Shown: one piece after another, positions 1-64,000 of the stretch
How positions within the stretch are numbered: the first letter of the stretch is position 1
Layout of the letters: every line of letters starts with the position of its first letter
NCBI RefSeq assembly: GCF_016757735.1
Contig: NZ_CP068439.1
Location: forward strand, 2,878,001 to 2,942,000
Source: Aequorivita iocasae
GTDB lineage: Bacteria > Bacteroidota > Bacteroidia > Flavobacteriales > Flavobacteriaceae
Reading direction: 5' to 3'
Length of the DNA stretch: 64,000 bases
Translations under genes and position numbers: made by a program
The notes under the pieces: model-generated
Databases searched by the model: none
The model's input: only the letters and a program-made list of their open reading frames with translations
Told to the model about the DNA's origin: nothing

Positions 1-131
1 TCTGCAGTTTTCTTTGTTCTTCCTGTTATGGCTACATTGATGCCTTCCTTAAGCAATGCTTCTGCAATTCCGTAACCTATTCCTTTTGTACCGCCAGTAA
101 TGAGTGCGGTTTTTTTTTCTAAATCATTCAT
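1..131 (-). CDS. SDR-family oxidoreductase, N-terminal part only
   Basis: This is the first 43 or so codons of a short-chain dehydrogenase/reductase that runs off the left edge of the window. The translation begins MNDLEKKTALITGGTKGIG, so the glycine-rich cofactor motif TGGTKGIG sits at residues 12-19, as in classical SDR enzymes with an NAD(P)-binding Rossmann fold. It is followed by the expected helix and second strand (about residues 20-38). The catalytic Ser-Tyr-Lys part lies outside the window, so the substrate cannot be guessed. The gene is divergent from the dipeptidase that follows, with about 70 bases between them. Confidence 0.8.
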   Translation of the reverse strand, partial: MNDLEKKTALITGGTKGIGYGIAEALLKEGINVAITGRTKKTA

Positions 132-201
132 TGTTTTTCGTTTTCCCCAAAGTTACCAATTGTGAAATGGAATGTTATTAAATTCTGCTTAAATTTGAAA
201 G

Positions 202-816
202 ATGAAGTTTTTGCCTAATGTATTATTTATCTTTCTGTTCTTTGGTTTTTCTTCCAATGGGAAACTCCAGAAACCTTTGGTTAACCTCAAAGACTTTTCA
301 ACTGAATTTGTTTACGAAATACGCTATGCTACCCCCCATAATTTTATAGGCGAAGCACTTTACGACTGTGCCGAATGTTTGCTTCGCCCCGAAGTAGTAG
401 AAGCCTTATTACAAGCCAACCAATATTTTTGTGAAAAGGGTTACCGCATAAAAATCTACGATTGCTACCGCCCCTTGGACGTACAGAAAAAGATGTGGGC
501 AAAAGTGCCGCGACCAACCTATGTGGGCAATCCTTATGGCAATGGCTCCATCCACAACCGGGGTGCAGCAGTAGATATTACCCTGGAAACTCTGGAAGGT
601 TGCTATGTTGAAATGGGCAGCGATTACGATTACTTCGGAAAGGAAGCGCACATTGACAATTACAATTTTTCAAAAGAAATACTCGCCAACCGAAAGTTGC
701 TCTTTGAAGGGATGCGAAAATTTGGTTTCAGCACCATCAGAACGGAATGGTGGCATTTCAGTTACAAAAAAAATTGGAGCTACACAACGTTGAACCTTCC
801 CCTACCCTGCGAATAA
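202..816 (+). CDS. D-alanyl-D-alanine dipeptidase (VanX/DdpX-like, peptidase M15D)
   Basis: A 204-residue zinc D,D-dipeptidase that hydrolyses D-Ala-D-Ala, probably for recycling or use of cell-wall dipeptide in the periplasm. The zinc signature SxHxxGxAxD is present (H118 and D125), as is the EWWH motif with catalytic E182 and zinc ligand H185. R90 in DCYRP matches the conserved VanX arginine. A short hydrophobic N-terminus (residues 3-18) suggests export. Its length matches VanX (about 200). There is no vanH/vanA partner, so this is not a resistance cluster. A TAnnTTTG-like box lies at 190-197, only four bases before the start codon, so a short leader or leaderless transcript is possible. 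Confidence 0.88.
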   Translation: MKFLPNVLFIFLFFGFSSNGKLQKPLVNLKDFSTEFVYEIRYATPHNFIGEALYDCAECLLRPEVVEALLQANQYFCEKGYRIKIYDCYRPLDVQKKMWAKVPRPTYVGNPYGNGSIHNRGAAVDITLETLEGCYVEMGSDYDYFGKEAHIDNYNFSKEILANRKLLFEGMRKFGFSTIRTEWWHFSYKKNWSYTTLNLPLPCE

Positions 817-822
817 AATTTA

Positions 823-1743
823 TTATTTATGGGGAAGATTTTTTTCTGCATTTCCACTTATTTTAAAGGGGATTTCAGGTGTATTCTTATATAATTTTAA
901 CTCGATCACATCAGATGGTAAATTGAAATCGGCATTGGCCAATGCCTCCTTTACCTGTTTTATTATTATACCTCGCAATACACGTGACGCTCTTCTATAG
1001 TCGACAGTGTCTACCCAAAAGAATACCTTTAGGTTTACGGTACTTGCGGCAAGTTCATCTTCAATCACAAAATTTTCATGGGTTTCATCACGAATTATTT
1101 CTTTGTTATTATCCAAGACCTCCTGAATTACTCTCTTGGCAGCTTCAATATTATCTTCATAACCAATTCCAACCGTAAAATCCACACGGAAAAAACCATC
1201 GGCTGTGTAATTTTCAACAGGTTTGGTAAGCACATCGCTATTGGGAATATATATATCGCGGCCATCAAATGTTTTTATATGGGAATACCGAAAGCTTAAG
1301 GCCCTCACCTTTCCGAATATATTGTCTATTTTGATAGTATCATTAATATTAAATGGCCTATTAAATGCAAGAATCACCCCCGCCAAAAAATTTTTGCCAA
1401 TATCCTGAAAGGCAAATCCCAAAATAATGGCGCCCCCGCCCACGGCCGTTAATACTCCAGTGGCTATGCCATCAAGGCCTGCTACGCGCAAGGCAATCAT
1501 AATGGCAATTATAATTAAAATGATTTTAACCGCTTGGGCCAAAAACTTTGCCATTAGCGGATCTTCAGATTTTTGCTGGAATCGTCTTTTATAGAAATTG
1601 GTTAACAATTGGGCAAGTAACACGCCCAATATAATCACCAAAATTGCCAAGGCAATCCGCGGAAGAATCTTTAAGAATTCTTCATAATAGTTCTGTAATG
1701 AATTTTGGATTGTTTCGCTTGGCGATTGTAAAAGTGGCAGCAT
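823..1743 (-). CDS. MscS-type mechanosensitive ion channel
   Basis: A 306-residue small-conductance mechanosensitive channel of the inner membrane, which releases solutes upon hypo-osmotic shock. Three membrane segments are visible (about 27-48, 70-87 and 93-127). The third is the Gly/Ala-rich pore helix, with VGGGAIILGFAFQDIGKNF near residues 101-119. The beta domain follows (FNINDTIKIDN, then GKVRALSFRYSHIKTFDGRDIYIPN) and an alpha/beta C-terminal domain. The length is close to E. coli MscS (286). The gene is divergent from the DUF3817 gene; a second, longer MscS homologue lies about 400 bases away. Confidence 0.93.
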   Translation of the reverse strand: MLPLLQSPSETIQNSLQNYYEEFLKILPRIALAILVIILGVLLAQLLTNFYKRRFQQKSEDPLMAKFLAQAVKIILIIIAIMIALRVAGLDGIATGVLTAVGGGAIILGFAFQDIGKNFLAGVILAFNRPFNINDTIKIDNIFGKVRALSFRYSHIKTFDGRDIYIPNSDVLTKPVENYTADGFFRVDFTVGIGYEDNIEAAKRVIQEVLDNNKEIIRDETHENFVIEDELAASTVNLKVFFWVDTVDYRRASRVLRGIIIKQVKEALANADFNLPSDVIELKLYKNTPEIPFKISGNAEKNLPHK

Positions 1744-1831
1744 CTATTTTTCTTTTAAAGATAAACATTCTTGATAAATGAAGACATCAAATAAATTATT
1801 CTTAAAATTTAGTAGGGCATTGCGCAAGATG

Positions 1832-1839
1832 TATCTTTG
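1832..1839 (+). promoter_or_regulatory. possible -7 box for the DUF3817-MscS operon
   Basis: TATCTTTG fits the Bacteroidota -7 consensus TAnnTTTG. No good TTG element lies 17-19 bases upstream, so this is only moderately supported. If used, it excludes the two upstream ATG start candidates (1778 and 1829) of the next gene. Confidence 0.35.
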
Positions 1840-1855
1840 CAAGAAAATAAAAGTT

Positions 1856-2134
1856 GTGGATCTTTCAGTAAAATCATTTAAATTAATAAGCACATTAGAG
1901 GCTATCTCTTTTTTGGTTCTTTTGGGAATTGCAATGCCCCTAAAATACATTTGGCATATGCCTCAAATGGTTCAAGTAGTAGGCATGGCGCACGGAGTGC
2001 TATTTGTGCTTTACGTTGGGGGTGCTCTATATATGTATAAAAAGTTGAAATGGTCTATTACAGATTTATTTATTGTGGTAATGTGCTCCGTGTTACCTTT
2101 CGGTCCTTTTTATGTGGAACGTAAATATTTATAA
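1856..2134 (+). CDS. DUF3817 family membrane protein
   Basis: A small integral membrane protein of unknown function. The family-like part starts at FKLISTLEAISFLVLLG and continues through MPLKY, VGMAHGVLFVLYV and a final VLPFGPF segment, giving three hydrophobic stretches. The open frame extends up to an ATG at 1778 with another at 1829, but the extra residues are basic and unlike the family, and a TATCTTTG box lies at 1832-1839. I therefore prefer the GTG at 1856, with modest confidence. The stop codon directly abuts the ATG of the next MscS gene (TAAATG), so the two are translationally coupled. This pairing suggests a role linked to membrane stress, which is inference. Confidence 0.75.
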   Translation: MDLSVKSFKLISTLEAISFLVLLGIAMPLKYIWHMPQMVQVVGMAHGVLFVLYVGGALYMYKKLKWSITDLFIVVMCSVLPFGPFYVERKYL

Positions 2135-3403
2135 ATGAATAGGGAAACAATTCAAAATTATAGCTGCGTATTCCAAGATTACCTTGTAAGTGAAGGAATG
2201 GTCGTAGAATGGGCTATTTTTTTGAATGTACTGGTAAACTGCGTCATTATATTTACTGCGGTTGTAATTCTTGATGTTGTTTTCAGAAGATTTATTGTGG
2301 AAGCATTTAAGGCTTTCAGTGACAAAACCAAAACCACCTTTGATGATTATTTGGTAAAAAGTAATTTTCCCAGATTTATTGCCCATACCTTACCCTTAGG
2401 AATCGTTTGGTACCTTATACCCATTATCTTTATTGAATCGCCGTTTATAACAAATTTACTTCAGGTTGCGGCTCAGGTATATTTGGTCATTCTTTGTGTA
2501 CTTATCTTTAGAAGTATTTTACGCACCACTCGGAATTTTCTTGAGGAAAAGGAACGCTACCGTGACAAACCCATGGAGAGTTACGTGCAGGTAATGATGA
2601 TCTTTGCTTGGGGTGTTGGCATTTTTTGGATCATACAATTGCTCACGGGCTATTCCGTAATCAGTTTAACAACATTGGGAGCGGCTTCTGCGGTAATCCT
2701 TTTGATTTTTAAGGATACAATCCTTGGTTTTGTAGCAAGTATCCAGGTTTCAGTAAATGATATTGTACGCATTGGCGATTGGATTACGTTCAGCAAATTT
2801 GGCGCCGACGGTTACGTAACCGAGATAAATCTTGCGACGGTTCGCGTACAGAATTTTGACAATACCTATACTACCATTCCCACCTATAGCCTAATTGCAG
2901 ATTCCTTCCAAAACTGGCGCGGTATGCAGGAAAGTAAAGGCCGTAGAATAAAACGCTCCATATTCATCAAGCAAACATCCATAAAATTTCTTTCTTCGGA
3001 AGATATTGAGAAGCTCAAAAAAATTCAATTGATAAAACCCTATTTGGAACACCGCCAAAGAGATGTGGATAAACACAATAGAATGAACGAAGCTGACAAA
3101 AAACTTTTGATAAACGGACGAAACCAGACCAATCTTGGGGTTTTTCGGCATTATGCAGATGCTTTCTTAAATGAAAATTCTGCAATAAACAAAGATCTTT
3201 TTATGATGGTTCGTCATTTATCACCCACTGATAAAGGCATTCCCATTGAGATTTTCTGCTTTAGCCGCGACAAGAAGTGGGAAAATTACGAACACATTCA
3301 GGCCGATATTTTTGATCATTTATTGGCAGCCATACCCTATTTTGATTTGGAAATATTTGAACTTCCTACCGGTAAGGATTTTTCATCTCTGCACCATGAT
3401 TAA
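2135..3403 (+). CDS. MscS-family channel of the YbdG type
   Basis: A 422-residue MscS-superfamily channel. Five hydrophobic segments fall between residues 25 and 205, the last being the pore helix around LTTLGAASAVILLIFKDTILGF. The beta domain that follows has the YbdG-specific wording DWITFSKFGADGYVTEI and NTYTTIPTYSLI, and the cytoplasmic domain carries the long insert seen in E. coli YbdG (415 residues), which contributes to a mini-conductance (MscM) activity. It starts immediately after the DUF3817 stop codon. It is clearly different from the shorter MscS at 823-1743, so the two are not a recent duplication. Confidence 0.92.
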   Translation: MNRETIQNYSCVFQDYLVSEGMVVEWAIFLNVLVNCVIIFTAVVILDVVFRRFIVEAFKAFSDKTKTTFDDYLVKSNFPRFIAHTLPLGIVWYLIPIIFIESPFITNLLQVAAQVYLVILCVLIFRSILRTTRNFLEEKERYRDKPMESYVQVMMIFAWGVGIFWIIQLLTGYSVISLTTLGAASAVILLIFKDTILGFVASIQVSVNDIVRIGDWITFSKFGADGYVTEINLATVRVQNFDNTYTTIPTYSLIADSFQNWRGMQESKGRRIKRSIFIKQTSIKFLSSEDIEKLKKIQLIKPYLEHRQRDVDKHNRMNEADKKLLINGRNQTNLGVFRHYADAFLNENSAINKDLFMMVRHLSPTDKGIPIEIFCFSRDKKWENYEHIQADIFDHLLAAIPYFDLEIFELPTGKDFSSLHHD

Positions 3404-3453
3404 GTTTTTAAAGAAATAAAAACTATCTTTAAAATATAAACCTGTCCATTTTC

Positions 3454-4515
3454 ATGAAGTTTAAATCGTTTCTTTATATTTTAGGAACAGTTGCGGTTAT
3501 ACTTACAATTTTTCCATTTGTGGCTGTGGATTATTGGTGGATACGTATTTTCGATTTTCCGCATATTCAGCTTACAATATTAACATTTGTAGCGTTTGTG
3601 GTATTTTTCATGAGGTTTGAGGTGAAGCGGGTAAACGATTATTTATTTGTAACCATTTTGGCTGCTTGCCTCATTATGCAAGCGTGGAAAATAATACCCT
3701 ATACACCCCTTGCAGCTAAAGACATTCAAGATAGCCAAGAAAAAAATGCGGGGACTACCATTTCATTGTACGCTGCCAACGTACTTCAATCCAACAAAAA
3801 ACCTGAACTTTTAATCTCGGATTTCAAAGAGATGAATCCAGATATAATGTTGCTCGTAGAAACCAATGAGAGATGGAGGGATTATGTTGTTAAAAACTTA
3901 CCCGATGCATACAAATATAGGGTAGAGGTTCCCCAAGACAATACATATGGTATGCTATTGTACTCAAAGTACCAATTAATAAATCCTGAGGTAAAATATT
4001 TGGTTGATAAAAAAATTCCTTCCATACACACTAAACTGTTGTTAACAAGCGGTGATACAGTGCAACTATACAGCATTCACCCTACTCCGCCTATGCCACA
4101 GCACAATCCCCGTTCTACAGACAGGGATTCAGAAATGATGAAAATTGCCAATTTAAGCAGAACATCTACTTACCCTGTAATTGTTTTGGGAGATTTTAAT
4201 GATGTAGCCTGGTCAAACACCACATCCTTATTCCAAAATGTAGGTGAATTATTAGACCTCCGAAAAGGCAGGGGAATATATAATACATACAATGCCAATA
4301 GCGTTGTTTTTCGATGGCCATTGGACCATATATTCGTGTCAGCGGAGTTTAGACTTATTGCTATAAAACTTGGACAAGATATCAATTCAGATCATTTGCC
4401 TACTTATGCAAATCTCAGTTTTGAGCCTGAAAAAGCAGCCGAACAACAACCTGAAAAACCTTCTGAAAAGCAACTCAAAAACGCCAAACAGCAAGCAGAA
4501 CGTGTGCAATTATAA
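3454..4515 (+). CDS. endonuclease/exonuclease/phosphatase family protein, membrane-anchored
   Basis: A 353-residue protein with three N-terminal membrane segments (about 5-27, 35-54 and 62-82) and an EEP (DNase I-like) domain from about residue 98. The metal and catalytic motifs are all there: AANVLQSN, the acidic LLVETNERW, YSIHPTPP, LGDFNDVAW, WPLDHIFVS and the terminal SDHLP. The active domain should face the periplasm or outer leaflet. The substrate is unknown; relatives cleave nucleic acids, phosphoinositides or sphingomyelin. The C-terminus ends in a Glu/Gln/Lys-rich tail. The gene follows the MscS gene after 50 bases and converges on the DUF72 gene. Confidence 0.88.
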   Translation: MKFKSFLYILGTVAVILTIFPFVAVDYWWIRIFDFPHIQLTILTFVAFVVFFMRFEVKRVNDYLFVTILAACLIMQAWKIIPYTPLAAKDIQDSQEKNAGTTISLYAANVLQSNKKPELLISDFKEMNPDIMLLVETNERWRDYVVKNLPDAYKYRVEVPQDNTYGMLLYSKYQLINPEVKYLVDKKIPSIHTKLLLTSGDTVQLYSIHPTPPMPQHNPRSTDRDSEMMKIANLSRTSTYPVIVLGDFNDVAWSNTTSLFQNVGELLDLRKGRGIYNTYNANSVVFRWPLDHIFVSAEFRLIAIKLGQDINSDHLPTYANLSFEPEKAAEQQPEKPSEKQLKNAKQQAERVQL

Positions 4516-4537
4516 ATCAGCGGCAGCTATTTTTTTC

Positions 4538-5425
4538 TTAAAAAAGCGTGTCGGGATTATCCATATTTGGAATGTGAAGATTCGTTCCAAATCGCTCATT
4601 CGCTTTTTTTATAAAATGTGCCGAAAGCAATGGCGATGCCTTTTCAATATTTTGGTGCACAAAAAAGTAAATGTTTTGCAAACCTTGGTCAATCCATTCT
4701 TCCAATCGGTCTATCCAATCATTCAGCCGTGTATAATCACTTGGATGGTTAGCGCCATTATAACGAATAAAAGCAGTGGGCGTGGTAAGCCGCATGTGAA
4801 GTAAATCACGCCTTCCGGCTGTATCCACAATAACATTTGTGATACTGTATTTTTCTAAAATATGGTAAAGTTCTTCGGACATTTTTTTATCGTTGAACCA
4901 ATCGGTATGTCTAAATTCTATCGCGGGTTTTATGTCTTTGGGAAGTATTTTGAAAAACGGTTCCAATCTGTCCATATTCTTCGGCGCGAAATTATCTGGA
5001 AGCTGCACAAAGGGCATTTCCAATTTTTCCTGCAGATTTGATGAATTCAAAATGTATTCATTTAAGGTTTCCTCACAATCCTGAAGCCTTTTCCAATGGG
5101 AAATTCCTTGAAAAAACTTAGGAAAAAACCTGAAATTTTCAGGTGTTTTTTCATACCAGCCCGAAAAGGTATCTGCAGGAAAAATTCTGTAAAAAGTTGC
5201 ATTCAGCTCAATGCTATTGAACTGGGTTGCGTAATATGTCAGTTCATCTTTTGTCCCACGCGGATAAAAGCCTTTTAAATCTGCCTTGTTCCATTTTGCA
5301 CAGCCTACATAGAGCTTTGGTGGAATTGCCTTTTTATACTTCGACAGCAGGACTTTTGTTCCGGGGTGGTCCGGCGGAAGTGAAAAGTCTATATTTCCGG
5401 GGTCGTCCACTTTTCCGAATTTCAT
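4538..5425 (-). CDS. DUF72 domain protein (YecE family)
   Basis: A 295-residue cytosolic TIM-barrel-like protein of the DUF72 family. The family hallmarks are visible: VGCAKWNKADLKGFYP near residue 40, FNSIELNATFYRI near 90, FPKFFQGISHWKRL, AIEFRHTDWF near 170 and YFFVHQN near 257. The biochemical function is not established. The gene stands alone, convergent with the upstream plus-strand gene. A TATCTTTA box lies about 25 bases upstream on the minus strand. Confidence 0.9.
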   Translation of the reverse strand: MKFGKVDDPGNIDFSLPPDHPGTKVLLSKYKKAIPPKLYVGCAKWNKADLKGFYPRGTKDELTYYATQFNSIELNATFYRIFPADTFSGWYEKTPENFRFFPKFFQGISHWKRLQDCEETLNEYILNSSNLQEKLEMPFVQLPDNFAPKNMDRLEPFFKILPKDIKPAIEFRHTDWFNDKKMSEELYHILEKYSITNVIVDTAGRRDLLHMRLTTPTAFIRYNGANHPSDYTRLNDWIDRLEEWIDQGLQNIYFFVHQNIEKASPLLSAHFIKKANERFGTNLHIPNMDNPDTLF

Positions 5426-5540
5426 GATTTTTAGTTTTAAGTAAAGATACTTTTTAAAACATATTCCAGAAAAATATTAACCTGTAACTTTTTATAAAAC
5501 TGATAGTCTTATATTTACTGAAATTTAAAAAAAACATTTT

Positions 5541-6299
5541 ATGAAAACCATTAAAACACTTGTCATCCTTTTTTTATTTGCTGCTATTATTCCTATGTCT
5601 GCGCAAACTGCAGATGAAATCATTAACAACTATTTTGAAAACACAGGCGGAAAAGCTTCGTGGGAAAAATTACAGGCTGTAAAAATGACTGCAACGGCAA
5701 ATACCCAAGGCATGGAAATACCTGTAGAAGTATTCCAAACTAAAGACGGAAACCAACTGGTAAAGATTAATTTTCAAGGTCAAGAAATTGTACAGCAAGC
5801 CTTTGATGGGGAAACAATGTGGAGCACCAATTTTATGACAATGCTGCCAGAAAAAAGCGATGCAGAAGCTACTGAAAATATGAAAAAGCAGATTAATGAC
5901 TTTCCCTCCCCGTTTTTAAACTATAAAGACAAAGGTTTCACTGTAGAGCTGATGGGTAAAGAAACAAAAGATGGTACTGAAACATACAAAATAAAACTTA
6001 CCCAGTCCCCTATTACGGTTGATGGTGTAGAGCAGCCTAATGTTTCTTATCATTATTTTGATACAGAAACATTTGTGCCAATTGTTTCAGAACATCCCAT
6101 TACTCAAGGTCCTATGAAAGGCCAGATGAATGTTAGCACCATGAGCGATTATCAAGAAGTTGAAGGATTATATTTCCCTTTCGCACTTTCTATGGCAGGG
6201 CAAGGAATTCAGTTAAAAGAGGTAATTGTTAATCCCGAAATTGACAAAGCTATCTTTGCATTTCCTGTGACTTCCGAAAATTCAGAAAAAAAGGAATAA
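5541..6299 (+). CDS. secreted LolA-like outer-membrane lipoprotein-sorting family protein
   Basis: A 252-residue exported protein. A signal peptide covers residues 1-21 and ends at MSAQ. The mature part begins TADEIINNYFENTGG, followed by alternating beta strands as in the LolA/LolB-like fold that binds lipid or lipoprotein acyl chains. Flavobacteria carry several such paralogues, often annotated as outer membrane lipoprotein-sorting protein. This one is probably not the essential LolA, because it is followed by a large secreted propeller protein and not by FtsK or other sorting genes. A terminator hairpin at 6318-6346 separates it from the next gene. Confidence 0.75.
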   Translation: MKTIKTLVILFLFAAIIPMSAQTADEIINNYFENTGGKASWEKLQAVKMTATANTQGMEIPVEVFQTKDGNQLVKINFQGQEIVQQAFDGETMWSTNFMTMLPEKSDAEATENMKKQINDFPSPFLNYKDKGFTVELMGKETKDGTETYKIKLTQSPITVDGVEQPNVSYHYFDTETFVPIVSEHPITQGPMKGQMNVSTMSDYQEVEGLYFPFALSMAGQGIQLKEVIVNPEIDKAIFAFPVTSENSEKKE

Positions 6300-6317
6300 C
6301 AATATATTTTGAAAATA

Positions 6318-6346
6318 AGATCCCTGTATGAACGGGGATTTTTTTT
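6318..6346 (+). terminator. rho-independent terminator after the LolA-like gene
   Basis: A short hairpin (ATCCC paired with GGGAT around a 10-base loop) is followed by a run of T residues. Confidence 0.7.
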
Positions 6347-6387
6347 CAATTAATATTCAAAGCGCCCAACCTTAAAAACCAACCGTA

Positions 6388-9300
6388 ATGAAAAAATTGA
6401 TTCTTATACTTTTTGCAGCCTTTGGCTCACTTCCGCATTTTTACGCTCAAGAAACAGTGCTCAAGGGAAAGGAACTTTTTGGCAATATGGAAGCCCGGCA
6501 TATTGGACCTGCCCTCATGAGTGGTCGTATAAACGATCTTGAAAACCATCCTACCAACGCACGTATTCTTTACGCTGGTGCCGCAGGTGGCGGGGTTTGG
6601 AAATCTAGTGATGGCGGCGCAACGTTTGCCCCAATTTTTGATGAACATGCGCAATCTATAGGGGTTATAACATTAGATCCCAAAAACCCAGACGAAGTTA
6701 TTTGGGTAGGAACAGGTGAAACTTGGACCCGAAACTCAGTTTCGGTGGGAAATGGTTTATTTAAAAGTACGGACGGCGGAAACAACTGGAAAGAAATTCC
6801 AGGTTTTGAAAATTCAGAACGCATTGCTTCCATTGTCATAAATCCAAACAAAACAGATGAAATATATGTGGGCGTTTTGGGTGCACTTTGGAGTGACAGT
6901 GAAGACCGTGGTGTGTATAAAACCACCGATGGGGGAAAAACGTGGAAAAAAATTCTATATGTAGGATCCTCCACTGGTGCTTCAGATGTTTTAATGGATC
7001 CCAAAAATCCCAACGTCCTCTTTGCTTCTATGTGGCAGTTCCGAAGGACGGGCTGGGGTTTCAATTCTGGTGGCGAAAACAGTGCAATTTATAAATCCAT
7101 CGATGGAGGGAAAACTTGGAATAAATTAACAAATGATCTTCCATCGGGAAAACTGGGGCGCATTGGGATTGCAATGGCACCAAGCGACAGTAAAATAATT
7201 TATGCGGTAATTGAAACTGGTGAAAAAGAAACCAACGGGCTTTGGAGATCAAACGACAGCGGTAATTCTTGGGAACATTTAAATAATGATTTTGGGCTTA
7301 CCGTGCGCCCTTTTTATTTTTCACGAATAACTATCGATCCTAAAAATCCTGATATCATAGTGAAAGGTGGCTTAACAGGTTCTATAAGTCGCGATGGAGG
7401 TAAAACTTTCAAAAATCTAGGGAATATGCATAGCGACATTCACGATGTTGTTTTCGATATAAATAATAGTGATATTATCTATTCGGGAACAGATGGCGGG
7501 GTTTACCGATCCTGGAATGGGGGCTCTACTTTTGAAATTGTGGAGAATCTTCCGCTTTCTCAATTTTATCACATAAGTGTTGACGATGCCCAACCTTACA
7601 ATGTGTACGGAGGATTACAGGACAACGGTTCCTGGTATGGACCCTCATCTGCCCCTGGCGGTGTTTCTGCACGGCACTGGAACAGTGTAGGCTATGGTGA
7701 TGGTTTTAGAGTCTTAAAGCACCCTACCAAGAACATTATTTATTCAGAAATGCAGGGCGCAGCAAACGTTTGGCGTTATGACGTGGACCTAAACAGAACA
7801 ACCACTGTGCAACCCCAGCCCAAAAAAGGTGATGCGGAGCTTCGTTTTAATTGGAATGCGCCAATGGCCGTAAGCAATTTCGCTCCGGATAGATTTTATA
7901 TGGGAAGTCAATTTTTGCACCGTTCCGACGATATGGGCGATAGCTGGACCATAATTTCACCAGATTTAACAACAAATGATAAAGCTAAACAGGATCAAGC
8001 CATTTCTGGTGGACTTTCGGTTGATAACAGCGGAGCGGAAAAGCACACCACCATCTTCACAATTGCTGAATCGCCAATGGACGAAAATATTATTTGGGTG
8101 GGAACCGATGATGGAAATGTGCAGCTTACTACCGATGGCGGAAAAACTTGGACCAACCTTACCGAAAATCTTGTGGGAATCCCTAAAAATACTTGGGTTT
8201 ACCACATTGAGGCCAGTGTTCACGGCAAAGGGACTGCATATGCAGTTTTTGAAGGCCATACTACCGGCGATATGAAGCCATACACATTGAAAACCACTGA
8301 TTATGGCAAAACTTGGAAGTCTATAATTTCAGATGATATAGATTCAAAAGCATTTGTCAGAAATATTCAAGAAGATTACGTAAATGAAGATTTACTGTTC
8401 CTGGGCACTGAATTTGGACTTTATGTTACAGTAGATGGTGGAAAAAACTGGTCTCAGTTTACAAACAAGTTGCCTCCTGTGGCTGTTCATTTTATTGATT
8501 TACAAAAACGAACAAATGATTTGGTGATGGGTACCCACGGACGCGGTGTTATTATTATTGACGATATAAGTCCCCTGCGTGAATTAAATTCTGAAATATT
8601 AAATAAGGACGTTCATTTTTTTAAGACTGAACCATTCACAATGACCGAAGATAGCGGTTTTAGTGGAAGTTTTGGAACTGAAACACAATTTGTAGGTGAA
8701 AATAAAACCAACGCTGCACAAATTGCATATTACTTGAAAAAACGCCATACGTTTGGAAAAATGGAGATGGAAGTGCAAGATATGGAAGGCAATAAAATAA
8801 CGACACTCAATCCTGGAAAATCAAAAGGGATTAATATTGTGAACTGGGATTTTAGTACTGTGGCTCCAAAAATGGCACAAGCCAAAACCCTCGCTTTTAG
8901 CGGTTTTACTGCTCCAAGAGTTCCTGCAGGAAAATATAAAATAGTACTGACAAAAGGGAAGGAAACCTATACTCATAACATTGAAGTTAAATATGATGAC
9001 AAATCGGTCACCACTTTAGAACAGCGAAAAGAACAGGAAACTCTCACCGATGAATTATTCAATATGGTAGAGGATTTGGCGTATATGGTATATCAAATCA
9101 CCGAAACACAAGCAAAAGCTACTGAAGTAATTGAGAAAAATCCAAAAGGGAAAAAAGAAGCCCAAAAGCTATTTGATGCTTTGGAGAACCTTCGGAAAGA
9201 CTTGGTAATTACCACTGGCGATAATTATGTTGCCTCTGCAGAACCTGAATTACGTGAAAAAATGGGCGATCTTTACAGCAATGTAGCATCAAATTTCAAC

Positions 9301-9480
9301 AAGGTTTCTGGAGCTTCAAAAGCAAATTACGAACTGATTTCCGATGAGTTTTCAAAAGCAAAGAAACGCTATGAAACTATAATGGAAAAAGAAGGAAAAA
9401 AATTCTATTCATTTTTGGAAAAAAACAACATCCCAAAACCAGAAATTCAAAGAAAAGAAGAATTTTTGAAAAAGGGATAA
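6388..9480 (+). CDS. large secreted Asp-box (BNR/VPS10-like) beta-propeller protein
   Basis: A 1030-residue exported protein. A signal peptide covers residues 1-20 (ends FYAQ). I count about eleven Asp-box motifs of the form S/T-x-D-x-G-x-T-W (for example KSSDGGATF, KTTDGGKTW, LTTDGGKTW, VTVDGGKNW) between residues about 72 and 690, enough for two propellers of the sortilin or xyloglucanase type. A segment rich in beta structure follows, and then a Lys/Glu-rich helical C-terminus. It is commonly annotated as glycosyl hydrolase or VPS10 domain protein in this phylum, but I see no identifiable catalytic residues, so enzymatic function is not claimed. A binding or protein-handling role in the periplasm or at the surface is equally likely. 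Confidence 0.85.
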   Translation: MKKLILILFAAFGSLPHFYAQETVLKGKELFGNMEARHIGPALMSGRINDLENHPTNARILYAGAAGGGVWKSSDGGATFAPIFDEHAQSIGVITLDPKNPDEVIWVGTGETWTRNSVSVGNGLFKSTDGGNNWKEIPGFENSERIASIVINPNKTDEIYVGVLGALWSDSEDRGVYKTTDGGKTWKKILYVGSSTGASDVLMDPKNPNVLFASMWQFRRTGWGFNSGGENSAIYKSIDGGKTWNKLTNDLPSGKLGRIGIAMAPSDSKIIYAVIETGEKETNGLWRSNDSGNSWEHLNNDFGLTVRPFYFSRITIDPKNPDIIVKGGLTGSISRDGGKTFKNLGNMHSDIHDVVFDINNSDIIYSGTDGGVYRSWNGGSTFEIVENLPLSQFYHISVDDAQPYNVYGGLQDNGSWYGPSSAPGGVSARHWNSVGYGDGFRVLKHPTKNIIYSEMQGAANVWRYDVDLNRTTTVQPQPKKGDAELRFNWNAPMAVSNFAPDRFYMGSQFLHRSDDMGDSWTIISPDLTTNDKAKQDQAISGGLSVDNSGAEKHTTIFTIAESPMDENIIWVGTDDGNVQLTTDGGKTWTNLTENLVGIPKNTWVYHIEASVHGKGTAYAVFEGHTTGDMKPYTLKTTDYGKTWKSIISDDIDSKAFVRNIQEDYVNEDLLFLGTEFGLYVTVDGGKNWSQFTNKLPPVAVHFIDLQKRTNDLVMGTHGRGVIIIDDISPLRELNSEILNKDVHFFKTEPFTMTEDSGFSGSFGTETQFVGENKTNAAQIAYYLKKRHTFGKMEMEVQDMEGNKITTLNPGKSKGINIVNWDFSTVAPKMAQAKTLAFSGFTAPRVPAGKYKIVLTKGKETYTHNIEVKYDDKSVTTLEQRKEQETLTDELFNMVEDLAYMVYQITETQAKATEVIEKNPKGKKEAQKLFDALENLRKDLVITTGDNYVASAEPELREKMGDLYSNVASNFNKVSGASKANYELISDEFSKAKKRYETIMEKEGKKFYSFLEKNNIPKPEIQRKEEFLKKG

Positions 9481-9490
9481 TCCCTCTTAG

Positions 9491-9545
9491 GTCACAAATA
9501 CACTAATAATAATATGCTATTTGTGCATTCGTGGCTTTTTTTTAT
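9491..9545. repeat. intergenic palindrome acting as terminator
   Basis: Left arm GTCACAAATACACTAAT (9491-9507) pairs with ATTTGTGCATTCGTGGC (9519-9535), 17 positions with three mismatches, followed by ten T residues. The wording resembles the CACGAATACACTAAT-type dispersed intergenic repeats found in many bacterial genomes. It lies between two convergent genes and should stop transcription from the left. Confidence 0.6.
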
Positions 9546-10903
9546 TTATTGATAAACACTGTTTTTCGATTCACAAACTCCCGAATACCGTGTTCGCTGA
9601 GCTCGCGTCCATAACCACTTTTTTTGATTCCACCAAAGGGCAATCGTGGGTCGCTTTTCACCAATTCATTTATAAAAACCGCGCCTTCATCAAAACGAAA
9701 AGCGAGCTTTTCGGCTTCCTCAATATTCTTGGTGAAAATGGAAACGCCCAATCCAAATTTTGAAGAATTTGAAAGCGAAATAGCTTCTTGCGCAGTTTTA
9801 AATGTTGTCACGGAAAGTGCCGGCCCAAAGGTTTCTTCATTAAATACGGCCATCTTATTAGCAACGTTTGTTAAAATAGTAGGTTCAAAATAAGCACCCT
9901 GCCGCTTTCCTCCTATCCTTATTTTAGCTCCCGCTTTTACGGATGCATTAACCTGTTTTTCCAGATCCTTTGCCAAATCCTCACGTGCTAATGTTCCAAT
10001 ATAAGTTTCCTCGTCCATAGGGTCACCACTTTTCAATTCCCGAACTTTCACAAGCATTTTTTCAACAAATTCTTCCGAAATAGATTCGTCAATCAGCAAG
10101 CGTTTTCCTGCTATACAGCTCTGCCCAGTATTTTGGAAACGGGCCTGCACACAAGTGTCTATCGTTTTGTCCATGTCGCAATCTTTCATCACGATCAGCG
10201 CATTGCTTCCGCCAAGCTCCAATACCGTTTTTTTAATATTTTTACCCGCAACCGATGCCACGGAAGAACCCGCAGGACCGCTTCCGGTAAGCGTTACTGC
10301 TTTTATTTTTTCATTTTCAATAATTCCTTCAACAGCATCACTTCCAACTAATAAAGTGGTAAAACAGTTTTTTGGAAACCCTGCCCTGTTAAATACTTTT
10401 TCAATATTTAAAGCACTTCCAAAAACATTTGAAGCGTGTTTCAAAACACCAATATTGCCTGCCATTAAAGCTGGTGCAGCAAATCTAAAAACTTGCCAAA
10501 ACGGGTAATTCCATGGCATAATTGCGAGCACGACACCAAGTGGTTCGTAGCTTACGTAGCTTTTGTGGGCATCGGTCTTTATTACTTCGTTTTGAAGTTG
10601 CTTTTCGGCATTTTCGGCATAATATTCACACACCCATGAACACTTTTCAATCTCCGCAATGGCCTGATAAATAGGCTTTCCCATTTCCAAAGTCATTGTT
10701 TCGGCATATTCCCTTTTGTTTTTTTTCAATTCAGAAGCGGCGGCCAACATCAGTTTTTTTCTTTCGGAAAAAGGTGTTTCACGCCAATTGTAAAAACGTT
10801 TGTCGGCTTTATCGATAATTTCGGAAATTTCCTTTTTTGTGTGGTTTTTATACGATTTCAATTCCTTTCCGTTATAAGGATTGATGGAAGTGGTTGTGGC
10901 CAT
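9542..10903 (-). CDS. gabD: NAD(P)-dependent succinate-semialdehyde dehydrogenase
   Basis: A 453-residue aldehyde dehydrogenase-superfamily enzyme that oxidises succinate semialdehyde to succinate, linking GABA or 2-oxoglutarate-derived semialdehyde to the TCA cycle. Active-site residues are in place: N132 in MPWNYP, general base E229 in LELGGSN and nucleophile C263 in NTGQSC. The C-terminus carries the family wording LPFGGIKKSGYGRE. The length matches the Sad/GabD-like 450-460 residue group. It has no obvious GABA transaminase next to it. Exact aldehyde preference is inferred from overall wording only. Confidence 0.85.
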   Translation of the reverse strand: MATTTSINPYNGKELKSYKNHTKKEISEIIDKADKRFYNWRETPFSERKKLMLAAASELKKNKREYAETMTLEMGKPIYQAIAEIEKCSWVCEYYAENAEKQLQNEVIKTDAHKSYVSYEPLGVVLAIMPWNYPFWQVFRFAAPALMAGNIGVLKHASNVFGSALNIEKVFNRAGFPKNCFTTLLVGSDAVEGIIENEKIKAVTLTGSGPAGSSVASVAGKNIKKTVLELGGSNALIVMKDCDMDKTIDTCVQARFQNTGQSCIAGKRLLIDESISEEFVEKMLVKVRELKSGDPMDEETYIGTLAREDLAKDLEKQVNASVKAGAKIRIGGKRQGAYFEPTILTNVANKMAVFNEETFGPALSVTTFKTAQEAISLSNSSKFGLGVSIFTKNIEEAEKLAFRFDEGAVFINELVKSDPRLPFGGIKKSGYGRELSEHGIREFVNRKTVFINK

Positions 10904-11002
10904 GGTTTTTCTTTTAAAAGTATTGAAAACATTGAGAACCCTGCATCCGATTAAGATGATTTTAACGCGTCGGTTGTTAAAAATAAACCCGTGAAACCCT
11001 CG

Positions 11003-11030
11003 TTACCTTTTAAGGATTGTGATACATTTG
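11003..11030 (+). promoter_or_regulatory. probable promoter of gcvT-glsA
   Basis: TTA (11003-11005), 17 bases, then TACATTTG (11023-11030) fits the Bacteroidota pattern except for A instead of G in the -33 box. It lies 55 bases before the gcvT start codon. I see no glycine riboswitch in the leader. Confidence 0.5.
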
Positions 11031-11085
11031 CGTAAATTGAAATTTTAATTAATTACCAAAACCAACCCGCTTTGCGGACAAGATT

Positions 11086-12168
11086 ATGAAAAACACAGCA
11101 CTTTCACACATACACGAACAATTGGGCGCTAAAATGGTGCCGTTTGCGGGTTATAACATGCCCGTTTCATACGAAGGCGTAAATGCAGAACACGAAACCG
11201 TGCGCAAAAGCGTAGGCGTTTTTGACGTTTCGCATATGGGTGAATTTTTAATTACCGGCCCCAATGCGTTACATTTAATCCAAAAAATATGTAGCAACGA
11301 CATTTCAAAAATTGTGGATGGCCAGGCCCAATACAATTGTATGCCCAACGAAACGGGCGGAATTGTTGACGATTTGATTGTTTACAAATTTGAGGACGGA
11401 AAATATTTATTGGTGGTGAACGCATCAAACATTGACAAGGATTGGGATTGGATTACAAAACAAAACACCATGGGCGCCGAAATGCGTAACCTTTCCGATG
11501 ATTATTCGCTGTTGGCCATCCAAGGGCCAAAAGCTGTTGAAGCTATGCAGTCATTGACATCTGAAGATTTGAGTGCCATAAAATTTTATCATTTTAAGGT
11601 AGCCGATTTTGCCGGAATAGCCCACGTAATCATCAGTGCAACGGGCTATACGGGCAGTGGCGGTTTTGAAATTTATTGCAAGAATTCTGAAGTGGAACAA
11701 GTTTGGAATAAAGTGATGGAAGCAGGAAAGGATTTCGGAATAAAGCCCATTGGACTGGCCGCACGCGATACGCTTAGACTTGAAATGGGTTTCTGCCTTT
11801 ACGGAAATGATATAAACGATACCACTTCGCCATTGGAAGCTGGTTTGGACTGGATTACAAAATTTACAAAAGACTTTATCAATTCTGAAAACCTAAAAAA
11901 GCAGAAAGAAGAAGGTGTCAAAAGAAAACTAATTGGTTTTGAACTGAACGAACGCGGTATCCCGCGCCACGATTACGAGATTGTTGATAAAGACGGAAAA
12001 AAAATCGGCACAGTTACCAGCGGCACGATGGCACCTTCATTAAACAAAGGCATCGGGATGGGTTATGTAACTACTGAAAATAGCGCGCCCGGTACCGAAA
12101 TTTTTATTCAAATCAGAAATAAGCCAGTTGCAGCAACAATTGTGAAAACACCATTTTATAAAGGTTAA
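11086..12168 (+). CDS. gcvT: glycine cleavage system aminomethyltransferase (T protein)
   Basis: A 360-residue cytosolic enzyme that moves the methylene group from the aminomethyl-lipoyl H protein to tetrahydrofolate and releases ammonia. Family motifs are present: FAGYNMPV near residue 21, [11 protein letters not shown] near 44, [15 protein letters not shown] near 180, [14 protein letters not shown] near 227 and the C-terminal [12 protein letters not shown]. Length is typical (about 360). The gcvP and gcvH genes are not in this window. Its stop codon overlaps the next start (TAATG), so gcvT and glutaminase are translationally coupled. Confidence 0.96.
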
Positions 12169-13082
12169 TGTTGGATTATCAAGCAATTTTAGAAGAAATA
12201 CACACATCACTCAAAAAAATTGAAAATACGGGTGAAGTTGCAAGTTATATTCCTGAATTGGCAAATATTTCAAAGAACAAACTGGGAATTCACCTACAAT
12301 TGATAACGGGTGAAAATTATTCGGTGGGCGATTCCTCGGAAAAATTTTCAATCCAAAGTATTTCAAAAGTGCTTTCACTTGCCAAAGCTTTTCAACTGGT
12401 AGGAAATGATTTGTGGGAACGGGTGGATGTAGAGTCTTCCGGTAACCCATTCAACCATCTTTCGCTTTTGGAGCTTGAGGATGGCATCCCTAGAAATCCG
12501 TTGATCAATTCGGGAGCTATCGTAATTGCTGACGTGCTGCTTTCACATTTAAAAAACCCAAAGGAAGATTTCCTCAATTTTGTTCGGGAATTGACACACG
12601 ATGATACCATCATGTATAACGAAAAAGTTGCCGAATCTGAACGCAAAACTGGCTTCAATAACTATGCGGCTGCAAATCTTTTAAAGTCGTACGGAAATTT
12701 AAACAACAAGGTTGAGGACGTTTTGGATTTTTATTTCCACCAATGTTCCATAATGATGGATTGCAGGCAACTTACCAATGCTTTTTTCGTTTTCGCTAAC
12801 AAAGGAAAGTGTTTAAAACACATACAGCACTTAACTTCCAGCCAAGTAAAAAGAATCAATGCCATTATGCTAACCTGCGGATTTTACGATGAAGCGGGAG
12901 AGTTTGCCTTTGAGGTGGGCTTGCCAGGTAAAAGTGGCGTGGGCGGTGGAATTGTTGCACTTTTACCGCATTGTTTCACCATTGCAACCTGGGCGCCTGC
13001 GCTAAATCCAAAAGGAAATTCATATTTGGGGATGCAGGCTTTGGAACAATTCACCACAAAAACTAAATTGTCCATTTTTTAA
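12168..13082 (+). CDS. glsA: glutaminase
   Basis: A 304-residue glutaminase of the beta-lactamase-like serine type that converts glutamine to glutamate and ammonia. The catalytic Ser-x-x-Lys is at S64-K67 in FSIQSISKVL. Other family blocks are NPLINSGAI near residue 110, NNYAAANLLKSYGN, CRQLTNAFFVFANKG and GLPGKSGVGGGIVA near 248-261. The length matches E. coli YbaS/YneH (about 308). The start overlaps the gcvT stop codon by one base, so both genes share one mRNA. Both release ammonia, which may explain the pairing, although this is inference. Confidence 0.95.
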   Translation: MLDYQAILEEIHTSLKKIENTGEVASYIPELANISKNKLGIHLQLITGENYSVGDSSEKFSIQSISKVLSLAKAFQLVGNDLWERVDVESSGNPFNHLSLLELEDGIPRNPLINSGAIVIADVLLSHLKNPKEDFLNFVRELTHDDTIMYNEKVAESERKTGFNNYAAANLLKSYGNLNNKVEDVLDFYFHQCSIMMDCRQLTNAFFVFANKGKCLKHIQHLTSSQVKRINAIMLTCGFYDEAGEFAFEVGLPGKSGVGGGIVALLPHCFTIATWAPALNPKGNSYLGMQALEQFTTKTKLSIF

Positions 13083-13100
13083 AGTGATGAAAAAAATTAA

Positions 13101-13958
13101 ATGAAGAAGAAAGAAGAAAGGCAACGGATTTTAATTTTGGGAGGCAGTGGCTTTATTGGCAATGCGCTGTACAAAGAACTACTCTCCTATTTTGACGTAC
13201 ACTGCACCTACTGTCAGCAACAGGGTACTTTTTCTGAAAATCAAGTTTTCCATAATTTTTGTGTGGAAGAAGATTCTATGCTGGTGCTATTGAATAAAAT
13301 TCAGCCAACGATTATTATTTCTGCTTTGAGCGGCGATTTTAACAATCTATACGAAGCTCATAAAGAAATTGTGAATTATGCGCTATTGAATAGGAGCTGT
13401 TCCGTTTTGTATATTTCTTCCGTGGAAGTTTTTGAAGGTAAATCCACACACCCATCTTATGAAAATGACCCCCCGCTCCCTACCTCTAGCTTAGGAAAGC
13501 ATACTATTTCGACAGAAAAATTATTATTGGAAAATATTCCTTCACAAACTGCAATATTGAGATTGCCGATGGTACTGGGAATTAATTCTCCAGAAATTCT
13601 TCATCTGCGTCAGTGCATTCGCCACCACGCTCCGTTTGAAGTATATCCAAACCTTGTAATATCTACTACTACTGTAAACAAAGTTTGCCAGCAAATACAT
13701 TATATAATTAACCAGTCGCTTCACGGAATTTTTCATCTAGCCAGCAATGATATGGTGCACCATGAGGATCTTTTTAGGGAAATCGCTTCAAAAATAGGAG
13801 ATAAAATGCCTATATTTAAAAGTGTTTTTAGCAGTAATGAAGATTTGTACAAAGCACTACTTCCAAAACACAACAAATTGCCAGATTCTCACCAAATCAC
13901 TGTTTCACAAGTAATCGAAGAGTGCAGTTTAAATGAAGAAATTATATCAATTAAATAA
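13101..13958 (+). CDS. RmlD-like extended SDR protein with altered active site
   Basis: A 285-residue NAD(P)-binding protein of the NAD-dependent epimerase/dehydratase or RmlD family. The cofactor motif GGSGFIG is at residues 14-20. In these enzymes a Tyr-x-x-x-Lys pair follows the SS-VYG strand; here the strand YISSVEVFEG is followed by SSLGKHTISTEKLL, so Tyr is replaced by Leu and Lys by Thr. The dehydrogenase chemistry is therefore probably lost, or the protein works as a binding or regulatory subunit. It follows glsA after 18 bases and overlaps the region upstream of the pterin dehydratase. The substrate is unknown. Confidence 0.72.
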   Translation: MKKKEERQRILILGGSGFIGNALYKELLSYFDVHCTYCQQQGTFSENQVFHNFCVEEDSMLVLLNKIQPTIIISALSGDFNNLYEAHKEIVNYALLNRSCSVLYISSVEVFEGKSTHPSYENDPPLPTSSLGKHTISTEKLLLENIPSQTAILRLPMVLGINSPEILHLRQCIRHHAPFEVYPNLVISTTTVNKVCQQIHYIINQSLHGIFHLASNDMVHHEDLFREIASKIGDKMPIFKSVFSSNEDLYKALLPKHNKLPDSHQITVSQVIEECSLNEEIISIK

Positions 13959-13965
13959 AAAAATT

Positions 13966-14247
13966 ATGAAAGCTTTATCTGAAAAGGAAATTAAAGAAAA
14001 ATTGAAGGAATTTGAAGGGTGGGATTACCACGAGGGTGCCCTGCACACTATCTTTGAATTTGAGGACTTTAAAGAGGCATTTTCGGCTATGACACGCATT
14101 GCCTTTGAAGCTGAAAAATTGCAGCATCATCCCGAATGGAGCAATGTTTACAACTCCTTGGAGATCTACCTTTCTACGCACGATGCAGACGGTGTTACAG
14201 AAAAGGACTTTGAGCTTGCAAAGATTATTGACGAACTTATTGGGTAG
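13966..14247 (+). CDS. phhB: 4a-hydroxytetrahydrobiopterin dehydratase (pterin carbinolamine dehydratase)
   Basis: A 93-residue enzyme that dehydrates 4a-hydroxy-tetrahydropterin, recycling the cofactor of aromatic amino-acid hydroxylases. The signature EKLQHHPEWSNVYNSLEIYLSTHDADGVTEKD contains the catalytic HHPEW cluster and the conserved STHDADGVT stretch, the hallmark of the family. I chose the ATG at 13966 because it gives MKALSEKEIKEKL, the usual family start, instead of the upstream in-frame ATG at 13933 that lies inside the previous gene. No phenylalanine hydroxylase is in the window; folE at 57.3 kb could supply pterin precursors. Confidence 0.93.
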   Translation: MKALSEKEIKEKLKEFEGWDYHEGALHTIFEFEDFKEAFSAMTRIAFEAEKLQHHPEWSNVYNSLEIYLSTHDADGVTEKDFELAKIIDELIG

Positions 14248-14260
14248 GTAGAAATAAAAT

Positions 14261-14289
14261 TTGTAATGCCGTTCAAATTTTTAAATTTG
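14261..14289 (+). promoter_or_regulatory. promoter of the yebC gene
   Basis: TTG (14261-14263), 18 bases, then TAAATTTG (14282-14289) is a full match to the Bacteroidota sigma-A consensus. It lies 22 bases before the ATG. Confidence 0.7.
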
Positions 14290-14310
14290 CAATCAAAATA
14301 GTTTAAAATT

Positions 14311-15033
14311 ATGGGAAGAGCTTTTGAATTCAGAAAAGCAAGAAAAATGAAGCGTTGGTCTGCAATGTCCAAGGCTTTCACACGTATTGGGAAAGATATT
14401 GTAATGGCAGTAAAAGAAGGAGGCCCCGATCCGGACGCAAATTCCAGACTTCGCGCTGTTATTCAAAATGCAAAGGCAGTAAACATGCCAAAGGATAACG
14501 TGGAACGTGCCATAAAGCGTGCAAGCGACAAAAGTTTGGGAGATTACAAAGAAGTTCTTTTTGAAGGTTACGCTCCCCACGGTATTGCAATTTTAATAGA
14601 AACTGCTACCGATAACAATACACGAACCGTTGCCAATATTCGCAGTTATTTTAATAAATGTGATGGCAGTTTGGGCACTTCGGGCTCTGTATCTTTTATG
14701 TTTGACCACACCTGTAACTTCCGTATAAACCCAGAAGGGTTGGATATTGAAGAGTTGGAGCTTGAACTAATAGATCACGGCGTGGAGGAAATTTTTGAAG
14801 ATGAGGACGGTATTATGATTTATGCGCCATTTGAAAGTTTTGGAGCCATTCAATCCTATCTTGAAGAAAATAATATTGAAATACTTTCTTCTGGTTTTGA
14901 GCGTATTCCGCAGGTTACCAAAAAATTATCCGAAGCACAGGCTGCAGATGTTGAAAAACTTCTCGAAAAAATAGAAGAAGACGATGATGTACAAAATGTG
15001 TATCATACCATGGAAGTGTCTTCTGAGGAATAA
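14311..15033 (+). CDS. yebC: YebC/PmpR-family protein (TACO1 family)
   Basis: A 240-residue protein of the YebC family, annotated as DNA-binding transcriptional regulator and also linked to translation of proline-rich stretches. The family start MGRAFEFRKARKMKRW, the PDANSRLRAVIQNAKAVNMPKDNVERAIKRA block (residues 37-68) and EGYAPHGIAILIE near 88 are diagnostic. Compared with E. coli YebC (MAGHSKWAN), the N-terminus is the Bacteroidota variant. It has its own promoter and a strong terminator, so it is monocistronic. Confidence 0.94.
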   Translation: MGRAFEFRKARKMKRWSAMSKAFTRIGKDIVMAVKEGGPDPDANSRLRAVIQNAKAVNMPKDNVERAIKRASDKSLGDYKEVLFEGYAPHGIAILIETATDNNTRTVANIRSYFNKCDGSLGTSGSVSFMFDHTCNFRINPEGLDIEELELELIDHGVEEIFEDEDGIMIYAPFESFGAIQSYLEENNIEILSSGFERIPQVTKKLSEAQAADVEKLLEKIEEDDDVQNVYHTMEVSSEE

Positions 15034-15042
15034 AAACTAATA

Positions 15043-15070
15043 AAAAAGCCACCTAAACGGTGGCTTTTTT
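15043..15070. terminator. bidirectional terminator between yebC and the lipoprotein gene
   Basis: AAAAAGCCACC pairs perfectly with GGTGGCTTTTT around a five-base loop. T and A runs on the two sides allow it to serve both convergent genes. Confidence 0.9.
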
Positions 15071-15090
15071 ATTATTCTAAAACTATAAGT

Positions 15091-16122
15091 TTATCTATCA
15101 ATATAGAATAACGAGGATGCTCCGGCAAATGGAGAACTTAAGGTAGGAACTAAATTTCCACCTGCTCCTATTTCATTAAAGAATAGAATTTTTCCGCCAT
15201 CATTAGCACGTTCTGCAATGAAAACTGTCTGACTTGGACTGTCATATTCTACCGAAACTGGATTACCTAATTCGGTCAACGCGCCAGAAACTCTTACTTG
15301 ATTTCCTGTTACGGTAAGGGTACCTCCATTTGGAATTGCATCAAATTTAGCTACAAAACCACTTATAAAGTGAAATCCTCCATCGCTTTCATTAGCTGCA
15401 TCACCAATATCTGTTAGTATTACAAAACCTCCATCTTCGGTAATTCCGTGTGTACGCGTTATACCTTCAATAGTAATCCGCTTATCAGGAGTAGCTGTAA
15501 CGTCAGTAGTATAGGTTGAAATGAAATTTTTAAGAACCGCTACATCAGCAGTTTTGTCAACTACAGTATATAGATCATTTCCAATAAGCTCAATTCCCCA
15601 AACAGCATAATTTACAGTTACCGTATTCCGAAGGGTGTAAACGGAATTATCACGTGTAAAAATAAAAAATCTGCCGTCTGGTGTATCAGGATTTCCATCC
15701 ACATCTGCGTTATCGGATACAATATAAACATTATCTTTTACAGCAATATCACGCGGACTCTCTAAAACTGAATCGCTTGAAAGAAAAAGGTTTAAGTTAC
15801 CTCCATCTTCCGTGTTTTCAATATTTGAATAGGAATTTATTACAGACTGGCTTCTGGAATTTACAATTAGTTCATCTTCTTCCTCATCATAATAAATGCC
15901 TTCATTATCACTGGAACCAGTTACGAAGGAATTAAGCAATATCCCATTAGGAGTAAAATTATATGCTACAATAGAGCTGTTGGTATTACTAGTAGTAAAA
16001 ACAGTTGCCAAAATTGGGTTCGGAGTTTCTTCACCTCCTCCGCCACCATCGTCATCATTACTACAAGATATTACAGTAAGTGCCAATGCCATAATTGGAA
16101 TTAAATATTTCATTTTTTTCAT
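15091..16122 (-). CDS. surface-type lipoprotein of unknown function, probable beta-propeller
   Basis: A 343-residue lipoprotein. The lipobox VISC puts the lipidated cysteine at residue 20 (17 if the ATG at residue 4 is used). It is followed by SNDDDGGGGGEE, an acidic sorting signal that in Bacteroidota directs lipoproteins to the cell surface, then a flexible Gly linker. The rest has repeating beta units with wording such as GIYYDEEEDELIVNSRS, SPRDIAVKDNVYIVSD and GITEDGGFVILTD, as in NHL or SMP-30 type six- or seven-bladed propellers. No catalytic motif is recognised. It is monocistronic, with about 175 AT-rich bases separating it from the acyltransferase upstream. Confidence 0.75.
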   Translation of the reverse strand: MKKMKYLIPIMALALTVISCSNDDDGGGGGEETPNPILATVFTTSNTNSSIVAYNFTPNGILLNSFVTGSSDNEGIYYDEEEDELIVNSRSQSVINSYSNIENTEDGGNLNLFLSSDSVLESPRDIAVKDNVYIVSDNADVDGNPDTPDGRFFIFTRDNSVYTLRNTVTVNYAVWGIELIGNDLYTVVDKTADVAVLKNFISTYTTDVTATPDKRITIEGITRTHGITEDGGFVILTDIGDAANESDGGFHFISGFVAKFDAIPNGGTLTVTGNQVRVSGALTELGNPVSVEYDSPSQTVFIAERANDGGKILFFNEIGAGGNLVPTLSSPFAGASSLFYIDR

Positions 16123-16297
16123 ATTTTTTTTTTAAAGTTTAAGATTGAATTGAATAAGATACTGTATCAGTGCATAAATAATACTTAGAATTTATATATG
16201 GAAATCTTTTTAGACTGCTTAACTATTTTTTAACAACAATTTACTGATTATCAACATTTTAAAATGATGGAAACTTTATGTTTTTTAACAATTTTTA

Positions 16298-16834
16298 TTA
16301 AGAAAAAGCTTTGTTTTTTCCCACAATACCTTTGTAAAAGGCCCGCAATTTTAATGTGTCTTCATCTATATTACCGCTAGGATAGAAAGGTTCTCCAATG
16401 ATTACTTTCTTTGTAAGATAATCAAAAGCCACCGTAATAATGGGTACATTTGCTGCCAAAGCTATATAATAGTACCCTGTTTTCCATACTGCTACTTTTT
16501 TCCGGGTTCCTTCAGGAGATAACGCCAGGCGAAACTCATTCTTTTTTCTGAAAATTTCTGCAATAGCCTCTACTTGGTTTTGTCCCGGGTTCCTATCTAA
16601 AGGCGCACCTCCCATCCAACGGAAATACCATCCAAAGGGCCATTTGAACAATTCTTTTTTAGCGATGTAATTTATTTCAATTTTTAAAATTCTTCTGGTA
16701 AAAGCCCCAATATAGAAGTCGTGCCAACTAGTGTGCGGCACTACAATCACTACAGATTTTTTAACTGAACGATCAAAAGAACCCTCAATTTTCCATCCCA
16801 TTAATTTTTCAAAAATGAATTTTGTCAGACCCAT
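16298..16834 (-). CDS. 1-acyl-sn-glycerol-3-phosphate acyltransferase-like (PlsC family)
   Basis: A 178-residue acyltransferase of the LPLAT/PlsC family. The catalytic HxxxxD is H34-D39 (HTSWHD), the second block is FRWMGGAPLDRN near residue 72 and the third is LSPEGTRKK near 109. It lacks the N-terminal membrane anchor of E. coli PlsC (245 residues) and belongs to the short group common in Bacteroidota. It lies only 16 bases downstream of the KdsB-KdnB fusion and is probably the last gene of that operon. The context suggests a lipid or LPS assembly role, but glycerophospholipid synthesis is just as possible. Confidence 0.85.
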   Translation of the reverse strand: MGLTKFIFEKLMGWKIEGSFDRSVKKSVVIVVPHTSWHDFYIGAFTRRILKIEINYIAKKELFKWPFGWYFRWMGGAPLDRNPGQNQVEAIAEIFRKKNEFRLALSPEGTRKKVAVWKTGYYYIALAANVPIITVAFDYLTKKVIIGEPFYPSGNIDEDTLKLRAFYKGIVGKNKAFS

Positions 16835-16850
16835 TCTAATGTCGGTATTA

Positions 16851-18680
16851 TTACATTTTTAGGTATAATTCTCTAAGTTTTTCAGGGGTGATTATAGTTT
16901 CCCAATTTCTTCCCAGAGCGTTCTCCCATAACGGAACCATTCCTAGAGCAACAGTAATCATGGTATCCATCTGTTTTTTAGAAAGATCTTTACAAATTTC
17001 TTGTGGTATTTCAACATTATGTTTTTTCACCATTTCTTTAAATAGTGCAACATCTTTTGGGTAAAACTCTTCCAGATGCTGAAAAACAACGCAGTTGCCC
17101 ACGCCATGTTTTGTACCCAAAACATAGCCAAGCCCATAGCTCATCGCATGGGCAACCCCAACCTGAGAATAGGCAATACTCATGCCGCCATGCCAAGATG
17201 CCATCATAAGTTTTGCCCTTGCTTCCTCATCAGAAAGGGAATCTCCCAAGAAAATTTCCAAACAAAGATCGTAGGCCTTTTCGCCATAACTTTGGCTGAA
17301 GGCGTTTAAAAAAGTACCATTCAGGGATTCCACACAATGGATAAAGCAATCCATACCGGTATAGAACCATTGGTTTTTAGAAACCCCCTTTGTGAGTTCA
17401 GGATCAAGGATTACTTGGTCAAATGGCGTAAAATCACTGTTAATACCCAATTTACGCACAGGGCCCGTGAGTACTGTTGTTCGTGAAACTTCGGCACCAG
17501 TTCCTGAAATCGTGGGAACGCCTACATGGTAAATTGCTTTCTGCTTTACCAAATCCCAACCTTGATAATCCGCAGCACTGCCATTATTGGTAAGCATAAT
17601 GGAAACGGCTTTTGCAAGGTCCATTACTGTTCCACCGCCAATGCCAATTATTCCTGAAGGTGCATGGGTAAATTCGGTTTGTATTTTTTTTACCAGTTCA
17701 TCTACCTGTGATGTTTTGGGCTCTTCTTCTGCTGAAATGAAAATCAATTTGTCATTAAAACGAAGGTTGATTCTATCCAAAAATTCGGTATTTTTTTCAA
17801 AAACATCGTCAACTAAAAATATAAACGGTGCCTTTTCTTTTTTATGGGAAGATAAAATTGACGTAAGTTGATCAAAACAGCCTTCCCCAAAAACGACTTT
17901 TGGTACCATTGGAAAATTCCGGAACTTATTGTTAACTGCATCGGGTTTACTTTCCTTCAGTAGTTTATTTGCCCTAATTAGGTCTTCGGGAGTGTCAATT
18001 TCAACCCCTGTAGTATTTGAAACGGTCATTTTTATATTTTTTCCGTATTCCAAATAACGTATACATTCTATTTTTTCTACCGCTTCGAGGGAACGCATTG
18101 GCAAGCGATAAAAGTCCATAATGGCTTGTTTTCTGAACGCATAAATTCCTTTATGCTTATAATATTGGATTGCCACATTTTTATCGCGGGGGTATGGAAT
18201 GGGTGAACGTGAAAAATAAAGTGCGAAATTGTCTTTATCTACAATTACTTTTACGGTGTTTGGGTCATTGATTTCTTTCCAATCATGTATTTCGGACATT
18301 AATGAAGCCAAATCAATTTTGTCTGCATCGGGTTCATTGAACACTGCCAAAACTTTTTCCAAACCTTCACGGCTAGTAAAAGGTTCATCCCCTTGAACGT
18401 TTACCACAATATCCACATCCATATGTTCTACGGCTTCGGCAATACGGTCACTTCCGCAGTCGTGCTCCTTTTGGCTCATGATTGCCCTGCCACCGTTGGC
18501 TTCGATTTCTTGAAAGATCACATCGCTATCGGTAACTACATATACATCATCAAAGAGATTGGTTGCTTTTGCAGCTTCATATGTTCTAACGATTACGGGT
18601 TTACCCGCCAAATCTTGCATTAATTTTCCAGGAAATCGAGACGCACCATATCGTGCGGGAATCATTGCTATTATTTTCAA
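16851..18680 (-). CDS. KdsB-KdnB fusion: CMP-Kdo synthetase joined to iron-containing Kdo 8-oxidase-like domain
   Basis: A 609-residue single polypeptide with two enzymes. Residues 1-245 are 3-deoxy-manno-octulosonate cytidylyltransferase (KdsB): [14 protein letters not shown] at 7-20, VNVQGDEP near 93-100, HKGIYAFR near 176-183 and [10 protein letters not shown] at 225-234. Residues about 256-609 are an iron-containing alcohol dehydrogenase: [14 protein letters not shown] near 346-359, [10 protein letters not shown], and metal ligands D444, H448, H511 and H525. The second half resembles KdnB of Shewanella (wording [13 protein letters not shown]), which oxidises Kdo at C8 before amination by KdnA to 8-amino-Kdo. 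The fusion would couple C8 oxidation with CMP activation, in the cytosol. KdnA is not in the window. Fusion and fold are seen; the 8-amino-Kdo pathway is inference. Confidence 0.88.
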
Positions 18681-18717
18681 GTCGAAGTTTTTAAAAATGA
18701 TTTCAAAAATAAGAAGT

Positions 18718-19296
18718 TTAAGTGGGTGGCAATCTTTTTTTGCGAAGCTTTTTATAGAATCGGAATATCACAAAAAACAAAAATACCACAAGTACAAAAG
18801 CCAAAATAGGTATAAATATCGAAGCAAAAGCCATAACTACAGCAATTGCTGTTTCCACTGTTGCTAATATAGGGTTAGCCGTACCAGCTGTTGTGGCGGT
18901 TGAAGTTAACCGTGCTGCGGAAGCATTTCCTTTAATTAATGCAGCCGTGCCACCTCCGGCTATAATAGCCAAAGACCACGTGACTACTGGGCTCAGATCT
19001 GCAATTGTAGCAACCATAACTGCCGTTCCGGCCAAGGTTGCCAAGGGCAATGCTATCGTATCCAGCAAATTGTCGAGCCAAGGAATATAATATCCAAATA
19101 TTTCTACGACAGTTGCAACACCCATAGTTATCATAGCTGTCAAGCTTCCCATCCATTGCCAGCTTTCATTCAAAGGGATTACTTCGCAATAGCCAGCTAA
19201 ACTCAAAACCAACAATGGTAAAAAAACACGGAAACCTACGGCAGCGGCCAAACCGATGCCCAGAAAAATACTGATGATGATATCCAAGTTTTCCAT
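18718..19296 (-). CDS. DUF4126 family membrane protein
   Basis: A 192-residue integral membrane protein. It begins with a hydrophobic segment [23 protein letters not shown] and has five to six hydrophobic stretches rich in Ala, Gly and Thr, then a basic tail ([12 protein letters not shown]). The function of the family is unknown. It follows the RecD-like helicase gene after six bases and precedes the kdsB-kdnB fusion by 37, so it belongs to one probable operon. Confidence 0.85.
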
Positions 19297-19302
19297 GGAC
19301 TA

Positions 19303-20727
19303 CTAATCTACAAAAAATTCGTCCTTAAAACCTATTAAGTACAGTTTTTCACGAGCTCTGGTAATTGCAGTGTAAAGCCAACGAAGGTATTCTTTATCTA
19401 TACCATTGGGAAGATACGGTTGCTCTACAAATACAGTATTCCATTGTCCTCCCTGCGATTTGTGACAGGTAATGGCATAACTGAATTTCACTTGTAGTGC
19501 ATTAAAATATTTATTATTCTTTACAGCTAAAAATTTCTTGTATTTAGATTTTTCAGTTGCGTAATCCTTCATAACTTCCTGATAAAGTTTGTTGGATTCA
19601 TCATAAGTGAGCGATGGACTTTCAGAAGTAAGCGTATCTAAAAGAAGTACCGTTTCCAAAGGTTTCATATTAGGATAATCCACCATTCTCATTTTTACTT
19701 CAGCAAAACGGAAACCATATAACTCTTTGAAAGCGAATATTTCCAAAACTTCTACAATATCACCATTGGCAACAAATCCAGCTTCACTTGCATTGTCCAC
19801 CCAAAAATAATTGTTCTTTACGACCATTAAATAATCGCCTGCCGAAAGTTCTGATTCCTGAAAAAGGATACGCTCGCGAATGCTTTGATTGTAAAGATTT
19901 GCCCGTTTGTTAGAACGTACTATAATAACGGTGTCTTCATTTCCCAAGGTGGTATAACTATCATTAATGGCATCCATTATTTCTTGGCCATCAACGGGAC
20001 GGATAATATCTGGAAAATTTGTTCCAGAAAACTTAAATGCTTCAAATAATTCATCATCAAGGCGTTCTCTGATTTTTGTGGCATTTTCCAAAATACCACT
20101 GTCTTTTTGCTGCCGAACCACTTCGTCCAACTCTAAAATTATTACTTCTCGGTTATATTGGTTTTCAAGCAGTTGTGCATCCAGCGCGGGACTTATGTCC
20201 AAGTGGACTGGTGGAAGCTGTGCGGAATCGCCAATCAAAAGCAACTTGCAATTATTGCCACTATATACGTACTGCATTAAATCGTCGAGAAGCGAACCGT
20301 TTTCAAATAATTTTGAATCTTGATTGATATCAGGAATCATTGAAGCTTCATCCACAATAAAAATAGTATCGCGATGCTTGTTTTGCTGTAAGGTGAAGGA
20401 AACCGAGCCTTTTTCGCTCTTCGGGAAATAAATTTTTTTATGGATGGTAAAAGCCTGTTGGTTAGAATAGTTGCTTATCACTTTTGCCGCTCTTCCCGTT
20501 GGCGCCAGTAATACGGAACGCTTTTTAACTTTTGATAAATTTTTTACCAATGAACCTACGATTGTTGTCTTTCCGGTTCCAGCGTATCCTTTCAATAAAA
20601 ATGTTTCATTCTTATTCGTGCCCAGAACAAATTTTGCCAATAATTGAAGTGCAATATCCTGTTTTGTGGTGGTAGTATGTGGAAAATCATTTTTTAAAAA
20701 ACTGTAAAATTCTGATACATTCATCAT
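19303..20727 (-). CDS. RecD-like ATP-dependent DNA helicase (superfamily 1B)
   Basis: A 474-residue helicase of the RecD/TraA class. Walker A is LLKGYAGTGKTTI near residues 41-53, Walker B is FIVDEASMI near 121, the region after is LLIGDSAQLPPV, and motif VI is LRWLYTAITRAREKLYLIG near the C-terminus, preceded by SYAITCHKSQGGQW. It is shorter than RecD2 (about 740) and lacks an HhH domain. It probably works alone in repair or replication-fork handling, because there is no recB or recC here. It is the first gene of a minus-strand set that runs down to the acyltransferase. Confidence 0.88.
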   Translation of the reverse strand: MMNVSEFYSFLKNDFPHTTTTKQDIALQLLAKFVLGTNKNETFLLKGYAGTGKTTIVGSLVKNLSKVKKRSVLLAPTGRAAKVISNYSNQQAFTIHKKIYFPKSEKGSVSFTLQQNKHRDTIFIVDEASMIPDINQDSKLFENGSLLDDLMQYVYSGNNCKLLLIGDSAQLPPVHLDISPALDAQLLENQYNREVIILELDEVVRQQKDSGILENATKIRERLDDELFEAFKFSGTNFPDIIRPVDGQEIMDAINDSYTTLGNEDTVIIVRSNKRANLYNQSIRERILFQESELSAGDYLMVVKNNYFWVDNASEAGFVANGDIVEVLEIFAFKELYGFRFAEVKMRMVDYPNMKPLETVLLLDTLTSESPSLTYDESNKLYQEVMKDYATEKSKYKKFLAVKNNKYFNALQVKFSYAITCHKSQGGQWNTVFVEQPYLPNGIDKEYLRWLYTAITRAREKLYLIGFKDEFFVD

Positions 20728-20781
20728 TTGCTGCTATCAATGAGGGTTTAAAGATAGGTATGATTTTTTCGGAATATACTT

Positions 20782-20809
20782 TTGTGAACAAAAAAAAATT
20801 GTAGATTTG
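20782..20809 (+). promoter_or_regulatory. promoter of the 20.85-23.2 kb operon
   Basis: TTG (20782-20784), 17 bases, TAGATTTG (20802-20809) matches the Bacteroidota consensus in full and lies 43 bases before the first start codon. Confidence 0.7.
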
Positions 20810-20852
20810 CGATAGACCTTTTAGTAAAATCAACACTTAAATAATATCAATA

Positions 20853-21515
20853 ATGAAATTAGTAATTCAGATTGTTCTTTGGATTGTCATCATCTTCTTA
20901 GGCTGGAAACTTTACAACTCTGTAATGGGCCCTGTTGAATTCAATAAAGTTAAGGAAGCTCGCTATGCCAAAGTAATTAAGAATTTAAAAGATATTCAGG
21001 CCGCAGAGCTTGCACACAAAGAAATAACTGGAAGCTTTACAGGTGATTGGGACAGTTTGATTAGTTTCATTGATACTGCAAAATTTGCAATTACGCAAAG
21101 ACGCGACACAAGTTATGCCGATGTTGCAAAAAACAAAGCTTTTGGTATAGATGAGGGTTATTTCATTGAAGAATCCTTGATTGATACATTGGGCTTTACT
21201 CCTGTTAAAGATTCCCTTTACGGAAATACAGACAGGTATAAAACGATGATGAACGTTCCCGTGGAAGGAGTTGATGCTAAATTTGAACTTAAAGCAGGAA
21301 AAATAGTTAAGAATGATGCTACTTACTCAGTATTTGAAGCAAAAGTGGCAAAGAAGGTTATATTGGCAGATTTAAATAAAGACCTTTTAGCGCAGGAAGT
21401 TCAAGTACAATCCGTAGATGGTGTTAACGGTCCAGACATTAAAGTAGGCTCTTTGGAAGAGGTAAATACTACCGGAAATTGGCCTAAAATTTACGATGCA
21501 GCAAAAGACAACTAA
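20853..21515 (+). CDS. membrane-anchored protein of unknown function
   Basis: A 220-residue protein with one N-terminal membrane segment (residues 4-22) followed by FNKVKEARYAKVIKNLKDIQAAELAHKE, an amphipathic helix that looks like the stalk of pseudopilins, though no prepilin peptidase motif (Gly before Phe/Met-Glu) is seen. The remainder is a mixed alpha/beta domain facing the periplasm. I do not recognise the family. It is the first gene of an operon with a DUF3822 gene, rsmD and a small protein; its end overlaps the DUF3822 frame by 20 bases. Confidence 0.7.
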   Translation: MKLVIQIVLWIVIIFLGWKLYNSVMGPVEFNKVKEARYAKVIKNLKDIQAAELAHKEITGSFTGDWDSLISFIDTAKFAITQRRDTSYADVAKNKAFGIDEGYFIEESLIDTLGFTPVKDSLYGNTDRYKTMMNVPVEGVDAKFELKAGKIVKNDATYSVFEAKVAKKVILADLNKDLLAQEVQVQSVDGVNGPDIKVGSLEEVNTTGNWPKIYDAAKDN

Positions 21516-22314
21516 AATACAAAATACTATAAACAATAGACTGTCCGTTCAAGTTTCTTTGAACGGGCTTTCTTTTTTGGTAACAAATCCAGAAAACGAA
21601 GAGGCTATTTTTTTCCTGGAGAAAAAACTTGACTATAGTACTACTCCAGAAGAGTTGCTCATGGAGATAGAATCCATTATGTTCACAAATAACATATTGA
21701 ATAGTACTTTCAGCGAAGTTTCCTTGGTATACTCCACACCCGTCTATAGCCTAGTGCCCGCTACCCTTTTTGATGAAACCAAAGCCAGCGAATATTTAAA
21801 GTTCAACTCCAGAATATTGGCCAATGACTACATGGCCCATGATATTCTGGAAAATTTGGAGATTGTTGTGGTGTATGTCCCTTTTATGAATATCAACAAT
21901 TTTTTCTTTGAAAAGTACGGTTCCTTTAGCTACTACCATTCCGTTACCGTAATGCTGAAAACAATTCTTGAAAAAGAAAAATACTCGCTGCCCAAAATGT
22001 ATTTGCACTTTCAGAAAAACAGTTTCGATTGTATTGTATTTAAGAATAGCGGATTGCAGCTTTGCAATAGCTACACTTACAAAACTCCCGAAGATTTTAT
22101 CTATTATACTCTTTTCTGTATGGAACAATTAAGCCTAAGCCCAGAAAATCTTCCAGTAGTACTGTTGGGTGAAATTGAAAAAGAAGACGAAAATTTCAAA
22201 ATTGCTTATTCCTACATCCGAAATTTAGAATTTTTGGATTCTGATTTTTCGAACAAAATTAATCTCAACCCCGCAAAATCGCACCAACATTTCATATTAA
22301 AAAATGTACTTTAA
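21496..22314 (+). CDS. DUF3822 family protein
   Basis: A 272-residue protein of the DUF3822 family, found in Bacteroidota just upstream of rsmD. Its two halves resemble an actin/Hsp70-type ATPase fold in outline (for example SEVSLVYSTPVYSLVPATLFD near residue 73), but clear phosphate-binding motifs cannot be seen. The ORF begins at 21496, inside the end of the previous gene, and its stop codon shares one base with the rsmD start (TAATG), indicating translational coupling to a ribosomal RNA methyltransferase. The function is unknown. Confidence 0.85.
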   Translation: MQQKTTKIQNTINNRLSVQVSLNGLSFLVTNPENEEAIFFLEKKLDYSTTPEELLMEIESIMFTNNILNSTFSEVSLVYSTPVYSLVPATLFDETKASEYLKFNSRILANDYMAHDILENLEIVVVYVPFMNINNFFFEKYGSFSYYHSVTVMLKTILEKEKYSLPKMYLHFQKNSFDCIVFKNSGLQLCNSYTYKTPEDFIYYTLFCMEQLSLSPENLPVVLLGEIEKEDENFKIAYSYIRNLEFLDSDFSNKINLNPAKSHQHFILKNVL

Positions 22315-22847
22315 TGCGTATCATTTCAGGAACATATAAAGGAAGAAGATTAACGGCGCCCAAAAACCTCCCCGTTCGCCCTACTACCGATTTTGCCAAA
22401 GAGGCCCTTTTCAACATATTAAGGGTTCGCTATTATTTTGATGAAATAAAGGTTCTGGATCTTTTTGCCGGAACCGGAAACATTAGCTTTGAATTTGCCT
22501 CGCGCGGTGTTCAAAATATTACAGCTGTGGATGCGCATGTAGGATGCGTTCAATATATAAACAAAGTTTCAGAAGAATTTGAATTCCCCATTACTACCAT
22601 AAAGTCTGATGTAAACAAGTATTTGGAAAAAGCTTCAGGAAAATATGATGTTGTTTTTGCAGACCCTCCGTATGATTTCTCAACGGAAATTTTAAAAGAA
22701 TTATTAGAAGAAATAATTAGCAAATCTTTGCTGAATACCGAAGGAATTCTTATTATTGAACACGCTAAACAAAATGATCTTTCCAATTTTCCACATTTTA
22801 TTGAGGCCCGGAAATACGGAAGTTCCATATTTAGTTTTTTTGCTTAG
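22314..22847 (+). CDS. rsmD: 16S rRNA (guanine(966)-N(2))-methyltransferase
   Basis: A 177-residue SAM-dependent methyltransferase acting on the small ribosomal subunit at G966. The start MRIISGTYKGRRL is characteristic, SAM motif I is VLDLFAGTGNISFEFASRG near residues 46-64, and the catalytic motif IV is VFADPPYDF near 114-122. Length is that of the family (about 180-200). It is translationally coupled to DUF3822 and followed after eight bases by a small gene. Confidence 0.96.
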   Translation: MRIISGTYKGRRLTAPKNLPVRPTTDFAKEALFNILRVRYYFDEIKVLDLFAGTGNISFEFASRGVQNITAVDAHVGCVQYINKVSEEFEFPITTIKSDVNKYLEKASGKYDVVFADPPYDFSTEILKELLEEIISKSLLNTEGILIIEHAKQNDLSNFPHFIEARKYGSSIFSFFA

Positions 22848-22855
22848 TTATCCTT

Positions 22856-23242
22856 ATGTTTATACTGCCCTTAAAACTCATTGAACTCGAATTTGTAAAA
22901 ATTGAGTTTTATGAGCACTACATGATTTCCACCTTTATTGAAGGAATGACATTGAATAATGAAGATGTAGGTAAAATTCAGGAACTTTCCGCACAATTTT
23001 ACCAAAACAAGCCCTTTGGTTACATTTCGAACAGGATAAATGATTACTCCCGAAACCTATCTCCAAACTCATATAACATTCAATTGCCCAACCTGTTTGC
23101 ATTTGCAATAGTTTATAAATCGGAAACATCCCGTAAAGTTGCAAATTTTGAAAAGTTCTTTATAAAAGCCCCTTTTAAAACTTTCCAATCCCTATCTCAA
23201 GCTAAGCAATGGATGGGCGAAATGGCAGAGAACCTTCAATAG
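22856..23242 (+). CDS. small SpoIIAA/STAS-like protein
   Basis: A 128-residue cytosolic protein. Its pattern of beta strand, helix, SNRINDYSRNLSPNSY turn and C-terminal helix FQSLSQAKQWMGE resembles the SpoIIAA-like STAS fold seen in many Bacteroidota proteins of about this length. No phosphorylatable serine can be assigned. It ends four bases from the 3' end of rnpB on the other strand. Probably cotranscribed with rsmD. Function unknown. Confidence 0.65.
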   Translation: MFILPLKLIELEFVKIEFYEHYMISTFIEGMTLNNEDVGKIQELSAQFYQNKPFGYISNRINDYSRNLSPNSYNIQLPNLFAFAIVYKSETSRKVANFEKFFIKAPFKTFQSLSQAKQWMGEMAENLQ

Positions 23243-23245
23243 AAA

Positions 23246-23563
23246 AAAGCAGGCCTGTAAGCCGGGTTCTGTTACCGAAACTAGTTCGGCACCTTATCAT
23301 TTATCTAGGCGTTCCGTTACCGAAACGCTCCATCTGCCTACCCTCCTGCATCGGGCGGGTACCCTCAAGCACAGGTTTACGTGGCATTTCACCGCATAGA
23401 GTTTACCTGATTTCACTACAGCATTACCTGTACATCCTTTCTGTTGCACTAGTCCTATCCCGAAACTGGTTCGGGACGACGGCCGTTAGCCGCTATGCTT
23501 CCCTATGGTGTCCGGACTTTCCTCTTCCGAAGTAACTTCGGCAGCGATAAGGCGGCCTGCTTT
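23246..23563 (-). ncRNA. rnpB: RNase P RNA (catalytic RNA of tRNA 5' maturation)
   Basis: Bacterial type A RNase P RNA read on the minus strand. The ends AAAGCAGGCC and GGCCTGCTTT form helix P1. Conserved blocks are present: the 5' half GAGGAAAGTCCGG near 23510-23525 (given as its complement), a GGTAATGCTGTAGTGAAATC-like central core, the GAGGGTACCCGCCCGA loop and TAGATAAATGATAAGG before the 3' GAACCCGGCTTACAGGCC. Length about 318 bases is usual for the phylum. A TACTTTTG box (23565-23572 on the minus strand) lies directly upstream of the 5' end. It partly overlaps nothing but is convergent with the gene before it. Confidence 0.97.
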
Positions 23564-23564
23564 G

Positions 23565-23572
23565 CAAAAGTA
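23565..23572 (-). promoter_or_regulatory. rnpB: -7 box of rnpB
   Basis: TACTTTTG on the minus strand, a match to TAnnTTTG, ending one or two bases from the RNA's P1 helix. No clean TTG is found at the ideal distance. The transcription start would be very near the mature 5' end. Confidence 0.5.
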
Positions 23573-23654
23573 CTCCAATGTTAATAAATATAGGAAAATA
23601 CAAACACCTATTTTTTAAAAACCCGCTCTACATCTTTATATTTGTTACCGAACT

Positions 23655-25460
23655 ATGGAACACTTCATTGTATCAGCCCGAAAGTACCGGCCTGCCGTTT
23701 TTAAAGACGTTGTTGGGCAACAAGCTATTACCAATACGCTCGAAAATGCCATAGAAAATAACCATCTTGCTCAGGCATTGCTTTTTACAGGGCCACGTGG
23801 TGTGGGGAAAACAACCTGCGCTCGAATTCTCGCCAAAAAAATAAACCAGGACGGCACCGAAAAGGAAGGTGAGGATTTTGCATTCAATATTTTTGAATTG
23901 GATGCCGCTTCAAACAACTCTGTAGATGATATTCGCAACTTAATAGATCAAGTTCGAATCCCACCGCAGGTTGGAAAATACAAGGTTTATATAATTGATG
24001 AGGTGCATATGCTCTCTTCAGCTGCTTTTAACGCTTTTTTGAAAACGTTGGAAGAACCGCCGAAACACGCCATTTTCATTTTGGCGACTACCGAAAAGCA
24101 CAAAATAATACCCACCATACTTTCACGCTGCCAGATTTTTGATTTCAGAAGAATTGGGGTTCGTGATATTAAGGATCACTTGGCAGAAGTAGCAAAAGCG
24201 GAAAACATTGAAGCCGAAGACGACGCGCTTCACATCATAGCCCAAAAAGCCGATGGTGCTTTGCGTGACGCACTTTCCATTTTTGATCGCGTAGTAAGTT
24301 TCGCTGGGAAAAACCTTACTCGCGAAGCAGTTACCGAAAACCTGAACGTACTTGATTACACTTGGTATTTCCAGATTACCGATTTGCTTTTGGAAAACAA
24401 CATCCCGCAGGTTTTGGTTACTTACAACGAAATACTTTCAAAAGGCTTTGAGGGGCACCATTTTATTATGGGCCTTGCCTCCCACTTCCGCGATTTGCTT
24501 GTTTGCAAAAATCAGGAAACCATAAATCTTCTGGAAGTTGGCGAACAGGTAAAAACCATGTATTTTGAGCAATCGCAAAAAACAAGCACACAGTTTTTGA
24601 TTGATGGAATTGATATTGCAAACACTTGCGACCTAAAATATAAAAACAGCCAAAACCAACGGCTCCTTGTTGAACTTTGCTTGATGCAGCTTGCTTCCCT
24701 GACTTTTCAGGGCGAAAAAAAAAACTCCAATAACGGCCGACGTTTCGTAATACCTCCCTCCTATTTTAAGAGCGAAATATATACTTCAGAAAAAATAACT
24801 TCTGCAGGAAATGTGTTACCAAAGCCTTTTAAGAAAGTTGGAGCAGAAATAGAGGAAAAAAATAGTGCGGTTCAAGAACCTTCAGAAGAAATTTCTTCTG
24901 AAAATGACACGTCTAAAAATACCATTTCCAAAGAAAATCCTGAGAGTGGAGAACCTAAAAAAGTAATTGAACGCCCACAAATCTTAGCAGAAAGAAATGC
25001 AAAAAAAGTTTCTGCACTTTCACTAAAAAGCATTCAAAAAAAGCAAGAAATAAAACAGGAACTGGTTGCAAACCAGCCCGATGCTGAAAATCTTCCCACA
25101 AACGAATTTTCTGAAGAAGAAATGCAGGCTGCCTGGACCGAATATACTACAAATGTTGAAAGCGATGGGAAATACAATCTGCTTTCACATTTAACGATGG
25201 GCGTTCCAAAACTGGACGGTTCCATCATTCACCTTGAATTCCCCAATCAAACCATAAAGACCGAAGTGGAGCGGGCAAAATATGAGCTGTTAGGTTTTTT
25301 GCGAGAGAAACTTCAGAATTACGACGTGGATTTAGACATTACCGTAAACGAAACCTCCGAAAAGCGATATGCATACACCACGCGCGAAAAATTTGAAAAA
25401 ATGAAGGAAAAAAATCCATTAATTGAAAAGTTGCGCAAGGAATTTGATTTGGATATTTAA
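23655..25460 (+). CDS. dnaX: DNA polymerase III subunit gamma/tau
   Basis: A 601-residue clamp-loader ATPase. Walker A GPRGVGKTT is at residues 46-54, Walker B DEVHMLSS at 115-122, the SRC arginine-finger motif at 157-159. The four-cysteine zinc module that follows Walker A in E. coli is absent: residues 61-78 (KINQDGTEKEGEDFAFN) carry no cysteine. Domain III follows to about residue 360, then a low-complexity Glu/Lys/Ser-rich linker (about 380-475) and a C-terminal domain that should contact the polymerase. A TATATTTG box (23637-23644) is close to the start codon. I see no convincing slippery site for making a short gamma form. Confidence 0.95.
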   Translation: MEHFIVSARKYRPAVFKDVVGQQAITNTLENAIENNHLAQALLFTGPRGVGKTTCARILAKKINQDGTEKEGEDFAFNIFELDAASNNSVDDIRNLIDQVRIPPQVGKYKVYIIDEVHMLSSAAFNAFLKTLEEPPKHAIFILATTEKHKIIPTILSRCQIFDFRRIGVRDIKDHLAEVAKAENIEAEDDALHIIAQKADGALRDALSIFDRVVSFAGKNLTREAVTENLNVLDYTWYFQITDLLLENNIPQVLVTYNEILSKGFEGHHFIMGLASHFRDLLVCKNQETINLLEVGEQVKTMYFEQSQKTSTQFLIDGIDIANTCDLKYKNSQNQRLLVELCLMQLASLTFQGEKKNSNNGRRFVIPPSYFKSEIYTSEKITSAGNVLPKPFKKVGAEIEEKNSAVQEPSEEISSENDTSKNTISKENPESGEPKKVIERPQILAERNAKKVSALSLKSIQKKQEIKQELVANQPDAENLPTNEFSEEEMQAAWTEYTTNVESDGKYNLLSHLTMGVPKLDGSIIHLEFPNQTIKTEVERAKYELLGFLREKLQNYDVDLDITVNETSEKRYAYTTREKFEKMKEKNPLIEKLRKEFDLDI

Positions 25461-25511
25461 ATAAGCTATAAGCCGAAAGCTTTAAGCTTTTAACCTTAAA
25501 CTTTAATTAAA

Positions 25512-26093
25512 ATGCTTGGTTTAAAACTTCCCACAGACCCGCGTTGGGTAAACATAGTTGAGAAAAACATAGAAGATATTCTTACCGACCACGCGTGGTG
25601 TGAACAGAAGGCAGCCTCCACGGCGGTTTCTTTGATTGTGAGTTTTCCTGAATATACTGAGCTCATTCAGGAAATGATTGCTTTGGTAAAGGAAGAAATA
25701 AGCCATTTCAAAATGGTTCACGACAAAATTCTGGAGCGTGGTTGGGTTTTGGGGCGTGACCGAAAGGATGAATATGTATTACAGATTGTACAATTTTTCC
25801 CTAAAGGCGGTAGCCGCACCACACAACTAGTCCACAGGTTACTATATGCAGCCTTGATTGAGGCGCGCAGCTGCGAGCGCTTTCGATTGCTCAGCGAAGA
25901 GCTGGAAGACAAGGAACTTGCAGAATTCTATAGGAAACTGATGGTAAGTGAAGCAAATCACTATACAATGTTTCTAGGCTTTGCACGCCAATACGGTGAT
26001 AGAAAAGAGGTAGACCAAAAGTGGAACGAACTACTTTCCTTCGAAGCCGATGTAATGAAAGATTTGGGAAAACACCAATCCATCCACGGGTAA
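25512..26093 (+). CDS. miaE: tRNA-(ms2io6A37) hydroxylase
   Basis: A 193-residue diiron monooxygenase that hydroxylates the isopentenyl side chain of the modified adenosine at tRNA position 37. The fold is ferritin-like: helices contain the metal-binding acidic and His residues in EEISHFKMVHDKILERGW near residue 60, IEARSCERFRLLSEEL near 117 and VSEANHYTMFLGFARQY near 147. Length matches the short MiaE-like group. It follows dnaX after about 50 bases that hold low-complexity repeats. Confidence 0.9.
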   Translation: MLGLKLPTDPRWVNIVEKNIEDILTDHAWCEQKAASTAVSLIVSFPEYTELIQEMIALVKEEISHFKMVHDKILERGWVLGRDRKDEYVLQIVQFFPKGGSRTTQLVHRLLYAALIEARSCERFRLLSEELEDKELAEFYRKLMVSEANHYTMFLGFARQYGDRKEVDQKWNELLSFEADVMKDLGKHQSIHG

Positions 26094-26114
26094 TTTTTTT
26101 TGTAATTGTTCGAA

Positions 26115-26252
26115 ATGGAACTGAAAAGAAAAAGCCTTGATCCCCACCATCTTTTAGCAACTTTAACGGGGTTTACATATTTTATACCTATACTTTTTGC
26201 TAGTTTAACAGGCTATTTTCTTGTACATACAATTCCGTTTATTGGAGCGTAA
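26115..26252 (+). CDS. possible 45-residue membrane protein
   Basis: ATG at 26115 opens a 45-codon frame with a basic start (MELKRKSLDPHH) and one or two hydrophobic stretches (LTGFTYFIPILFASLTGYFLV). Bases before the start are A-rich. It may be a genuine small membrane protein or the rest of a longer gene. It lies in a 237-base gap between miaE and the CPBP gene, in the same direction. Confidence 0.35.
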   Translation: MELKRKSLDPHHLLATLTGFTYFIPILFASLTGYFLVHTIPFIGA

Positions 26253-26330
26253 ATAGAGGAAAAGGAACTCAAAAAAGCAAAAGCTTGGGGAAGAGTAAAG
26301 ATAAAAATCACCTATAATTCAGGAAGAGTT

Positions 26331-27113
26331 ATGGCTAATCTATCAAACAGTGCCAATCAAACTTTAAAAATAGCTTTGGCATTTATCACATTATTTATTT
26401 TATACCATCTTGCTGAATACATGATAATGTTCCAAAACAATGTCTTGGGCTTTTTCATTTTTCAAGTTTTATTTATCACAGCTGCGTGGCTGTTCGGAAA
26501 ATGGTACAATAAACAAGGTTTAAAATGTTGGGGACTTCCCTTTTCAAAAACTATTTTGAGAAATATAGGCTTCGGAATATTACTGGGTGTGCTATTATAT
26601 TCTATACCCTTTACAATTTCACTTGCCTTAGGTATTGAAATTGTAGTAAGCATTCCAGATGCCACTACGCTTATAAAGAGCAGTTTGCCCTTTGCCTTTG
26701 GAGTTATATTTTCTTCTTTTTCTGAAGATATATTGACCCGGGGACTGATTTATAGATATTTTAGAAATAAAGTCTCCACACTTCTACTTATAATTATCTC
26801 TGCAACCATCTATTTACTAAACCATATTTATAGGCTTACTGACGCTCCCGATACACTTCTTTATCTGTTTTTATTGGGGATAATTTTCATAATCCCGCTA
26901 GTAAATACAAAAAATTTATGGCTTACCGGAAGCATGCATTGGGCCGGAAATACTTTCTTCTTTGTTTCACACAACGTTGTGGAAACAAAAACGGGAAATG
27001 ATCTTATCTCCTCGAACTATCTATTTTCCCTATGTTTAATCCTTTTTATACCAATAATATGGTATTTAAGTAAATTTACTTATTTAAAAGATTCAAAAAA
27101 CACCATGGAATAG
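26331..27113 (+). CDS. CPBP-family intramembrane metalloprotease-like protein
   Basis: A 260-residue membrane protein with about eight hydrophobic segments and the CPBP (Abi, type II CAAX prenyl endopeptidase) motifs. Motif 1, normally EExxxR, is SEDILTRG here, so the second Glu is Asp. Motif 2 contains LLNHIYRL with the expected His, and motif 3 is SMHWAGNTFFF with HxxxN. Members cleave inside the membrane or have lost activity and serve in immunity or signalling. The start MANLSNSANQTLKIA lacks a signal peptide. Neighbours give no clear job. Confidence 0.82.
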   Translation: MANLSNSANQTLKIALAFITLFILYHLAEYMIMFQNNVLGFFIFQVLFITAAWLFGKWYNKQGLKCWGLPFSKTILRNIGFGILLGVLLYSIPFTISLALGIEIVVSIPDATTLIKSSLPFAFGVIFSSFSEDILTRGLIYRYFRNKVSTLLLIIISATIYLLNHIYRLTDAPDTLLYLFLLGIIFIIPLVNTKNLWLTGSMHWAGNTFFFVSHNVVETKTGNDLISSNYLFSLCLILFIPIIWYLSKFTYLKDSKNTME

Positions 27114-27160
27114 CGGAAGATTCAGATATAGCAGTTGTTAAACCTTACTATCGTGCTCAC

Positions 27161-27190
27161 TTTCAATAAAAATAAATTGAATTATATTTG
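27161..27190 (+). promoter_or_regulatory. probable promoter of the DUF6090 gene
   Basis: TTT (27161-27163), 19 bases, TATATTTG (27183-27190). The -7 box matches; the -33 box has T in the last position. It is 40 bases upstream of the start codon. Confidence 0.4.
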
Positions 27191-27230
27191 ATTGATACTC
27201 CTAGGGTAAAAAGGTAATTATTTAATAAAA

Positions 27231-28001
27231 ATGGCGAAAATCTTTAGACGCATTCGGATAGATATGCTCACAAACAATAGACTGGGCAAATACCTTCTAT
27301 ATGCTGTGGGAGAAATAATACTGGTGGTTATAGGTATATTGCTAGCCCTAAGCATAAACAATGCAAACCAAGAAAAAGCTACCCAGGCAAAGGAACTGGC
27401 TTATCTGAACGGTCTTAAAAATGAATTTCATGCCAATCAGCAAAAGTTGCAGAACCTTATTGATGTAAACAAAAAAAATTACGAAAGTGCCAAAAGCATT
27501 TTAGCTTTTGTTGATGATACAATAAAGACAAATGAAAAACGCCTATCGCAATTGCTTTTTGACGCTTTTGCATTTGAAATTGCCTTCAGCCCTAACAATT
27601 CCCTTTTAAATGAAATGATAAACTCCGGCAGCTTGAAAGATATATCAAACAACGAACTGCGCATACATCTTGCCTCCTGGGAATCGGTAATGGAAAATAT
27701 AAAGTTTCAGGAGCAGGATTTGCGTACCCAACGTGAAAACGTGCGCGATTTACTCCGCAGCGAACAAGGAAGCATACGAACGGTTTTTGACCAAACGAAG
27801 GTTTCGCAACAAGTGCTCGACATCCCACCAAAGGAACACCGTTTCAGCAATAATGCGCTCGTACAAACAAGAACTTTTGAAAACAATCTGCTCACCTTCA
27901 TCCTTACCAGTACGAGTGCAGAAACAGCCCATTATATACCCCTACTGCAGGAAATTGATAAAATCCTAAACCTTCTTGATACAGAGCTTAAAAGAGAATA
28001 A
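27231..28001 (+). CDS. DUF6090 family protein
   Basis: A 256-residue protein of a family very common in Flavobacteriaceae. It opens with MAKIFRRIRIDMLTNNRLGKYLLYAVGEIILVVIGIL, a diagnostic basic start and one membrane segment (about residues 24-43). A long helical periplasmic region follows, with coiled-coil potential (for example LKNEFHANQQKLQNLIDVNKKNYESAK). Function unknown. It is followed after ten bases by a small membrane protein, in the same direction. Confidence 0.9.
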   Translation: MAKIFRRIRIDMLTNNRLGKYLLYAVGEIILVVIGILLALSINNANQEKATQAKELAYLNGLKNEFHANQQKLQNLIDVNKKNYESAKSILAFVDDTIKTNEKRLSQLLFDAFAFEIAFSPNNSLLNEMINSGSLKDISNNELRIHLASWESVMENIKFQEQDLRTQRENVRDLLRSEQGSIRTVFDQTKVSQQVLDIPPKEHRFSNNALVQTRTFENNLLTFILTSTSAETAHYIPLLQEIDKILNLLDTELKRE

Positions 28002-28011
28002 ATAAAAATCC

Positions 28012-28131
28012 ATGAGCACATTTTCCATCATTGTAATAAGCGTTATACTTCTACATTTAATAGTAGGTTTTGGGTGGCTTATTTATAAACTATCGCCACG
28101 AAAAAAAAATAAAAATACCAACGATAAATAA
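28012..28131 (+). CDS. 39-residue single-pass membrane protein
   Basis: ATG at 28012 opens a 39-codon frame: a short start MSTFS, a hydrophobic helix IIVISVILLHLIVGFGWLI (residues 6-24) and a basic tail YKLSPRKKNKNTNDK. The positive-inside tail and the position ten bases behind the DUF6090 stop support a real small gene in the same operon. It is too short for standard gene calling. Function unknown. Confidence 0.55.
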   Translation: MSTFSIIVISVILLHLIVGFGWLIYKLSPRKKNKNTNDK

Positions 28132-28176
28132 AAAAAATAACTGTCCGAAGCTATTCTGACCATAAAATTTTAGGTT

Positions 28177-28758
28177 ATGAAAAACCTCATATCATTTTTA
28201 ATACTACTAAGCACCACTTTTGGTTACTGCCAAACCATTACGGTTGACAACATTTTTCAACTGGAAATTAAAAAGGTGGACCAGCGCTCTAGACTTTTTC
28301 AAATGCACTTTAAAGGATATTATATACGAATACCAAAAGACAGTAAAAAAATACAGTTTAAAATAAAAGCCACTTCGCTTACCAACCAAAAAGAAACTTT
28401 TAACCCCAACAATATATACGTAGTGCTTCGTGATAAAAAACTGAGGCTGCGCCCTTTTGATGGCGATTTTATTCAATTGGTAGACGCAAAGCCGGACGAC
28501 AAAACCCCCTACTATGGCTACCAGTACCGGCCAGAAGTTCCAGATACGTTTAAAAATTATGAAATGAAAGGTTTTAAAGATATTGAAACCTGCATTAATT
28601 ATGGCACGGAAAGAAAACCCCACGAAAAACCTATCTATTTTAATACTCGGCAATTTAAAAAAGAAATCTTTAGCCTCTATTTTGCATTGCCGAAAGACCA
28701 AACTTCCGGAGAAATTTATTACGGCAATGTCAAATTGATGGATTTTGAATTGGACTAA
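28177..28758 (+). CDS. secreted protein of unknown function
   Basis: A 193-residue protein with a signal peptide (residues 1-18, ending FGYC or TFGYCQ). The mature part starts TITVDNIFQLEIKK and is rich in beta strand, with many Lys, Tyr and Pro residues, and a C-terminal YYGNVKLMDFELD. I do not recognise the family. It may be cotranscribed with the DUF6090 gene and the small membrane protein. Confidence 0.7.
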   Translation: MKNLISFLILLSTTFGYCQTITVDNIFQLEIKKVDQRSRLFQMHFKGYYIRIPKDSKKIQFKIKATSLTNQKETFNPNNIYVVLRDKKLRLRPFDGDFIQLVDAKPDDKTPYYGYQYRPEVPDTFKNYEMKGFKDIETCINYGTERKPHEKPIYFNTRQFKKEIFSLYFALPKDQTSGEIYYGNVKLMDFELD

Positions 28759-28894
28759 TCACTTCATATATAATGTTAGCTTTAATGCTATCTATTTTTC
28801 TCATAAACCTATAATGAACTACAAGTAACTATTCGAAATGGCAATGGCTGTAGTGGTTAGGGTTTTAATGTATAGTTGAAGTTACAGAGCTGCC

Positions 28895-29809
28895 TCAAGA
28901 ATTCACCTCCAACTCTGCGGCAATCTTTTCATTATAAAGGCTTTTTACAATCCCGTCACTAAGTCCTATTTTGGGAACATATACATTTTTTGCCTTGCTC
29001 CATTTCATTGCAGAGAGATAGATACGCGTGGCCGGGATTACCACATCGGCACGGTCTGGGTTCATATCCAGTTCGGTAATGCGCTCTTCGTAGCTAAGCG
29101 ATTTCATCAATTCGTAATAAGAAGAAAGATACAAATAGCTTAAAGGCTTTCCGAGTTTCTTGCCGCTCTTTTTAAAGATAGAGTTGATGTTTCCGCCACT
29201 ACCAATCATAGAAACGTGTTTATAGTCTTTGAGTTCCTTTTTTATCCATAGTTCCATCTCACCCCAAATACTTTCATCCACACGATCTTCCAAAAGGCGA
29301 ACCGTTCCCAGTTTAAAACTTTTAGAGGCCACATTTTTACCATTGGCAAAAACTGTAAGTTCCGTGCTACCGCCACCTACGTCTACATAAAGGAAAACCT
29401 TGTCATCCTGTATCAAATTCTTTAAATCTGTGGAAGCTATAATGGCCGCCTCGTCATTGCCATCAATAATATTTATGGATAGTCCACTTTTCTTTTCAAT
29501 TGCTTCCGCAACTTGGCGCCCGTTGCTAGCTTCACGCATCGCAGAAGTGGCACAAGCTCTAAAACGGGTTATATTGTGGGTTTTCATGAGTAGTTTAAAA
29601 GCCGTCATGGCATCAACCATGCGGTTGGCGCTGTTTTCTGAAATCTTTCCATCCAGAAAAACTTCTGCTCCCAAACGTATGGGCACACGCACCAAGGAGG
29701 TTTTTTTAAAAAGCGTGTCTTTTCCTTCTTGCTCAATTACTGACATAACCAATAGCCGAATGGCATTACTGCCTATATCTACCGCACCATATTTTTCAAT
29801 TTTCAACAA
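28895..29809 (-). CDS. ppx: Ppx/GppA-family exopolyphosphatase
   Basis: A 304-residue phosphatase of the sugar kinase/Hsp70/actin fold that removes terminal phosphate from polyphosphate (or hydrolyses pppGpp). The phosphate-binding blocks AVDIGSNAIRLLV (residues 10-22), ATSAMREASN near 109 and YVDVGGGSTELTVF near 143-156 are clear. It has only the two core domains; the C-terminal helical domains of E. coli Ppx (513) are missing, typical for the short form. The start appears to be TTG (29809 or 29806), since the next in-frame Met is residue 22, inside the core. It follows ppk1 by one base. Confidence 0.93.
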   Translation of the reverse strand: MLKIEKYGAVDIGSNAIRLLVMSVIEQEGKDTLFKKTSLVRVPIRLGAEVFLDGKISENSANRMVDAMTAFKLLMKTHNITRFRACATSAMREASNGRQVAEAIEKKSGLSINIIDGNDEAAIIASTDLKNLIQDDKVFLYVDVGGGSTELTVFANGKNVASKSFKLGTVRLLEDRVDESIWGEMELWIKKELKDYKHVSMIGSGGNINSIFKKSGKKLGKPLSYLYLSSYYELMKSLSYEERITELDMNPDRADVVIPATRIYLSAMKWSKAKNVYVPKIGLSDGIVKSLYNEKIAAELEVNS

Positions 29810-29810
29810 A

Positions 29811-31907
29811 TTAGCTTACTTCTAGTTTATTTAAATAATAATCATACATTTTGAATTGGGAGCGCACCGGTGGCTTGTTGTTCTTTAGATAGGCATTGTC
29901 ATTATGAATGCTTATTACCCGGGCCTTCACGTTATCGCTCCACCCAATTTCAAAATTTTCAAGAATCTCTTGTTTAATGTCCTCATCATATATTGGACAG
30001 GTGATTTCAACCCTATTGTCAAGGTTTCTTCCCATAAAATCCGCAGAAGAAATATATATTTTGGTATCGCCAGCATTTTCAAAAATAAATAAACGTGGGT
30101 GCTCCAAATACTTTCCAACAATACTTATGGCTTCAATATTCTCGCTCATCCCTTTAACTCCAGGTATCAAACAGCAAATGCCGCGAACAATCATCTTTAT
30201 TTTTACTCCAGCCCTACTTGCTTCATACAGCTTATCAATCATTTTATAATCAGAAAGGCTATTCAGTTTTAATTTTATACCACTAGGCAGTCCTGCTTTT
30301 TTATTCTTAATTTCCGTATCTATTAAGTGGTAAAGCGCCTTGCGGGTATAATGCGGCGATACAATGAGATGACGATATTTTCGTACTTGGTAGTTTACCT
30401 CAAAAAACTCAAAAACTTTATTTATTTCTTTACAAATACGCTGATCTGCGGTAAAAAGGGTATAGTCAGTATATAAACGGGCTGTAGATTCATTAAAATT
30501 TCCAGTACTTAAAATTCCGTAGCGTACACTTTTATTATTTTCCACTCTTTCCACAAGACACGCCTTGCAGTGAACTTTCAATCCTTTTACGCCAAAAATC
30601 AAACGAATATCCTCACTCTGGAGTAGCTCTGCATATTCTATGTTTGCTTCCTCGTCAAAGCGCGCCTGAAGCTCTATCTGTACCGTAACGTCTTTTCCGT
30701 TCTTTTTTGCGTTGATAAGCGAACTTGCTATGTGCGATACTTCTGCCAAACGATAGATTGTGATTTTGATTGATTTTACTTTGGGATCCAGTGCAGCTTC
30801 GCGTAAAAACTTCACCACGTACATAAAGCTTTGATAGGGAGCATGCAGTAAATAATCTTTCTCTGCTATTCTGTCAAAAAGACTTCCCTGTAAGCTCAAT
30901 CCTGGAATTGGCAATGGTTCCTGTGGCTCGTACTGCAAATCTGGTCTTCCCAATCTAGGAAAATTCATATAATCACGACGGTTGTGATAACGCCCACCGG
31001 GTATTATACTATCCGTTTTGTCAATTCCCATCTTGTTCAATAAAAACTGAAGTGTTTTCTTATCGATACTCTTGTCATATACAAAACGTACGGGGTCGCC
31101 CACACTTCTATTTTTAACACTTTTTGAAATCTTTTCAATAAAACTTCTGCTTAAGTCACTGTCAATGTCTAGTTCGGCATCACGTGTAATCTTAATCATA
31201 TGTGCCGAAATGGTTTCATATTTAAAAATGCTGAAAATATTGTGAAGGCAATGTCTAATAAGATCATCGAGAATAATAACATATTGCTTTTCTCCCTGCG
31301 GCGGAAGCACCACAAAACGGTCTATCGTTCGGGGAATTTCGATAAGTGCATAATTATGCTTGGCCTCAAAAGTATCGTCCTCTTTGCTCATTACCATAGT
31401 AACGGCAAGATATGCTGCGCTATCGCGCAAGCTAGGAAATTCATCTAGTTCGCCTATCATAATTGTCATCATTGCAGGACTCACATGACGAATAAAATAT
31501 TCAGAAATAAACTTGCTTTGGTCTGGGGTAATCTCAGTTTCATCAATAATGAAGATATTCTCTTTCCGAAGTTCTTTTTGAATATTGCTGAGAATATTTA
31601 AACTATGGGCTTGCTGATCTATTACTGTAAGGGTGATTTCCTCCAAAAGATCTTTTGCCGAAATGCCTCCCAAAAAACTACGCCCTGTTTTCCCGGCCTC
31701 TACTATCCTCCTAATGGTAGCATAACGCACTTTAAAAAACTCATCCAGATTATTCGAAAATATACCCAAAAACCGAAGCCTTTCCAGTAAAGGCAGTTTT
31801 TTATCGTTCGCTTCCTGCAAAACACGGGCATTAAACTGTAGCCAGCTTAATTCCCGATTATTGTATTGATTGCGAACTTGTATATGTGTATCAATTTTTT
31901 CGGTCAT
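29811..31907 (-). CDS. ppk1: polyphosphate kinase 1
   Basis: A 698-residue membrane-associated enzyme that makes polyphosphate from ATP reversibly. The N-terminal block NNRELSWLQFNARVLQEA (residues 16-33) is diagnostic. The autophosphorylated His sits in GLKVHCKACLVER, then YGILSTGNFNESTARLYTDYTLFTAD, and the second His lies in LEHPRLFIFEN, followed by SADFMGRNLDNRVE. Length matches E. coli PPK (688). The start codon shares one base with the sixA stop (TAATG), so sixA, ppk1 and ppx form one operon. Confidence 0.97.
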   Translation of the reverse strand: MTEKIDTHIQVRNQYNNRELSWLQFNARVLQEANDKKLPLLERLRFLGIFSNNLDEFFKVRYATIRRIVEAGKTGRSFLGGISAKDLLEEITLTVIDQQAHSLNILSNIQKELRKENIFIIDETEITPDQSKFISEYFIRHVSPAMMTIMIGELDEFPSLRDSAAYLAVTMVMSKEDDTFEAKHNYALIEIPRTIDRFVVLPPQGEKQYVIILDDLIRHCLHNIFSIFKYETISAHMIKITRDAELDIDSDLSRSFIEKISKSVKNRSVGDPVRFVYDKSIDKKTLQFLLNKMGIDKTDSIIPGGRYHNRRDYMNFPRLGRPDLQYEPQEPLPIPGLSLQGSLFDRIAEKDYLLHAPYQSFMYVVKFLREAALDPKVKSIKITIYRLAEVSHIASSLINAKKNGKDVTVQIELQARFDEEANIEYAELLQSEDIRLIFGVKGLKVHCKACLVERVENNKSVRYGILSTGNFNESTARLYTDYTLFTADQRICKEINKVFEFFEVNYQVRKYRHLIVSPHYTRKALYHLIDTEIKNKKAGLPSGIKLKLNSLSDYKMIDKLYEASRAGVKIKMIVRGICCLIPGVKGMSENIEAISIVGKYLEHPRLFIFENAGDTKIYISSADFMGRNLDNRVEITCPIYDEDIKQEILENFEIGWSDNVKARVISIHNDNAYLKNNKPPVRSQFKMYDYYLNKLEVS

Positions 31908-32392
31908 TATTTGAGGTCCCGTGGGAAAATGGTTTTAACGGTTTCACCCGTGGTTATATCGCTCCACTTTTCTTCATCAAAACGCAACATCACAAAACCA
32001 CAAGTGGGAACATTGTCAATATACCTGTTTCCAAGCATATTTGCAACGGAAGTAAAAGCATGGTTATGCCCCACGATCATTACTTTATCGAGACTATCTG
32101 GCAATGATTTTATGATTCGCATTACGTTTTGACCGCTAAAATCATAAAGCTCATGATTGATTTCAAAGTTTGAGTCATCAATTTTTAGCGCATTTTTAAA
32201 AAAATATGCTGTGGAAAGTGCGCGGGTAGCATCACTGCTGATTATTCGCTGGGGGGGATCAATATCATTCCCCACTTTTTTTGACACCAGTTTTCCATCA
32301 CGTTCCCCTCTTCCTTTTAAAGGGCGTTTATGATCATCCACATCGTGTTTCCAGGATGACTTGGCGTGTCTTACTAAGTATAGTGTTTTCAT
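31907..32392 (-). CDS. sixA: SixA-like phosphohistidine phosphatase
   Basis: A 161-residue histidine phosphatase. The RHG motif is at YLVRHAKSSW (residues 5-14), and the second catalytic His is in VMIVGHNHAFTS near 105. E. coli SixA dephosphorylates His-phosphate, recently tied to the nitrogen phosphotransferase system. It is the first gene of the polyphosphate operon here; because PPK1 also works through a phosphohistidine, a regulatory link to PPK1 is conceivable but not demonstrated by the sequence. Confidence 0.88.
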   Translation of the reverse strand: MKTLYLVRHAKSSWKHDVDDHKRPLKGRGERDGKLVSKKVGNDIDPPQRIISSDATRALSTAYFFKNALKIDDSNFEINHELYDFSGQNVMRIIKSLPDSLDKVMIVGHNHAFTSVANMLGNRYIDNVPTCGFVMLRFDEEKWSDITTGETVKTIFPRDLK

Positions 32393-32425
32393 AAAAATTG
32401 TTTCAGTTTTTTGGAATTTTTAAAA

Positions 32426-33070
32426 CTATGGCGCCAAACGTTCAATAACCCAATCGTCGCCCTCCAAAGTATAACGAATTCTATCGTGAAGCCTATTGGG
32501 CCTGCCCTGCCAAAATTCAATGGAAACTGGCTTTACTAAAAACCCGCCCCAATCCTTTGGTTTTGGAACTTCTTTATTTTCGTATTTTGCCTCCAGATCT
32601 TTTAATTTTTTTTCAAGAACTTCGCGAGATTCCACAACTTCGCTTTGGTTCGAAACCACAGCGCCAAGCTGGCTTCCCTTTGGTCTAGAGTGAAAATAAT
32701 TGGTTGAATCTACTTCTGAAGTTTTCTCAACAGTTCCTTTTATTATTATTTGGCGTTCCATATTCGGCCAAAAAAAGGAGAGTGAAACCCTGTTATTATG
32801 AGCTATGGATTTGCCTTTTTCACTGCTGTAATTGGTGTAAAAATAAAAACCGTATTCATCATATTTCTTAAGAAGAACCACTCTACCCTTTGGAAAACCA
32901 TCAGTGCCGATAGTAGTGAGCGTCATTGCATTTACTTCGTCAACACCCCCACTCTCTTTCACTTCAAAAAACCAGGTACGGAATTGTTGCATCGGGTTTT
33001 CAGCAACCGATGTTTTGGAAAGTTCACCCTTTTCATATGATTTTCGATAATCGTGAAGCTTTTCGGCCAT
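32426..33070 (-). CDS. pdxH: pyridoxamine 5'-phosphate oxidase
   Basis: A 214-residue FMN enzyme that oxidises pyridoxine or pyridoxamine phosphate to pyridoxal phosphate, the final step of vitamin B6 supply. Family blocks: NAMTLTTIGTDGFPKGRVVLLK near residues 43-64, YSSEKGKSIAHN near 79, VSLSFFWP, RPKGSQLGAVVSNQS near 128 and the C-terminal EFWQGRPNRLHDRIRY containing the conserved RPxRxHDR. Length is typical (E. coli 218). The gene seems independent of its neighbours. Confidence 0.96.
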   Translation of the reverse strand: MAEKLHDYRKSYEKGELSKTSVAENPMQQFRTWFFEVKESGGVDEVNAMTLTTIGTDGFPKGRVVLLKKYDEYGFYFYTNYSSEKGKSIAHNNRVSLSFFWPNMERQIIIKGTVEKTSEVDSTNYFHSRPKGSQLGAVVSNQSEVVESREVLEKKLKDLEAKYENKEVPKPKDWGGFLVKPVSIEFWQGRPNRLHDRIRYTLEGDDWVIERLAP

Positions 33071-33193
33071 AGTTCAAGTTTTAACGCAAGTTAAGAGTTT
33101 TAAAAATTCTTTGAAACAGTGGCTTATTAAATATGTATTAAAATATGCTGTGCAAGGTGTTGATTTTTTTTGTTTCTATTTTAATTGCAGGTT

Positions 33194-34099
33194 TCAAAAG
33201 GAAAAAGTCTTCCCATCCTCTGCTAATTCCACATTATCAAAGACTTCCTTCGCTTCTTTTCGGAAAAGTTCCAAATTCCCATATCGCCCGGAATAGTGCC
33301 CAAGGATTAAAGTGCCCACCTTTGCCTTTCGCGCAATTACGCCCGCTTCCTTAGCGGTGCTGTGCTTGGTCTTTTCACAAAGATGGTGATGTTCTTCCAA
33401 AAAGGTTGATTCGTGATACAGCACGGTTGTGTTTTTAATCTGCGGAACTATGTCAGGGTAATAAGCCGTATCACTGCAATAGGCATAGCTTTTGGGTGCG
33501 GGAGGATCAAAAGTTATACTTTTATTTGGAATGAGCTTTCCTTCTCTGTTCACTACATCAAAACCCTGCTTTATTTTGTTGTAATAGCTTAAATCTATAT
33601 TAAGTTTTCGAGCTTTTTCAACATCCAATTTTCTGTCATCAGGTTTTTCCCTAAATAGAAATCCGTTGGTATAAACTCTGTGGTCTAGCGGAATTGTTTC
33701 CACAATAACTTTTTCATCCTCAAAAATAATTTGAGATGTAGTTTCTTCCAATTCATGAAAATACAAGGGATAATTGGTATAAGCTTTCCCCAGTTTTAAA
33801 AGAAGCAGAATGGCCTGCTTTATTCCCTTTGGCCCATAAATGTGAAGTTCGGCTTCCCTTCCCAATAGAAGAAAAGTAGAAATAAGCCCCACCAACCCAT
33901 AAAAATGGTCGCCGTGCAGATGCGAAATAAAAATATGTCGAATTCGCGAAAACTTTACTCTATATTTTCGAAGTTGCATTTGCGTCCCCTCGCCGCAATC
34001 AATCAAAAACAAATGCCCTTTTATTTCCAAAACCTGAGCCGTTGGATGTGCTGCGGCTGTGGGTGTTGCAGAATGGCATCCGAGGATTGTAATTTTCAT
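33194..34099 (-). CDS. rnz: ribonuclease Z
   Basis: A 301-residue metallo-beta-lactamase-fold endonuclease that removes the 3' trailer from tRNA precursors. Zinc ligands are in SHLHGDHFYGL (H60, H62, D64, H65), followed by the exosite arm region, YCSDTAYYPDI and the C-terminal LILGHYSGRYGN. The start MKITILGCHSATPT is typical. Length matches the short bacterial tRNase Z (about 305). A long palindrome (34117-34184) separates it from the STAS-like gene upstream. Confidence 0.95.
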   Translation of the reverse strand: MKITILGCHSATPTAAAHPTAQVLEIKGHLFLIDCGEGTQMQLRKYRVKFSRIRHIFISHLHGDHFYGLVGLISTFLLLGREAELHIYGPKGIKQAILLLLKLGKAYTNYPLYFHELEETTSQIIFEDEKVIVETIPLDHRVYTNGFLFREKPDDRKLDVEKARKLNIDLSYYNKIKQGFDVVNREGKLIPNKSITFDPPAPKSYAYCSDTAYYPDIVPQIKNTTVLYHESTFLEEHHHLCEKTKHSTAKEAGVIARKAKVGTLILGHYSGRYGNLELFRKEAKEVFDNVELAEDGKTFSF

Positions 34100-34116
34100 T
34101 TTAAATTGTAAGTTTT

Positions 34117-34184
34117 CAGTCGCAGTCGCAGTTTACAGTAGTGTTCAATTTTAAAATATAAACTGTGACTGTTTACTGCGACTG
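34117..34184. repeat. intergenic palindromic repeat between rnz and the STAS-like gene
   Basis: Left arm (34117-34139) begins CAGTCGCAGTCGCAG and ends ACAGT; right arm (34162-34184) begins ACTGTGACTG and ends TGCGACTG. Ten outer and five inner base pairs are exact, others imperfect. The GACTG/CAGTC core is iterated, as in decayed tandem elements. It lies within a small gap between two minus-strand genes. Confidence 0.6.
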
Positions 34185-34193
34185 CAAACCTTT

Positions 34194-34529
34194 TTAAAAT
34201 CCCAAGTCTCTTTCAATCTCCTCCATTTCCACTATATCACCAGCTTCCTGCAGGGTTGGCACAACAATCATTTCAAAAGGAACGTCATCAAAATCGATAG
34301 CATTGTTCACAATTACAAAGGATTGCTTGGTTTTACGGTGAAGATTGGAAGTTTTAAGGAATTGCAATAAATGCGGCAATTCCAGTTTATCGTATTTTAA
34401 AAGGTTCAATACTACATTTTGCCCTTTATATTTTGAAGGAACCTGATTTTCAATAAACGATGCAAAGTCAATAATGTCTTCCTTTTCATCTTCAAGGACC
34501 ACATAGTTTGGGTGATTCTCAATCTTCAT
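34194..34529 (-). CDS. STAS-like small protein between pyrB and rnz
   Basis: A 111-residue cytosolic protein, often labelled ribonuclease Z in this group only because of its neighbour. It has no metal-binding motif. The pattern of strand (YVVLEDEKED), helix (FASFIENQV), strand (QNVVLNLLKYD), helix (LPHLLQFLKTSNLHRK), strand (SFVIVNNAIDF) and a C-terminal acidic end resembles an anti-sigma-factor antagonist (STAS) fold. Its first codons overlap the end of pyrB by 11 bases, indicating coupling. Function unknown. Confidence 0.75.
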   Translation of the reverse strand: MKIENHPNYVVLEDEKEDIIDFASFIENQVPSKYKGQNVVLNLLKYDKLELPHLLQFLKTSNLHRKTKQSFVIVNNAIDFDDVPFEMIVVPTLQEAGDIVEMEEIERDLGF

Positions 34530-35457
34530 GATGTTTTATTTTTGAAGCCAATAAATAAATTACTGCCATACGTATGGCAACGCCATTCTGTACCTGTTCC
34601 AAAATAATGGATTGTTTGCTATCTGCCACATCGCTTGTTATTTCAACACCTCTATTTATTGGGCCGGGATGCATAACAATAATTTCTTTATTTAAGGAAT
34701 CGAGTATTTTTTTATTGAGGCCAAATTGCTGTGTATATTCACGAGTTGTTGGAAAATAACTGATGTCCATTCGTTCGTTCTGCACGCGTAGCATATTTGC
34801 TACATCACACCATTCCAACGCATTGCGTAAGTTTGTCTCAATACTTACATTAAGTTTTTCTATATATTTAGGTATAAGCGTTTTAGGACCACAAACCTTA
34901 ACCTTTGCTCCAAGTTTTTGAAGTGCAAAAACATTTGACAATGCAACTCTGGAATGTAGTATGTCACCAACAATCACAACCTTTTTTCCAGCAACATCAC
35001 CCAACTTTTCCCGAATGGAATAAGCATCGAGCAAAGCTTGTGTGGGATGTTCGTGGGCACCATCTCCAGCGTTAATGATACTTGCATTTACGTGTTTTGA
35101 AAGAAATACGCCTGCGCCAGGATTTGGGTGTCGCATCACCACCATATCAACTTTCATTGAAAGGATATTGTTTACCGTATCAATTAGTGTTTCGCCTTTG
35201 GTTACCGAAGAACTTGATGACGCAAAATTTATAACATCTGCCGAAAGCCTTTTTTCAGCTAATTCGAAGGATAGTTTGGTTCGAGTACTGTTTTCAAAAA
35301 AGAGATTGGCAATGGTAATATCACGAAGCGATGGGACTTTTTTGATTGGCCGATTGATTACTTCTTTAAAATGATCTGCCGTTTCGAAGATGAGTTGGAT
35401 ATCGGCTTCGGTGATGTATTTTATTCCCAGTAAGTGGTTTACACTTAGTTCGCTCAT
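34519..35457 (-). CDS. pyrB: aspartate carbamoyltransferase catalytic subunit
   Basis: A 312-residue enzyme that joins carbamoyl phosphate and aspartate in pyrimidine synthesis. The carbamoyl-phosphate loop is FFENSTRTKLSFELA near residue 54, and other blocks are HPNPGAG, GDGAHEHPTQALLDAYSI near 131, VGDILHSRVALSN near 160 and MHPGPINRGVEI near 264. The size is that of the catalytic chain; no pyrI regulatory chain lies nearby. PyrR lies upstream in the same direction, separated by low-complexity bases. Confidence 0.97.
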   Translation of the reverse strand: MSELSVNHLLGIKYITEADIQLIFETADHFKEVINRPIKKVPSLRDITIANLFFENSTRTKLSFELAEKRLSADVINFASSSSSVTKGETLIDTVNNILSMKVDMVVMRHPNPGAGVFLSKHVNASIINAGDGAHEHPTQALLDAYSIREKLGDVAGKKVVIVGDILHSRVALSNVFALQKLGAKVKVCGPKTLIPKYIEKLNVSIETNLRNALEWCDVANMLRVQNERMDISYFPTTREYTQQFGLNKKILDSLNKEIIVMHPGPINRGVEITSDVADSKQSIILEQVQNGVAIRMAVIYLLASKIKHHED

Positions 35458-35458
35458 T

Positions 35459-35521
35459 TTTCGGTTTTCTGTTATCGGTTATCGGTTTTCAGTTGTCGGT
35501 CTTTCGATTTCAGTTTCGGTT
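35459..35521. repeat. low-complexity iterated sequence between pyrB and pyrR
   Basis: About 60 bases made of irregular repeats of the words TCGGTT and TTTTC (for example TCGGTTATCGGTTTTCAG). The period is not regular. It resembles the decayed short repeats seen elsewhere in the window's intergenic gaps. Confidence 0.45.
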
Positions 35522-36061
35522 TCAATTTTTAACGAGGTACACTGCGTCTTCTCCATCGTTTTCTTTCCAGCAAACTTTCACTTTTTCGCCATTAATTGCA
35601 TCTACCTGTCTTCCTCTATAATCTGGTTGGATCGGTAAATGGCGGCTAAAACGGCGGTCTATCAACGTCAGCAATTCAATTTCCAAAGGTCTTCCGAAAG
35701 ATTGCATCGCTGTCAATGCAGAGCGGATGCTTCTTCCGGTGAAAAGCACATCGTCAATAAAAACAACATTTTTATCTTCCACGATAAAATCAATTCGGGT
35801 TTTGTTGGCCTCAAGCGGTTTTTCACTTCTTCGGAAATCGTCCCGATAGAAAGTAATATCCAAATAACCAAGTTTGATATTCTTGATTTTATATTCGTTC
35901 TCCAACAGCGTTTTCAACCTTTCTGCTAAAAAAACGCCACGAGGCTGGATTCCGATAAGTACTGTTTTTGAAAAATCGTCGTGTTTTTCGATCAATTGGC
36001 AAGCCAAACGGTTAAGCGCAATGTTTATCTCGGTTGCGTTCAGTAACACTTTTTGGCTCAT
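35522..36061 (-). CDS. pyrR: bifunctional pyrimidine regulator / uracil phosphoribosyltransferase
   Basis: A 179-residue PRTase-fold protein (start MSQKVLLNATEI at 36061). The PRPP-binding motif is NVVFIDDVLFTGRSIRSAL near residues 96-114, and the family's IGIQPRGVFLAERL block lies near 40. In Bacillus PyrR is an mRNA-binding attenuator; in Bacteroidota the RNA target is not evident here, so uracil phosphoribosyltransferase activity is a safer assumption. The frame is open up to 36154, but those residues lie on the terminator side of rpsA and look non-coding. It precedes pyrB. Confidence 0.92.
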   Translation of the reverse strand: MSQKVLLNATEINIALNRLACQLIEKHDDFSKTVLIGIQPRGVFLAERLKTLLENEYKIKNIKLGYLDITFYRDDFRRSEKPLEANKTRIDFIVEDKNVVFIDDVLFTGRSIRSALTAMQSFGRPLEIELLTLIDRRFSRHLPIQPDYRGRQVDAINGEKVKVCWKENDGEDAVYLVKN

Positions 36062-36153
36062 AGGAAGTTCTGAATTATATTCAGAGAGCAAAAATACATT
36101 TTTTTTGGCTTTTAAAGACGATGTATTTAGAATTGATTGAATTCTATAAAACA

Positions 36154-36184
36154 AAAAAGCCTTTCGGAAACGAAAGGCTTTTCA
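36154..36184 (-). terminator. terminator after rpsA
   Basis: AAAAGCCTTTCG paired with CGAAAGGCTTTT around a short GGAA/TTCC-type loop, followed by T residues on the minus strand. It isolates the ribosomal protein gene from pyrR. Confidence 0.9.
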
Positions 36185-36203
36185 TTATTTATAAATGAAA
36201 CGA

Positions 36204-38054
36204 TTATTTTTTACCGTCCATTTTGTCTTTAAGCTCTTGCAATTTTGCATTGGCATCACCTAATGTTGGTTTTGCCTCCTCAGCATCCTGAGCTTGCTTT
36301 TTCGCGGCAGCTTTTACAATCTTCGCTTCTTCTTCTTTGTGAATAGTCATATGCGAAGCAACCACTTTCTTAAATTCTTTGTTGAATTCAATAATTTGGA
36401 ATTCTGCTTCATCACCTTTCTTCAACATAGAACCATCTTCTTTTTCAAGGTGACGGCTTGGTACGAAAGCTACGATATCATCGTTGAATTTTACGGTTGC
36501 CCCTTTGTCAACTACCTCATCGATAGTTGCAGTGTGCTTGGTTCCAACAGCAAATTCGTCTTCGTATTTATCCCAAGGGTTTTCTTCGGTTTGTTTGTGA
36601 CCTAAACTAAGTTTACGACCTTCAACGTCCAATTCCAACACAACCACTTCCAATTCGTCACCGATGTTGGTAAATTCACTTGGGTGCTTGATTTTCTTGG
36701 TCCAAGAAAGGTCGCTAATGTAGATAAGACCATCGATACCTTCTTCAAGTTCAACAAAAACACCAAAATTGGTGAAGTTGCGAACAATACCTTTATGGCG
36801 TGAACCAACTGGGTATTTATTAGTGATGTCAGTCCACGGGTCTGGAGTCATTTGTTTGATGCCAAGGCTCATTTTGCGCTCTTCCTTATCCATTGTAAGG
36901 ATTACCGCTTCCACCTCATCACCAACGTTTACGAAATCCTGTGCGCTGCGTAAGTGTGTAGACCAAGACATTTCGCTAACGTGGATAAGACCTTCAACAC
37001 CTTCAGCAACTTCAATAAATGCACCGTAGTCTGCAATAACAACTACTTTACCTTTTACTTTATCACCAACTTTCAACTCTTCACCGAGAGCTTCCCATGG
37101 GTGAGGATTTAATTGCTTAAGACCTAATTGGATACGCGTTTTATCTTCATCGAAATCAAGGATAACAACGTTCAATTTCTGATCAAGCTCAACAATCTCG
37201 TTCGGGTGGTTGATACGTGACCAAGAAAGGTCAGTAATGTGAACAAGTCCATCAACACCACCAAGATCAACAAATACTCCGTATGAAGTAATGTTTTTAA
37301 CAACACCTTCAAGTACCTGTCCTTTTTCAAGTTGGCCGATGATTTCTTTTTTCTGCTCTTCAATATCCGCTTCAATAAGCGCTTTGTGCGAAACAACAAC
37401 GTTTTTGAATTCGTGGTTAATTTTAACCACTTTGAACTCCATTGTTTTACCAACGTAAACGTCGTAATCACGGATTGGTTTAACATCTATTTGCGAACCT
37501 GGCAAGAAAGCCTCGATACCGAAAACATCTACGATCATACCACCTTTTGTGCGGCATTTTACGTAACCGTTTACAATTGTACCTTCGTCGTGGGCAGCGT
37601 TTACGCGGTCCCAAGCCTTAATGGTTCTAGCTTTACGGTGGCTAAGAATTAATTGACCAGTACTGTCCTCACGAACGTCGATCAATACTTCTACTTTGTC
37701 ACCAACTTTTAAATCTGGATTGTAACGGAATTCGTTCAACGAAACCACCCCTTCACTCTTCGCGTTGATGTCTATGATTGCGTCACGGTCTGTGATGTAA
37801 ACCACTTTTCCTTCCACAACCTCATCGTCAAGGGTGTCAACAAAATTCTCAGCTACCAATTTTTCGAATTCTTCAAGCTTACCGTCGTCGATTGGGTCAA
37901 TCCCTTCTTCGTAGTTGTGCCAGTTGAATTCCTTTAGAAATTTTTCAGGATTGCTTTCCTTTAGGGAAACTTCCTTTTGGGGTTTTGTAGTTTCCCCGTT
38001 TTGAGTAGCGGTATCTTCTACCTGCACTTCTTCTTTGTTTGCTTTATCAGCCAT
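36204..38054 (-). CDS. rpsA: 30S ribosomal protein S1
   Basis: A 616-residue RNA-binding protein needed to start translation on many mRNAs. Six S1 repeats can be followed: the first from VVEGKVVYITDRD, then GYVKCRTKGGMIVDV, EGVVKNITSYGVFVDLGGVDGLVHITDLSW, KGKVVVIADYGAFIEV, KGIVRNFTNFGVFVELEEG and the last TATIDEVVDKGATVKF. The N-terminus is acidic and extended (VQVEDTATQNGE, EFNWHNYEEG) as in Bacteroidota, while the C-terminus is Ala/Lys-rich. I chose MADKANKEE at 38054 over the upstream ATG at 38108. A consensus promoter lies at 38220-38249, giving a leader of about 160 bases that could hold autoregulation. Confidence 0.96.
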   Translation of the reverse strand: MADKANKEEVQVEDTATQNGETTKPQKEVSLKESNPEKFLKEFNWHNYEEGIDPIDDGKLEEFEKLVAENFVDTLDDEVVEGKVVYITDRDAIIDINAKSEGVVSLNEFRYNPDLKVGDKVEVLIDVREDSTGQLILSHRKARTIKAWDRVNAAHDEGTIVNGYVKCRTKGGMIVDVFGIEAFLPGSQIDVKPIRDYDVYVGKTMEFKVVKINHEFKNVVVSHKALIEADIEEQKKEIIGQLEKGQVLEGVVKNITSYGVFVDLGGVDGLVHITDLSWSRINHPNEIVELDQKLNVVILDFDEDKTRIQLGLKQLNPHPWEALGEELKVGDKVKGKVVVIADYGAFIEVAEGVEGLIHVSEMSWSTHLRSAQDFVNVGDEVEAVILTMDKEERKMSLGIKQMTPDPWTDITNKYPVGSRHKGIVRNFTNFGVFVELEEGIDGLIYISDLSWTKKIKHPSEFTNIGDELEVVVLELDVEGRKLSLGHKQTEENPWDKYEDEFAVGTKHTATIDEVVDKGATVKFNDDIVAFVPSRHLEKEDGSMLKKGDEAEFQIIEFNKEFKKVVASHMTIHKEEEAKIVKAAAKKQAQDAEEAKPTLGDANAKLQELKDKMDGKK

Positions 38055-38219
38055 TTGTTTGTAAAATTGATTTTTGAGATTTTCGCCTTCGCGGAAATGA
38101 AAAACCAATGCTTTGTATTCTGCGCTGTTACAAGACTTTAATGCGACTATCCCACAGAAGGGTTTGTTTAAGTTTAGTTTTTAATTCCTCTTATTCTTGA
38201 CTCGTCGCTAAGAGGGGCG

Positions 38220-38249
38220 CAAAAATAAGGTTTTTCTTTTGAAAATCAA
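38220..38249 (-). promoter_or_regulatory. rpsA: promoter of rpsA
   Basis: On the minus strand TTG (38249-38247), 19 bases, TATTTTTG (38227-38220), a full match to the Bacteroidota consensus. Transcription should start near 38214. Confidence 0.7.
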
Positions 38250-38727
38250 AAGGTTTTGGGGAAGAAACTGCAGAAATATATTTTTACATAAAATGCGTTG
38301 TACACCTTGGTTTAACCCAAGCTATAAATTTTACAAAGATCCTGCAATTTGGTTTCCATAATAATTCAAGAACTACAGCTTTAAGATTTATTACAGAAGC
38401 ATTGCTAGGCATGGAGACATTTCAGGTTTTTATCCTATCAAATATAGTAACCGAAATTTCTCAGAAGTTGGCGCATTGTAGATATTCAAAGAATCACTAA
38501 ATAAAGTGTTATTTAGAACCTACACTATTCTTATAACCCTCAGTATGTTCATTCCGTAGGTTTCATACTGTATTCATACTTTATTTATGGCTTATCTATG
38601 ACTTATCTATGACTAATATACGGGTGATCCTAGAGTTTGACCCCTCCTTGACCAGTCCTAAAAATAACTATTTAGCAGTCTTGAAATAAAATGGAAAATG
38701 GGTTTTTTATATAATTATTTCGAAACA
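38250..38727. other. gene-free 480-base stretch between rpsA promoter and parC
   Basis: No gene, RNA fold or mobile element is recognised. One frame on the plus strand stays open for about 34 codons (38370-38480) without a start codon or recognised family; it could be a relic. At 38581-38612 an 11-base word CTTATCTATGA occurs twice in tandem with a related copy before it. A/T content is high. Confidence 0.5.
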
Positions 38728-41397
38728 TCAAAATAATCGTCCCTGCCCATCATTATCGGTAATGGATTCATCAGGCTCATTTTCATCATGGGGAGTATTT
38801 GTTTCCTCATTCAAATCCTCTTCATCCACCACGTCCATTTCCTCGGGCTCCGTAGTCGTGGGAGGCGTATATGTAAGCGGCTCCATCATGTTAATCTCCA
38901 AAACCTTTTCTTTGGTCAATTGATTGCCCATTGCCGTTATGCCTTTGACCGCAATAAACTCTTCTAAATTAACCTCTAAATTTTCCTCACGCTCCTGCCC
39001 TCTTTTTTTGGCGAAAACCACTTCGGCCATAGGTCGGTAATCTGTGAAAATCTTTTCCAGATAAGAATTGGGATGCTCTGTAATAATGGTTTCTTCCTTG
39101 TCGGGATTTTCAATCAAAAAGCGCTTCACATAAAAAAGCTCTTTTTCGCCTTCCCAATATATGGCGCTCAACGGCTTTTTAGGATCCCACTTTTCAATAA
39201 TTATCATATCGTCATCAAAACGAAGCTGAATATCGGGGATTACCGTTTTAACAACCCCGCTCTGTTTAACAATCAGCAACCTATCCTCCTTTCTGAACTC
39301 GCCCAAAAGTTCGCCGCGTTCATCCACATTCAATCGCTGCACAGAATCGTCAAACCATATTTTACGGGGTTTTAGCGTTGAAAGGCCTTTTTCTTTCAAC
39401 TCAATTTTTTTGATAGAATATTTGGTTACAATATTTCCTTTTGAGTTTCTTCCCTTCACTAATTGATCTGCAAAATCGAGATCGAATTTCAGCTTTTTGA
39501 TACTTCCACTTTGGCGCAGATAAATGGTTACAACTTCTGCCTCGCCATTCGGATTGGCCGTAAAATAAAGCACTTTGGAGCCTTTAGTTCCATTGGTCAT
39601 ATCGTATTCCTTGTCGCGCGTGATGGAGGTTACCGCAAAACGTTTTACGTAATTTGCGCCGCGGGCACCATCGCGATAAATCATATTATAAATGGTGCGT
39701 TTGTCCTTCTTTTTGAATACCGCAACGTGAATAATACCCTTGCCCACAAAGGTTTTTTGATCTACTTTGGTGACCATCATTGTACCGTCTTCAGTAAAGA
39801 CGATGATGTCGTCTATATCACTGCAGTCGGTAACGTATTCGTCACGTTTTAAACTCGTTCCCACAAAACCTTCAGCGCGATTAACGTATAATTTTGTATT
39901 GCGGATTACAACTTTGGTAGCCTCAATATCATCGAAAGTTCTAATTTCAGTTTTGCGCTCCTTCCCTGCACCATAATCTTTTTTTAGTCTTTTGAAATAA
40001 TCAATAGCATATTCCACCAGATGCGCTAAGTGATGCTTTATTTGGGCAATGCTATCTTCCAGTGCATCAATCTTCTGCTGTGCTTTATCAATATCAAATT
40101 TTGAAATTCTCTTGATACGGATTTCAGTCAAACGAACAATATCCTCTTCAGTTACGGCACGCTTCAAATGCTGGATGTGGGGCTGCAAACCTTTATCTAT
40201 TGCAGCAATTACGCCTTCCCAAGTTTCCTCTTCCTCGATGTCACGATAGATTCGGTTTTCAATAAAAATTCTTTCGAGGGAAGCGAAGTGCCATTGCTCC
40301 TCCAGCTCATCCAATTGGATTTCAAGTTCGCTTTTCAGCAGATCCACCGTGCGGTCGGTACTTCTGCGAAGCATTTCAGAAACACCAACAAATAACGGCC
40401 GGTTATCCTCAATTACACAACCCAATGGCGAAATGGAAGTTTCGCAAGCTGTGAATGCATACAGCGCATCAATGGTTTTATCGGGCGAAATGCCGCTCGG
40501 CAAATGGATTTGGATTTCCACTTCGGCAGCGGTGTTATCCTCTATTTTTTTAATTTTTATTTTTCCCTTCTCGTTGGCTTTTAGAATGGTATCAATCAAT
40601 GATGACGTATTGGTGCCAAAGGGAATTTCGGTAATTACAAGCGTGTTTTTGTCGAGTTGGTTTATGCGCGCTCGACTGCGGATTTTTCCGCCGCGCATAC
40701 CATCGTTGTAATCGGCTACATCCATCAGTCCGCCCGTTGGGAAATCTGGATAGATAGTAAACTTTTTGCCCTGCAAATGCTTGATGGAAGCATCAATAAG
40801 TTCAATAAAATTATGCGGAAGGATTTTGGTGGAAAGTCCCACAGCAATCCCTTCCCCGCCTTGGTTCAAAAGCAACGGAAATTTTACCGGAAGGTTGATT
40901 GGCTCTTTTCTTCGTCCGTCGTATGAAGCTTGCCATCTCGTAACTTTTGGGTTGTAAACCACGTCCAACGCAAACTTTGAAAGACGCGCCTCAATATATC
41001 GCGAAGCAGCTGCGCTATCACCTGTTAAAATATTTCCCCAGTTACCTTGCGTGTCGATGAGCAAATCCTTTTGGCCGATTTGTACCATTGCATCGGCAAT
41101 ACTCGCATCGCCGTGCGGGTGGTATTGCATGGTGTGCCCAACGATGTTTGCAACTTTGTTGTAACGCCCATCGTCCAAATCTTTCATCGATTGCATAATG
41201 CGGCGCTGCACAGGTTTAAAACCGTCCTCAATTGCAGGCACGGCGCGTTCAAGGATTACATAGCTGGCGTAATCCAAAAACCAATCGCGGTACATTCCGG
41301 TTACCTTTTTAATAGATTCTCCGGAAGTATCGCCGTTTACGCCCAAATAGTCTGGGCCTGTTTGTTCTTCTTCGTTATTGTTGAGTTGGTCACTCAT
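38728..41397 (-). CDS. parC: DNA topoisomerase IV subunit A (GyrA/ParC family)
   Basis: An 889-residue type IIA topoisomerase subunit that decatenates daughter chromosomes. The catalytic Tyr is Y134 in AAASRYIEARLS; the QRDR stretch is YHPHGDASIADAMVQ (residues 92-106), where Ala98 takes the place of the quinolone-binding Ser and D102 of the acidic residue. The tower and coiled-coil regions run to about 480; the C-terminal part contains beta-pinwheel repeats and ends in an acidic tail (EEMDVVDEEDLNEET). No GyrA box is evident. parE lies just upstream, in the same direction, so the pair is an operon. Confidence 0.94.
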   Translation of the reverse strand: MSDQLNNNEEEQTGPDYLGVNGDTSGESIKKVTGMYRDWFLDYASYVILERAVPAIEDGFKPVQRRIMQSMKDLDDGRYNKVANIVGHTMQYHPHGDASIADAMVQIGQKDLLIDTQGNWGNILTGDSAAASRYIEARLSKFALDVVYNPKVTRWQASYDGRRKEPINLPVKFPLLLNQGGEGIAVGLSTKILPHNFIELIDASIKHLQGKKFTIYPDFPTGGLMDVADYNDGMRGGKIRSRARINQLDKNTLVITEIPFGTNTSSLIDTILKANEKGKIKIKKIEDNTAAEVEIQIHLPSGISPDKTIDALYAFTACETSISPLGCVIEDNRPLFVGVSEMLRRSTDRTVDLLKSELEIQLDELEEQWHFASLERIFIENRIYRDIEEEETWEGVIAAIDKGLQPHIQHLKRAVTEEDIVRLTEIRIKRISKFDIDKAQQKIDALEDSIAQIKHHLAHLVEYAIDYFKRLKKDYGAGKERKTEIRTFDDIEATKVVIRNTKLYVNRAEGFVGTSLKRDEYVTDCSDIDDIIVFTEDGTMMVTKVDQKTFVGKGIIHVAVFKKKDKRTIYNMIYRDGARGANYVKRFAVTSITRDKEYDMTNGTKGSKVLYFTANPNGEAEVVTIYLRQSGSIKKLKFDLDFADQLVKGRNSKGNIVTKYSIKKIELKEKGLSTLKPRKIWFDDSVQRLNVDERGELLGEFRKEDRLLIVKQSGVVKTVIPDIQLRFDDDMIIIEKWDPKKPLSAIYWEGEKELFYVKRFLIENPDKEETIITEHPNSYLEKIFTDYRPMAEVVFAKKRGQEREENLEVNLEEFIAVKGITAMGNQLTKEKVLEINMMEPLTYTPPTTTEPEEMDVVDEEDLNEETNTPHDENEPDESITDNDGQGRLF

Positions 41398-41434
41398 TAT
41401 TTATTATCTATTCTTTATTTCTATTCCTTGCATT

Positions 41435-41485
41435 CTCTGCGTTGTTGCGGTAAGTTTTCACCACAGAGGCACAAAGGTCGCAGAG
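41435..41485. repeat. dispersed-type palindrome between parE and parC
   Basis: CTCTGCG (41435-41441) and CGCAGAG (41479-41485) frame imperfect inner arms TTGCGGT and ACCACAGAGGCACAAAGG. The ACCACAGAGGCACAAAGG.CGCAGAG wording is that of a widely dispersed intergenic repeat seen in many unrelated bacterial genomes. It lies in the 156-base gap inside the topoisomerase IV operon. Confidence 0.6.
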
Positions 41486-41553
41486 ATTTTTTATAATGCA
41501 CGCGATAAATTGCGAGCGCACTGTGAACTGCTACTGAACACTAAATACTTTTT

Positions 41554-43404
41554 TCATTCCTCCACCCTATCAAGTTCCACCTTCAAATTATCAATAATAA
41601 ACTCCTGCCGGTCCGGCGTGTTTTTTCCCATATAAAACGAAAGCAGTTCCTCAATACTCATAGATTTATCAAGCATTACAGGATCCAAACGGATGTCGTT
41701 GCCAATAAAATGCACAAACTCATCCGGAGAAATTTCACCCAAACCTTTAAAGCGGGTGATTTCGGGTTTTGGTTTTAGCTTTTCTATAGCGTTGATGCGT
41801 TCTTCTTCGGAATAGCAATAAATGGTTTCCTTTTTGTTTCGAACACGGAACAGCGGCGTTTGCAAAATATATAAATGCCCTTCTTTTATCAATTCAGGAA
41901 AAAACTGCAAGAAAAATGTGATTAAAAGTAAACGAATGTGCATTCCATCCACATCGGCATCCGTGGCGATTACGATATTGTTGTACCGCAAATCCTCCAT
42001 CGAATCCTCGATATTCAACGCGGCCTGCAAAAGATTGAATTCCTCGTTTTCATATACAATTTTTTTGGTCATACCGTAGGTATTCAACGGTTTCCCACGA
42101 AGTGAAAAAACGGCCTGCGTATTTACATCGCGGCTTTTGGTAATGCTTCCGCTTGCGGAATCTCCCTCAGTAATAAACAAAGTAGATTCCAGATTGCGTT
42201 CGTTCTTCACGTCGCCCAAATGCACCCGGCAGTCGCGTAATTTTTTATTGTGAAGACTCGCTTTTTTAGCGCGATCCTTTGCGAGTTTACGAATGCCGCT
42301 AAGTTCCTTTCTTTCCCTTTCCGCTTGAATTATTTTTCGTTGAATAGCGTCGGCCGTTTCTGGGTTTTTATGCAGAAAATTATCAAGCTGCGTTTTTACG
42401 AAATCGTTTATAAACGTCCGCACTGTGGGCAGATCGCCGCCCATATCGGTTGAGCCGAGTTTTGTTTTTGTCTGGCTTTCAAAAACCGGCTCCATTACTT
42501 TGATGCTGATTGCCGAAACGATCGATTTCCGCACATCGCTGGCATCGTAATTCTTATTGTAGAATTCGCGTACAGTTTTAACCAAAGCTTCGCGAAAAGC
42601 GGCCAAATGCGTTCCACCCTGCGTGGTATTTTGCCCATTCACAAAACTGTGGTATTCCTCGCTATATTGGGTTTTACTGTGGGTTAAGGCTATTTCAATA
42701 TCATCTCCACGAAGATGGATGATTGGGTATGCGCAGTCTTCTTCGGAAATGGTTTCCATCAAAAGATCTTTCAAGCCATTTTCGGAATAGAACTTTTCGC
42801 CATTGAAATCTATCGTCAGTCCCGGATTGAGATAGACGTAGTTTTTCAGCATTTTTTCTACATATTCATTTCTGTATTTGAAGTTTTTGAAAATGCTTTC
42901 ATCAGGCATGAAAACCACTTTGGTTCCTTTTCGTTTTGTGGTTTCCTCAACGGCAACGTCATTGGTCAACTCCCCCAAGGAAAATTCAGCAGCTTTTATT
43001 TGATTATCGCGAACCGATTCCACTTTAAAAAATGCGGAAAGCGCATTTACGGCCTTGGTACCAACGCCATTCAACCCAACAGATTTCTTAAACGCGCGGC
43101 TGTCGTACTTTCCGCCCGTGTTCATTTTTGAAACTACGTCGATCACTTTCCCCAATGGAATGCCACGCCCGTAATCACGCACTTTTACTTCTTTGTCTTT
43201 TATTCGAACCTCGATGGTCTTTCCGGCGCCCATTACAAACTCGTCGATACAGTTGTCTATCACCTCTTTCAGAAGAATATAGATACCGTCATCGGGCGAG
43301 GAACCGTCACCCAACTTACCAATATACATCCCCGGGCGCATGCGGATGTGTTCTTTCCAGTCGAGCGAGCGTATGTTGTCTTCGGTATATTGCGTTTCGG
43401 CCAT
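41554..43404 (-). CDS. parE: DNA topoisomerase IV subunit B (GyrB/ParE family)
   Basis: A 616-residue ATPase subunit of topoisomerase IV. The GHKL ATP site shows [11 protein letters not shown] near residue 47, [13 protein letters not shown] near 73 and [14 protein letters not shown] near 103. TOPRIM motifs are [10 protein letters not shown] near 425 and [14 protein letters not shown] near 497; the end contains [14 protein letters not shown]. The start [12 protein letters not shown] at 43404 fits the family; the ORF could begin at 43458 but those residues look non-coding. The length is that of ParE (about 630) and not of GyrB (about 650 to 800). Confidence 0.95.
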
Positions 43405-43676
43405 AAGATTTGGTGTAGGGTTGCTAATATAAATATACGCTACCACTTGTGAAACCAATACTTCGGAAAGTAATTAACAATAAAACGTCTGCTATTGTTA
43501 GTAATTATTTGTTGACACAAAATCAGGAATATTTGGAGGGTTGAATAAAATAATTTGGAATGACTTATGGAATTTGGTAGGGAATTAGAGTATTGCTAAA
43601 CTTTTGCAAAGAATGAGGTTCGTCATTGCCTTGTTGCATATCTTTTCATAATTTCATCCCACAAACAAAAACTTCA

Positions 43677-44585
43677 ATGGAATTTATAGATTACTACAAA
43701 GTTCTCGGGCTGGACAAGAGTGCCACTGCAGCGGATATAAAGAAGGCATACCGCAAACTTGCCAGAAAACTACACCCCGATTTAAACCCCAATGATAAAA
43801 CTGCCCAACAGAAATTTCAACAAATAAATGAAGCGAATGAAGTGTTGAGCGATCCAGAAAAACGTAAAAAATACGACCAATACGGAAAAGATTGGCAACA
43901 CGCCGATGCCTTTGAAGAAGCCAAGCGGCAACAAGGTTCACAAGGTTTTGGAAGACAACGCACCTATACTGGCGGCGCACAGGGTTTTGACGAAAGCCAG
44001 TTTTCAGACTTTTTTGAATCGATGTTTGGCGGTGGTGGTTTTAGTCGCAGCGGGGGGCGCAAGCAGACTGCACAGTTTAAGGGACAAGACTTGAACGCTA
44101 CCCTTCGACTTAATTTGACTGATATTCTGAAAAGCCAAAAACAGACCATTACCATTGGCGAAAAGAAAATTCGGCTAACGATTCCTGCAGGAGTTGAGGA
44201 TGGACAGACCATCAAAATAAAAGGTTACGGTGGCGAAGGGATGAACGGCGGACCAAAAGGTGATCTCTTTATCACTTTTGAAATTTTCAACAATACGCGC
44301 TTCAAAAGACTGGAGAGCGATTTATATTCCACTGAAAATATTTCACTTTACACAGCACTTTTGGGCGGCGAGATAACCATTGAAACCTTAACCGGAAAAG
44401 TAAAGCTGCAAGTAAAACCTGAAACACAAAACGACACTAAAGTTAAACTGAAAGGCAAAGGATTTCCCAAGTACAAAAAAGAGGAACAGTATGGTGATCT
44501 TTATATAACCTATAAAATTGACTTGCCGAAAAACCTTTCAAAAAAAGAAAAAGAACTTTTTACTGAACTTTCAAAACTGAGATAA
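43677..44585 (+). CDS. cbpA: DnaJ-class co-chaperone of the CbpA type
   Basis: A 302-residue J-domain protein. Residues 5-70 form the J domain with the HPD motif at H33-D35 ([10 protein letters not shown]); a Gly/Phe-rich linker follows ([15 protein letters not shown]...[12 protein letters not shown], about 85-135) and then two beta-rich C-terminal substrate-binding domains. The four CxxCxGxG zinc repeats of DnaJ are absent, as in CbpA. It stimulates a DnaK-type Hsp70 in the cytosol and E. coli CbpA also binds DNA. I chose [11 protein letters not shown] at 43677. The next gene, cbpM, overlaps by one base (TAATG). Confidence 0.94.
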
Positions 44586-44875
44586 TGGAACGAGAAAAAT
44601 ACATATTGGTAAAGCATTTTTGCGAAAAAACCCATATAGAGGATACTTTCGTTAAAAATCTGTTTGAATACGATTTGATAACCTATGAAAAACAGGATAA
44701 CGATTTCTTTATTGATTTGAAGGACATTGCGGAAATAGAACGTATGTTTCGCCTACACAATGATTTAGGCATCAATTTTGAAGGGCTGGATGCCATAAAA
44801 CAGATGTTAAAACGGATGAAAAAACTAGAAAGGGAAATGGATTTGCTTCAAAAAAGACTGAGGTTGTACGAATAG
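44585..44875 (+). CDS. cbpM: chaperone modulatory protein CbpM
   Basis: A 96-residue MerR-like protein. The start [18 protein letters not shown] and the helices LFEYDLITYE and IAEIERMFRLHNDLGINFEGLDAIKQML match CbpM, which binds the J domain of CbpA and blocks its action on DnaK. The C-terminus is a coiled-coil (KRMKKLEREMDLLQKRL). It is translationally coupled to cbpA, which agrees with a partner inhibitor made in fixed ratio. Confidence 0.9.
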   Translation: MEREKYILVKHFCEKTHIEDTFVKNLFEYDLITYEKQDNDFFIDLKDIAEIERMFRLHNDLGINFEGLDAIKQMLKRMKKLEREMDLLQKRLRLYE

Positions 44876-44961
44876 TTATTTCCAAAAGGAACGGTAAATT
44901 CTTTTTAATGAAATGTTAAATGGAATTTAGGGAAATGCACAATCCCATATCTTTATCTTCT

Positions 44962-45966
44962 ATGAGAAAAACAACGATACTATTCACTTTATTGGTTTCT
45001 ATTAATCTTTTTGCACAGCAAACCAATTTCAATTCAACAAATTCAATCAGCCACGAATCAGCACCTCAAAATAATACGGAAACAGGTTCGGGTGATTTAA
45101 GTTCAGACGCTGAAAATATCCATGACCTAACTTCAGCAACAAACTTCAATCCAACCGATAAAACCGTTTATGACGCCCAAAAAAGTAATTCCCCCTATGA
45201 ATGGAAATGGGTTCGTGATGGGATCTGGACGGGTGCGGCACTTGGAGCTAGCGCCTATGGATTGATACTTATTAAAAACAAAGAAGATCTGCCTTTGTCA
45301 GAGCGGGAAAAGTTTTTGAATGAAGAAAGTCTACAAAAAGAGATCGACAAATTAAACTTTTTAGACCAATGGGTAGCGGGGAAACATAACAAAAGTGCAA
45401 ATGCTATTAGCGACATTCCATTTGCACTATCTTTTGCAGCGCCTTTTGCCTTTTTATTTGATGACGAAATTAACGACCATACTGGCCAATATGTGGGACT
45501 TTACATTGAAAGTTTGGCTACAACAGCAGCTATTTATACAATAACTGCAGGATTGGTAAATAGAAGTCGTCCGTATGTATATGATAACAGTGGAGATACG
45601 GGTGATGATAGAAGGTTTAAAAATAACGGACAACGCTCCTTTTATTCGGGGCACGTAGCAGCTACGGCCACCGCAACCTTTTTTGCCGCAAAGGCTTTTA
45701 GCGATTTTAATCCAGATGCAAACGGAAAAGTTTTTGTTTGGGCAGGTGCCGCAACACTTCCGGCCGCAGTTGGTGTGTTACGGATGGAAGCTGGACAGCA
45801 TTTTTTAACTGATGTACTTCTCGGATATGTTTTAGGAGCGGGGACCGGGATTTTGGTCCCAGAACTGCATAAAAAGAAGGTGGAAAATATAGATATTTAC
45901 CCAAGCTCTGGAACCAGTTTTAATGGTGACAGTTACAATGGAATGGCTTTTAGATATACGTTTTAG
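44962..45966 (+). CDS. PAP2-family phosphatase, secreted or membrane
   Basis: A 334-residue acid-phosphatase-like protein. A signal peptide (residues 1-19, ending NLFAQ) supports the ATG at 44962 over that at 44920. The PAP2 catalytic motifs are: motif 1 around NRSRPYVYD, motif 2 YSGHVAAT, motif 3 RMEAGQHFLTDVLLGYVLGAG. Several hydrophobic helices surround them. It may act on lipid phosphates (for example undecaprenyl pyrophosphate or lipid A) in the periplasm; exact substrate is unknown. The middle contains a Ser/Asn-rich stretch after the signal. A terminator follows at 45994-46026. Confidence 0.88.
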   Translation: MRKTTILFTLLVSINLFAQQTNFNSTNSISHESAPQNNTETGSGDLSSDAENIHDLTSATNFNPTDKTVYDAQKSNSPYEWKWVRDGIWTGAALGASAYGLILIKNKEDLPLSEREKFLNEESLQKEIDKLNFLDQWVAGKHNKSANAISDIPFALSFAAPFAFLFDDEINDHTGQYVGLYIESLATTAAIYTITAGLVNRSRPYVYDNSGDTGDDRRFKNNGQRSFYSGHVAATATATFFAAKAFSDFNPDANGKVFVWAGAATLPAAVGVLRMEAGQHFLTDVLLGYVLGAGTGILVPELHKKKVENIDIYPSSGTSFNGDSYNGMAFRYTF

Positions 45967-45993
45967 AACTTCTTTTTGAAAATTTTCTTAAAT

Positions 45994-46026
45994 AAAAAAT
46001 CCCGCAAGAGCGGGATTCTTTTTTTT
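45994..46026. terminator. bidirectional terminator between PAP2 and ychF genes
   Basis: AATCCCGC paired with GCGGGATT around AAGA, with A and T runs on the two sides. The two genes converge here. Confidence 0.88.
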
Positions 46027-46030
46027 CTGA

Positions 46031-47125
46031 TTATACATTGAAACGAAAATGCATCACATCGCCATCTTTTACGATGTAGTCCTTTCCCTCTACCCCCATT
46101 TTTCCAGCTACCTTTACTTTGGCTTCGCTGCCGTAGGTAACATAATCATCATACCGAATTACTTCAGCACGAATAAACCCTTTTTCAAAATCGCTGTGGA
46201 TTACACCCGCAGCCTGCGGCGCAGTAGCTCCTACAGGAATGGTCCATGCTCTTACTTCTTTTACACCTGCTGTAAAATAGGTTTGTAGGTTTAATAATTT
46301 ATAGGCACTGCGGATCAACTTTGCTGAACCCGCTTCTTCAAGTCCCAGGTCTTCCAAAAACATTTGGCGTTCTTCAAAAGTTTCCAGTTCGGTAATATCT
46401 GCTTCTGTGCCAACTGCCAGAACAAGTACCTCAGCATTTTCGCCAGCTACGGCTTCCTTTACTTTTTCAACATAGGCGTTACCGGTGGCTGCCGAGCCTT
46501 CATCTACATTACAAACATACATTACGGGTTTATCTGTAATGAACTGTGCGTTTGCAATAAATTCTTCCCTTTCTTCTTGGGATAATTCAATAGCGCGTAC
46601 AGAGATTCCTGCTTCCAATCCAGATTTTACTTTTAGCAATGCGGCTTCTTCTTTTTGTGCATCCTTGTTTCCGGTTCGCGCGGCACGTTTCACTTTTTCA
46701 AGCTTTTTATCAACCGTTTCCAAATCCTTCAATTGAAGTTCAATATCAATTGTTTCTTTATCGCGAATTGGATTTATATTGCCATCAACGTGGACTATAT
46801 TATCATTATCAAAACAACGCAAAACGTGTAGGATAGCATCGGTCTCACGGATGTTGCTCAAAAATTGGTTGCCCAATCCTTCACCTTTACTGGCCCCTTT
46901 TACCAATCCTGCGATATCAACAATTTCAACAGTTGCTGGAATTACGCGTTCGGGTTTCACCAATTCTTCAAGTTTCAACAATCTTTTATCGGGAACGTTC
47001 ACTACCCCAATGTTGGGCTCGATAGTACAAAAAGGGAAGTTTGCACTTTGTGCCTTTGCATTTGATAGACAATTAAAAAGAGTGGATTTCCCTACGTTTG
47101 GCAATCCTACGATACCTGCTTTCAT
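46031..47125 (-). CDS. ychF: ribosome-binding ATPase YchF (Obg family)
   Basis: A 364-residue P-loop protein of the Obg/YchF class that hydrolyses ATP in place of GTP and binds the ribosome. Walker A is [12 protein letters not shown] (residues 7-18), then [10 protein letters not shown] near 30, [20 protein letters not shown] near 69-88 and the TGS domain at the C-terminus ([31 protein letters not shown]). The NKxD motif has the YchF alternative. It is monocistronic. Confidence 0.97.
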
Positions 47126-47289
47126 TATTTTATTTTTTCAGGGTGCAAATATACATTATCAAAAAAGAATTTTGCTAATTGTAAGAGAATGGTTTTCTGA
47201 AAAAGATTGGGTTTTATTTCACTAAAAATTTACAAGAATTTAACGATAATAGGTTTAGTTTTACTTCTTAACAATAAATAACCAGTTAT

Positions 47290-47763
47290 ATGAAAAAAGT
47301 AATCTTAAGTCTAGCCGTTGCAGTTTTGACCATAACGGGTGTATTCGCCCAGGAAAATACAGATGTTCAATCTACAACCACCGTAAAAAAAGTTACCCAA
47401 AAGGGTACTGATGTGAAAACCAAAGTTGTTGCCGAAACCGAAACCGATAAGGAAATTATAAAGGTGGAAGACAACGATAAACAAGATCAAGCATCAAAAG
47501 TAATTACTAAAAGAGATGTAGATTCAAAAGTAGTGGCAGATGATGTTTCTATTGATGCTGCCAATCAACAAGGGCAGATAGCAATTAAGCAAAGACAGGA
47601 AGCCGAACTTGCAAAAAATATTGCCATTCAAAAAGAAAAAGCTGCTGCGGAGGCTGAAAAACAGCGTCAAGAAAAATTAATGCAACAACAAAAAGAGCTT
47701 GAAGCGAGAAGAGCTGCCTTAACAAAACGTCCAGAAGGAATGGCCAAGTTGAAAAAAGATTAA
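47290..47763 (+). CDS. small secreted protein with coiled-coil, member of a local family
   Basis: A 157-residue exported protein. A signal peptide is present (residues 1-20, ending VFAQ). The first mature part, TTTVKKVTQKGTDVKTKVV, resembles the start of the two proteins that follow at 47972 and 48656. The C-terminal half is a highly charged helix rich in Gln, Glu, Lys and Ala (KQRQEAELAKNIAIQKEKA), likely a coiled coil. No known domain. A strong terminator follows at 47785-47824, so it is monocistronic. Confidence 0.75.
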   Translation: MKKVILSLAVAVLTITGVFAQENTDVQSTTTVKKVTQKGTDVKTKVVAETETDKEIIKVEDNDKQDQASKVITKRDVDSKVVADDVSIDAANQQGQIAIKQRQEAELAKNIAIQKEKAAAEAEKQRQEKLMQQQKELEARRAALTKRPEGMAKLKKD

Positions 47764-47784
47764 AATAACTATATTCTATTTATT

Positions 47785-47824
47785 AAAGCCCCGTCCTTTT
47801 ATTATGGACGGGGCTTTTTTTTAT
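47785..47824 (+). terminator. terminator after the first small secreted gene
   Basis: AAAGCCCCGTCC pairs perfectly with GGACGGGGCTTT, followed by eight T residues. Confidence 0.93.
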
Positions 47825-47971
47825 TGAACGTTTTCATTTTAATAGAAATTAACAAAATGAAGTGTGTATCCAAAAAAGTTTAGCAAAAAGTTATAAAATT
47901 AAGTTGGTCAATCTTGTCTTCAATAGTTATATTAATACGTAAGAAAATTAATAATCACAAAATAAACTATT

Positions 47972-48508
47972 ATGAAAAAGATACTCATTGTTTTTGCTCT
48001 TGCAGCGTTTACCTCAGGTTTCGCACAAGTTGACAGAAACACGAACACAAAAGAAACAACTATTGTAAAGAAAACTTATATTGAAGACGACAAGGGAATT
48101 GATGTAGAAACCCAAAAGGCCACAATTTCTCAACAACGCCAATTAGCGTTGAAGAATACAGATGTGGTTAAAACTAACTATAGTGTTACAATGACGCCTA
48201 TAACCATCAATACTGACTACAGTTATACTTTTAACAATAACAAATATAGTTTCAGTGCTGACAACAATGGATACATTCTGAATCAAATTGTTACCGGAGC
48301 ACAAAACTCAGAATACGCTAAATTGAAACCATTAGGTCAAAAAGGATATTACCTTTTTAAAAAAGATGGTCAGACATCAGTTGGCTATTTTAACCAATAC
48401 GGTAATTTTGTAGTTGAGGGATTTGATTCCAATACAGATAATGTTTCAACAACTATTTTCAAGCTTGATGATAAAAGCAAAAGCATGATGAAGGAACAAA
48501 AGATGTAA
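47972..48508 (+). CDS. small secreted protein, paralogue A
   Basis: A 178-residue exported protein with signal peptide MKKILIVFALAAFTSGFAQ. After cleavage, VDRNTNTKETTIVKKTYIEDDKGIDVETQ corresponds closely to VDKNTNTEKQTVVTKTSVTDDKGTDTATK of the next gene. The C-terminal part YNFNNNKYSF.. to KGYYLFKKDGQTSVGYFNQYGNFVVEGFD also aligns with the neighbour along its full length, so these are tandem paralogues of equal size. Function unknown. Its own terminator is at 48533-48561. Confidence 0.8.
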   Translation: MKKILIVFALAAFTSGFAQVDRNTNTKETTIVKKTYIEDDKGIDVETQKATISQQRQLALKNTDVVKTNYSVTMTPITINTDYSYTFNNNKYSFSADNNGYILNQIVTGAQNSEYAKLKPLGQKGYYLFKKDGQTSVGYFNQYGNFVVEGFDSNTDNVSTTIFKLDDKSKSMMKEQKM

Positions 48509-48532
48509 AATACCTTTTAAAGAGAGCGATAA

Positions 48533-48561
48533 AAAAATACCAGAAAACTGGTATTTTTTTT
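48533..48561 (+). terminator. terminator after paralogue A
   Basis: AAAAATACCAG pairs with CTGGTATTTTT around AAAA, followed by T residues. Confidence 0.9.
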
Positions 48562-48655
48562 GCATTTAAATGAATTAGCTTTTCATTATCAAACCTTTAC
48601 CACAAATTAACAAACACAAGTCCTAATTTTGAATATAACCTTTAAAAACTATATT

Positions 48656-49192
48656 ATGAAAAAAGCAATGTTACTTTTAGCAATATTTTCCTTTTCGGCT
48701 AATTTCGCCCAAGTAGATAAAAACACAAACACAGAAAAGCAAACAGTAGTTACCAAGACCTCGGTAACCGACGATAAAGGAACTGATACGGCTACCAAGG
48801 CAGTGACCCAAACCAAAAAAGAGGTGTTGACATTAAAAGATAGTGATGCCAACCAAACCAACCAAAGTGTGGTTATGAAACCTATTGAGGTAGATACTGA
48901 TGTAACTTACGACTATGAAGGAAACCGTTTTAAGTTTCTTAATCAAAAGGATGAGGAAGGTTACCGTTTAATGACTATTAAGGACAATGCAACTAATGAA
49001 GAATACGCTGTTATAAAACCAACTTCCCAAAATGGTTATTATATTATGTCTCAAGATGGAAAATCCTCATTTGGTTACTTTAATACAGAGGGCAACTTTG
49101 TGGTAGAACGATATGACGCAAAAACAGACGCAATCGTCTCGGAAGTTTATAAACTCAATGTAAAAAGTGATGTGAAAAAAGATAAAATGTAG
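48656..49192 (+). CDS. small secreted protein, paralogue B
   Basis: A 178-residue exported protein. The start at 48656 gives a proper signal peptide (MKKAMLLLAIFSFSANFAQ); the longer frame from 48629 does not. It aligns with paralogue A along the full length: NTNT..VVTKTSVTDDKGTD, then YEGNRFKFLNQKDEEGYRLM, then QNGYYIMSQDGKSSFGYFNTEGNFVVERYDAKTD. The last piece reads like a small repeated beta unit with GYY and GYF turns. No known domain. A 16-pair terminator follows. Confidence 0.8.
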   Translation: MKKAMLLLAIFSFSANFAQVDKNTNTEKQTVVTKTSVTDDKGTDTATKAVTQTKKEVLTLKDSDANQTNQSVVMKPIEVDTDVTYDYEGNRFKFLNQKDEEGYRLMTIKDNATNEEYAVIKPTSQNGYYIMSQDGKSSFGYFNTEGNFVVERYDAKTDAIVSEVYKLNVKSDVKKDKM

Positions 49193-49220
49193 AATAATTA
49201 TTAACTATCCCCACAAAATG

Positions 49221-49257
49221 AAAAACGGCTCTCAGTTTGAACTGAGAGCCGTTTTTT
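49221..49257. terminator. bidirectional terminator between paralogue B and the ferredoxin gene
   Basis: AAAAACGGCTCTCAGT and ACTGAGAGCCGTTTTT form a perfect 16-base-pair stem around TTGA. The two genes converge here. Confidence 0.95.
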
Positions 49258-49275
49258 AATTATAATAGTATTGTT

Positions 49276-49626
49276 TTAGTCTTTATGCATAAAAGCCTGC
49301 TTTGCCAAAAGTTCCTCCTCAGACTCCACGTGATCATCATCGGGAACACAGCAATCTACCGGGCATACTGCCGCACATTGCGGTTCGTCATGAAAACCTT
49401 TGCACTCGGTACATTTATCTGGTACAATAAAATAAATTTCATCGCTCACGGGCTCTTGTGCCTCATTGGCATCTACTTGTTTTCCGTTTGGCAAAACTAC
49501 TTTACCCTCTAAATCGGTTCCATCGGCATAGCGCCAATCATCAGCACCTTCATAGATTGCGGTATTAGGGCACTCAGGCTCGCAAGCGCCACAGTTTATA
49601 CATTCATCGGTTATTATAATTGCCAT
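49276..49626 (-). CDS. fdx: 2[4Fe-4S] ferredoxin
   Basis: A 116-residue bacterial-type ferredoxin. The first cluster motif is [13 protein letters not shown] (residues 9-21). The second is [22 protein letters not shown], with the eight-residue insert between the second and third Cys typical of the Alv (Allochromatium-type) class of low-potential ferredoxins. A stretch of about 40 residues separates the two clusters. The C-terminus is acidic. It is divergent from an acyl-CoA reductase gene with overlapping promoters. It may donate electrons to cytosolic reductases; the partner is unknown. Confidence 0.93.
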
Positions 49627-49649
49627 GGGATATTCTTTTTCTAACTTTG
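49620..49649 (+). promoter_or_regulatory. promoter of the LuxC-like gene, inside the start of fdx
   Basis: TTG (49620-49622), 19 bases, TAACTTTG (49642-49649) fits the consensus. The -33 part lies within the first codons of the divergent ferredoxin gene. A start near 49655 favours ATG 49690 over ATG 49660 for the downstream gene. Confidence 0.6.
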
Positions 49650-49651
49650 CG

Positions 49652-49682
49652 CAAATTTAATGCCTATCAATCGCAACTCCAA
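49652..49682 (-). promoter_or_regulatory. fdx: promoter of fdx
   Basis: On the minus strand TTG (49682-49680), 20 bases, TAAATTTG (49659-49652), 25 bases upstream of the fdx start codon. It overlaps the leader and possible first codons of the divergent gene. Confidence 0.5.
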
Positions 49683-49689
49683 AATAAGT

Positions 49690-50715
49690 ATGCAATTAAA
49701 ACAAAGAATTAACGCTTTTATCGCATTAGGAACCTATCTAAAACGTATTGCATTCGAAAATGATTATGAGGAGGCGAAAAGAATATTTCAAATTGCCGAA
49801 GCTGAGAATGGCTGGTTTACACAGGACAATATAAGGTTTGCGTTAAAAAGCTGGAGCGAAGCACTTTCAGAAGAAAATATTCAGCAGTGGATTTCTAATT
49901 ACCAAATGGAAGAGACCAATCCAAAAATCGTTGCTATCATAATGGCGGGAAATGTTCCCTTGGTAGGTTTTCACGATTTCCTTTCAGTGCTTATAACCGG
50001 AAACAAAGTGCTAGCAAAACTCTCTTCAAACGACAAAACACTTTTACCCTTCTTTTCAAATTATTTAATTTCCGTGGAGCCGGACTTCAAAAATTATATT
50101 GAATTTACCGAAGGTCGATTGAAAGATTTTGATGCAGTCATCGCCACGGGCAGTAATAATACCGCTCGTTACTTTGAATATTATTTTGGAAAATATCCGC
50201 ACATTATTCGCAAGAACAGAAATTCCGTTGCGGTGCTAACAGGCAATGAAACCGAGGAAGAACTCACGGCCCTTGCCGATGATATATTTAGATATTTTGG
50301 TCTCGGCTGCCGAAATGTATCAAAAATATATATTCCTGAAAATTATGATTTTGAAGCTTTTTTCAAGGCAATGTACAGTTGGAAGGAAATTATTCATAAC
50401 CACAAATACATCAACAATTATGATTATAACAAGGCGGTGTATTTGATGGATAGCTTTCCGCTATTGGACAATGAATTTTTATTACTGAAAGAAGACAATG
50501 GTTTCTCCTCTCCTATTTCGGTAGTTTTCTATGAAAAATTCAGTTCTTTCCAAAAGCTTAAAAAAGTATTGGAAGTCCAGTCAGAAAACATACAGTGTGT
50601 GGTTTCAAATGCCAATCTTCCAAATGAAGTACCTTTTGGAATGGCGCAAACTCCAGATTTGTGGGATTATGCTGATGGAGTAGACACAGTTGACTTCCTG
50701 TTGAAACTTCCTTGA
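49690..50715 (+). CDS. acyl-CoA reductase (LuxC family)
   Basis: A 341-residue NADPH-dependent fatty-acyl-CoA reductase-like protein of the aldehyde dehydrogenase superfamily. Blocks include VAIIMAGNVPLVGFHD, KLSSNDKTLLPF, IATGSNNTARYFEYYFGKYPHIIRKNRNSVAVLTG and the catalytic Cys in FGLGCRNVSKIYIP. Members of this clade make aldehydes from acyl-CoA or related thioesters; luminescence genes luxABDE are absent. I favour the ATG at 49690 because of the promoter at 49620-49649; 49660 would add ten residues. serC starts 68 bases downstream. Confidence 0.86.
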   Translation: MQLKQRINAFIALGTYLKRIAFENDYEEAKRIFQIAEAENGWFTQDNIRFALKSWSEALSEENIQQWISNYQMEETNPKIVAIIMAGNVPLVGFHDFLSVLITGNKVLAKLSSNDKTLLPFFSNYLISVEPDFKNYIEFTEGRLKDFDAVIATGSNNTARYFEYYFGKYPHIIRKNRNSVAVLTGNETEEELTALADDIFRYFGLGCRNVSKIYIPENYDFEAFFKAMYSWKEIIHNHKYINNYDYNKAVYLMDSFPLLDNEFLLLKEDNGFSSPISVVFYEKFSSFQKLKKVLEVQSENIQCVVSNANLPNEVPFGMAQTPDLWDYADGVDTVDFLLKLP

Positions 50716-50783
50716 TAAAATATTCTTAATTCCCACATAATTAGTGGCATAATTCACATCTTTGTAATATAAATTTTCATCCA

Positions 50784-51851
50784 ATGAAAAAACACAATTT
50801 TAGTGCAGGGCCCTGCATTTTGCCACAATCTGTTTTACAGAAAGCTGCGGAAGCCGTCTTAGACTTCAACAATTTAAATCTTTCATTAATTGAAATTTCC
50901 CATCGCAGCAAATATTTTGTGGAAGTAATGGAACATGCCCGAAATCTTGCATTGGAGCATTTGGGTCTTCAAGATAAGGGATATAAAGCATTATTTTTAC
51001 AAGGAGGCGCGAGTCTTGAATTTTTAATGGTAGCCTATAATCTTTTAGAAAAAAAAGCAGCATACCTAAACACGGGAACTTGGAGCGATAAGGCGATTAA
51101 GGAAGCAAAACTTTTTGGGGAAGTTGTGGAGGTAGCCACATCAAAAAGTGACAATTTCAACTTTATTCCTAAAAATTTCCAAATCCCAAAAGATGCTGAT
51201 TACTTTCACTGTACCAGCAACAACACTATTTTCGGAACACAGATTCATGAATTCCCGGAGTCTGAAATCCCCATGGTCTGTGATATGAGCAGCGATATCT
51301 TTTCGCGTCAGCTCGATTTCTCAAAATTCAGTTTAATCTATGCCGGTGCCCAAAAGAACATGGGGCCAGCAGGAACAACACTTGTAGTTATAAAAGAAGA
51401 TATTTTAGGAAAAGTTTCACGCGCCATTCCTTCTATGTTGAATTATAAAGTGCATATTTATAAGGACAGTATGTTTAACACCCCGGCGGTATTTTCGGTG
51501 TACGTATCCATGTTGACTTTGGAATGGTTAAAAGATCTGGGAGGCATTTCAGCAATTGAAAAAGTAAACAACCAAAAAGCCGAACTTCTTTATAATGAAA
51601 TTGACCGAAACCCTTTATTTGAAGGGTTTGTGGCAAATAAGGAGGACCGCTCAAAAATGAACGCTACCTTTAATTTAAAAAACGACGAACTAAAAGCCAC
51701 TTTTCACAATCAACTTAAACAGGCCGGAATCAATGGTCTAAATGGTCATCGCAGCGTTGGGGGCTACCGCGCCTCTATGTATAACGCCTTGCCATTAGAG
51801 AGCGTGCAGGTTTTGGTGGATGTAATGCAAACCGTGGAAAGAGGCGCTTAG
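50784..51851 (+). CDS. serC: phosphoserine aminotransferase
   Basis: A 355-residue PLP enzyme that converts 3-phosphohydroxypyruvate and glutamate to phosphoserine. The start KKHNFSAGPCILP is the family hallmark (HNFSAGPxxLP), PLP lysine is in YAGAQKNMGPAGTT near residue 193, then SMLNYKVH, TPAVFSVY and the end LNGHRSVGGYRASMYNALP. Length matches E. coli SerC (362). It is followed by serA after 27 bases, so both steps to phosphoserine are cotranscribed. serB is not in the window. Confidence 0.97.
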   Translation: MKKHNFSAGPCILPQSVLQKAAEAVLDFNNLNLSLIEISHRSKYFVEVMEHARNLALEHLGLQDKGYKALFLQGGASLEFLMVAYNLLEKKAAYLNTGTWSDKAIKEAKLFGEVVEVATSKSDNFNFIPKNFQIPKDADYFHCTSNNTIFGTQIHEFPESEIPMVCDMSSDIFSRQLDFSKFSLIYAGAQKNMGPAGTTLVVIKEDILGKVSRAIPSMLNYKVHIYKDSMFNTPAVFSVYVSMLTLEWLKDLGGISAIEKVNNQKAELLYNEIDRNPLFEGFVANKEDRSKMNATFNLKNDELKATFHNQLKQAGINGLNGHRSVGGYRASMYNALPLESVQVLVDVMQTVERGA

Positions 51852-51878
51852 AAAATAATAATACAGAATTTTTAACAA

Positions 51879-52835
51879 ATGAAAATATTAGCAAACGACG
51901 GAATCTCAAAAAGTGGAATCACCACTCTGGAAAAAGCCGGTTTTGAAGTATTGACCGTGCATGTTGCACAAGAACAACTTCAAAATTACATAAATGAACA
52001 TAAAATTGAAGTACTACTAGTGCGCAGTGCAACCAAAGTGCGCAAGGATATTATAGATAATTGTCCCTCCCTAAAAATCATTGGTCGCGGCGGCGTGGGA
52101 ATGGACAATATTGATGTGGAATATGCACGAAATAATGGTATTGAAGTAATCAATACCCCTGCAGCTTCTTCGGCTTCTGTAGCAGAATTAGTTTTTGCAC
52201 ATTTGTTTGGAAGCGTACGTTTTCTGCACGATTCAAACAGAAACATGCCCTTGGATGGCGATACAAAATTCAAAGAATTAAAGAAAAATTACGGCGGCGG
52301 ACGCGAGTTACGTGGAAAAACACTCGGCATTATCGGTTTCGGAAGAATTGGTCGCGAAGTAGCAAAAATAGCCTTGGGCTGTGGCATGAAGGTTATTGCT
52401 AGTGATAACGAAGTGGGCGAAGCAGATATAACACTTGACTTTTACGATGGTCAAACAATAACACTCAAAATAAAGACCGAACCCGTTTCTGAATTGATAC
52501 AACACAGTGATTTTATTACGCTTCACGTACCCGCACAAAACGGGTATGTAATTGATAAGGAAGAAATTTCGCAAATGAAGAAAGGAGCTGGAATAGTTAA
52601 CGCTGCACGTGGCGGCATACTCAATGAAAAAGCACTTTTGGAAGCTATTGAAGATGGAAAGATTTCATTTGCAGCATTAGATGTTTTTGAAGAAGAACCT
52701 ACACCTTCAATAAAAGTTTTAATGCATGATAAAATTTCATTAACGCCTCATATCGGTGCTGCTACTAACGAAGCACAAGACCGAATTGGCATCGAGCTTG
52801 CAGAACAAATTATAAGTTTAATGGCCAAAGCATAA
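51879..52835 (+). CDS. serA: D-3-phosphoglycerate dehydrogenase, short form
   Basis: A 318-residue 2-hydroxyacid dehydrogenase that oxidises 3-phosphoglycerate for serine synthesis. The NAD motif is GIIGFGRIGREVA near residue 150, and catalytic blocks include GRGGVGMDNIDVEYA near 69, THVP-like LHVPAQNGYVIDKEE near 213, AARGGILNE (catalytic Arg), and the His in LTPHIGAATNEAQDR. It lacks the C-terminal ACT domain that makes E. coli SerA sensitive to serine, so serine feedback must act otherwise or not at all. The pairing with serC fixes the function. Confidence 0.93.
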   Translation: MKILANDGISKSGITTLEKAGFEVLTVHVAQEQLQNYINEHKIEVLLVRSATKVRKDIIDNCPSLKIIGRGGVGMDNIDVEYARNNGIEVINTPAASSASVAELVFAHLFGSVRFLHDSNRNMPLDGDTKFKELKKNYGGGRELRGKTLGIIGFGRIGREVAKIALGCGMKVIASDNEVGEADITLDFYDGQTITLKIKTEPVSELIQHSDFITLHVPAQNGYVIDKEEISQMKKGAGIVNAARGGILNEKALLEAIEDGKISFAALDVFEEEPTPSIKVLMHDKISLTPHIGAATNEAQDRIGIELAEQIISLMAKA

Positions 52836-52876
52836 CATTTTTCTTTACCTTGTATAAGAGTTAATTTTCACAAATA

Positions 52877-53512
52877 ATGGCTTCAATTTTAGATTTACTT
52901 AGTAGTGATATAGGCAAGCAACTTATTAGTGGCGCTAGTGCGAAAACCGGTCAACCCACAGATAAAACAGCAAGTGTATTGAGTATGGCACTACCCGTGA
53001 TTTTGGGCGCAATGCAAAAAAATGCTTCAACTTCCCAAGGAGCAAAAAGCCTGAACAATGCTTTAGAAGACAATAAGCACGATGGTTCTATTTTGAGCCG
53101 ATTAAGCAGTCTTTTGGAAAACCAAAACGAAGAGAATGGACTAACAAAAGATGGGGCAGGTATTTTAAATCACGTACTTGGCGGGAACCAACAGAAAGTA
53201 CAGCAAGGCATTAGTAATGTTAGTGGTGTAGATGCAAGTTCCGTTGAAAAAATCATCCAAATGGCCGCACCCATTCTTATGGGAGTCTTAGGCAACCAAA
53301 AAAGAAAAGACAATGTGGGAGCCGAGGGTCTTGGCGATCTTTTGGGTTCCGTTATGGGTGAAAGCACCCATCATGACAGATCGTTAATTGAAACACTTTT
53401 AGATGCCGATGGTGATGGGAGTGTGATTGACGATATAGCCGGAATGGTTTTGGGAGGCAAAAAGAAAAAAAGTGGAATTGCCGGAATGCTCGGCGGACTT
53501 TTCGGAAAATAA
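52877..53512 (+). CDS. DUF937 family protein (YidB-like)
   Basis: A 211-residue cytosolic protein of the DUF937 family. The N-terminal part MASILDLLSSDIGKQLISGAS and the repeated stretches PVILGAMQKN and PILMGVLGNQKR show two related helical units. The C-terminal LLDADGDGSVIDDIAGMVLGGKKKK contains a calcium-binding-like DxDGDG loop, then a Gly-rich tail. Function unknown. It follows serA by 41 bases and precedes two membrane or lipoprotein genes of uncharacterised families. Confidence 0.85.
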   Translation: MASILDLLSSDIGKQLISGASAKTGQPTDKTASVLSMALPVILGAMQKNASTSQGAKSLNNALEDNKHDGSILSRLSSLLENQNEENGLTKDGAGILNHVLGGNQQKVQQGISNVSGVDASSVEKIIQMAAPILMGVLGNQKRKDNVGAEGLGDLLGSVMGESTHHDRSLIETLLDADGDGSVIDDIAGMVLGGKKKKSGIAGMLGGLFGK

Positions 53513-53590
53513 GCGCCTTATATATTTAAACAATACAATTTTCCGGTCTAATTATTACAAATGAAAGTTAAATCAGGCTGTCTTCATTTT

Positions 53591-53598
53591 TACATTTG
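53591..53598 (+). promoter_or_regulatory. -7 box upstream of the DUF6146 gene
   Basis: TACATTTG matches the -7 consensus; a TTA lies 20 bases upstream (53568-53570). Start of transcription would be about 20 bases before the ATG. Confidence 0.45.
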
Positions 53599-53621
53599 TT
53601 AACTTTGAAAAAATCTTTGAT

Positions 53622-54044
53622 ATGAAAATTTTTCTACTAATTGCAGTATTTTCATTTGCATTTTTTAGCTGTGGAACAGGAAATACTTCCATAAACAGCT
53701 CACCAATTGATGGAAATACAAAAAAAGATACAGTTAGAATTGCGAATGATAGCCTTGAATATGAAATAATAATTGTAGAACCAGGGTTTCAATCTTGGCT
53801 GATTTCCCAGCCACCACGGGGTTTCTATGGTCAAGCAAAATTAGAAGGGAAAAACCGACAGTTTGTAGCTGAGTACAATAGCCGTGTTTTACAGCCAAAC
53901 TTATATTCCAGAAACTTGTATGGCGAACAAATAAATTACGATCCAACCATAGATTATGGATATGAAGTGAATTACTTATTGTATAATTATTTTGTCTATT
54001 TTCAGGAAAAGTACAATCAAAAATTTGTAGGCGGAAGAAATTGA
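53622..54044 (+). CDS. DUF6146 family lipoprotein
   Basis: A 140-residue lipoprotein with signal MKIFLLIAVFSFAFFSC, so the lipid cysteine is residue 17. The mature part holds EIIIVEPGFQSWLISQPPRGFYGQ and ends with a Tyr-rich segment (YGYEVNYLLYNYFVYFQEKYNQKF). The family is confined to Bacteroidota and its function is unknown. Its stop codon overlaps the TTG start of the next gene (TTGA), so the two are coupled. Confidence 0.82.
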   Translation: MKIFLLIAVFSFAFFSCGTGNTSINSSPIDGNTKKDTVRIANDSLEYEIIIVEPGFQSWLISQPPRGFYGQAKLEGKNRQFVAEYNSRVLQPNLYSRNLYGEQINYDPTIDYGYEVNYLLYNYFVYFQEKYNQKFVGGRN

Positions 54045-54331
54045 AGAAGTTAAAAGAACGATGGAATATTGAAACCAACGGCCAGCTATTTATAATTTTA
54101 TTGGTATTTGCAATCACTGGAAGTTCCGCAGCCAAGTTGGCTGCTCCGCTAACAGATTTCTTTAATATAACTAAGGAAATGGGATGGTACATATACTGGC
54201 CATTTCGCATTTTTATTATCTTGCCAATTTATAAAGTACTTTTAGTATTTTTTGGATGGGTGTTTGGGGAATTTGATTTTTTTTGGAATTTTGCAAAAAA
54301 AATGCTCCGAAGCATGGGATTCAAATTTTAA
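54041..54331 (+). CDS. DUF6787 family membrane protein, TTG start
   Basis: A 96-residue protein with two membrane segments (about 15-36 and 49-72), a SSAAKLAAPLTDFF stretch between them, and a basic C-terminus. Translation appears to start at TTG (MKKLKERWNIE) within TTGA, overlapping the DUF6146 stop; no in-frame ATG is nearby. The family occurs beside DUF6146 in Flavobacteriaceae, so they probably act together, although the role is unknown. Confidence 0.8.
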   Translation: MKKLKERWNIETNGQLFIILLVFAITGSSAAKLAAPLTDFFNITKEMGWYIYWPFRIFIILPIYKVLLVFFGWVFGEFDFFWNFAKKMLRSMGFKF

Positions 54332-54338
54332 TTAAGAA

Positions 54339-54668
54339 ATGATACTTCTTAAAACAAAAGTTACACAAATTTTAGTCGCTACAATATTCTCGTTGGCACT
54401 GCTGCTTCCTACTGCTGTACAATTTGCGCATACTTTTGAAGGTCACGAACACAAAGCCTGTACCGATATTTCAACGCATCTTCACGAAAAACAGCTAGAC
54501 TGTTTCATTTGTGATTTTCACTTTTCAATATTTGCCTTTACTCCTCAGGAAGTTCTCGACTTCCCTTTATTTCACAGGTTTCAGCATATTGAAATTTTTT
54601 ACTTTACTTCTACTTTTAATTTAGATCCCGCCCCATATTTTCTTAGAGGTCCTCCGCTATTTTCTTGA
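54339..54668 (+). CDS. His/Cys-rich small secreted protein upstream of a TonB receptor
   Basis: A 109-residue protein with an N-terminal hydrophobic segment (about 10-28) and then a cluster of potential metal ligands: HTFEGHEHKAC, STHLHEKQ and DCFICDFHF. It ends with PYFLRGPPLFS. Arrangement, size and location in front of a TonB-dependent receptor recall DUF2946-type proteins next to metal receptors in Proteobacteria, but the sequence is not clearly of that family. A metal-handling or sensing function is inference. It is eight bases behind the DUF6787 gene and 47 before the receptor. Confidence 0.65.
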   Translation: MILLKTKVTQILVATIFSLALLLPTAVQFAHTFEGHEHKACTDISTHLHEKQLDCFICDFHFSIFAFTPQEVLDFPLFHRFQHIEIFYFTSTFNLDPAPYFLRGPPLFS

Positions 54669-54715
54669 TTTTTAACATTTTATTTTATTAAACTTAATTT
54701 TTAAATCAAGAAAGC

Positions 54716-56929
54716 ATGAAAAACATACTATGCTTACTTGTGGTGTTCTTTGCATATACCACGGTAAGATCACAAAATACCTTGACGGGAAACATAACTT
54801 CAAAAAACACAAAAGAACCAATACCGGCAACAATCTATATTCCACAACTTGAAAAAGGAACGGTTGCAGATTTTAACGGTAGCTACACGATAATTAACAT
54901 TCCCGACGGAAGCTATAATATAGTTTTTTCTTCACTAGGGTTTGCAAGCATTTCAAAAAAAATTAATTTTTCAAACGGAAAAAGCGTTACGGAAAATATT
55001 GAAATGCAGGAAAGTGCCGTAGAAATGGAAGAAGTTATAGTTTCTACTCCTTTTCATAAATTACAGAGTGACAATGTTATGAAGGTAGAACGAATTTCCA
55101 CCGAAGATCTAAACGCCTCTGGGGCTGTAACCCTAGTCGATGGCATTAAAAATATTGCGGGTGTTGATATTATTAGCACAGGTACAGGTATTGGAAAACC
55201 AGTTATTCGCGGACTAAGCTCAAACAGAGTTTTAACTTATGCGCAAGGTGTACGTTTAGAAAACCAGCAATTTGGCGATGAACATGGCCTAGGTATTAAT
55301 GAAGCCGGAGTAGAAAGCGTAGAGGTTATTAAGGGCCCTGCATCTTTGCTTTACGGAAGCGATGCACTGGGCGGAGTACTTTATTTGAATCCTGAAAAAT
55401 TTGCATTGTCCGGTGAAACTCACGGTGATCTAAGCAGCACTTATTTTTCAAATACATTGGGAACGGCTACAAATCTTGGAATTAAAACCTCAGGTAAAAA
55501 GCTGAAGTTTTTGGCACGGGGCACCTATGCAAGATTCAGTGATTATGATACGGGAGCAGATTATCGTGTAACCAACACTAGGTTTAATGAAATAGATTTC
55601 AAAACTGGATTGCAATATTCTGATAAAAAATTTAAATCAACACTTCGCTATAATTATAATCGCTCCAATATTGGTATACCTGAGGAAATCGGTGAGCAAA
55701 CGCGTTCAAAAGATTTAGAACTTCCTTTTCAGGAAATTGACAACCACATTTTAAGTTTTGACAATACGCTGTTTTTTAATAATTCCAGTCTAGATATAAA
55801 AGCTGGCTATTTGTTTAATGACAGACGGGAATTTGAAGAAGAACCAGATGTAGCAGCCCTTCGTCTTAAATTAAATACTTTTAATTATGATGTGAAATAT
55901 CACTTACCTCAATTGGGTAATTTTGAAACCATAGTTGGTCTGCAGGGAATGTTGCAAAATAATAAAAACGAAGGTGAGGAAATTTTAATTCCCGATGCTA
56001 CAACTACTGATATCGGAATTTTGACAACTACACACTACCACTTGGAAAAAATTGATTTTCAAGCTGGAATCCGTTTTGACTCCCGAAAAATTAAAAGTGA
56101 AGCCGCTAGAAATCCAACTGACATGGATTTTATTCCAGCACTAAATACAACCTTTAATAGCTTTACGGCGGCCTTAGGGGCTAAACTCGATATTGTTGAA
56201 AATTTTTCAACACGAATCAATCTTGCCAGTGGATTTAGAGCCCCAAACTTAGCAGAACTAACTTCTAATGGCGTTCACGAAGGTACAAACCGCTATGAAC
56301 GTGGTAATACAGCATTAACAAACGAGCAAAATTTTCAAGCTGATGTTGCCTTGGAGTACAGAAACGAACATATTGAGTTTTTTGCAAATGGTTTTTACAA
56401 CGCCCTTAATGACTACATTTTTCTGTCGCCTACCAATGAAACCATTGACGATGCACAGGTATTTGATTATTTGCAGGACAACGCATCACTTTATGGAGGC
56501 GAATTGGGCTTTCACCTTCACCCCCACCCGTTGGATTGGCTTCATTTAGAAAGTAGTTTCGAAACGGTTACGGGTAAATTGAGCAATGATGATTACTTGC
56601 CATTGATACCGGCAAATTCACTACGGAATACATTCCGTGTAGAATTAAATGACGGAAAAATCAGAAAATCAAGTTCAGCTTTTATAACACTCGAAAATAC
56701 CTTTGACCAAAAAAATGTAAGCAATTTTGAAACAAGAACTGGTGGTTATTCCCTATTGAGTGCAGGAATTGAAAGCAGTTTTAAACTTCAAAAGGTTTTA
56801 TTTAAAATCGGCTTGAATGGAACAAATCTTACCGATAAAAAATATATAGCCCATTTGTCTAGATTAAAACCCGATGGTATCTTTAATATTGGAAGAAGTA
56901 TTAATGTAAACCTAAAATTGGAAATTTAA
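54716..56929 (+). CDS. TonB-dependent outer-membrane receptor, metal type
   Basis: A 737-residue outer-membrane receptor. A signal peptide covers residues 1-19; a carboxypeptidase-regulatory-like domain follows (NTLTGNITSKNTKEPIPA to NIEMQESAVEM), then the TonB-box region (MEEVIVSTP), the plug (GIKNIAGVDI, IRGLSSNRVL, VEVIKGPASLLYGSDALGGVL) and the 22-strand barrel ending with an aromatic/hydrophobic strand (SINVNLKLEI). The wording GDEHGLGINEAGVESVEVIKG resembles ZnuD/CopB-like metal receptors more than SusC. No SusD is present. The small His/Cys protein upstream agrees with metal transport, which is an inference. Confidence 0.9.
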   Translation: MKNILCLLVVFFAYTTVRSQNTLTGNITSKNTKEPIPATIYIPQLEKGTVADFNGSYTIINIPDGSYNIVFSSLGFASISKKINFSNGKSVTENIEMQESAVEMEEVIVSTPFHKLQSDNVMKVERISTEDLNASGAVTLVDGIKNIAGVDIISTGTGIGKPVIRGLSSNRVLTYAQGVRLENQQFGDEHGLGINEAGVESVEVIKGPASLLYGSDALGGVLYLNPEKFALSGETHGDLSSTYFSNTLGTATNLGIKTSGKKLKFLARGTYARFSDYDTGADYRVTNTRFNEIDFKTGLQYSDKKFKSTLRYNYNRSNIGIPEEIGEQTRSKDLELPFQEIDNHILSFDNTLFFNNSSLDIKAGYLFNDRREFEEEPDVAALRLKLNTFNYDVKYHLPQLGNFETIVGLQGMLQNNKNEGEEILIPDATTTDIGILTTTHYHLEKIDFQAGIRFDSRKIKSEAARNPTDMDFIPALNTTFNSFTAALGAKLDIVENFSTRINLASGFRAPNLAELTSNGVHEGTNRYERGNTALTNEQNFQADVALEYRNEHIEFFANGFYNALNDYIFLSPTNETIDDAQVFDYLQDNASLYGGELGFHLHPHPLDWLHLESSFETVTGKLSNDDYLPLIPANSLRNTFRVELNDGKIRKSSSAFITLENTFDQKNVSNFETRTGGYSLLSAGIESSFKLQKVLFKIGLNGTNLTDKKYIAHLSRLKPDGIFNIGRSINVNLKLEI

Positions 56930-56931
56930 AG

Positions 56932-56958
56932 AAAAAGCCCCGATCTGGGGCTTTTTTT
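56932..56958. terminator. bidirectional terminator after the TonB receptor
   Basis: AAAAAGCCCC pairs with GGGGCTTTTT around GATCT. The last bases coincide with the stop codon of the convergent minus-strand gene. Confidence 0.9.
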
Positions 56959-57259
56959 ATTCATTTACGCGAATTTCAATAGTTTGGGGTGTGGGTTGCT
57001 TTTTCCACACAAATGTGTATAACCACATTAGTGTAAATGTTGGAACTACGTCAGTAAATGGCAGAATTTCTTCTAAAAATACAAGCACAGAGGCTATCTT
57101 ACCTTCCGTTCCCTTATACATTTCACTCATTTTTTTGGCTGCAATGGGCGCCCAAAGTAAATCTAAAAAGGGGCCAATTACTGGAATGGCCATTGTAGCC
57201 ATACCGATTATATCATAAAAGACACTTTTTCGAAGCAATTTATATTTTTCGTTTTTCAT
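56957..57259 (-). CDS. small membrane protein of unknown function
   Basis: A 100-residue protein with a basic start (MKNEKYKLLRKSVFYD), two hydrophobic stretches (GMATMAIPVIGPFLDLLWAPIAA and DVVPTFTLMWLYTFVW) and an acidic C-terminus. The start at 57259 avoids the overlap with folE that the longer frame from 57304 would nearly create. I do not recognise a named family. It sits 47 bases behind folE in the same direction. Confidence 0.7.
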   Translation of the reverse strand: MKNEKYKLLRKSVFYDIIGMATMAIPVIGPFLDLLWAPIAAKKMSEMYKGTEGKIASVLVFLEEILPFTDVVPTFTLMWLYTFVWKKQPTPQTIEIRVNE

Positions 57260-57306
57260 TTGTGTTGTGCTTAATTTTATTACAAATAGCAAAAAACATT
57301 CCAAAA

Positions 57307-57906
57307 TTAAGAAAAATCGCTACTAATCAATTTCAAAAACTCATTTCTGGTTTCTATCGCTTCAAATTGACCGCGAAAACCAGAGGTTGTGGTTACACTG
57401 TTCTGCTTCTGTACGCCGCGCATCATCATACACATGTGCGAGGCTTCAATAACTACGGCCACTCCTTTAGGCTTTAGTGTGTTATTTATACATTCCAAAA
57501 TATCATGGGTAAGCCGTTCCTGCACTTGTAATCTACGTGCAAAAACATCTACAACACGTGGGATTTTACTAAGCCCAACAATATGACCATCTGGAATATA
57601 AGCGATATGCGCTTTTCCGAAAAATGGTAAAATGTGGTGCTCGCACAATGAGTAAAGTTCAATGTCTTTTATGATAACCATATCGTGATAGGCTTCAGCA
57701 AACATGGCGCTTTTTAAAATTTCAGCGGGATCTTGACAGTTTCCCGAAGTTAAAAACTGCATAGCCTTTGCGGCGCGTTCGGGAGTTTTTACAATTCCAT
57801 CGCGTGAAATATCCTCGCCTACCGAACTTAAAATTTTACTATAATTTTCAATCAAGGTATCGGTTACAGGTTGATCGTATTCTTCAAAATATCTATAGGA
57901 AGCCAT
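57307..57906 (-). CDS. folE: GTP cyclohydrolase I
   Basis: A 199-residue zinc enzyme that makes dihydroneopterin triphosphate from GTP, first step to folate and tetrahydropterins. Zinc ligands are C88 and H91 in [12 protein letters not shown] and the Cys in [11 protein letters not shown] near 159. [10 protein letters not shown] near residue 40 and [26 protein letters not shown] are the family blocks. Length fits (E. coli 222). The pathway link to the pterin dehydratase at 14 kb is only metabolic, not positional. Confidence 0.97.
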
Positions 57907-58026
57907 CTAATTATGTTTAACAATAAGCTTTCAAAAATAAACACATAACTTGGAATAAAAACAATATAACCCATTGGATTGTATTATAGCGCTATAAATA
58001 GTACTTTCACGGTTTAAATTTTTGCT

Positions 58027-58689
58027 ATGATCGAAGCCCAAAATATCCACAAATTTTACGGGAACCTCCACGTTTTAAAAGGTGTTGACCTCCACATAAA
58101 AAAAAGTGAAGTTGTTTCAATAGTTGGTGCCTCGGGCGCAGGAAAAACCACCTTGCTGCATATTTTGGGAACACTGGATGCTTTTGACAAATCAAAAAGT
58201 AAATTAGCCATAAATGGTGTAAACATTGGCTCCCTTTCGGGAAAGAAATTAGCACAGTTCAGAAATGAAAACTTGGGGTTTATTTTTCAATTTCATCAAT
58301 TACTTCCAGAATTTACAGCCCTTGAAAATGTTTGCATACCAGCATTTATTAAAAACACCCCAAAAGCCAAAGCTATTAAAAGAGCTAAAGAATTACTTGC
58401 CTTTTTGGGGCTTTCGCACCGTGAAGACCACAAACCTAACGAGCTCTCTGGCGGTGAGCAACAACGGGTAGCCGTGGCGAGAGCGCTAATAAACAATCCT
58501 TCAATAATTCTTGCAGATGAACCCAGTGGAAATCTCGATACTGAAAGCGCAGAGAATCTTCACAATTTATTTTTCAAATTGCGGGATGAATTTGGGCAAA
58601 CCTTCGTAATTGTTACGCACAACGAAGAGCTTGCAGATATGGCCGATAGAAAATTGGTGATGCAGGACGGAAAAATTGTAAGCAATTAA
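58027..58689 (+). CDS. lolD: ABC transporter ATP-binding protein, LolD-like
   Basis: A 220-residue ATPase. Walker [12 protein letters not shown] is near residue 38, the Q-loop is [18 protein letters not shown] near 90-107, the signature is [16 protein letters not shown] near 141, Walker B is [12 protein letters not shown], and the switch His is in VIVTHNEEL. Family resemblance is to LolD, which powers release of lipoproteins from the inner membrane, or MacB-type ATPases. The permease partner LolC/E is not adjacent. The next gene begins directly after the stop codon. Confidence 0.88.
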
Positions 58690-59454
58690 ATGAATAAGAC
58701 CGAACTGAAATCATTTCTTGACGAAAAAGTCAATACATACAATAATCCTAACTTTATTGAAACAGACCCCATTCAAATTCCGCATTTATTCACATTAAAG
58801 GAAGATATTGAAATCTCTGGTTTTTTAGTAGCTACCATTGCTTGGGGAAATAGAAAAAGCATCATAGCCAACGGCAAAAAGTTAATGAAATTGATGGGTA
58901 ATTCGCCCTATGATTTTGTAATGAATTTTTCTGAAACCCATTCAGAATCGCTTTCAAACTTTGTCCATAGAACTTTTAACAGTGACGATCTTTTCTATTT
59001 TTTGAAATCCCTTCAAAATATATATAAAAACCACGGCGGACTGGAAACCCTGTTTGCAAAATATGCCGAAAAAGATTCGATGCAGCCCGCAATCCATCAC
59101 TTCAAAAAAGTTTTTTTTGAATTGCCCCACCTACAGAGAACACAAAAACACATCAGCGACCCCTTAAAAAATTCTGCGGCAAAAAGAATAAATATGTTTT
59201 TGCGGTGGATGGTTCGCAATGACAATACTGGTGTCGATTTTGGAATTTGGGAAAACATAACACCTTCACAACTTTCTTGTCCGCTGGATGTTCACAGTGG
59301 AAACGTTGCGCGAAAGCTTAAACTGCTAAAACGCAAGCAAAATGATGGTAAAGCATTAGTAGAACTTGATAATTCGTTGAGAGCCCTTGATTCTGAAGAC
59401 CCTGTGAAATATGATTTTGCCCTGTTTGGCCTAGGTGCTTTTGAACGATTTTAG
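58690..59454 (+). CDS. TIGR02757 (DUF2400) family protein
   Basis: A 254-residue cytosolic protein of the TIGR02757/DUF2400 family, of unknown function. Blocks: DPIQIPHLFTLKEDIEISGFLVATIAWGNRKSIIANGKKLM near residues 26-67 and RINMFLRWMVRNDNTGVDFGIW near 155, and a C-terminal DPVKYDFALFGLGAFERF with the DP-DFALFG motif. In outline the helices look like an HhH-type DNA glycosylase fold. It starts immediately behind the lolD stop codon and should be cotranscribed with it. Confidence 0.9.
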   Translation: MNKTELKSFLDEKVNTYNNPNFIETDPIQIPHLFTLKEDIEISGFLVATIAWGNRKSIIANGKKLMKLMGNSPYDFVMNFSETHSESLSNFVHRTFNSDDLFYFLKSLQNIYKNHGGLETLFAKYAEKDSMQPAIHHFKKVFFELPHLQRTQKHISDPLKNSAAKRINMFLRWMVRNDNTGVDFGIWENITPSQLSCPLDVHSGNVARKLKLLKRKQNDGKALVELDNSLRALDSEDPVKYDFALFGLGAFERF

Positions 59455-59502
59455 TTTTAATCTTAACCCATTTCACATAAATTTTCAACCTTAAACAATT
59501 CT

Positions 59503-59529
59503 TTGTAAAATGTTGTACATTTACGTTTG
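59503..59529 (+). promoter_or_regulatory. promoter of the histidine-kinase gene
   Basis: TTG (59503-59505), 16 bases, TACGTTTG (59522-59529), 54 bases before the TTG start codon. The spacing is at the short end. Confidence 0.5.
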
Positions 59530-59583
59530 AACCTGCCAAAAATAGTATTTGCAGAATTTTAATCAAAAAAAGAGTACCACACT

Positions 59584-60789
59584 TTGATAGCACCCGAATT
59601 TCCCATAGATGAAGCGCAACGTTTGGACGCGGTCCATTCCTACCATTTATTGGACACTTTGCCTGAAAGAGATTTTGACAATATTACGGCCTTAACGGCA
59701 AATATTTGTGACGTGCCTATTTCATTGGTAACCCTATTGGATGCAGACCGAAATTTTTTAAAATCACATTACGGCATTCCGTTTAATGAATCTCCGCGTG
59801 ATATTTCTTTTTGTGGACACGCTATTCTGGAGGAAAAAGACATTTTTATAATAGAAGATGCCAGAAAAGATCCTCGATTTAAAGATAACCCCTTGGTAAC
59901 CGATATGAACGCCGTGTTTTATGCCGGCGTTCGCTTGATAAATACTGACGGTTATCCGCTGGGCACGCTTTGTATTTTTGATACTAAACCACGCGTTTTA
60001 TCAAAATCCCAGAAAAATGCACTTATTGCAATGGCTTACCAAGTTGTAAATTTGTTTGAGGCCCGAAAACGTAACAGAGCATTGCTTTCTGTCCAAAAAG
60101 AACTTAGAGAACGCAATGAGGAACTTAAAAATTTTGCCGGCGTAGTATCGCATGATATGAAAATGCCTTTGGCAAATATGATTATCACTTCAGATATGCT
60201 TCGCTCAAAATATGGCCAGCATTTAGACCAACAGGGCAAGGAGTATTTAGATTATATTAAGCAATCATCATTCACATTGAGTGAATACGTTACAGGTCTT
60301 TTAGAGCACTACGAGACTGATAAAACCGCCTCATTAAAGAGCGAGCCCTTTGACAGCCAAGATCTTTTAGAAGAAATTATTGAGTTGTTAAACATAAATG
60401 TGGACTGTGAAATAAATTTGCCAGAAGAGAACATTGAAATGCACGCGAACAAAGTTGCATTAGAGCAAATTATGCTTAACTTAATTGGCAACAGTCTAAA
60501 ATATAATGATAAGGACAAAATAAAAATTGACATCGAGTGTACCGAAAAAGATGGATCTTATCATATAAAAATTTCCGACAACGGCATGGGCATTGCAAAA
60601 GATAAATTATACAATATTTTTGATTTATTCGTTACTACAGGTACTTTGGACAGAAATGGCAAAAAAGGAAATGGAATTGGACTTTCCACAGTAAAAAAAC
60701 TGGTAAATAGACTCAATGGTGAAATAGAAGTTTCTTCAACTTTGGGAGAGGGCACAACTTTTATGTTTACTATCAAAAAACTAAATTAG
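59584..60789 (+). CDS. GAF-domain sensor histidine kinase, TTG start
   Basis: A 401-residue cytosolic kinase with no membrane segment. Residues 20-160 form a GAF domain (ISLVTLLDADRNFLKSHYG, RDISFCGHAIL, AGVRLINTDGYPLGTLCIFD). A short coiled coil leads to the HisKA region with phospho-acceptor H190 (VVSHDMKMPLANM), followed by the ATPase domain with N box LIGNSLKYND, G1 SDNGMGIA and G2 GKKGNGIGLS. Translation must begin at TTG 59584, because the next in-frame Met is about residue 108, inside the GAF domain. No response regulator is adjacent, so it is an orphan. Confidence 0.9.
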   Translation: MIAPEFPIDEAQRLDAVHSYHLLDTLPERDFDNITALTANICDVPISLVTLLDADRNFLKSHYGIPFNESPRDISFCGHAILEEKDIFIIEDARKDPRFKDNPLVTDMNAVFYAGVRLINTDGYPLGTLCIFDTKPRVLSKSQKNALIAMAYQVVNLFEARKRNRALLSVQKELRERNEELKNFAGVVSHDMKMPLANMIITSDMLRSKYGQHLDQQGKEYLDYIKQSSFTLSEYVTGLLEHYETDKTASLKSEPFDSQDLLEEIIELLNINVDCEINLPEENIEMHANKVALEQIMLNLIGNSLKYNDKDKIKIDIECTEKDGSYHIKISDNGMGIAKDKLYNIFDLFVTTGTLDRNGKKGNGIGLSTVKKLVNRLNGEIEVSSTLGEGTTFMFTIKKLN

Positions 60790-61006
60790 CATCCGCTTTC
60801 ATAACAGGAAATTCAAAACCCTTTTATCTGGGCCCCAATTCAGATTATATTTACCTGCATAAAACAATACTGGTTTACCTTTTTTATGACATTTCCCGAA
60901 CTCCCCGAAAAGGAAGTAGCACGCCATTTCTCTGGACTCTGAGCCCGGAAAAGGAAGTACCTTCACGTTTACCGTCCAGAAATAGCTGTAATTGCGTTCC
61001 ATTTTT

Positions 61007-61014
61007 TATCTTTG
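61007..61014 (+). promoter_or_regulatory. -7 box of the BatA-domain gene
   Basis: TATCTTTG, 16 bases before the chosen ATG at 61031. A TTG upstream is too close (12 bases), so only the -7 part is convincing. Confidence 0.4.
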
Positions 61015-61030
61015 GGCAATATTTATAGGA

Positions 61031-62965
61031 ATGCAGTTCAAACACCCAGAAATTCTTTACGCTCTTTTCCTGCTGCTCATCCCTATATTTATTCATCTTT
61101 TTCAACTTCGAAGGTTCCAAAAAGTAGCTTTTACAAATGTCGCTTTTCTTAAAAAAGTGACTATACAGACCCGAAAAAGCTCACAACTCAAAAAATGGCT
61201 TACTCTAATAATGCGCTTGCTAGCTTTAGCGTGCATCATTATTGCTTTTGCACAACCTTTTACCGCTTCCAAAATTGCGCTAAATACTGAAAAGGAAACT
61301 GTCGTTTATATAGACAACTCGTTCAGTATGCAGACCAAGGGCGCCAAAGGACCGATTTTAGAAAGAGCACTGCAGGATTTGTTCAACCAAAACAATGGAA
61401 CCGAAAAGATAAGCTGGTTTACCAATAATTCGGAAAGAAAAAACACAACCCAGGAAGATTTTAAAAACGAAATACTTTCCGTTGAGTACTCACAAAACCA
61501 ATTGACGCCAAACCAAGTTTTATTAAAAGCCAACCAACTTTTTTCGAACGAGAAAGGAGTCTTAAAAAGATTGGTTTTTCTGTCTGACTTTCAGCAAAAA
61601 GAAGCCTTTCCTTCTATCCCAGAAGATCTGGCCGTGGACGCGGTGCAATTAAAGCCTGTGAAAATTTCAAACATTTCCATAGACAGTGCTTACATTGCTT
61701 CAAAAAATGCTTCGTTAACGCAACTCAAGGTAAATGTTTCAACACTTCGTCAAGCCCAGGGAAATGAAGTTTCCGAAATTCCACTTTCACTGTATAACAA
61801 TGAAAAACTGATTGCAAAAACCGCTGTGGATTTTTCGCAAAACACCAGTAGTTCAGTTACTTTCGATATCGATAATTCTACAGCATTTATTGGGAAATTA
61901 GAAATTAACGAACCAAACATATCTTTTGACAACCAATTGTATTTCAGCATCAACAAACCCGGAAAAATAAAGGTCTTGGCCATAAATGAAGCCGACGGTA
62001 GTTTTTTGCAACGCCTGTTTGAAAAAGAGGAATTTCAATTTAAGCAACAAACATTTAAAACTTTGAATTATAATGAAATTCTCGACCAAAATTTTATTGT
62101 TCTTAATGAGTTGAAAGAGATACCCGCATCATTGGCCACGGCGCTTAAATCTTTCAGTGACGAGGGCGGAAGCATATTAATTATCCCTGTGTCAGAAATA
62201 GATTTGAACAGTTATAACAACTATCTTTTAACAATGACTTTAGGAACACTTTCTGAAGAAAAGGTACAGGAAAAAAAGATTACGAAGATTGTTTTTTCAC
62301 ATCCGCTTTTTAAAGATGTATTTGAAAAAGAAGTAGCAAATTTCCAATATCCGAAGGTCAATTCGTTTTACGATGTTTCATCAAAGGCAACTCCAGCAAT
62401 AAGTTTTGAGGACAACCACCCCTTTTTGCTTCAAAAAAACAAAACCTATCTATTTACTGCTCCTATAAACAAGGAAAATTCCAATTTTCAGAATTCGCCA
62501 TTAGTTGTCCCCACTATTTATAATATGGCTTTGCAAAGTCTGCCTTTACCCCGCTTGTATTATACCATTGGACAGCAAACCGAAATTGCAGTACCCATAC
62601 AATTGGGTCAAGATGAAATCCTAACAGTTAAGAACAGTGCGGAGCAGTTTATTCCGCTACAGCAAACCAAGGCTAATTATGTTTTGATGACAACCACTGA
62701 GGAGCCCGCGAAAGCTGGGAATTATCAAATAATGAAGAAAAACGAGTTCTTAGAAAATATAAGTTTCAATTATTCACGCAGCGAGAGTGAATTACAATAC
62801 TTGAACCCCGAAGATTGGGAAGGTGTGGAGGTTTATAGTTCGGTGGAAGCTCTTTTTGATTCTATTGAAGATGCAAACGCAATTAACAGTTTTTGGAAAT
62901 GGTTTGCTATTTTTGCATTGCTCTTTTTACTTTTTGAAATGCTTATCTTAAAATTCTACAAATGA
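61031..62965 (+). CDS. BatA-domain membrane protein with VWA-like domain
   Basis: A 644-residue inner-membrane protein. The N-terminal BatA domain MQFKHPEILYALFLLLIPIFIHLFQLRR with a second segment (LTLIMRLLALACIIIAFAQPF) is diagnostic. It is followed by a VWA-like domain opening with VVYIDNSFSMQTKG, a partly altered MIDAS (DxSxS is DNSFS), then a long periplasmic beta-rich region and a C-terminal membrane segment (WFAIFALLFLLFEMLILKF). Relatives occur in aerotolerance (Bat) clusters. The start ATG 61031 is chosen because of the BatA wording; the stop overlaps the next ATG (ATGA). Confidence 0.88.
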   Translation: MQFKHPEILYALFLLLIPIFIHLFQLRRFQKVAFTNVAFLKKVTIQTRKSSQLKKWLTLIMRLLALACIIIAFAQPFTASKIALNTEKETVVYIDNSFSMQTKGAKGPILERALQDLFNQNNGTEKISWFTNNSERKNTTQEDFKNEILSVEYSQNQLTPNQVLLKANQLFSNEKGVLKRLVFLSDFQQKEAFPSIPEDLAVDAVQLKPVKISNISIDSAYIASKNASLTQLKVNVSTLRQAQGNEVSEIPLSLYNNEKLIAKTAVDFSQNTSSSVTFDIDNSTAFIGKLEINEPNISFDNQLYFSINKPGKIKVLAINEADGSFLQRLFEKEEFQFKQQTFKTLNYNEILDQNFIVLNELKEIPASLATALKSFSDEGGSILIIPVSEIDLNSYNNYLLTMTLGTLSEEKVQEKKITKIVFSHPLFKDVFEKEVANFQYPKVNSFYDVSSKATPAISFEDNHPFLLQKNKTYLFTAPINKENSNFQNSPLVVPTIYNMALQSLPLPRLYYTIGQQTEIAVPIQLGQDEILTVKNSAEQFIPLQQTKANYVLMTTTEEPAKAGNYQIMKKNEFLENISFNYSRSESELQYLNPEDWEGVEVYSSVEALFDSIEDANAINSFWKWFAIFALLFLLFEMLILKFYK

Positions 62966-64000
62966 AGATACTACTGAAATCAGCAACCATAGTAGATGCT
63001 TCCAGCAAGCATCATTTAAAGAACCGGGATGTTTTGATAGAAAATGGTAAAATTTCAAAAATTGCGGCAACAATTCCTTCTTCCGAAAAAGTAAAAGAGG
63101 TTTCTTTAAAAAACCTGCACATTTCCCCAGGTTGGTTTGATAGCAGTGTTTCCTTTGGCGAACCCGGTTTTGAAGAACGGGAAACTATCGAAAACGGTTT
63201 AAAAACAGCAGCTTATAGCGGATTTACAAGTGTTGCCGTAAATGCCAACAGCTTTCCGGTTACGGACAGCAAAGGGCATATAAAATTTCTGAAAAGTAAA
63301 GCCGAAGGAAATGCCGTGAGCCTCTACCCTATTGGCGCACTAACTGTGGGCAGCAAAGGAACAGATCTTGCCGAATTGTACGATATGCAGAGCGAAGGCG
63401 CTGTTTCCTTTTACGATTATAAAAACCCCATTGCTAATGCAAACTTGCTAAAAATAGCGCTGCAATACACACAGAACTTTGATGGCTTGGTACAATCGTT
63501 CCCTTTTGAAAAATCTGTGGCGCGAAACGGAATGGTGAACGAAGAGGTAAACAGTACCCGATTGGGCTTAAAGGGGATTCCCGCCCTTTCGGAAGAACTA
63601 CAAATAATTAGAGATTTATATATTTTGGAATATACCGGCGGCAAGCTTCACATCCCGACCATTTCCACAAAAAAATCAGTGGAATTGATCAAGGACGCCA
63701 AAAAGAAAGGGCTGAATGTAACGTGTAGCGTTTCCATTTTCAACCTTATTTTAACAGATGATGTTTTGGAAGAATTTGACACTAACTATAAATTGCTTCC
63801 GCCCTTGCGCACCAAAGAAGATACAAAAGCATTATTAAAAGGACTGAAAGACGGTACCATTGACGGCATTACCAGCGACCACAATCCAATAGATGTTGAG
63901 CACAAAAAAACCGAGTTTGACCACGCGCATTTCGGAAGTATTGGTCTGGAAGGCTGTTTTGGCGCGCTCAATATGGTTTTGGGAATTGAGGAATCTGTTA
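62962..64000 (+). CDS. pyrC: dihydroorotase-like protein without metal ligands, 3' end outside the window
   Basis: The first 346 codons of a dihydroorotase/amidohydrolase-family protein. Overall wording follows the multifunctional-complex-type DHOase, but active-site residues are lost: the usual DVHVHxREPG is DSSVSFGEPG (both His and Arg gone), the carbamoyl-binding PNTxP is ANSFP, and the HH before LLLTDE is FN in SIFNLILTDD. The Asp of TSDHNPID remains. It is likely a non-catalytic homologue, comparable to PyrC' of pseudomonads, which supports ATCase assembly. It is coupled to the BatA-domain gene by the four-base overlap ATGA. Confidence 0.85.
   Translation, partial: MKILLKSATIVDASSKHHLKNRDVLIENGKISKIAATIPSSEKVKEVSLKNLHISPGWFDSSVSFGEPGFEERETIENGLKTAAYSGFTSVAVNANSFPVTDSKGHIKFLKSKAEGNAVSLYPIGALTVGSKGTDLAELYDMQSEGAVSFYDYKNPIANANLLKIALQYTQNFDGLVQSFPFEKSVARNGMVNEEVNSTRLGLKGIPALSEELQIIRDLYILEYTGGKLHIPTISTKKSVELIKDAKKKGLNVTCSVSIFNLILTDDVLEEFDTNYKLLPPLRTKEDTKALLKGLKDGTIDGITSDHNPIDVEHKKTEFDHAHFGSIGLEGCFGALNMVLGIEESV

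Follow-up and report, generated by a model that had tools for sequence, protein, structure and literature searches.

KdnB catalyzes the metal-dependent oxidation of Kdo at C8 with O2, not NAD(P)+, and the cytidylyltransferase for 8-amino-3,8-dideoxy-manno-octulosonate (Kdo8N), KdsB of Shewanella, is classified as EC 2.7.7.90. In the Shewanella work of Gattis in 2013 and Zachman-Brockmeyer in 2016, the first papers on KdnA and KdnB, KdnB reportedly oxidizes C8 of Kdo, KdnA transaminates, and KdsB activates the resulting product.

Where the literature deals with Kdo8N, it is called a hallmark of Shewanella (in a passage of PMC6357163, where the C8 signal in NMR is near 44 ppm), and that text, together with sections of PMC3210612, PMC5125639, and PMC12175506, places the sugar in this genus; PMC4052302 names "other bacterial species" inside its Shewanella section, and the sugar also appears in PMC7281004 and PMC3946165. 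KdnB is assigned to FeADH3/cd08184 in a table of PMC5125639, and kdnB and kdnA both occur in PMC5036845. Beyond Shewanella, the name kdnB is already in use for a gene of Leptospira, as a table in PMC8510873 shows. Kdo is mentioned in passages on Bizionia, a flavobacterium (PMC9478572), and on Capnocytophaga (PMC3342949); for C. canimorsus, a core with a single ordinary Kdo is reported there. No report of a kdsB-kdnB fusion was found in the openly available literature, outside of which most subscription papers lie, and prior notice of it is possible.

A KdsB-KdnB fusion in Aequorivita iocasae

The DNA analyzed here ("the window") is a stretch of 64,000 nucleotides from A. iocasae (contig NZ_CP068439.1, positions 2,878,001 to 2,942,000). 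It contains one gene encoding both KdsB and KdnB, with the following features:

16851 to 18680, minus strand: kdsB-kdnB fusion gene (609 aa; start codon TTG, stop codon TAA), open frame
17949 to 18680, minus strand: KdsB half, residues 1-244 (PF02348; TIGR00466, 193 bits)
17928 to 17948, minus strand: linker, approximately residues 245-251, variable among relatives (low model confidence at 243-259)
16854 to 17927, minus strand: KdnB half, residues 252-609 (443/439 bits to 3rf7/5k8c)
18000 to 18002, minus strand: codon for Glu227, which marks the KdsBs of KdnB-containing genomes
17994 to 17996, minus strand: codon for Asp229, predicted magnesium ligand of KdsB by motif, matching Aquifex D219 (passage of PMC3149649)
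17349 to 17351, minus strand: codon for Asp444, KdnB metal ligand (by sequence)
17337 to 17339, minus strand: codon for His448, KdnB metal ligand (by sequence)
17148 to 17150, minus strand: codon for His511, KdnB metal ligand (by sequence)
17106 to 17108, minus strand: codon for His525, KdnB metal ligand (by sequence)
16298 to 16834, minus strand: PlsC-type acyltransferase, next downstream gene (PF01553)
18718 to 19296, minus strand: DUF4126 protein, next upstream gene (PF13548)

The original prediction had described an uninterrupted fusion of 609 residues. Frame and coordinates held, but the strand had to be corrected to minus: the plus strand between 16851 and 18680 contains many stops, whereas the minus-strand frame is open over 609 codons. 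The acyltransferase gene, predicted as the next one in the operon, indeed follows 16 bp past the fusion gene on the same strand and matches PF01553. Upstream of the TTG at 18680, the frame stays open for 29 codons, which would yield a protein of 638 aa. At the corresponding position, the 20 fused genes found among the best 80 of at least 577 named KdnB loci carry TTG (13), ATG (2), GTG (1), TTA (2), or CTG (2); because of this variation, the exact start is uncertain in some of them. Where TTA or CTG takes the place of TTG (L123, L127, L160, and L165), the real start has to be at another position or be unusual.

The N-terminal half matched PF02348 with 168 bits in the Pfam profile search and TIGR00466 with 193.4 bits, above the curated cut-off of 155.2, which bears out its predicted assignment to KdsB. 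With known KdsB (TIGR00466; the E. coli enzyme and the capsule-type 1gq9), the entire half is shared, including the motifs VQGDEP and DTPEDL, by which D98 and D229 are recognized as the two conserved magnesium-type aspartates; the KdsB from Aquifex binds magnesium through the corresponding aspartates, D219 among them, according to a passage of PMC3149649. The second half matched PF00465 (98 bits) and PF25137 (54 bits), and its closest solved structures were 3rf7 (443 bits) and 5k8c (439 bits), with the next chain reaching 90 bits, so that KdnB is favored over butanol or other alcohol dehydrogenases. The same two structures were closest when the half was used alone as the query, and the next dehydrogenase was again distant. 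The predicted metal ligands D444, H448, H511, and H525 are intact at the positions originally given and occupy invariant columns across 14 aligned KdnB or KdnB-like proteins. KdnB from Shewanella oneidensis (5k8c) and its relative from S. denitrificans (3rf7) resemble the protein described here in sequence (∼55% identity along the entire half), in their ligands, and in the presence of KdnA in the genome; they differ in being stand-alone chains, whereas in A. iocasae, a member of the Bacteroidota, KdnB follows KdsB within one fused protein.

A structure model of the fusion derived from a 36-row alignment had a mean pLDDT of 74.8 (34 for the single-sequence model), with low confidence where the two halves meet (residues 243-259) and in some parts of the KdsB half. 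When this model was submitted to Foldseek, 3rf7 and then 5k8c ranked top (TMt 0.93 and 0.92), whereas the KdsB structures 1gqc and 1h6j appeared at ranks 41 and 43 with an rmsd of ∼12, which is poor.

Judged by its sequence, the fusion is a variant of the known Shewanella route in another bacterial group, with a predicted LPS product. It is very probably a bifunctional enzyme of Kdo8N synthesis; its two activities, the order of the steps, the sugar in the LPS, and a possible assembly with KdnA are inferred.

The same genome encodes KdnA and a single KdsB

The A. iocasae genome that was searched is complete and consists of one contig of 3,353,883 bases. The fusion is its only match to PF00465 above the Pfam cut-off. 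A stand-alone second kdsB, the search for which had been proposed together with that for a KdnA homologue, was not found: genome-wide, no other gene passed the cut-off, the sole other match scoring 17.6 bits. A KdnA orthologue is present. DegT-type profiles matched 12 times, five of them strongly (L002-L006), and three of these five (L002, L004, and L006) were compared with solved structures. L006 matched KdnA (5k8b) with 502 bits, the next structure reaching 186, whereas other sugar aminotransferases ranked first for L002 and L004. With L006 as the query, no other place in the A. iocasae genome reached an E-value of 1e-50. This kdnA gene lies ∼182 kb from the fusion.

Also encoded are KdsA (381 bits; cut-off, 314), two KdsC-type phosphatases above their cut-off, and a Kdo transferase matching PF04413 with 155 bits, which falls below the stricter NCBIfam cut-offs. 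One of the KdsC-type phosphatases is located near the KdsB-like match of 17.6 bits (L248 and L015, G000:C1:1035078-1037333); the pair may mark a separate cluster for an acidic sugar. Taken by sequence, the interpretation of the original prediction that the fusion belongs to the Kdo8N route is supported.

The fusion is conserved, and KdnB co-occurs with KdnA

Within a set of 118 related genomes, A. iocasae included, the fusion is uninterrupted and free of stops in 31 (74-98% identity), namely in 28/28 Aequorivita genomes and once each in three further genera belonging to this family; in 33 more, kdsB and kdnB are separate genes. The same unbroken frame in so many relatives means that the fusion is neither a chance event nor an assembly slip. 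dN/dS was 0.013-0.053 in each half, a range computable for four of eight pairs per half and with dS partly near saturation, and the linker sequence is more variable than the halves. That the fusion is an artefact of sequencing or assembly, or a gene in decay, is accordingly refuted by the relatives and has practically no probability left: the frame recurs in the 31 genomes and in the 20 fused loci among the best 80 of at least 577 named ones, dN/dS is low, and nothing was found in favor of such an explanation.

KdnA and KdnB occur together in 63 of the 118 genomes, one without the other in 2, and neither in 53 (counts read from tables by eye). Among the 64 relatives with KdnB, 63 thus have KdnA. 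The sole genome with KdnB but without KdnA (G302) is 69% complete, and the sole KdnA without KdnB (L227 in G392) is fragmentary, lying at the edge of a contig. In a sample of 296 genomes from the phylum, likewise counted by eye, all 15 with a listed KdnB of at least 56% identity also have KdnA (at least 467 bits); among the matches listed, the fusion occurs in A. iocasae only. Since the KdnB list for this sample reaches to about E 1e-47, weaker KdnB-like proteins were possibly missed. In the search for Shewanella kdsB, viral contigs contained no relative and plasmids no KdnB match.

The association with KdnA also bears on whether the dehydrogenase half could act on another sugar or alcohol, with KdsB making ordinary CMP-Kdo. 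Distant KdnB-like proteins (43-49%) do occur in other settings, one of them near an apparent nonulosonate gene. However, identity to KdnB is ∼55% across the half, the next known dehydrogenase scores 90 bits, and KdnA accompanies KdnB in all but one of the 64 relatives, which makes another substrate highly improbable. For the Kdo8N route, the pairing of KdnA with KdnB in 63/118 genomes, the occurrence in many marine Flavobacteriaceae among the named genomes, and, in one lineage, the fusion to the sole kdsB predict that an abundant group of bacteria commonly carries Kdo8N in its LPS.

Fused loci lack the HAD gene of the split operon

A scan of named genomes gave at least 577 KdnB loci, of which the best 80 were compared; the nearest belong to Aequorivita, and a sample drawn in this way leans toward near relatives. 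Of these 80, 20 are fused (L107-L123, L127, and L160 and L165 from Aquimarina) and 60 are split. A HAD gene lies between or beside kdsB and kdnB in 56 of the 60 split loci (the exceptions being L124, L128, L143, and L180) but in none of the 20 fused ones, and the best match to it in the A. iocasae genome scores 28 bits. An acyltransferase gene is found near kdnB in 71 and a DUF4126 gene in 54 of the same 80 loci, as in the window. The split operon of Zobellia, Maribacter, Winogradskyella, and other Flavobacteriaceae has kdsB, kdnB, and the acyltransferase gene in the order seen in A. iocasae; it differs by the HAD-type hydrolase gene between kdsB and kdnB, which the fusion does not have. kdnA is grouped with kdsB and kdnB in some relatives (L158, L180, L220, L225, and L226).

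The HAD protein is of the HAD-IA type (e.g., L019:2627-3328, minus strand), and the copies in split loci among the best 80 of at least 577 are 64-100% identical to that of L019. It was considered as the KdsC of the operon, which is not supported: it stays below the specific cut-offs, resembles a HAD-IA hydrolase, and two KdsC-type genes exist elsewhere in the genome.

When both domains were placed in one tree of 83 rows, all 21 fused rows grouped with the split loci L124, L128, and L143 in a single clade of 24 rows (98, starred). The fused or split state requires two changes on this tree, only one of which is forced by starred branches. The junction in Aquimarina is nine residues longer than that of the Aequorivita type; separate origins of the two fusions are nevertheless not required: all fused rows fall into the one starred clade, and starred branches force a single change. 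In the simplest account, the HAD gene would have been lost and the two genes joined once, perhaps with a later split; that the join happened twice is also possible.

A glutamate marks KdsB in genomes with KdnB

When the KdsBs of genomes with KdnB were compared with those of genomes without a listed KdnB, the position two residues before D229 stood out. Residue 227 is Glu in 96/96 rows with KdnB but only in 3/57 rows without it (G 36, S 9, A 7, E 3, and P 2), the three exceptions being L190, L217, and L238. The KdsB half of the fusion carries Glu227 and Lys177, whereas the unfused KdsB from E. coli has Gly and Leu, respectively; residues 142 and 177 likewise differ between the groups. Of the 80 named loci, 78 are among the 96 rows (L130, which has no kdsB nearby, and the broken L142 are left out), and four KdsBs were excluded from both groups: L035 and L240 (distant KdnB-like protein; Gly), L227 (KdnA fragment; Glu), and that from E. 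coli (Gly). In L142, from Lacinutrix himadriensis, KdsB is encoded in two overlapping pieces (L142:2337-3061), which points to a frameshift or a sequencing error.

On a thinned tree (48 of the 96 rows with KdnB and 29 of 39 without; 18 later rows without KdnB lie outside it), Glu227 and KdnB each change six times, and two independent pairs fall on starred branches. With these two pairs, a phylogenetic sign test of the association was not significant; independent events are too few for this test to reach significance. Because the neighboring aspartate matches a magnesium ligand described in part of PMC3149649, residue 227 should be near the active site, and Glu227 perhaps contacts the C8 amine. 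In the 36-row model, pLDDT is under 50 at residue 227 and over much of the C-terminal portion of the KdsB half, and hence no contacts were read from it. For asking how KdsB might distinguish Kdo from Kdo8N, residue 227 is an easy point of entry.

Whether the KdsB half makes this distinction separates two readings of the fusion within the Kdo8N route. It could be an ordinary KdsB that takes Kdo and Kdo8N alike, giving a mixed core, joined neutrally to KdnB after the HAD gene was lost. That a single KdsB serves the entire genome fits such a view, as do the absence of the HAD gene from 20/20 fused loci, on which the join would follow, the three HAD-less split loci within the fused clade, and the split arrangement in most relatives with KdnB (fused and split counts again from the best 80 of at least 577 named loci). 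However, the fusion remains uninterrupted, at 74-98% identity, in 31 genomes, and Glu227 marks the KdsBs of KdnB-containing genomes; this reading is therefore unlikely. A sole CMP-Kdo synthetase committed to Kdo8N in these flavobacteria, in which Glu227, beside the catalytic aspartate, would bind the C8 ammonium and the fusion would hold oxidase and activating enzyme around KdnA, so that one assembly makes and uses the reactive 8-oxo-Kdo, is possible, although less likely than not. In that case, Kdo8N would make up the inner core sugar throughout, and no LPS at all could be made without KdnA and KdnB, which would thus do more than decorate it.

Possible use of the fusion

In the proposed sequence of events, the C-terminal KdnB half would oxidize Kdo at C8, giving 8-oxo-Kdo. 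This would be transaminated to Kdo8N by KdnA, a separate protein whose gene lies in another part of the genome. The N-terminal KdsB half would couple Kdo8N to CMP, after which WaaA would transfer the sugar to lipid A. The likeness to the Kdo8N cytidylyltransferase from Shewanella (EC 2.7.7.90) is one of proposed role, namely activation of Kdo8N. The fusion would tie together the two ends of the branch, its entry and its exit, so that each KdsB molecule is accompanied by an oxidase, and 8-oxo-Kdo would be made close to the enzyme using the end product.

It had originally been proposed that Kdo is channeled between C8 oxidation and nucleotide activation. This part of the prediction needs correction, as it skips the transamination by KdnA: in the reported order, the fusion comprises the first and the third step. 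With KdnA acting in between, direct channeling is doubtful, and because the fused steps are not consecutive, a kinetic benefit is not obvious. The 60 split loci among the best 80 of at least 577 named ones manage without the fusion. That kdnA is not adjacent to the fusion in A. iocasae counts against the proposed explanation as a whole. Most likely, although with far less certainty than the route itself, the use of the fusion would lie in a fixed stoichiometry and the closeness of oxidase and synthetase around KdnA. The fusion offers one protein on which the Kdo8N route can be tested.

Distant KdnB-like proteins

In L032, L033, L034, and L037, KdnA-like genes (40-47%) lie beside genes for KdnB-like proteins of a second kind, with 45-49% identity. 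Among the matches listed for the phylum sample, besides the 15 genomes with KdnB of at least 56% identity, four genomes pair KdnB-like proteins (45-49%) with KdnA-like ones scoring 395-420 bits. In G145 and G169 (family f17), the KdnB-like protein (44%) is accompanied by just a weak KdnA-like match of ∼240 bits, which is common in f17. G118 encodes a KdnB-like protein (45%) and no KdnA at 1e-70; its locus (L035) is a kdsB-HAD-kdnB operon with a distant KdnB (45-48%) and a KdsB carrying Gly227, perhaps a replaced or decayed route. In G145, the KdnB-like protein (43%) and a protein of 540 aa are encoded side by side (L247:2065-3177 and 376-1998, minus strand); by eye, the 540-aa protein resembles a nonulosonate cytidylyltransferase with a PseG-like portion fused to it.

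Residue 227 is C, C, C, S, and P in the KdsBs L260-L264, which stem from five genomes with a distant KdnB, and G, A, and G in the three KdsBs of G169. In a MAFFT alignment, Glu occupies the position of residue 142 in all five of L260-L264, possibly as another means of accommodating an amino sugar.
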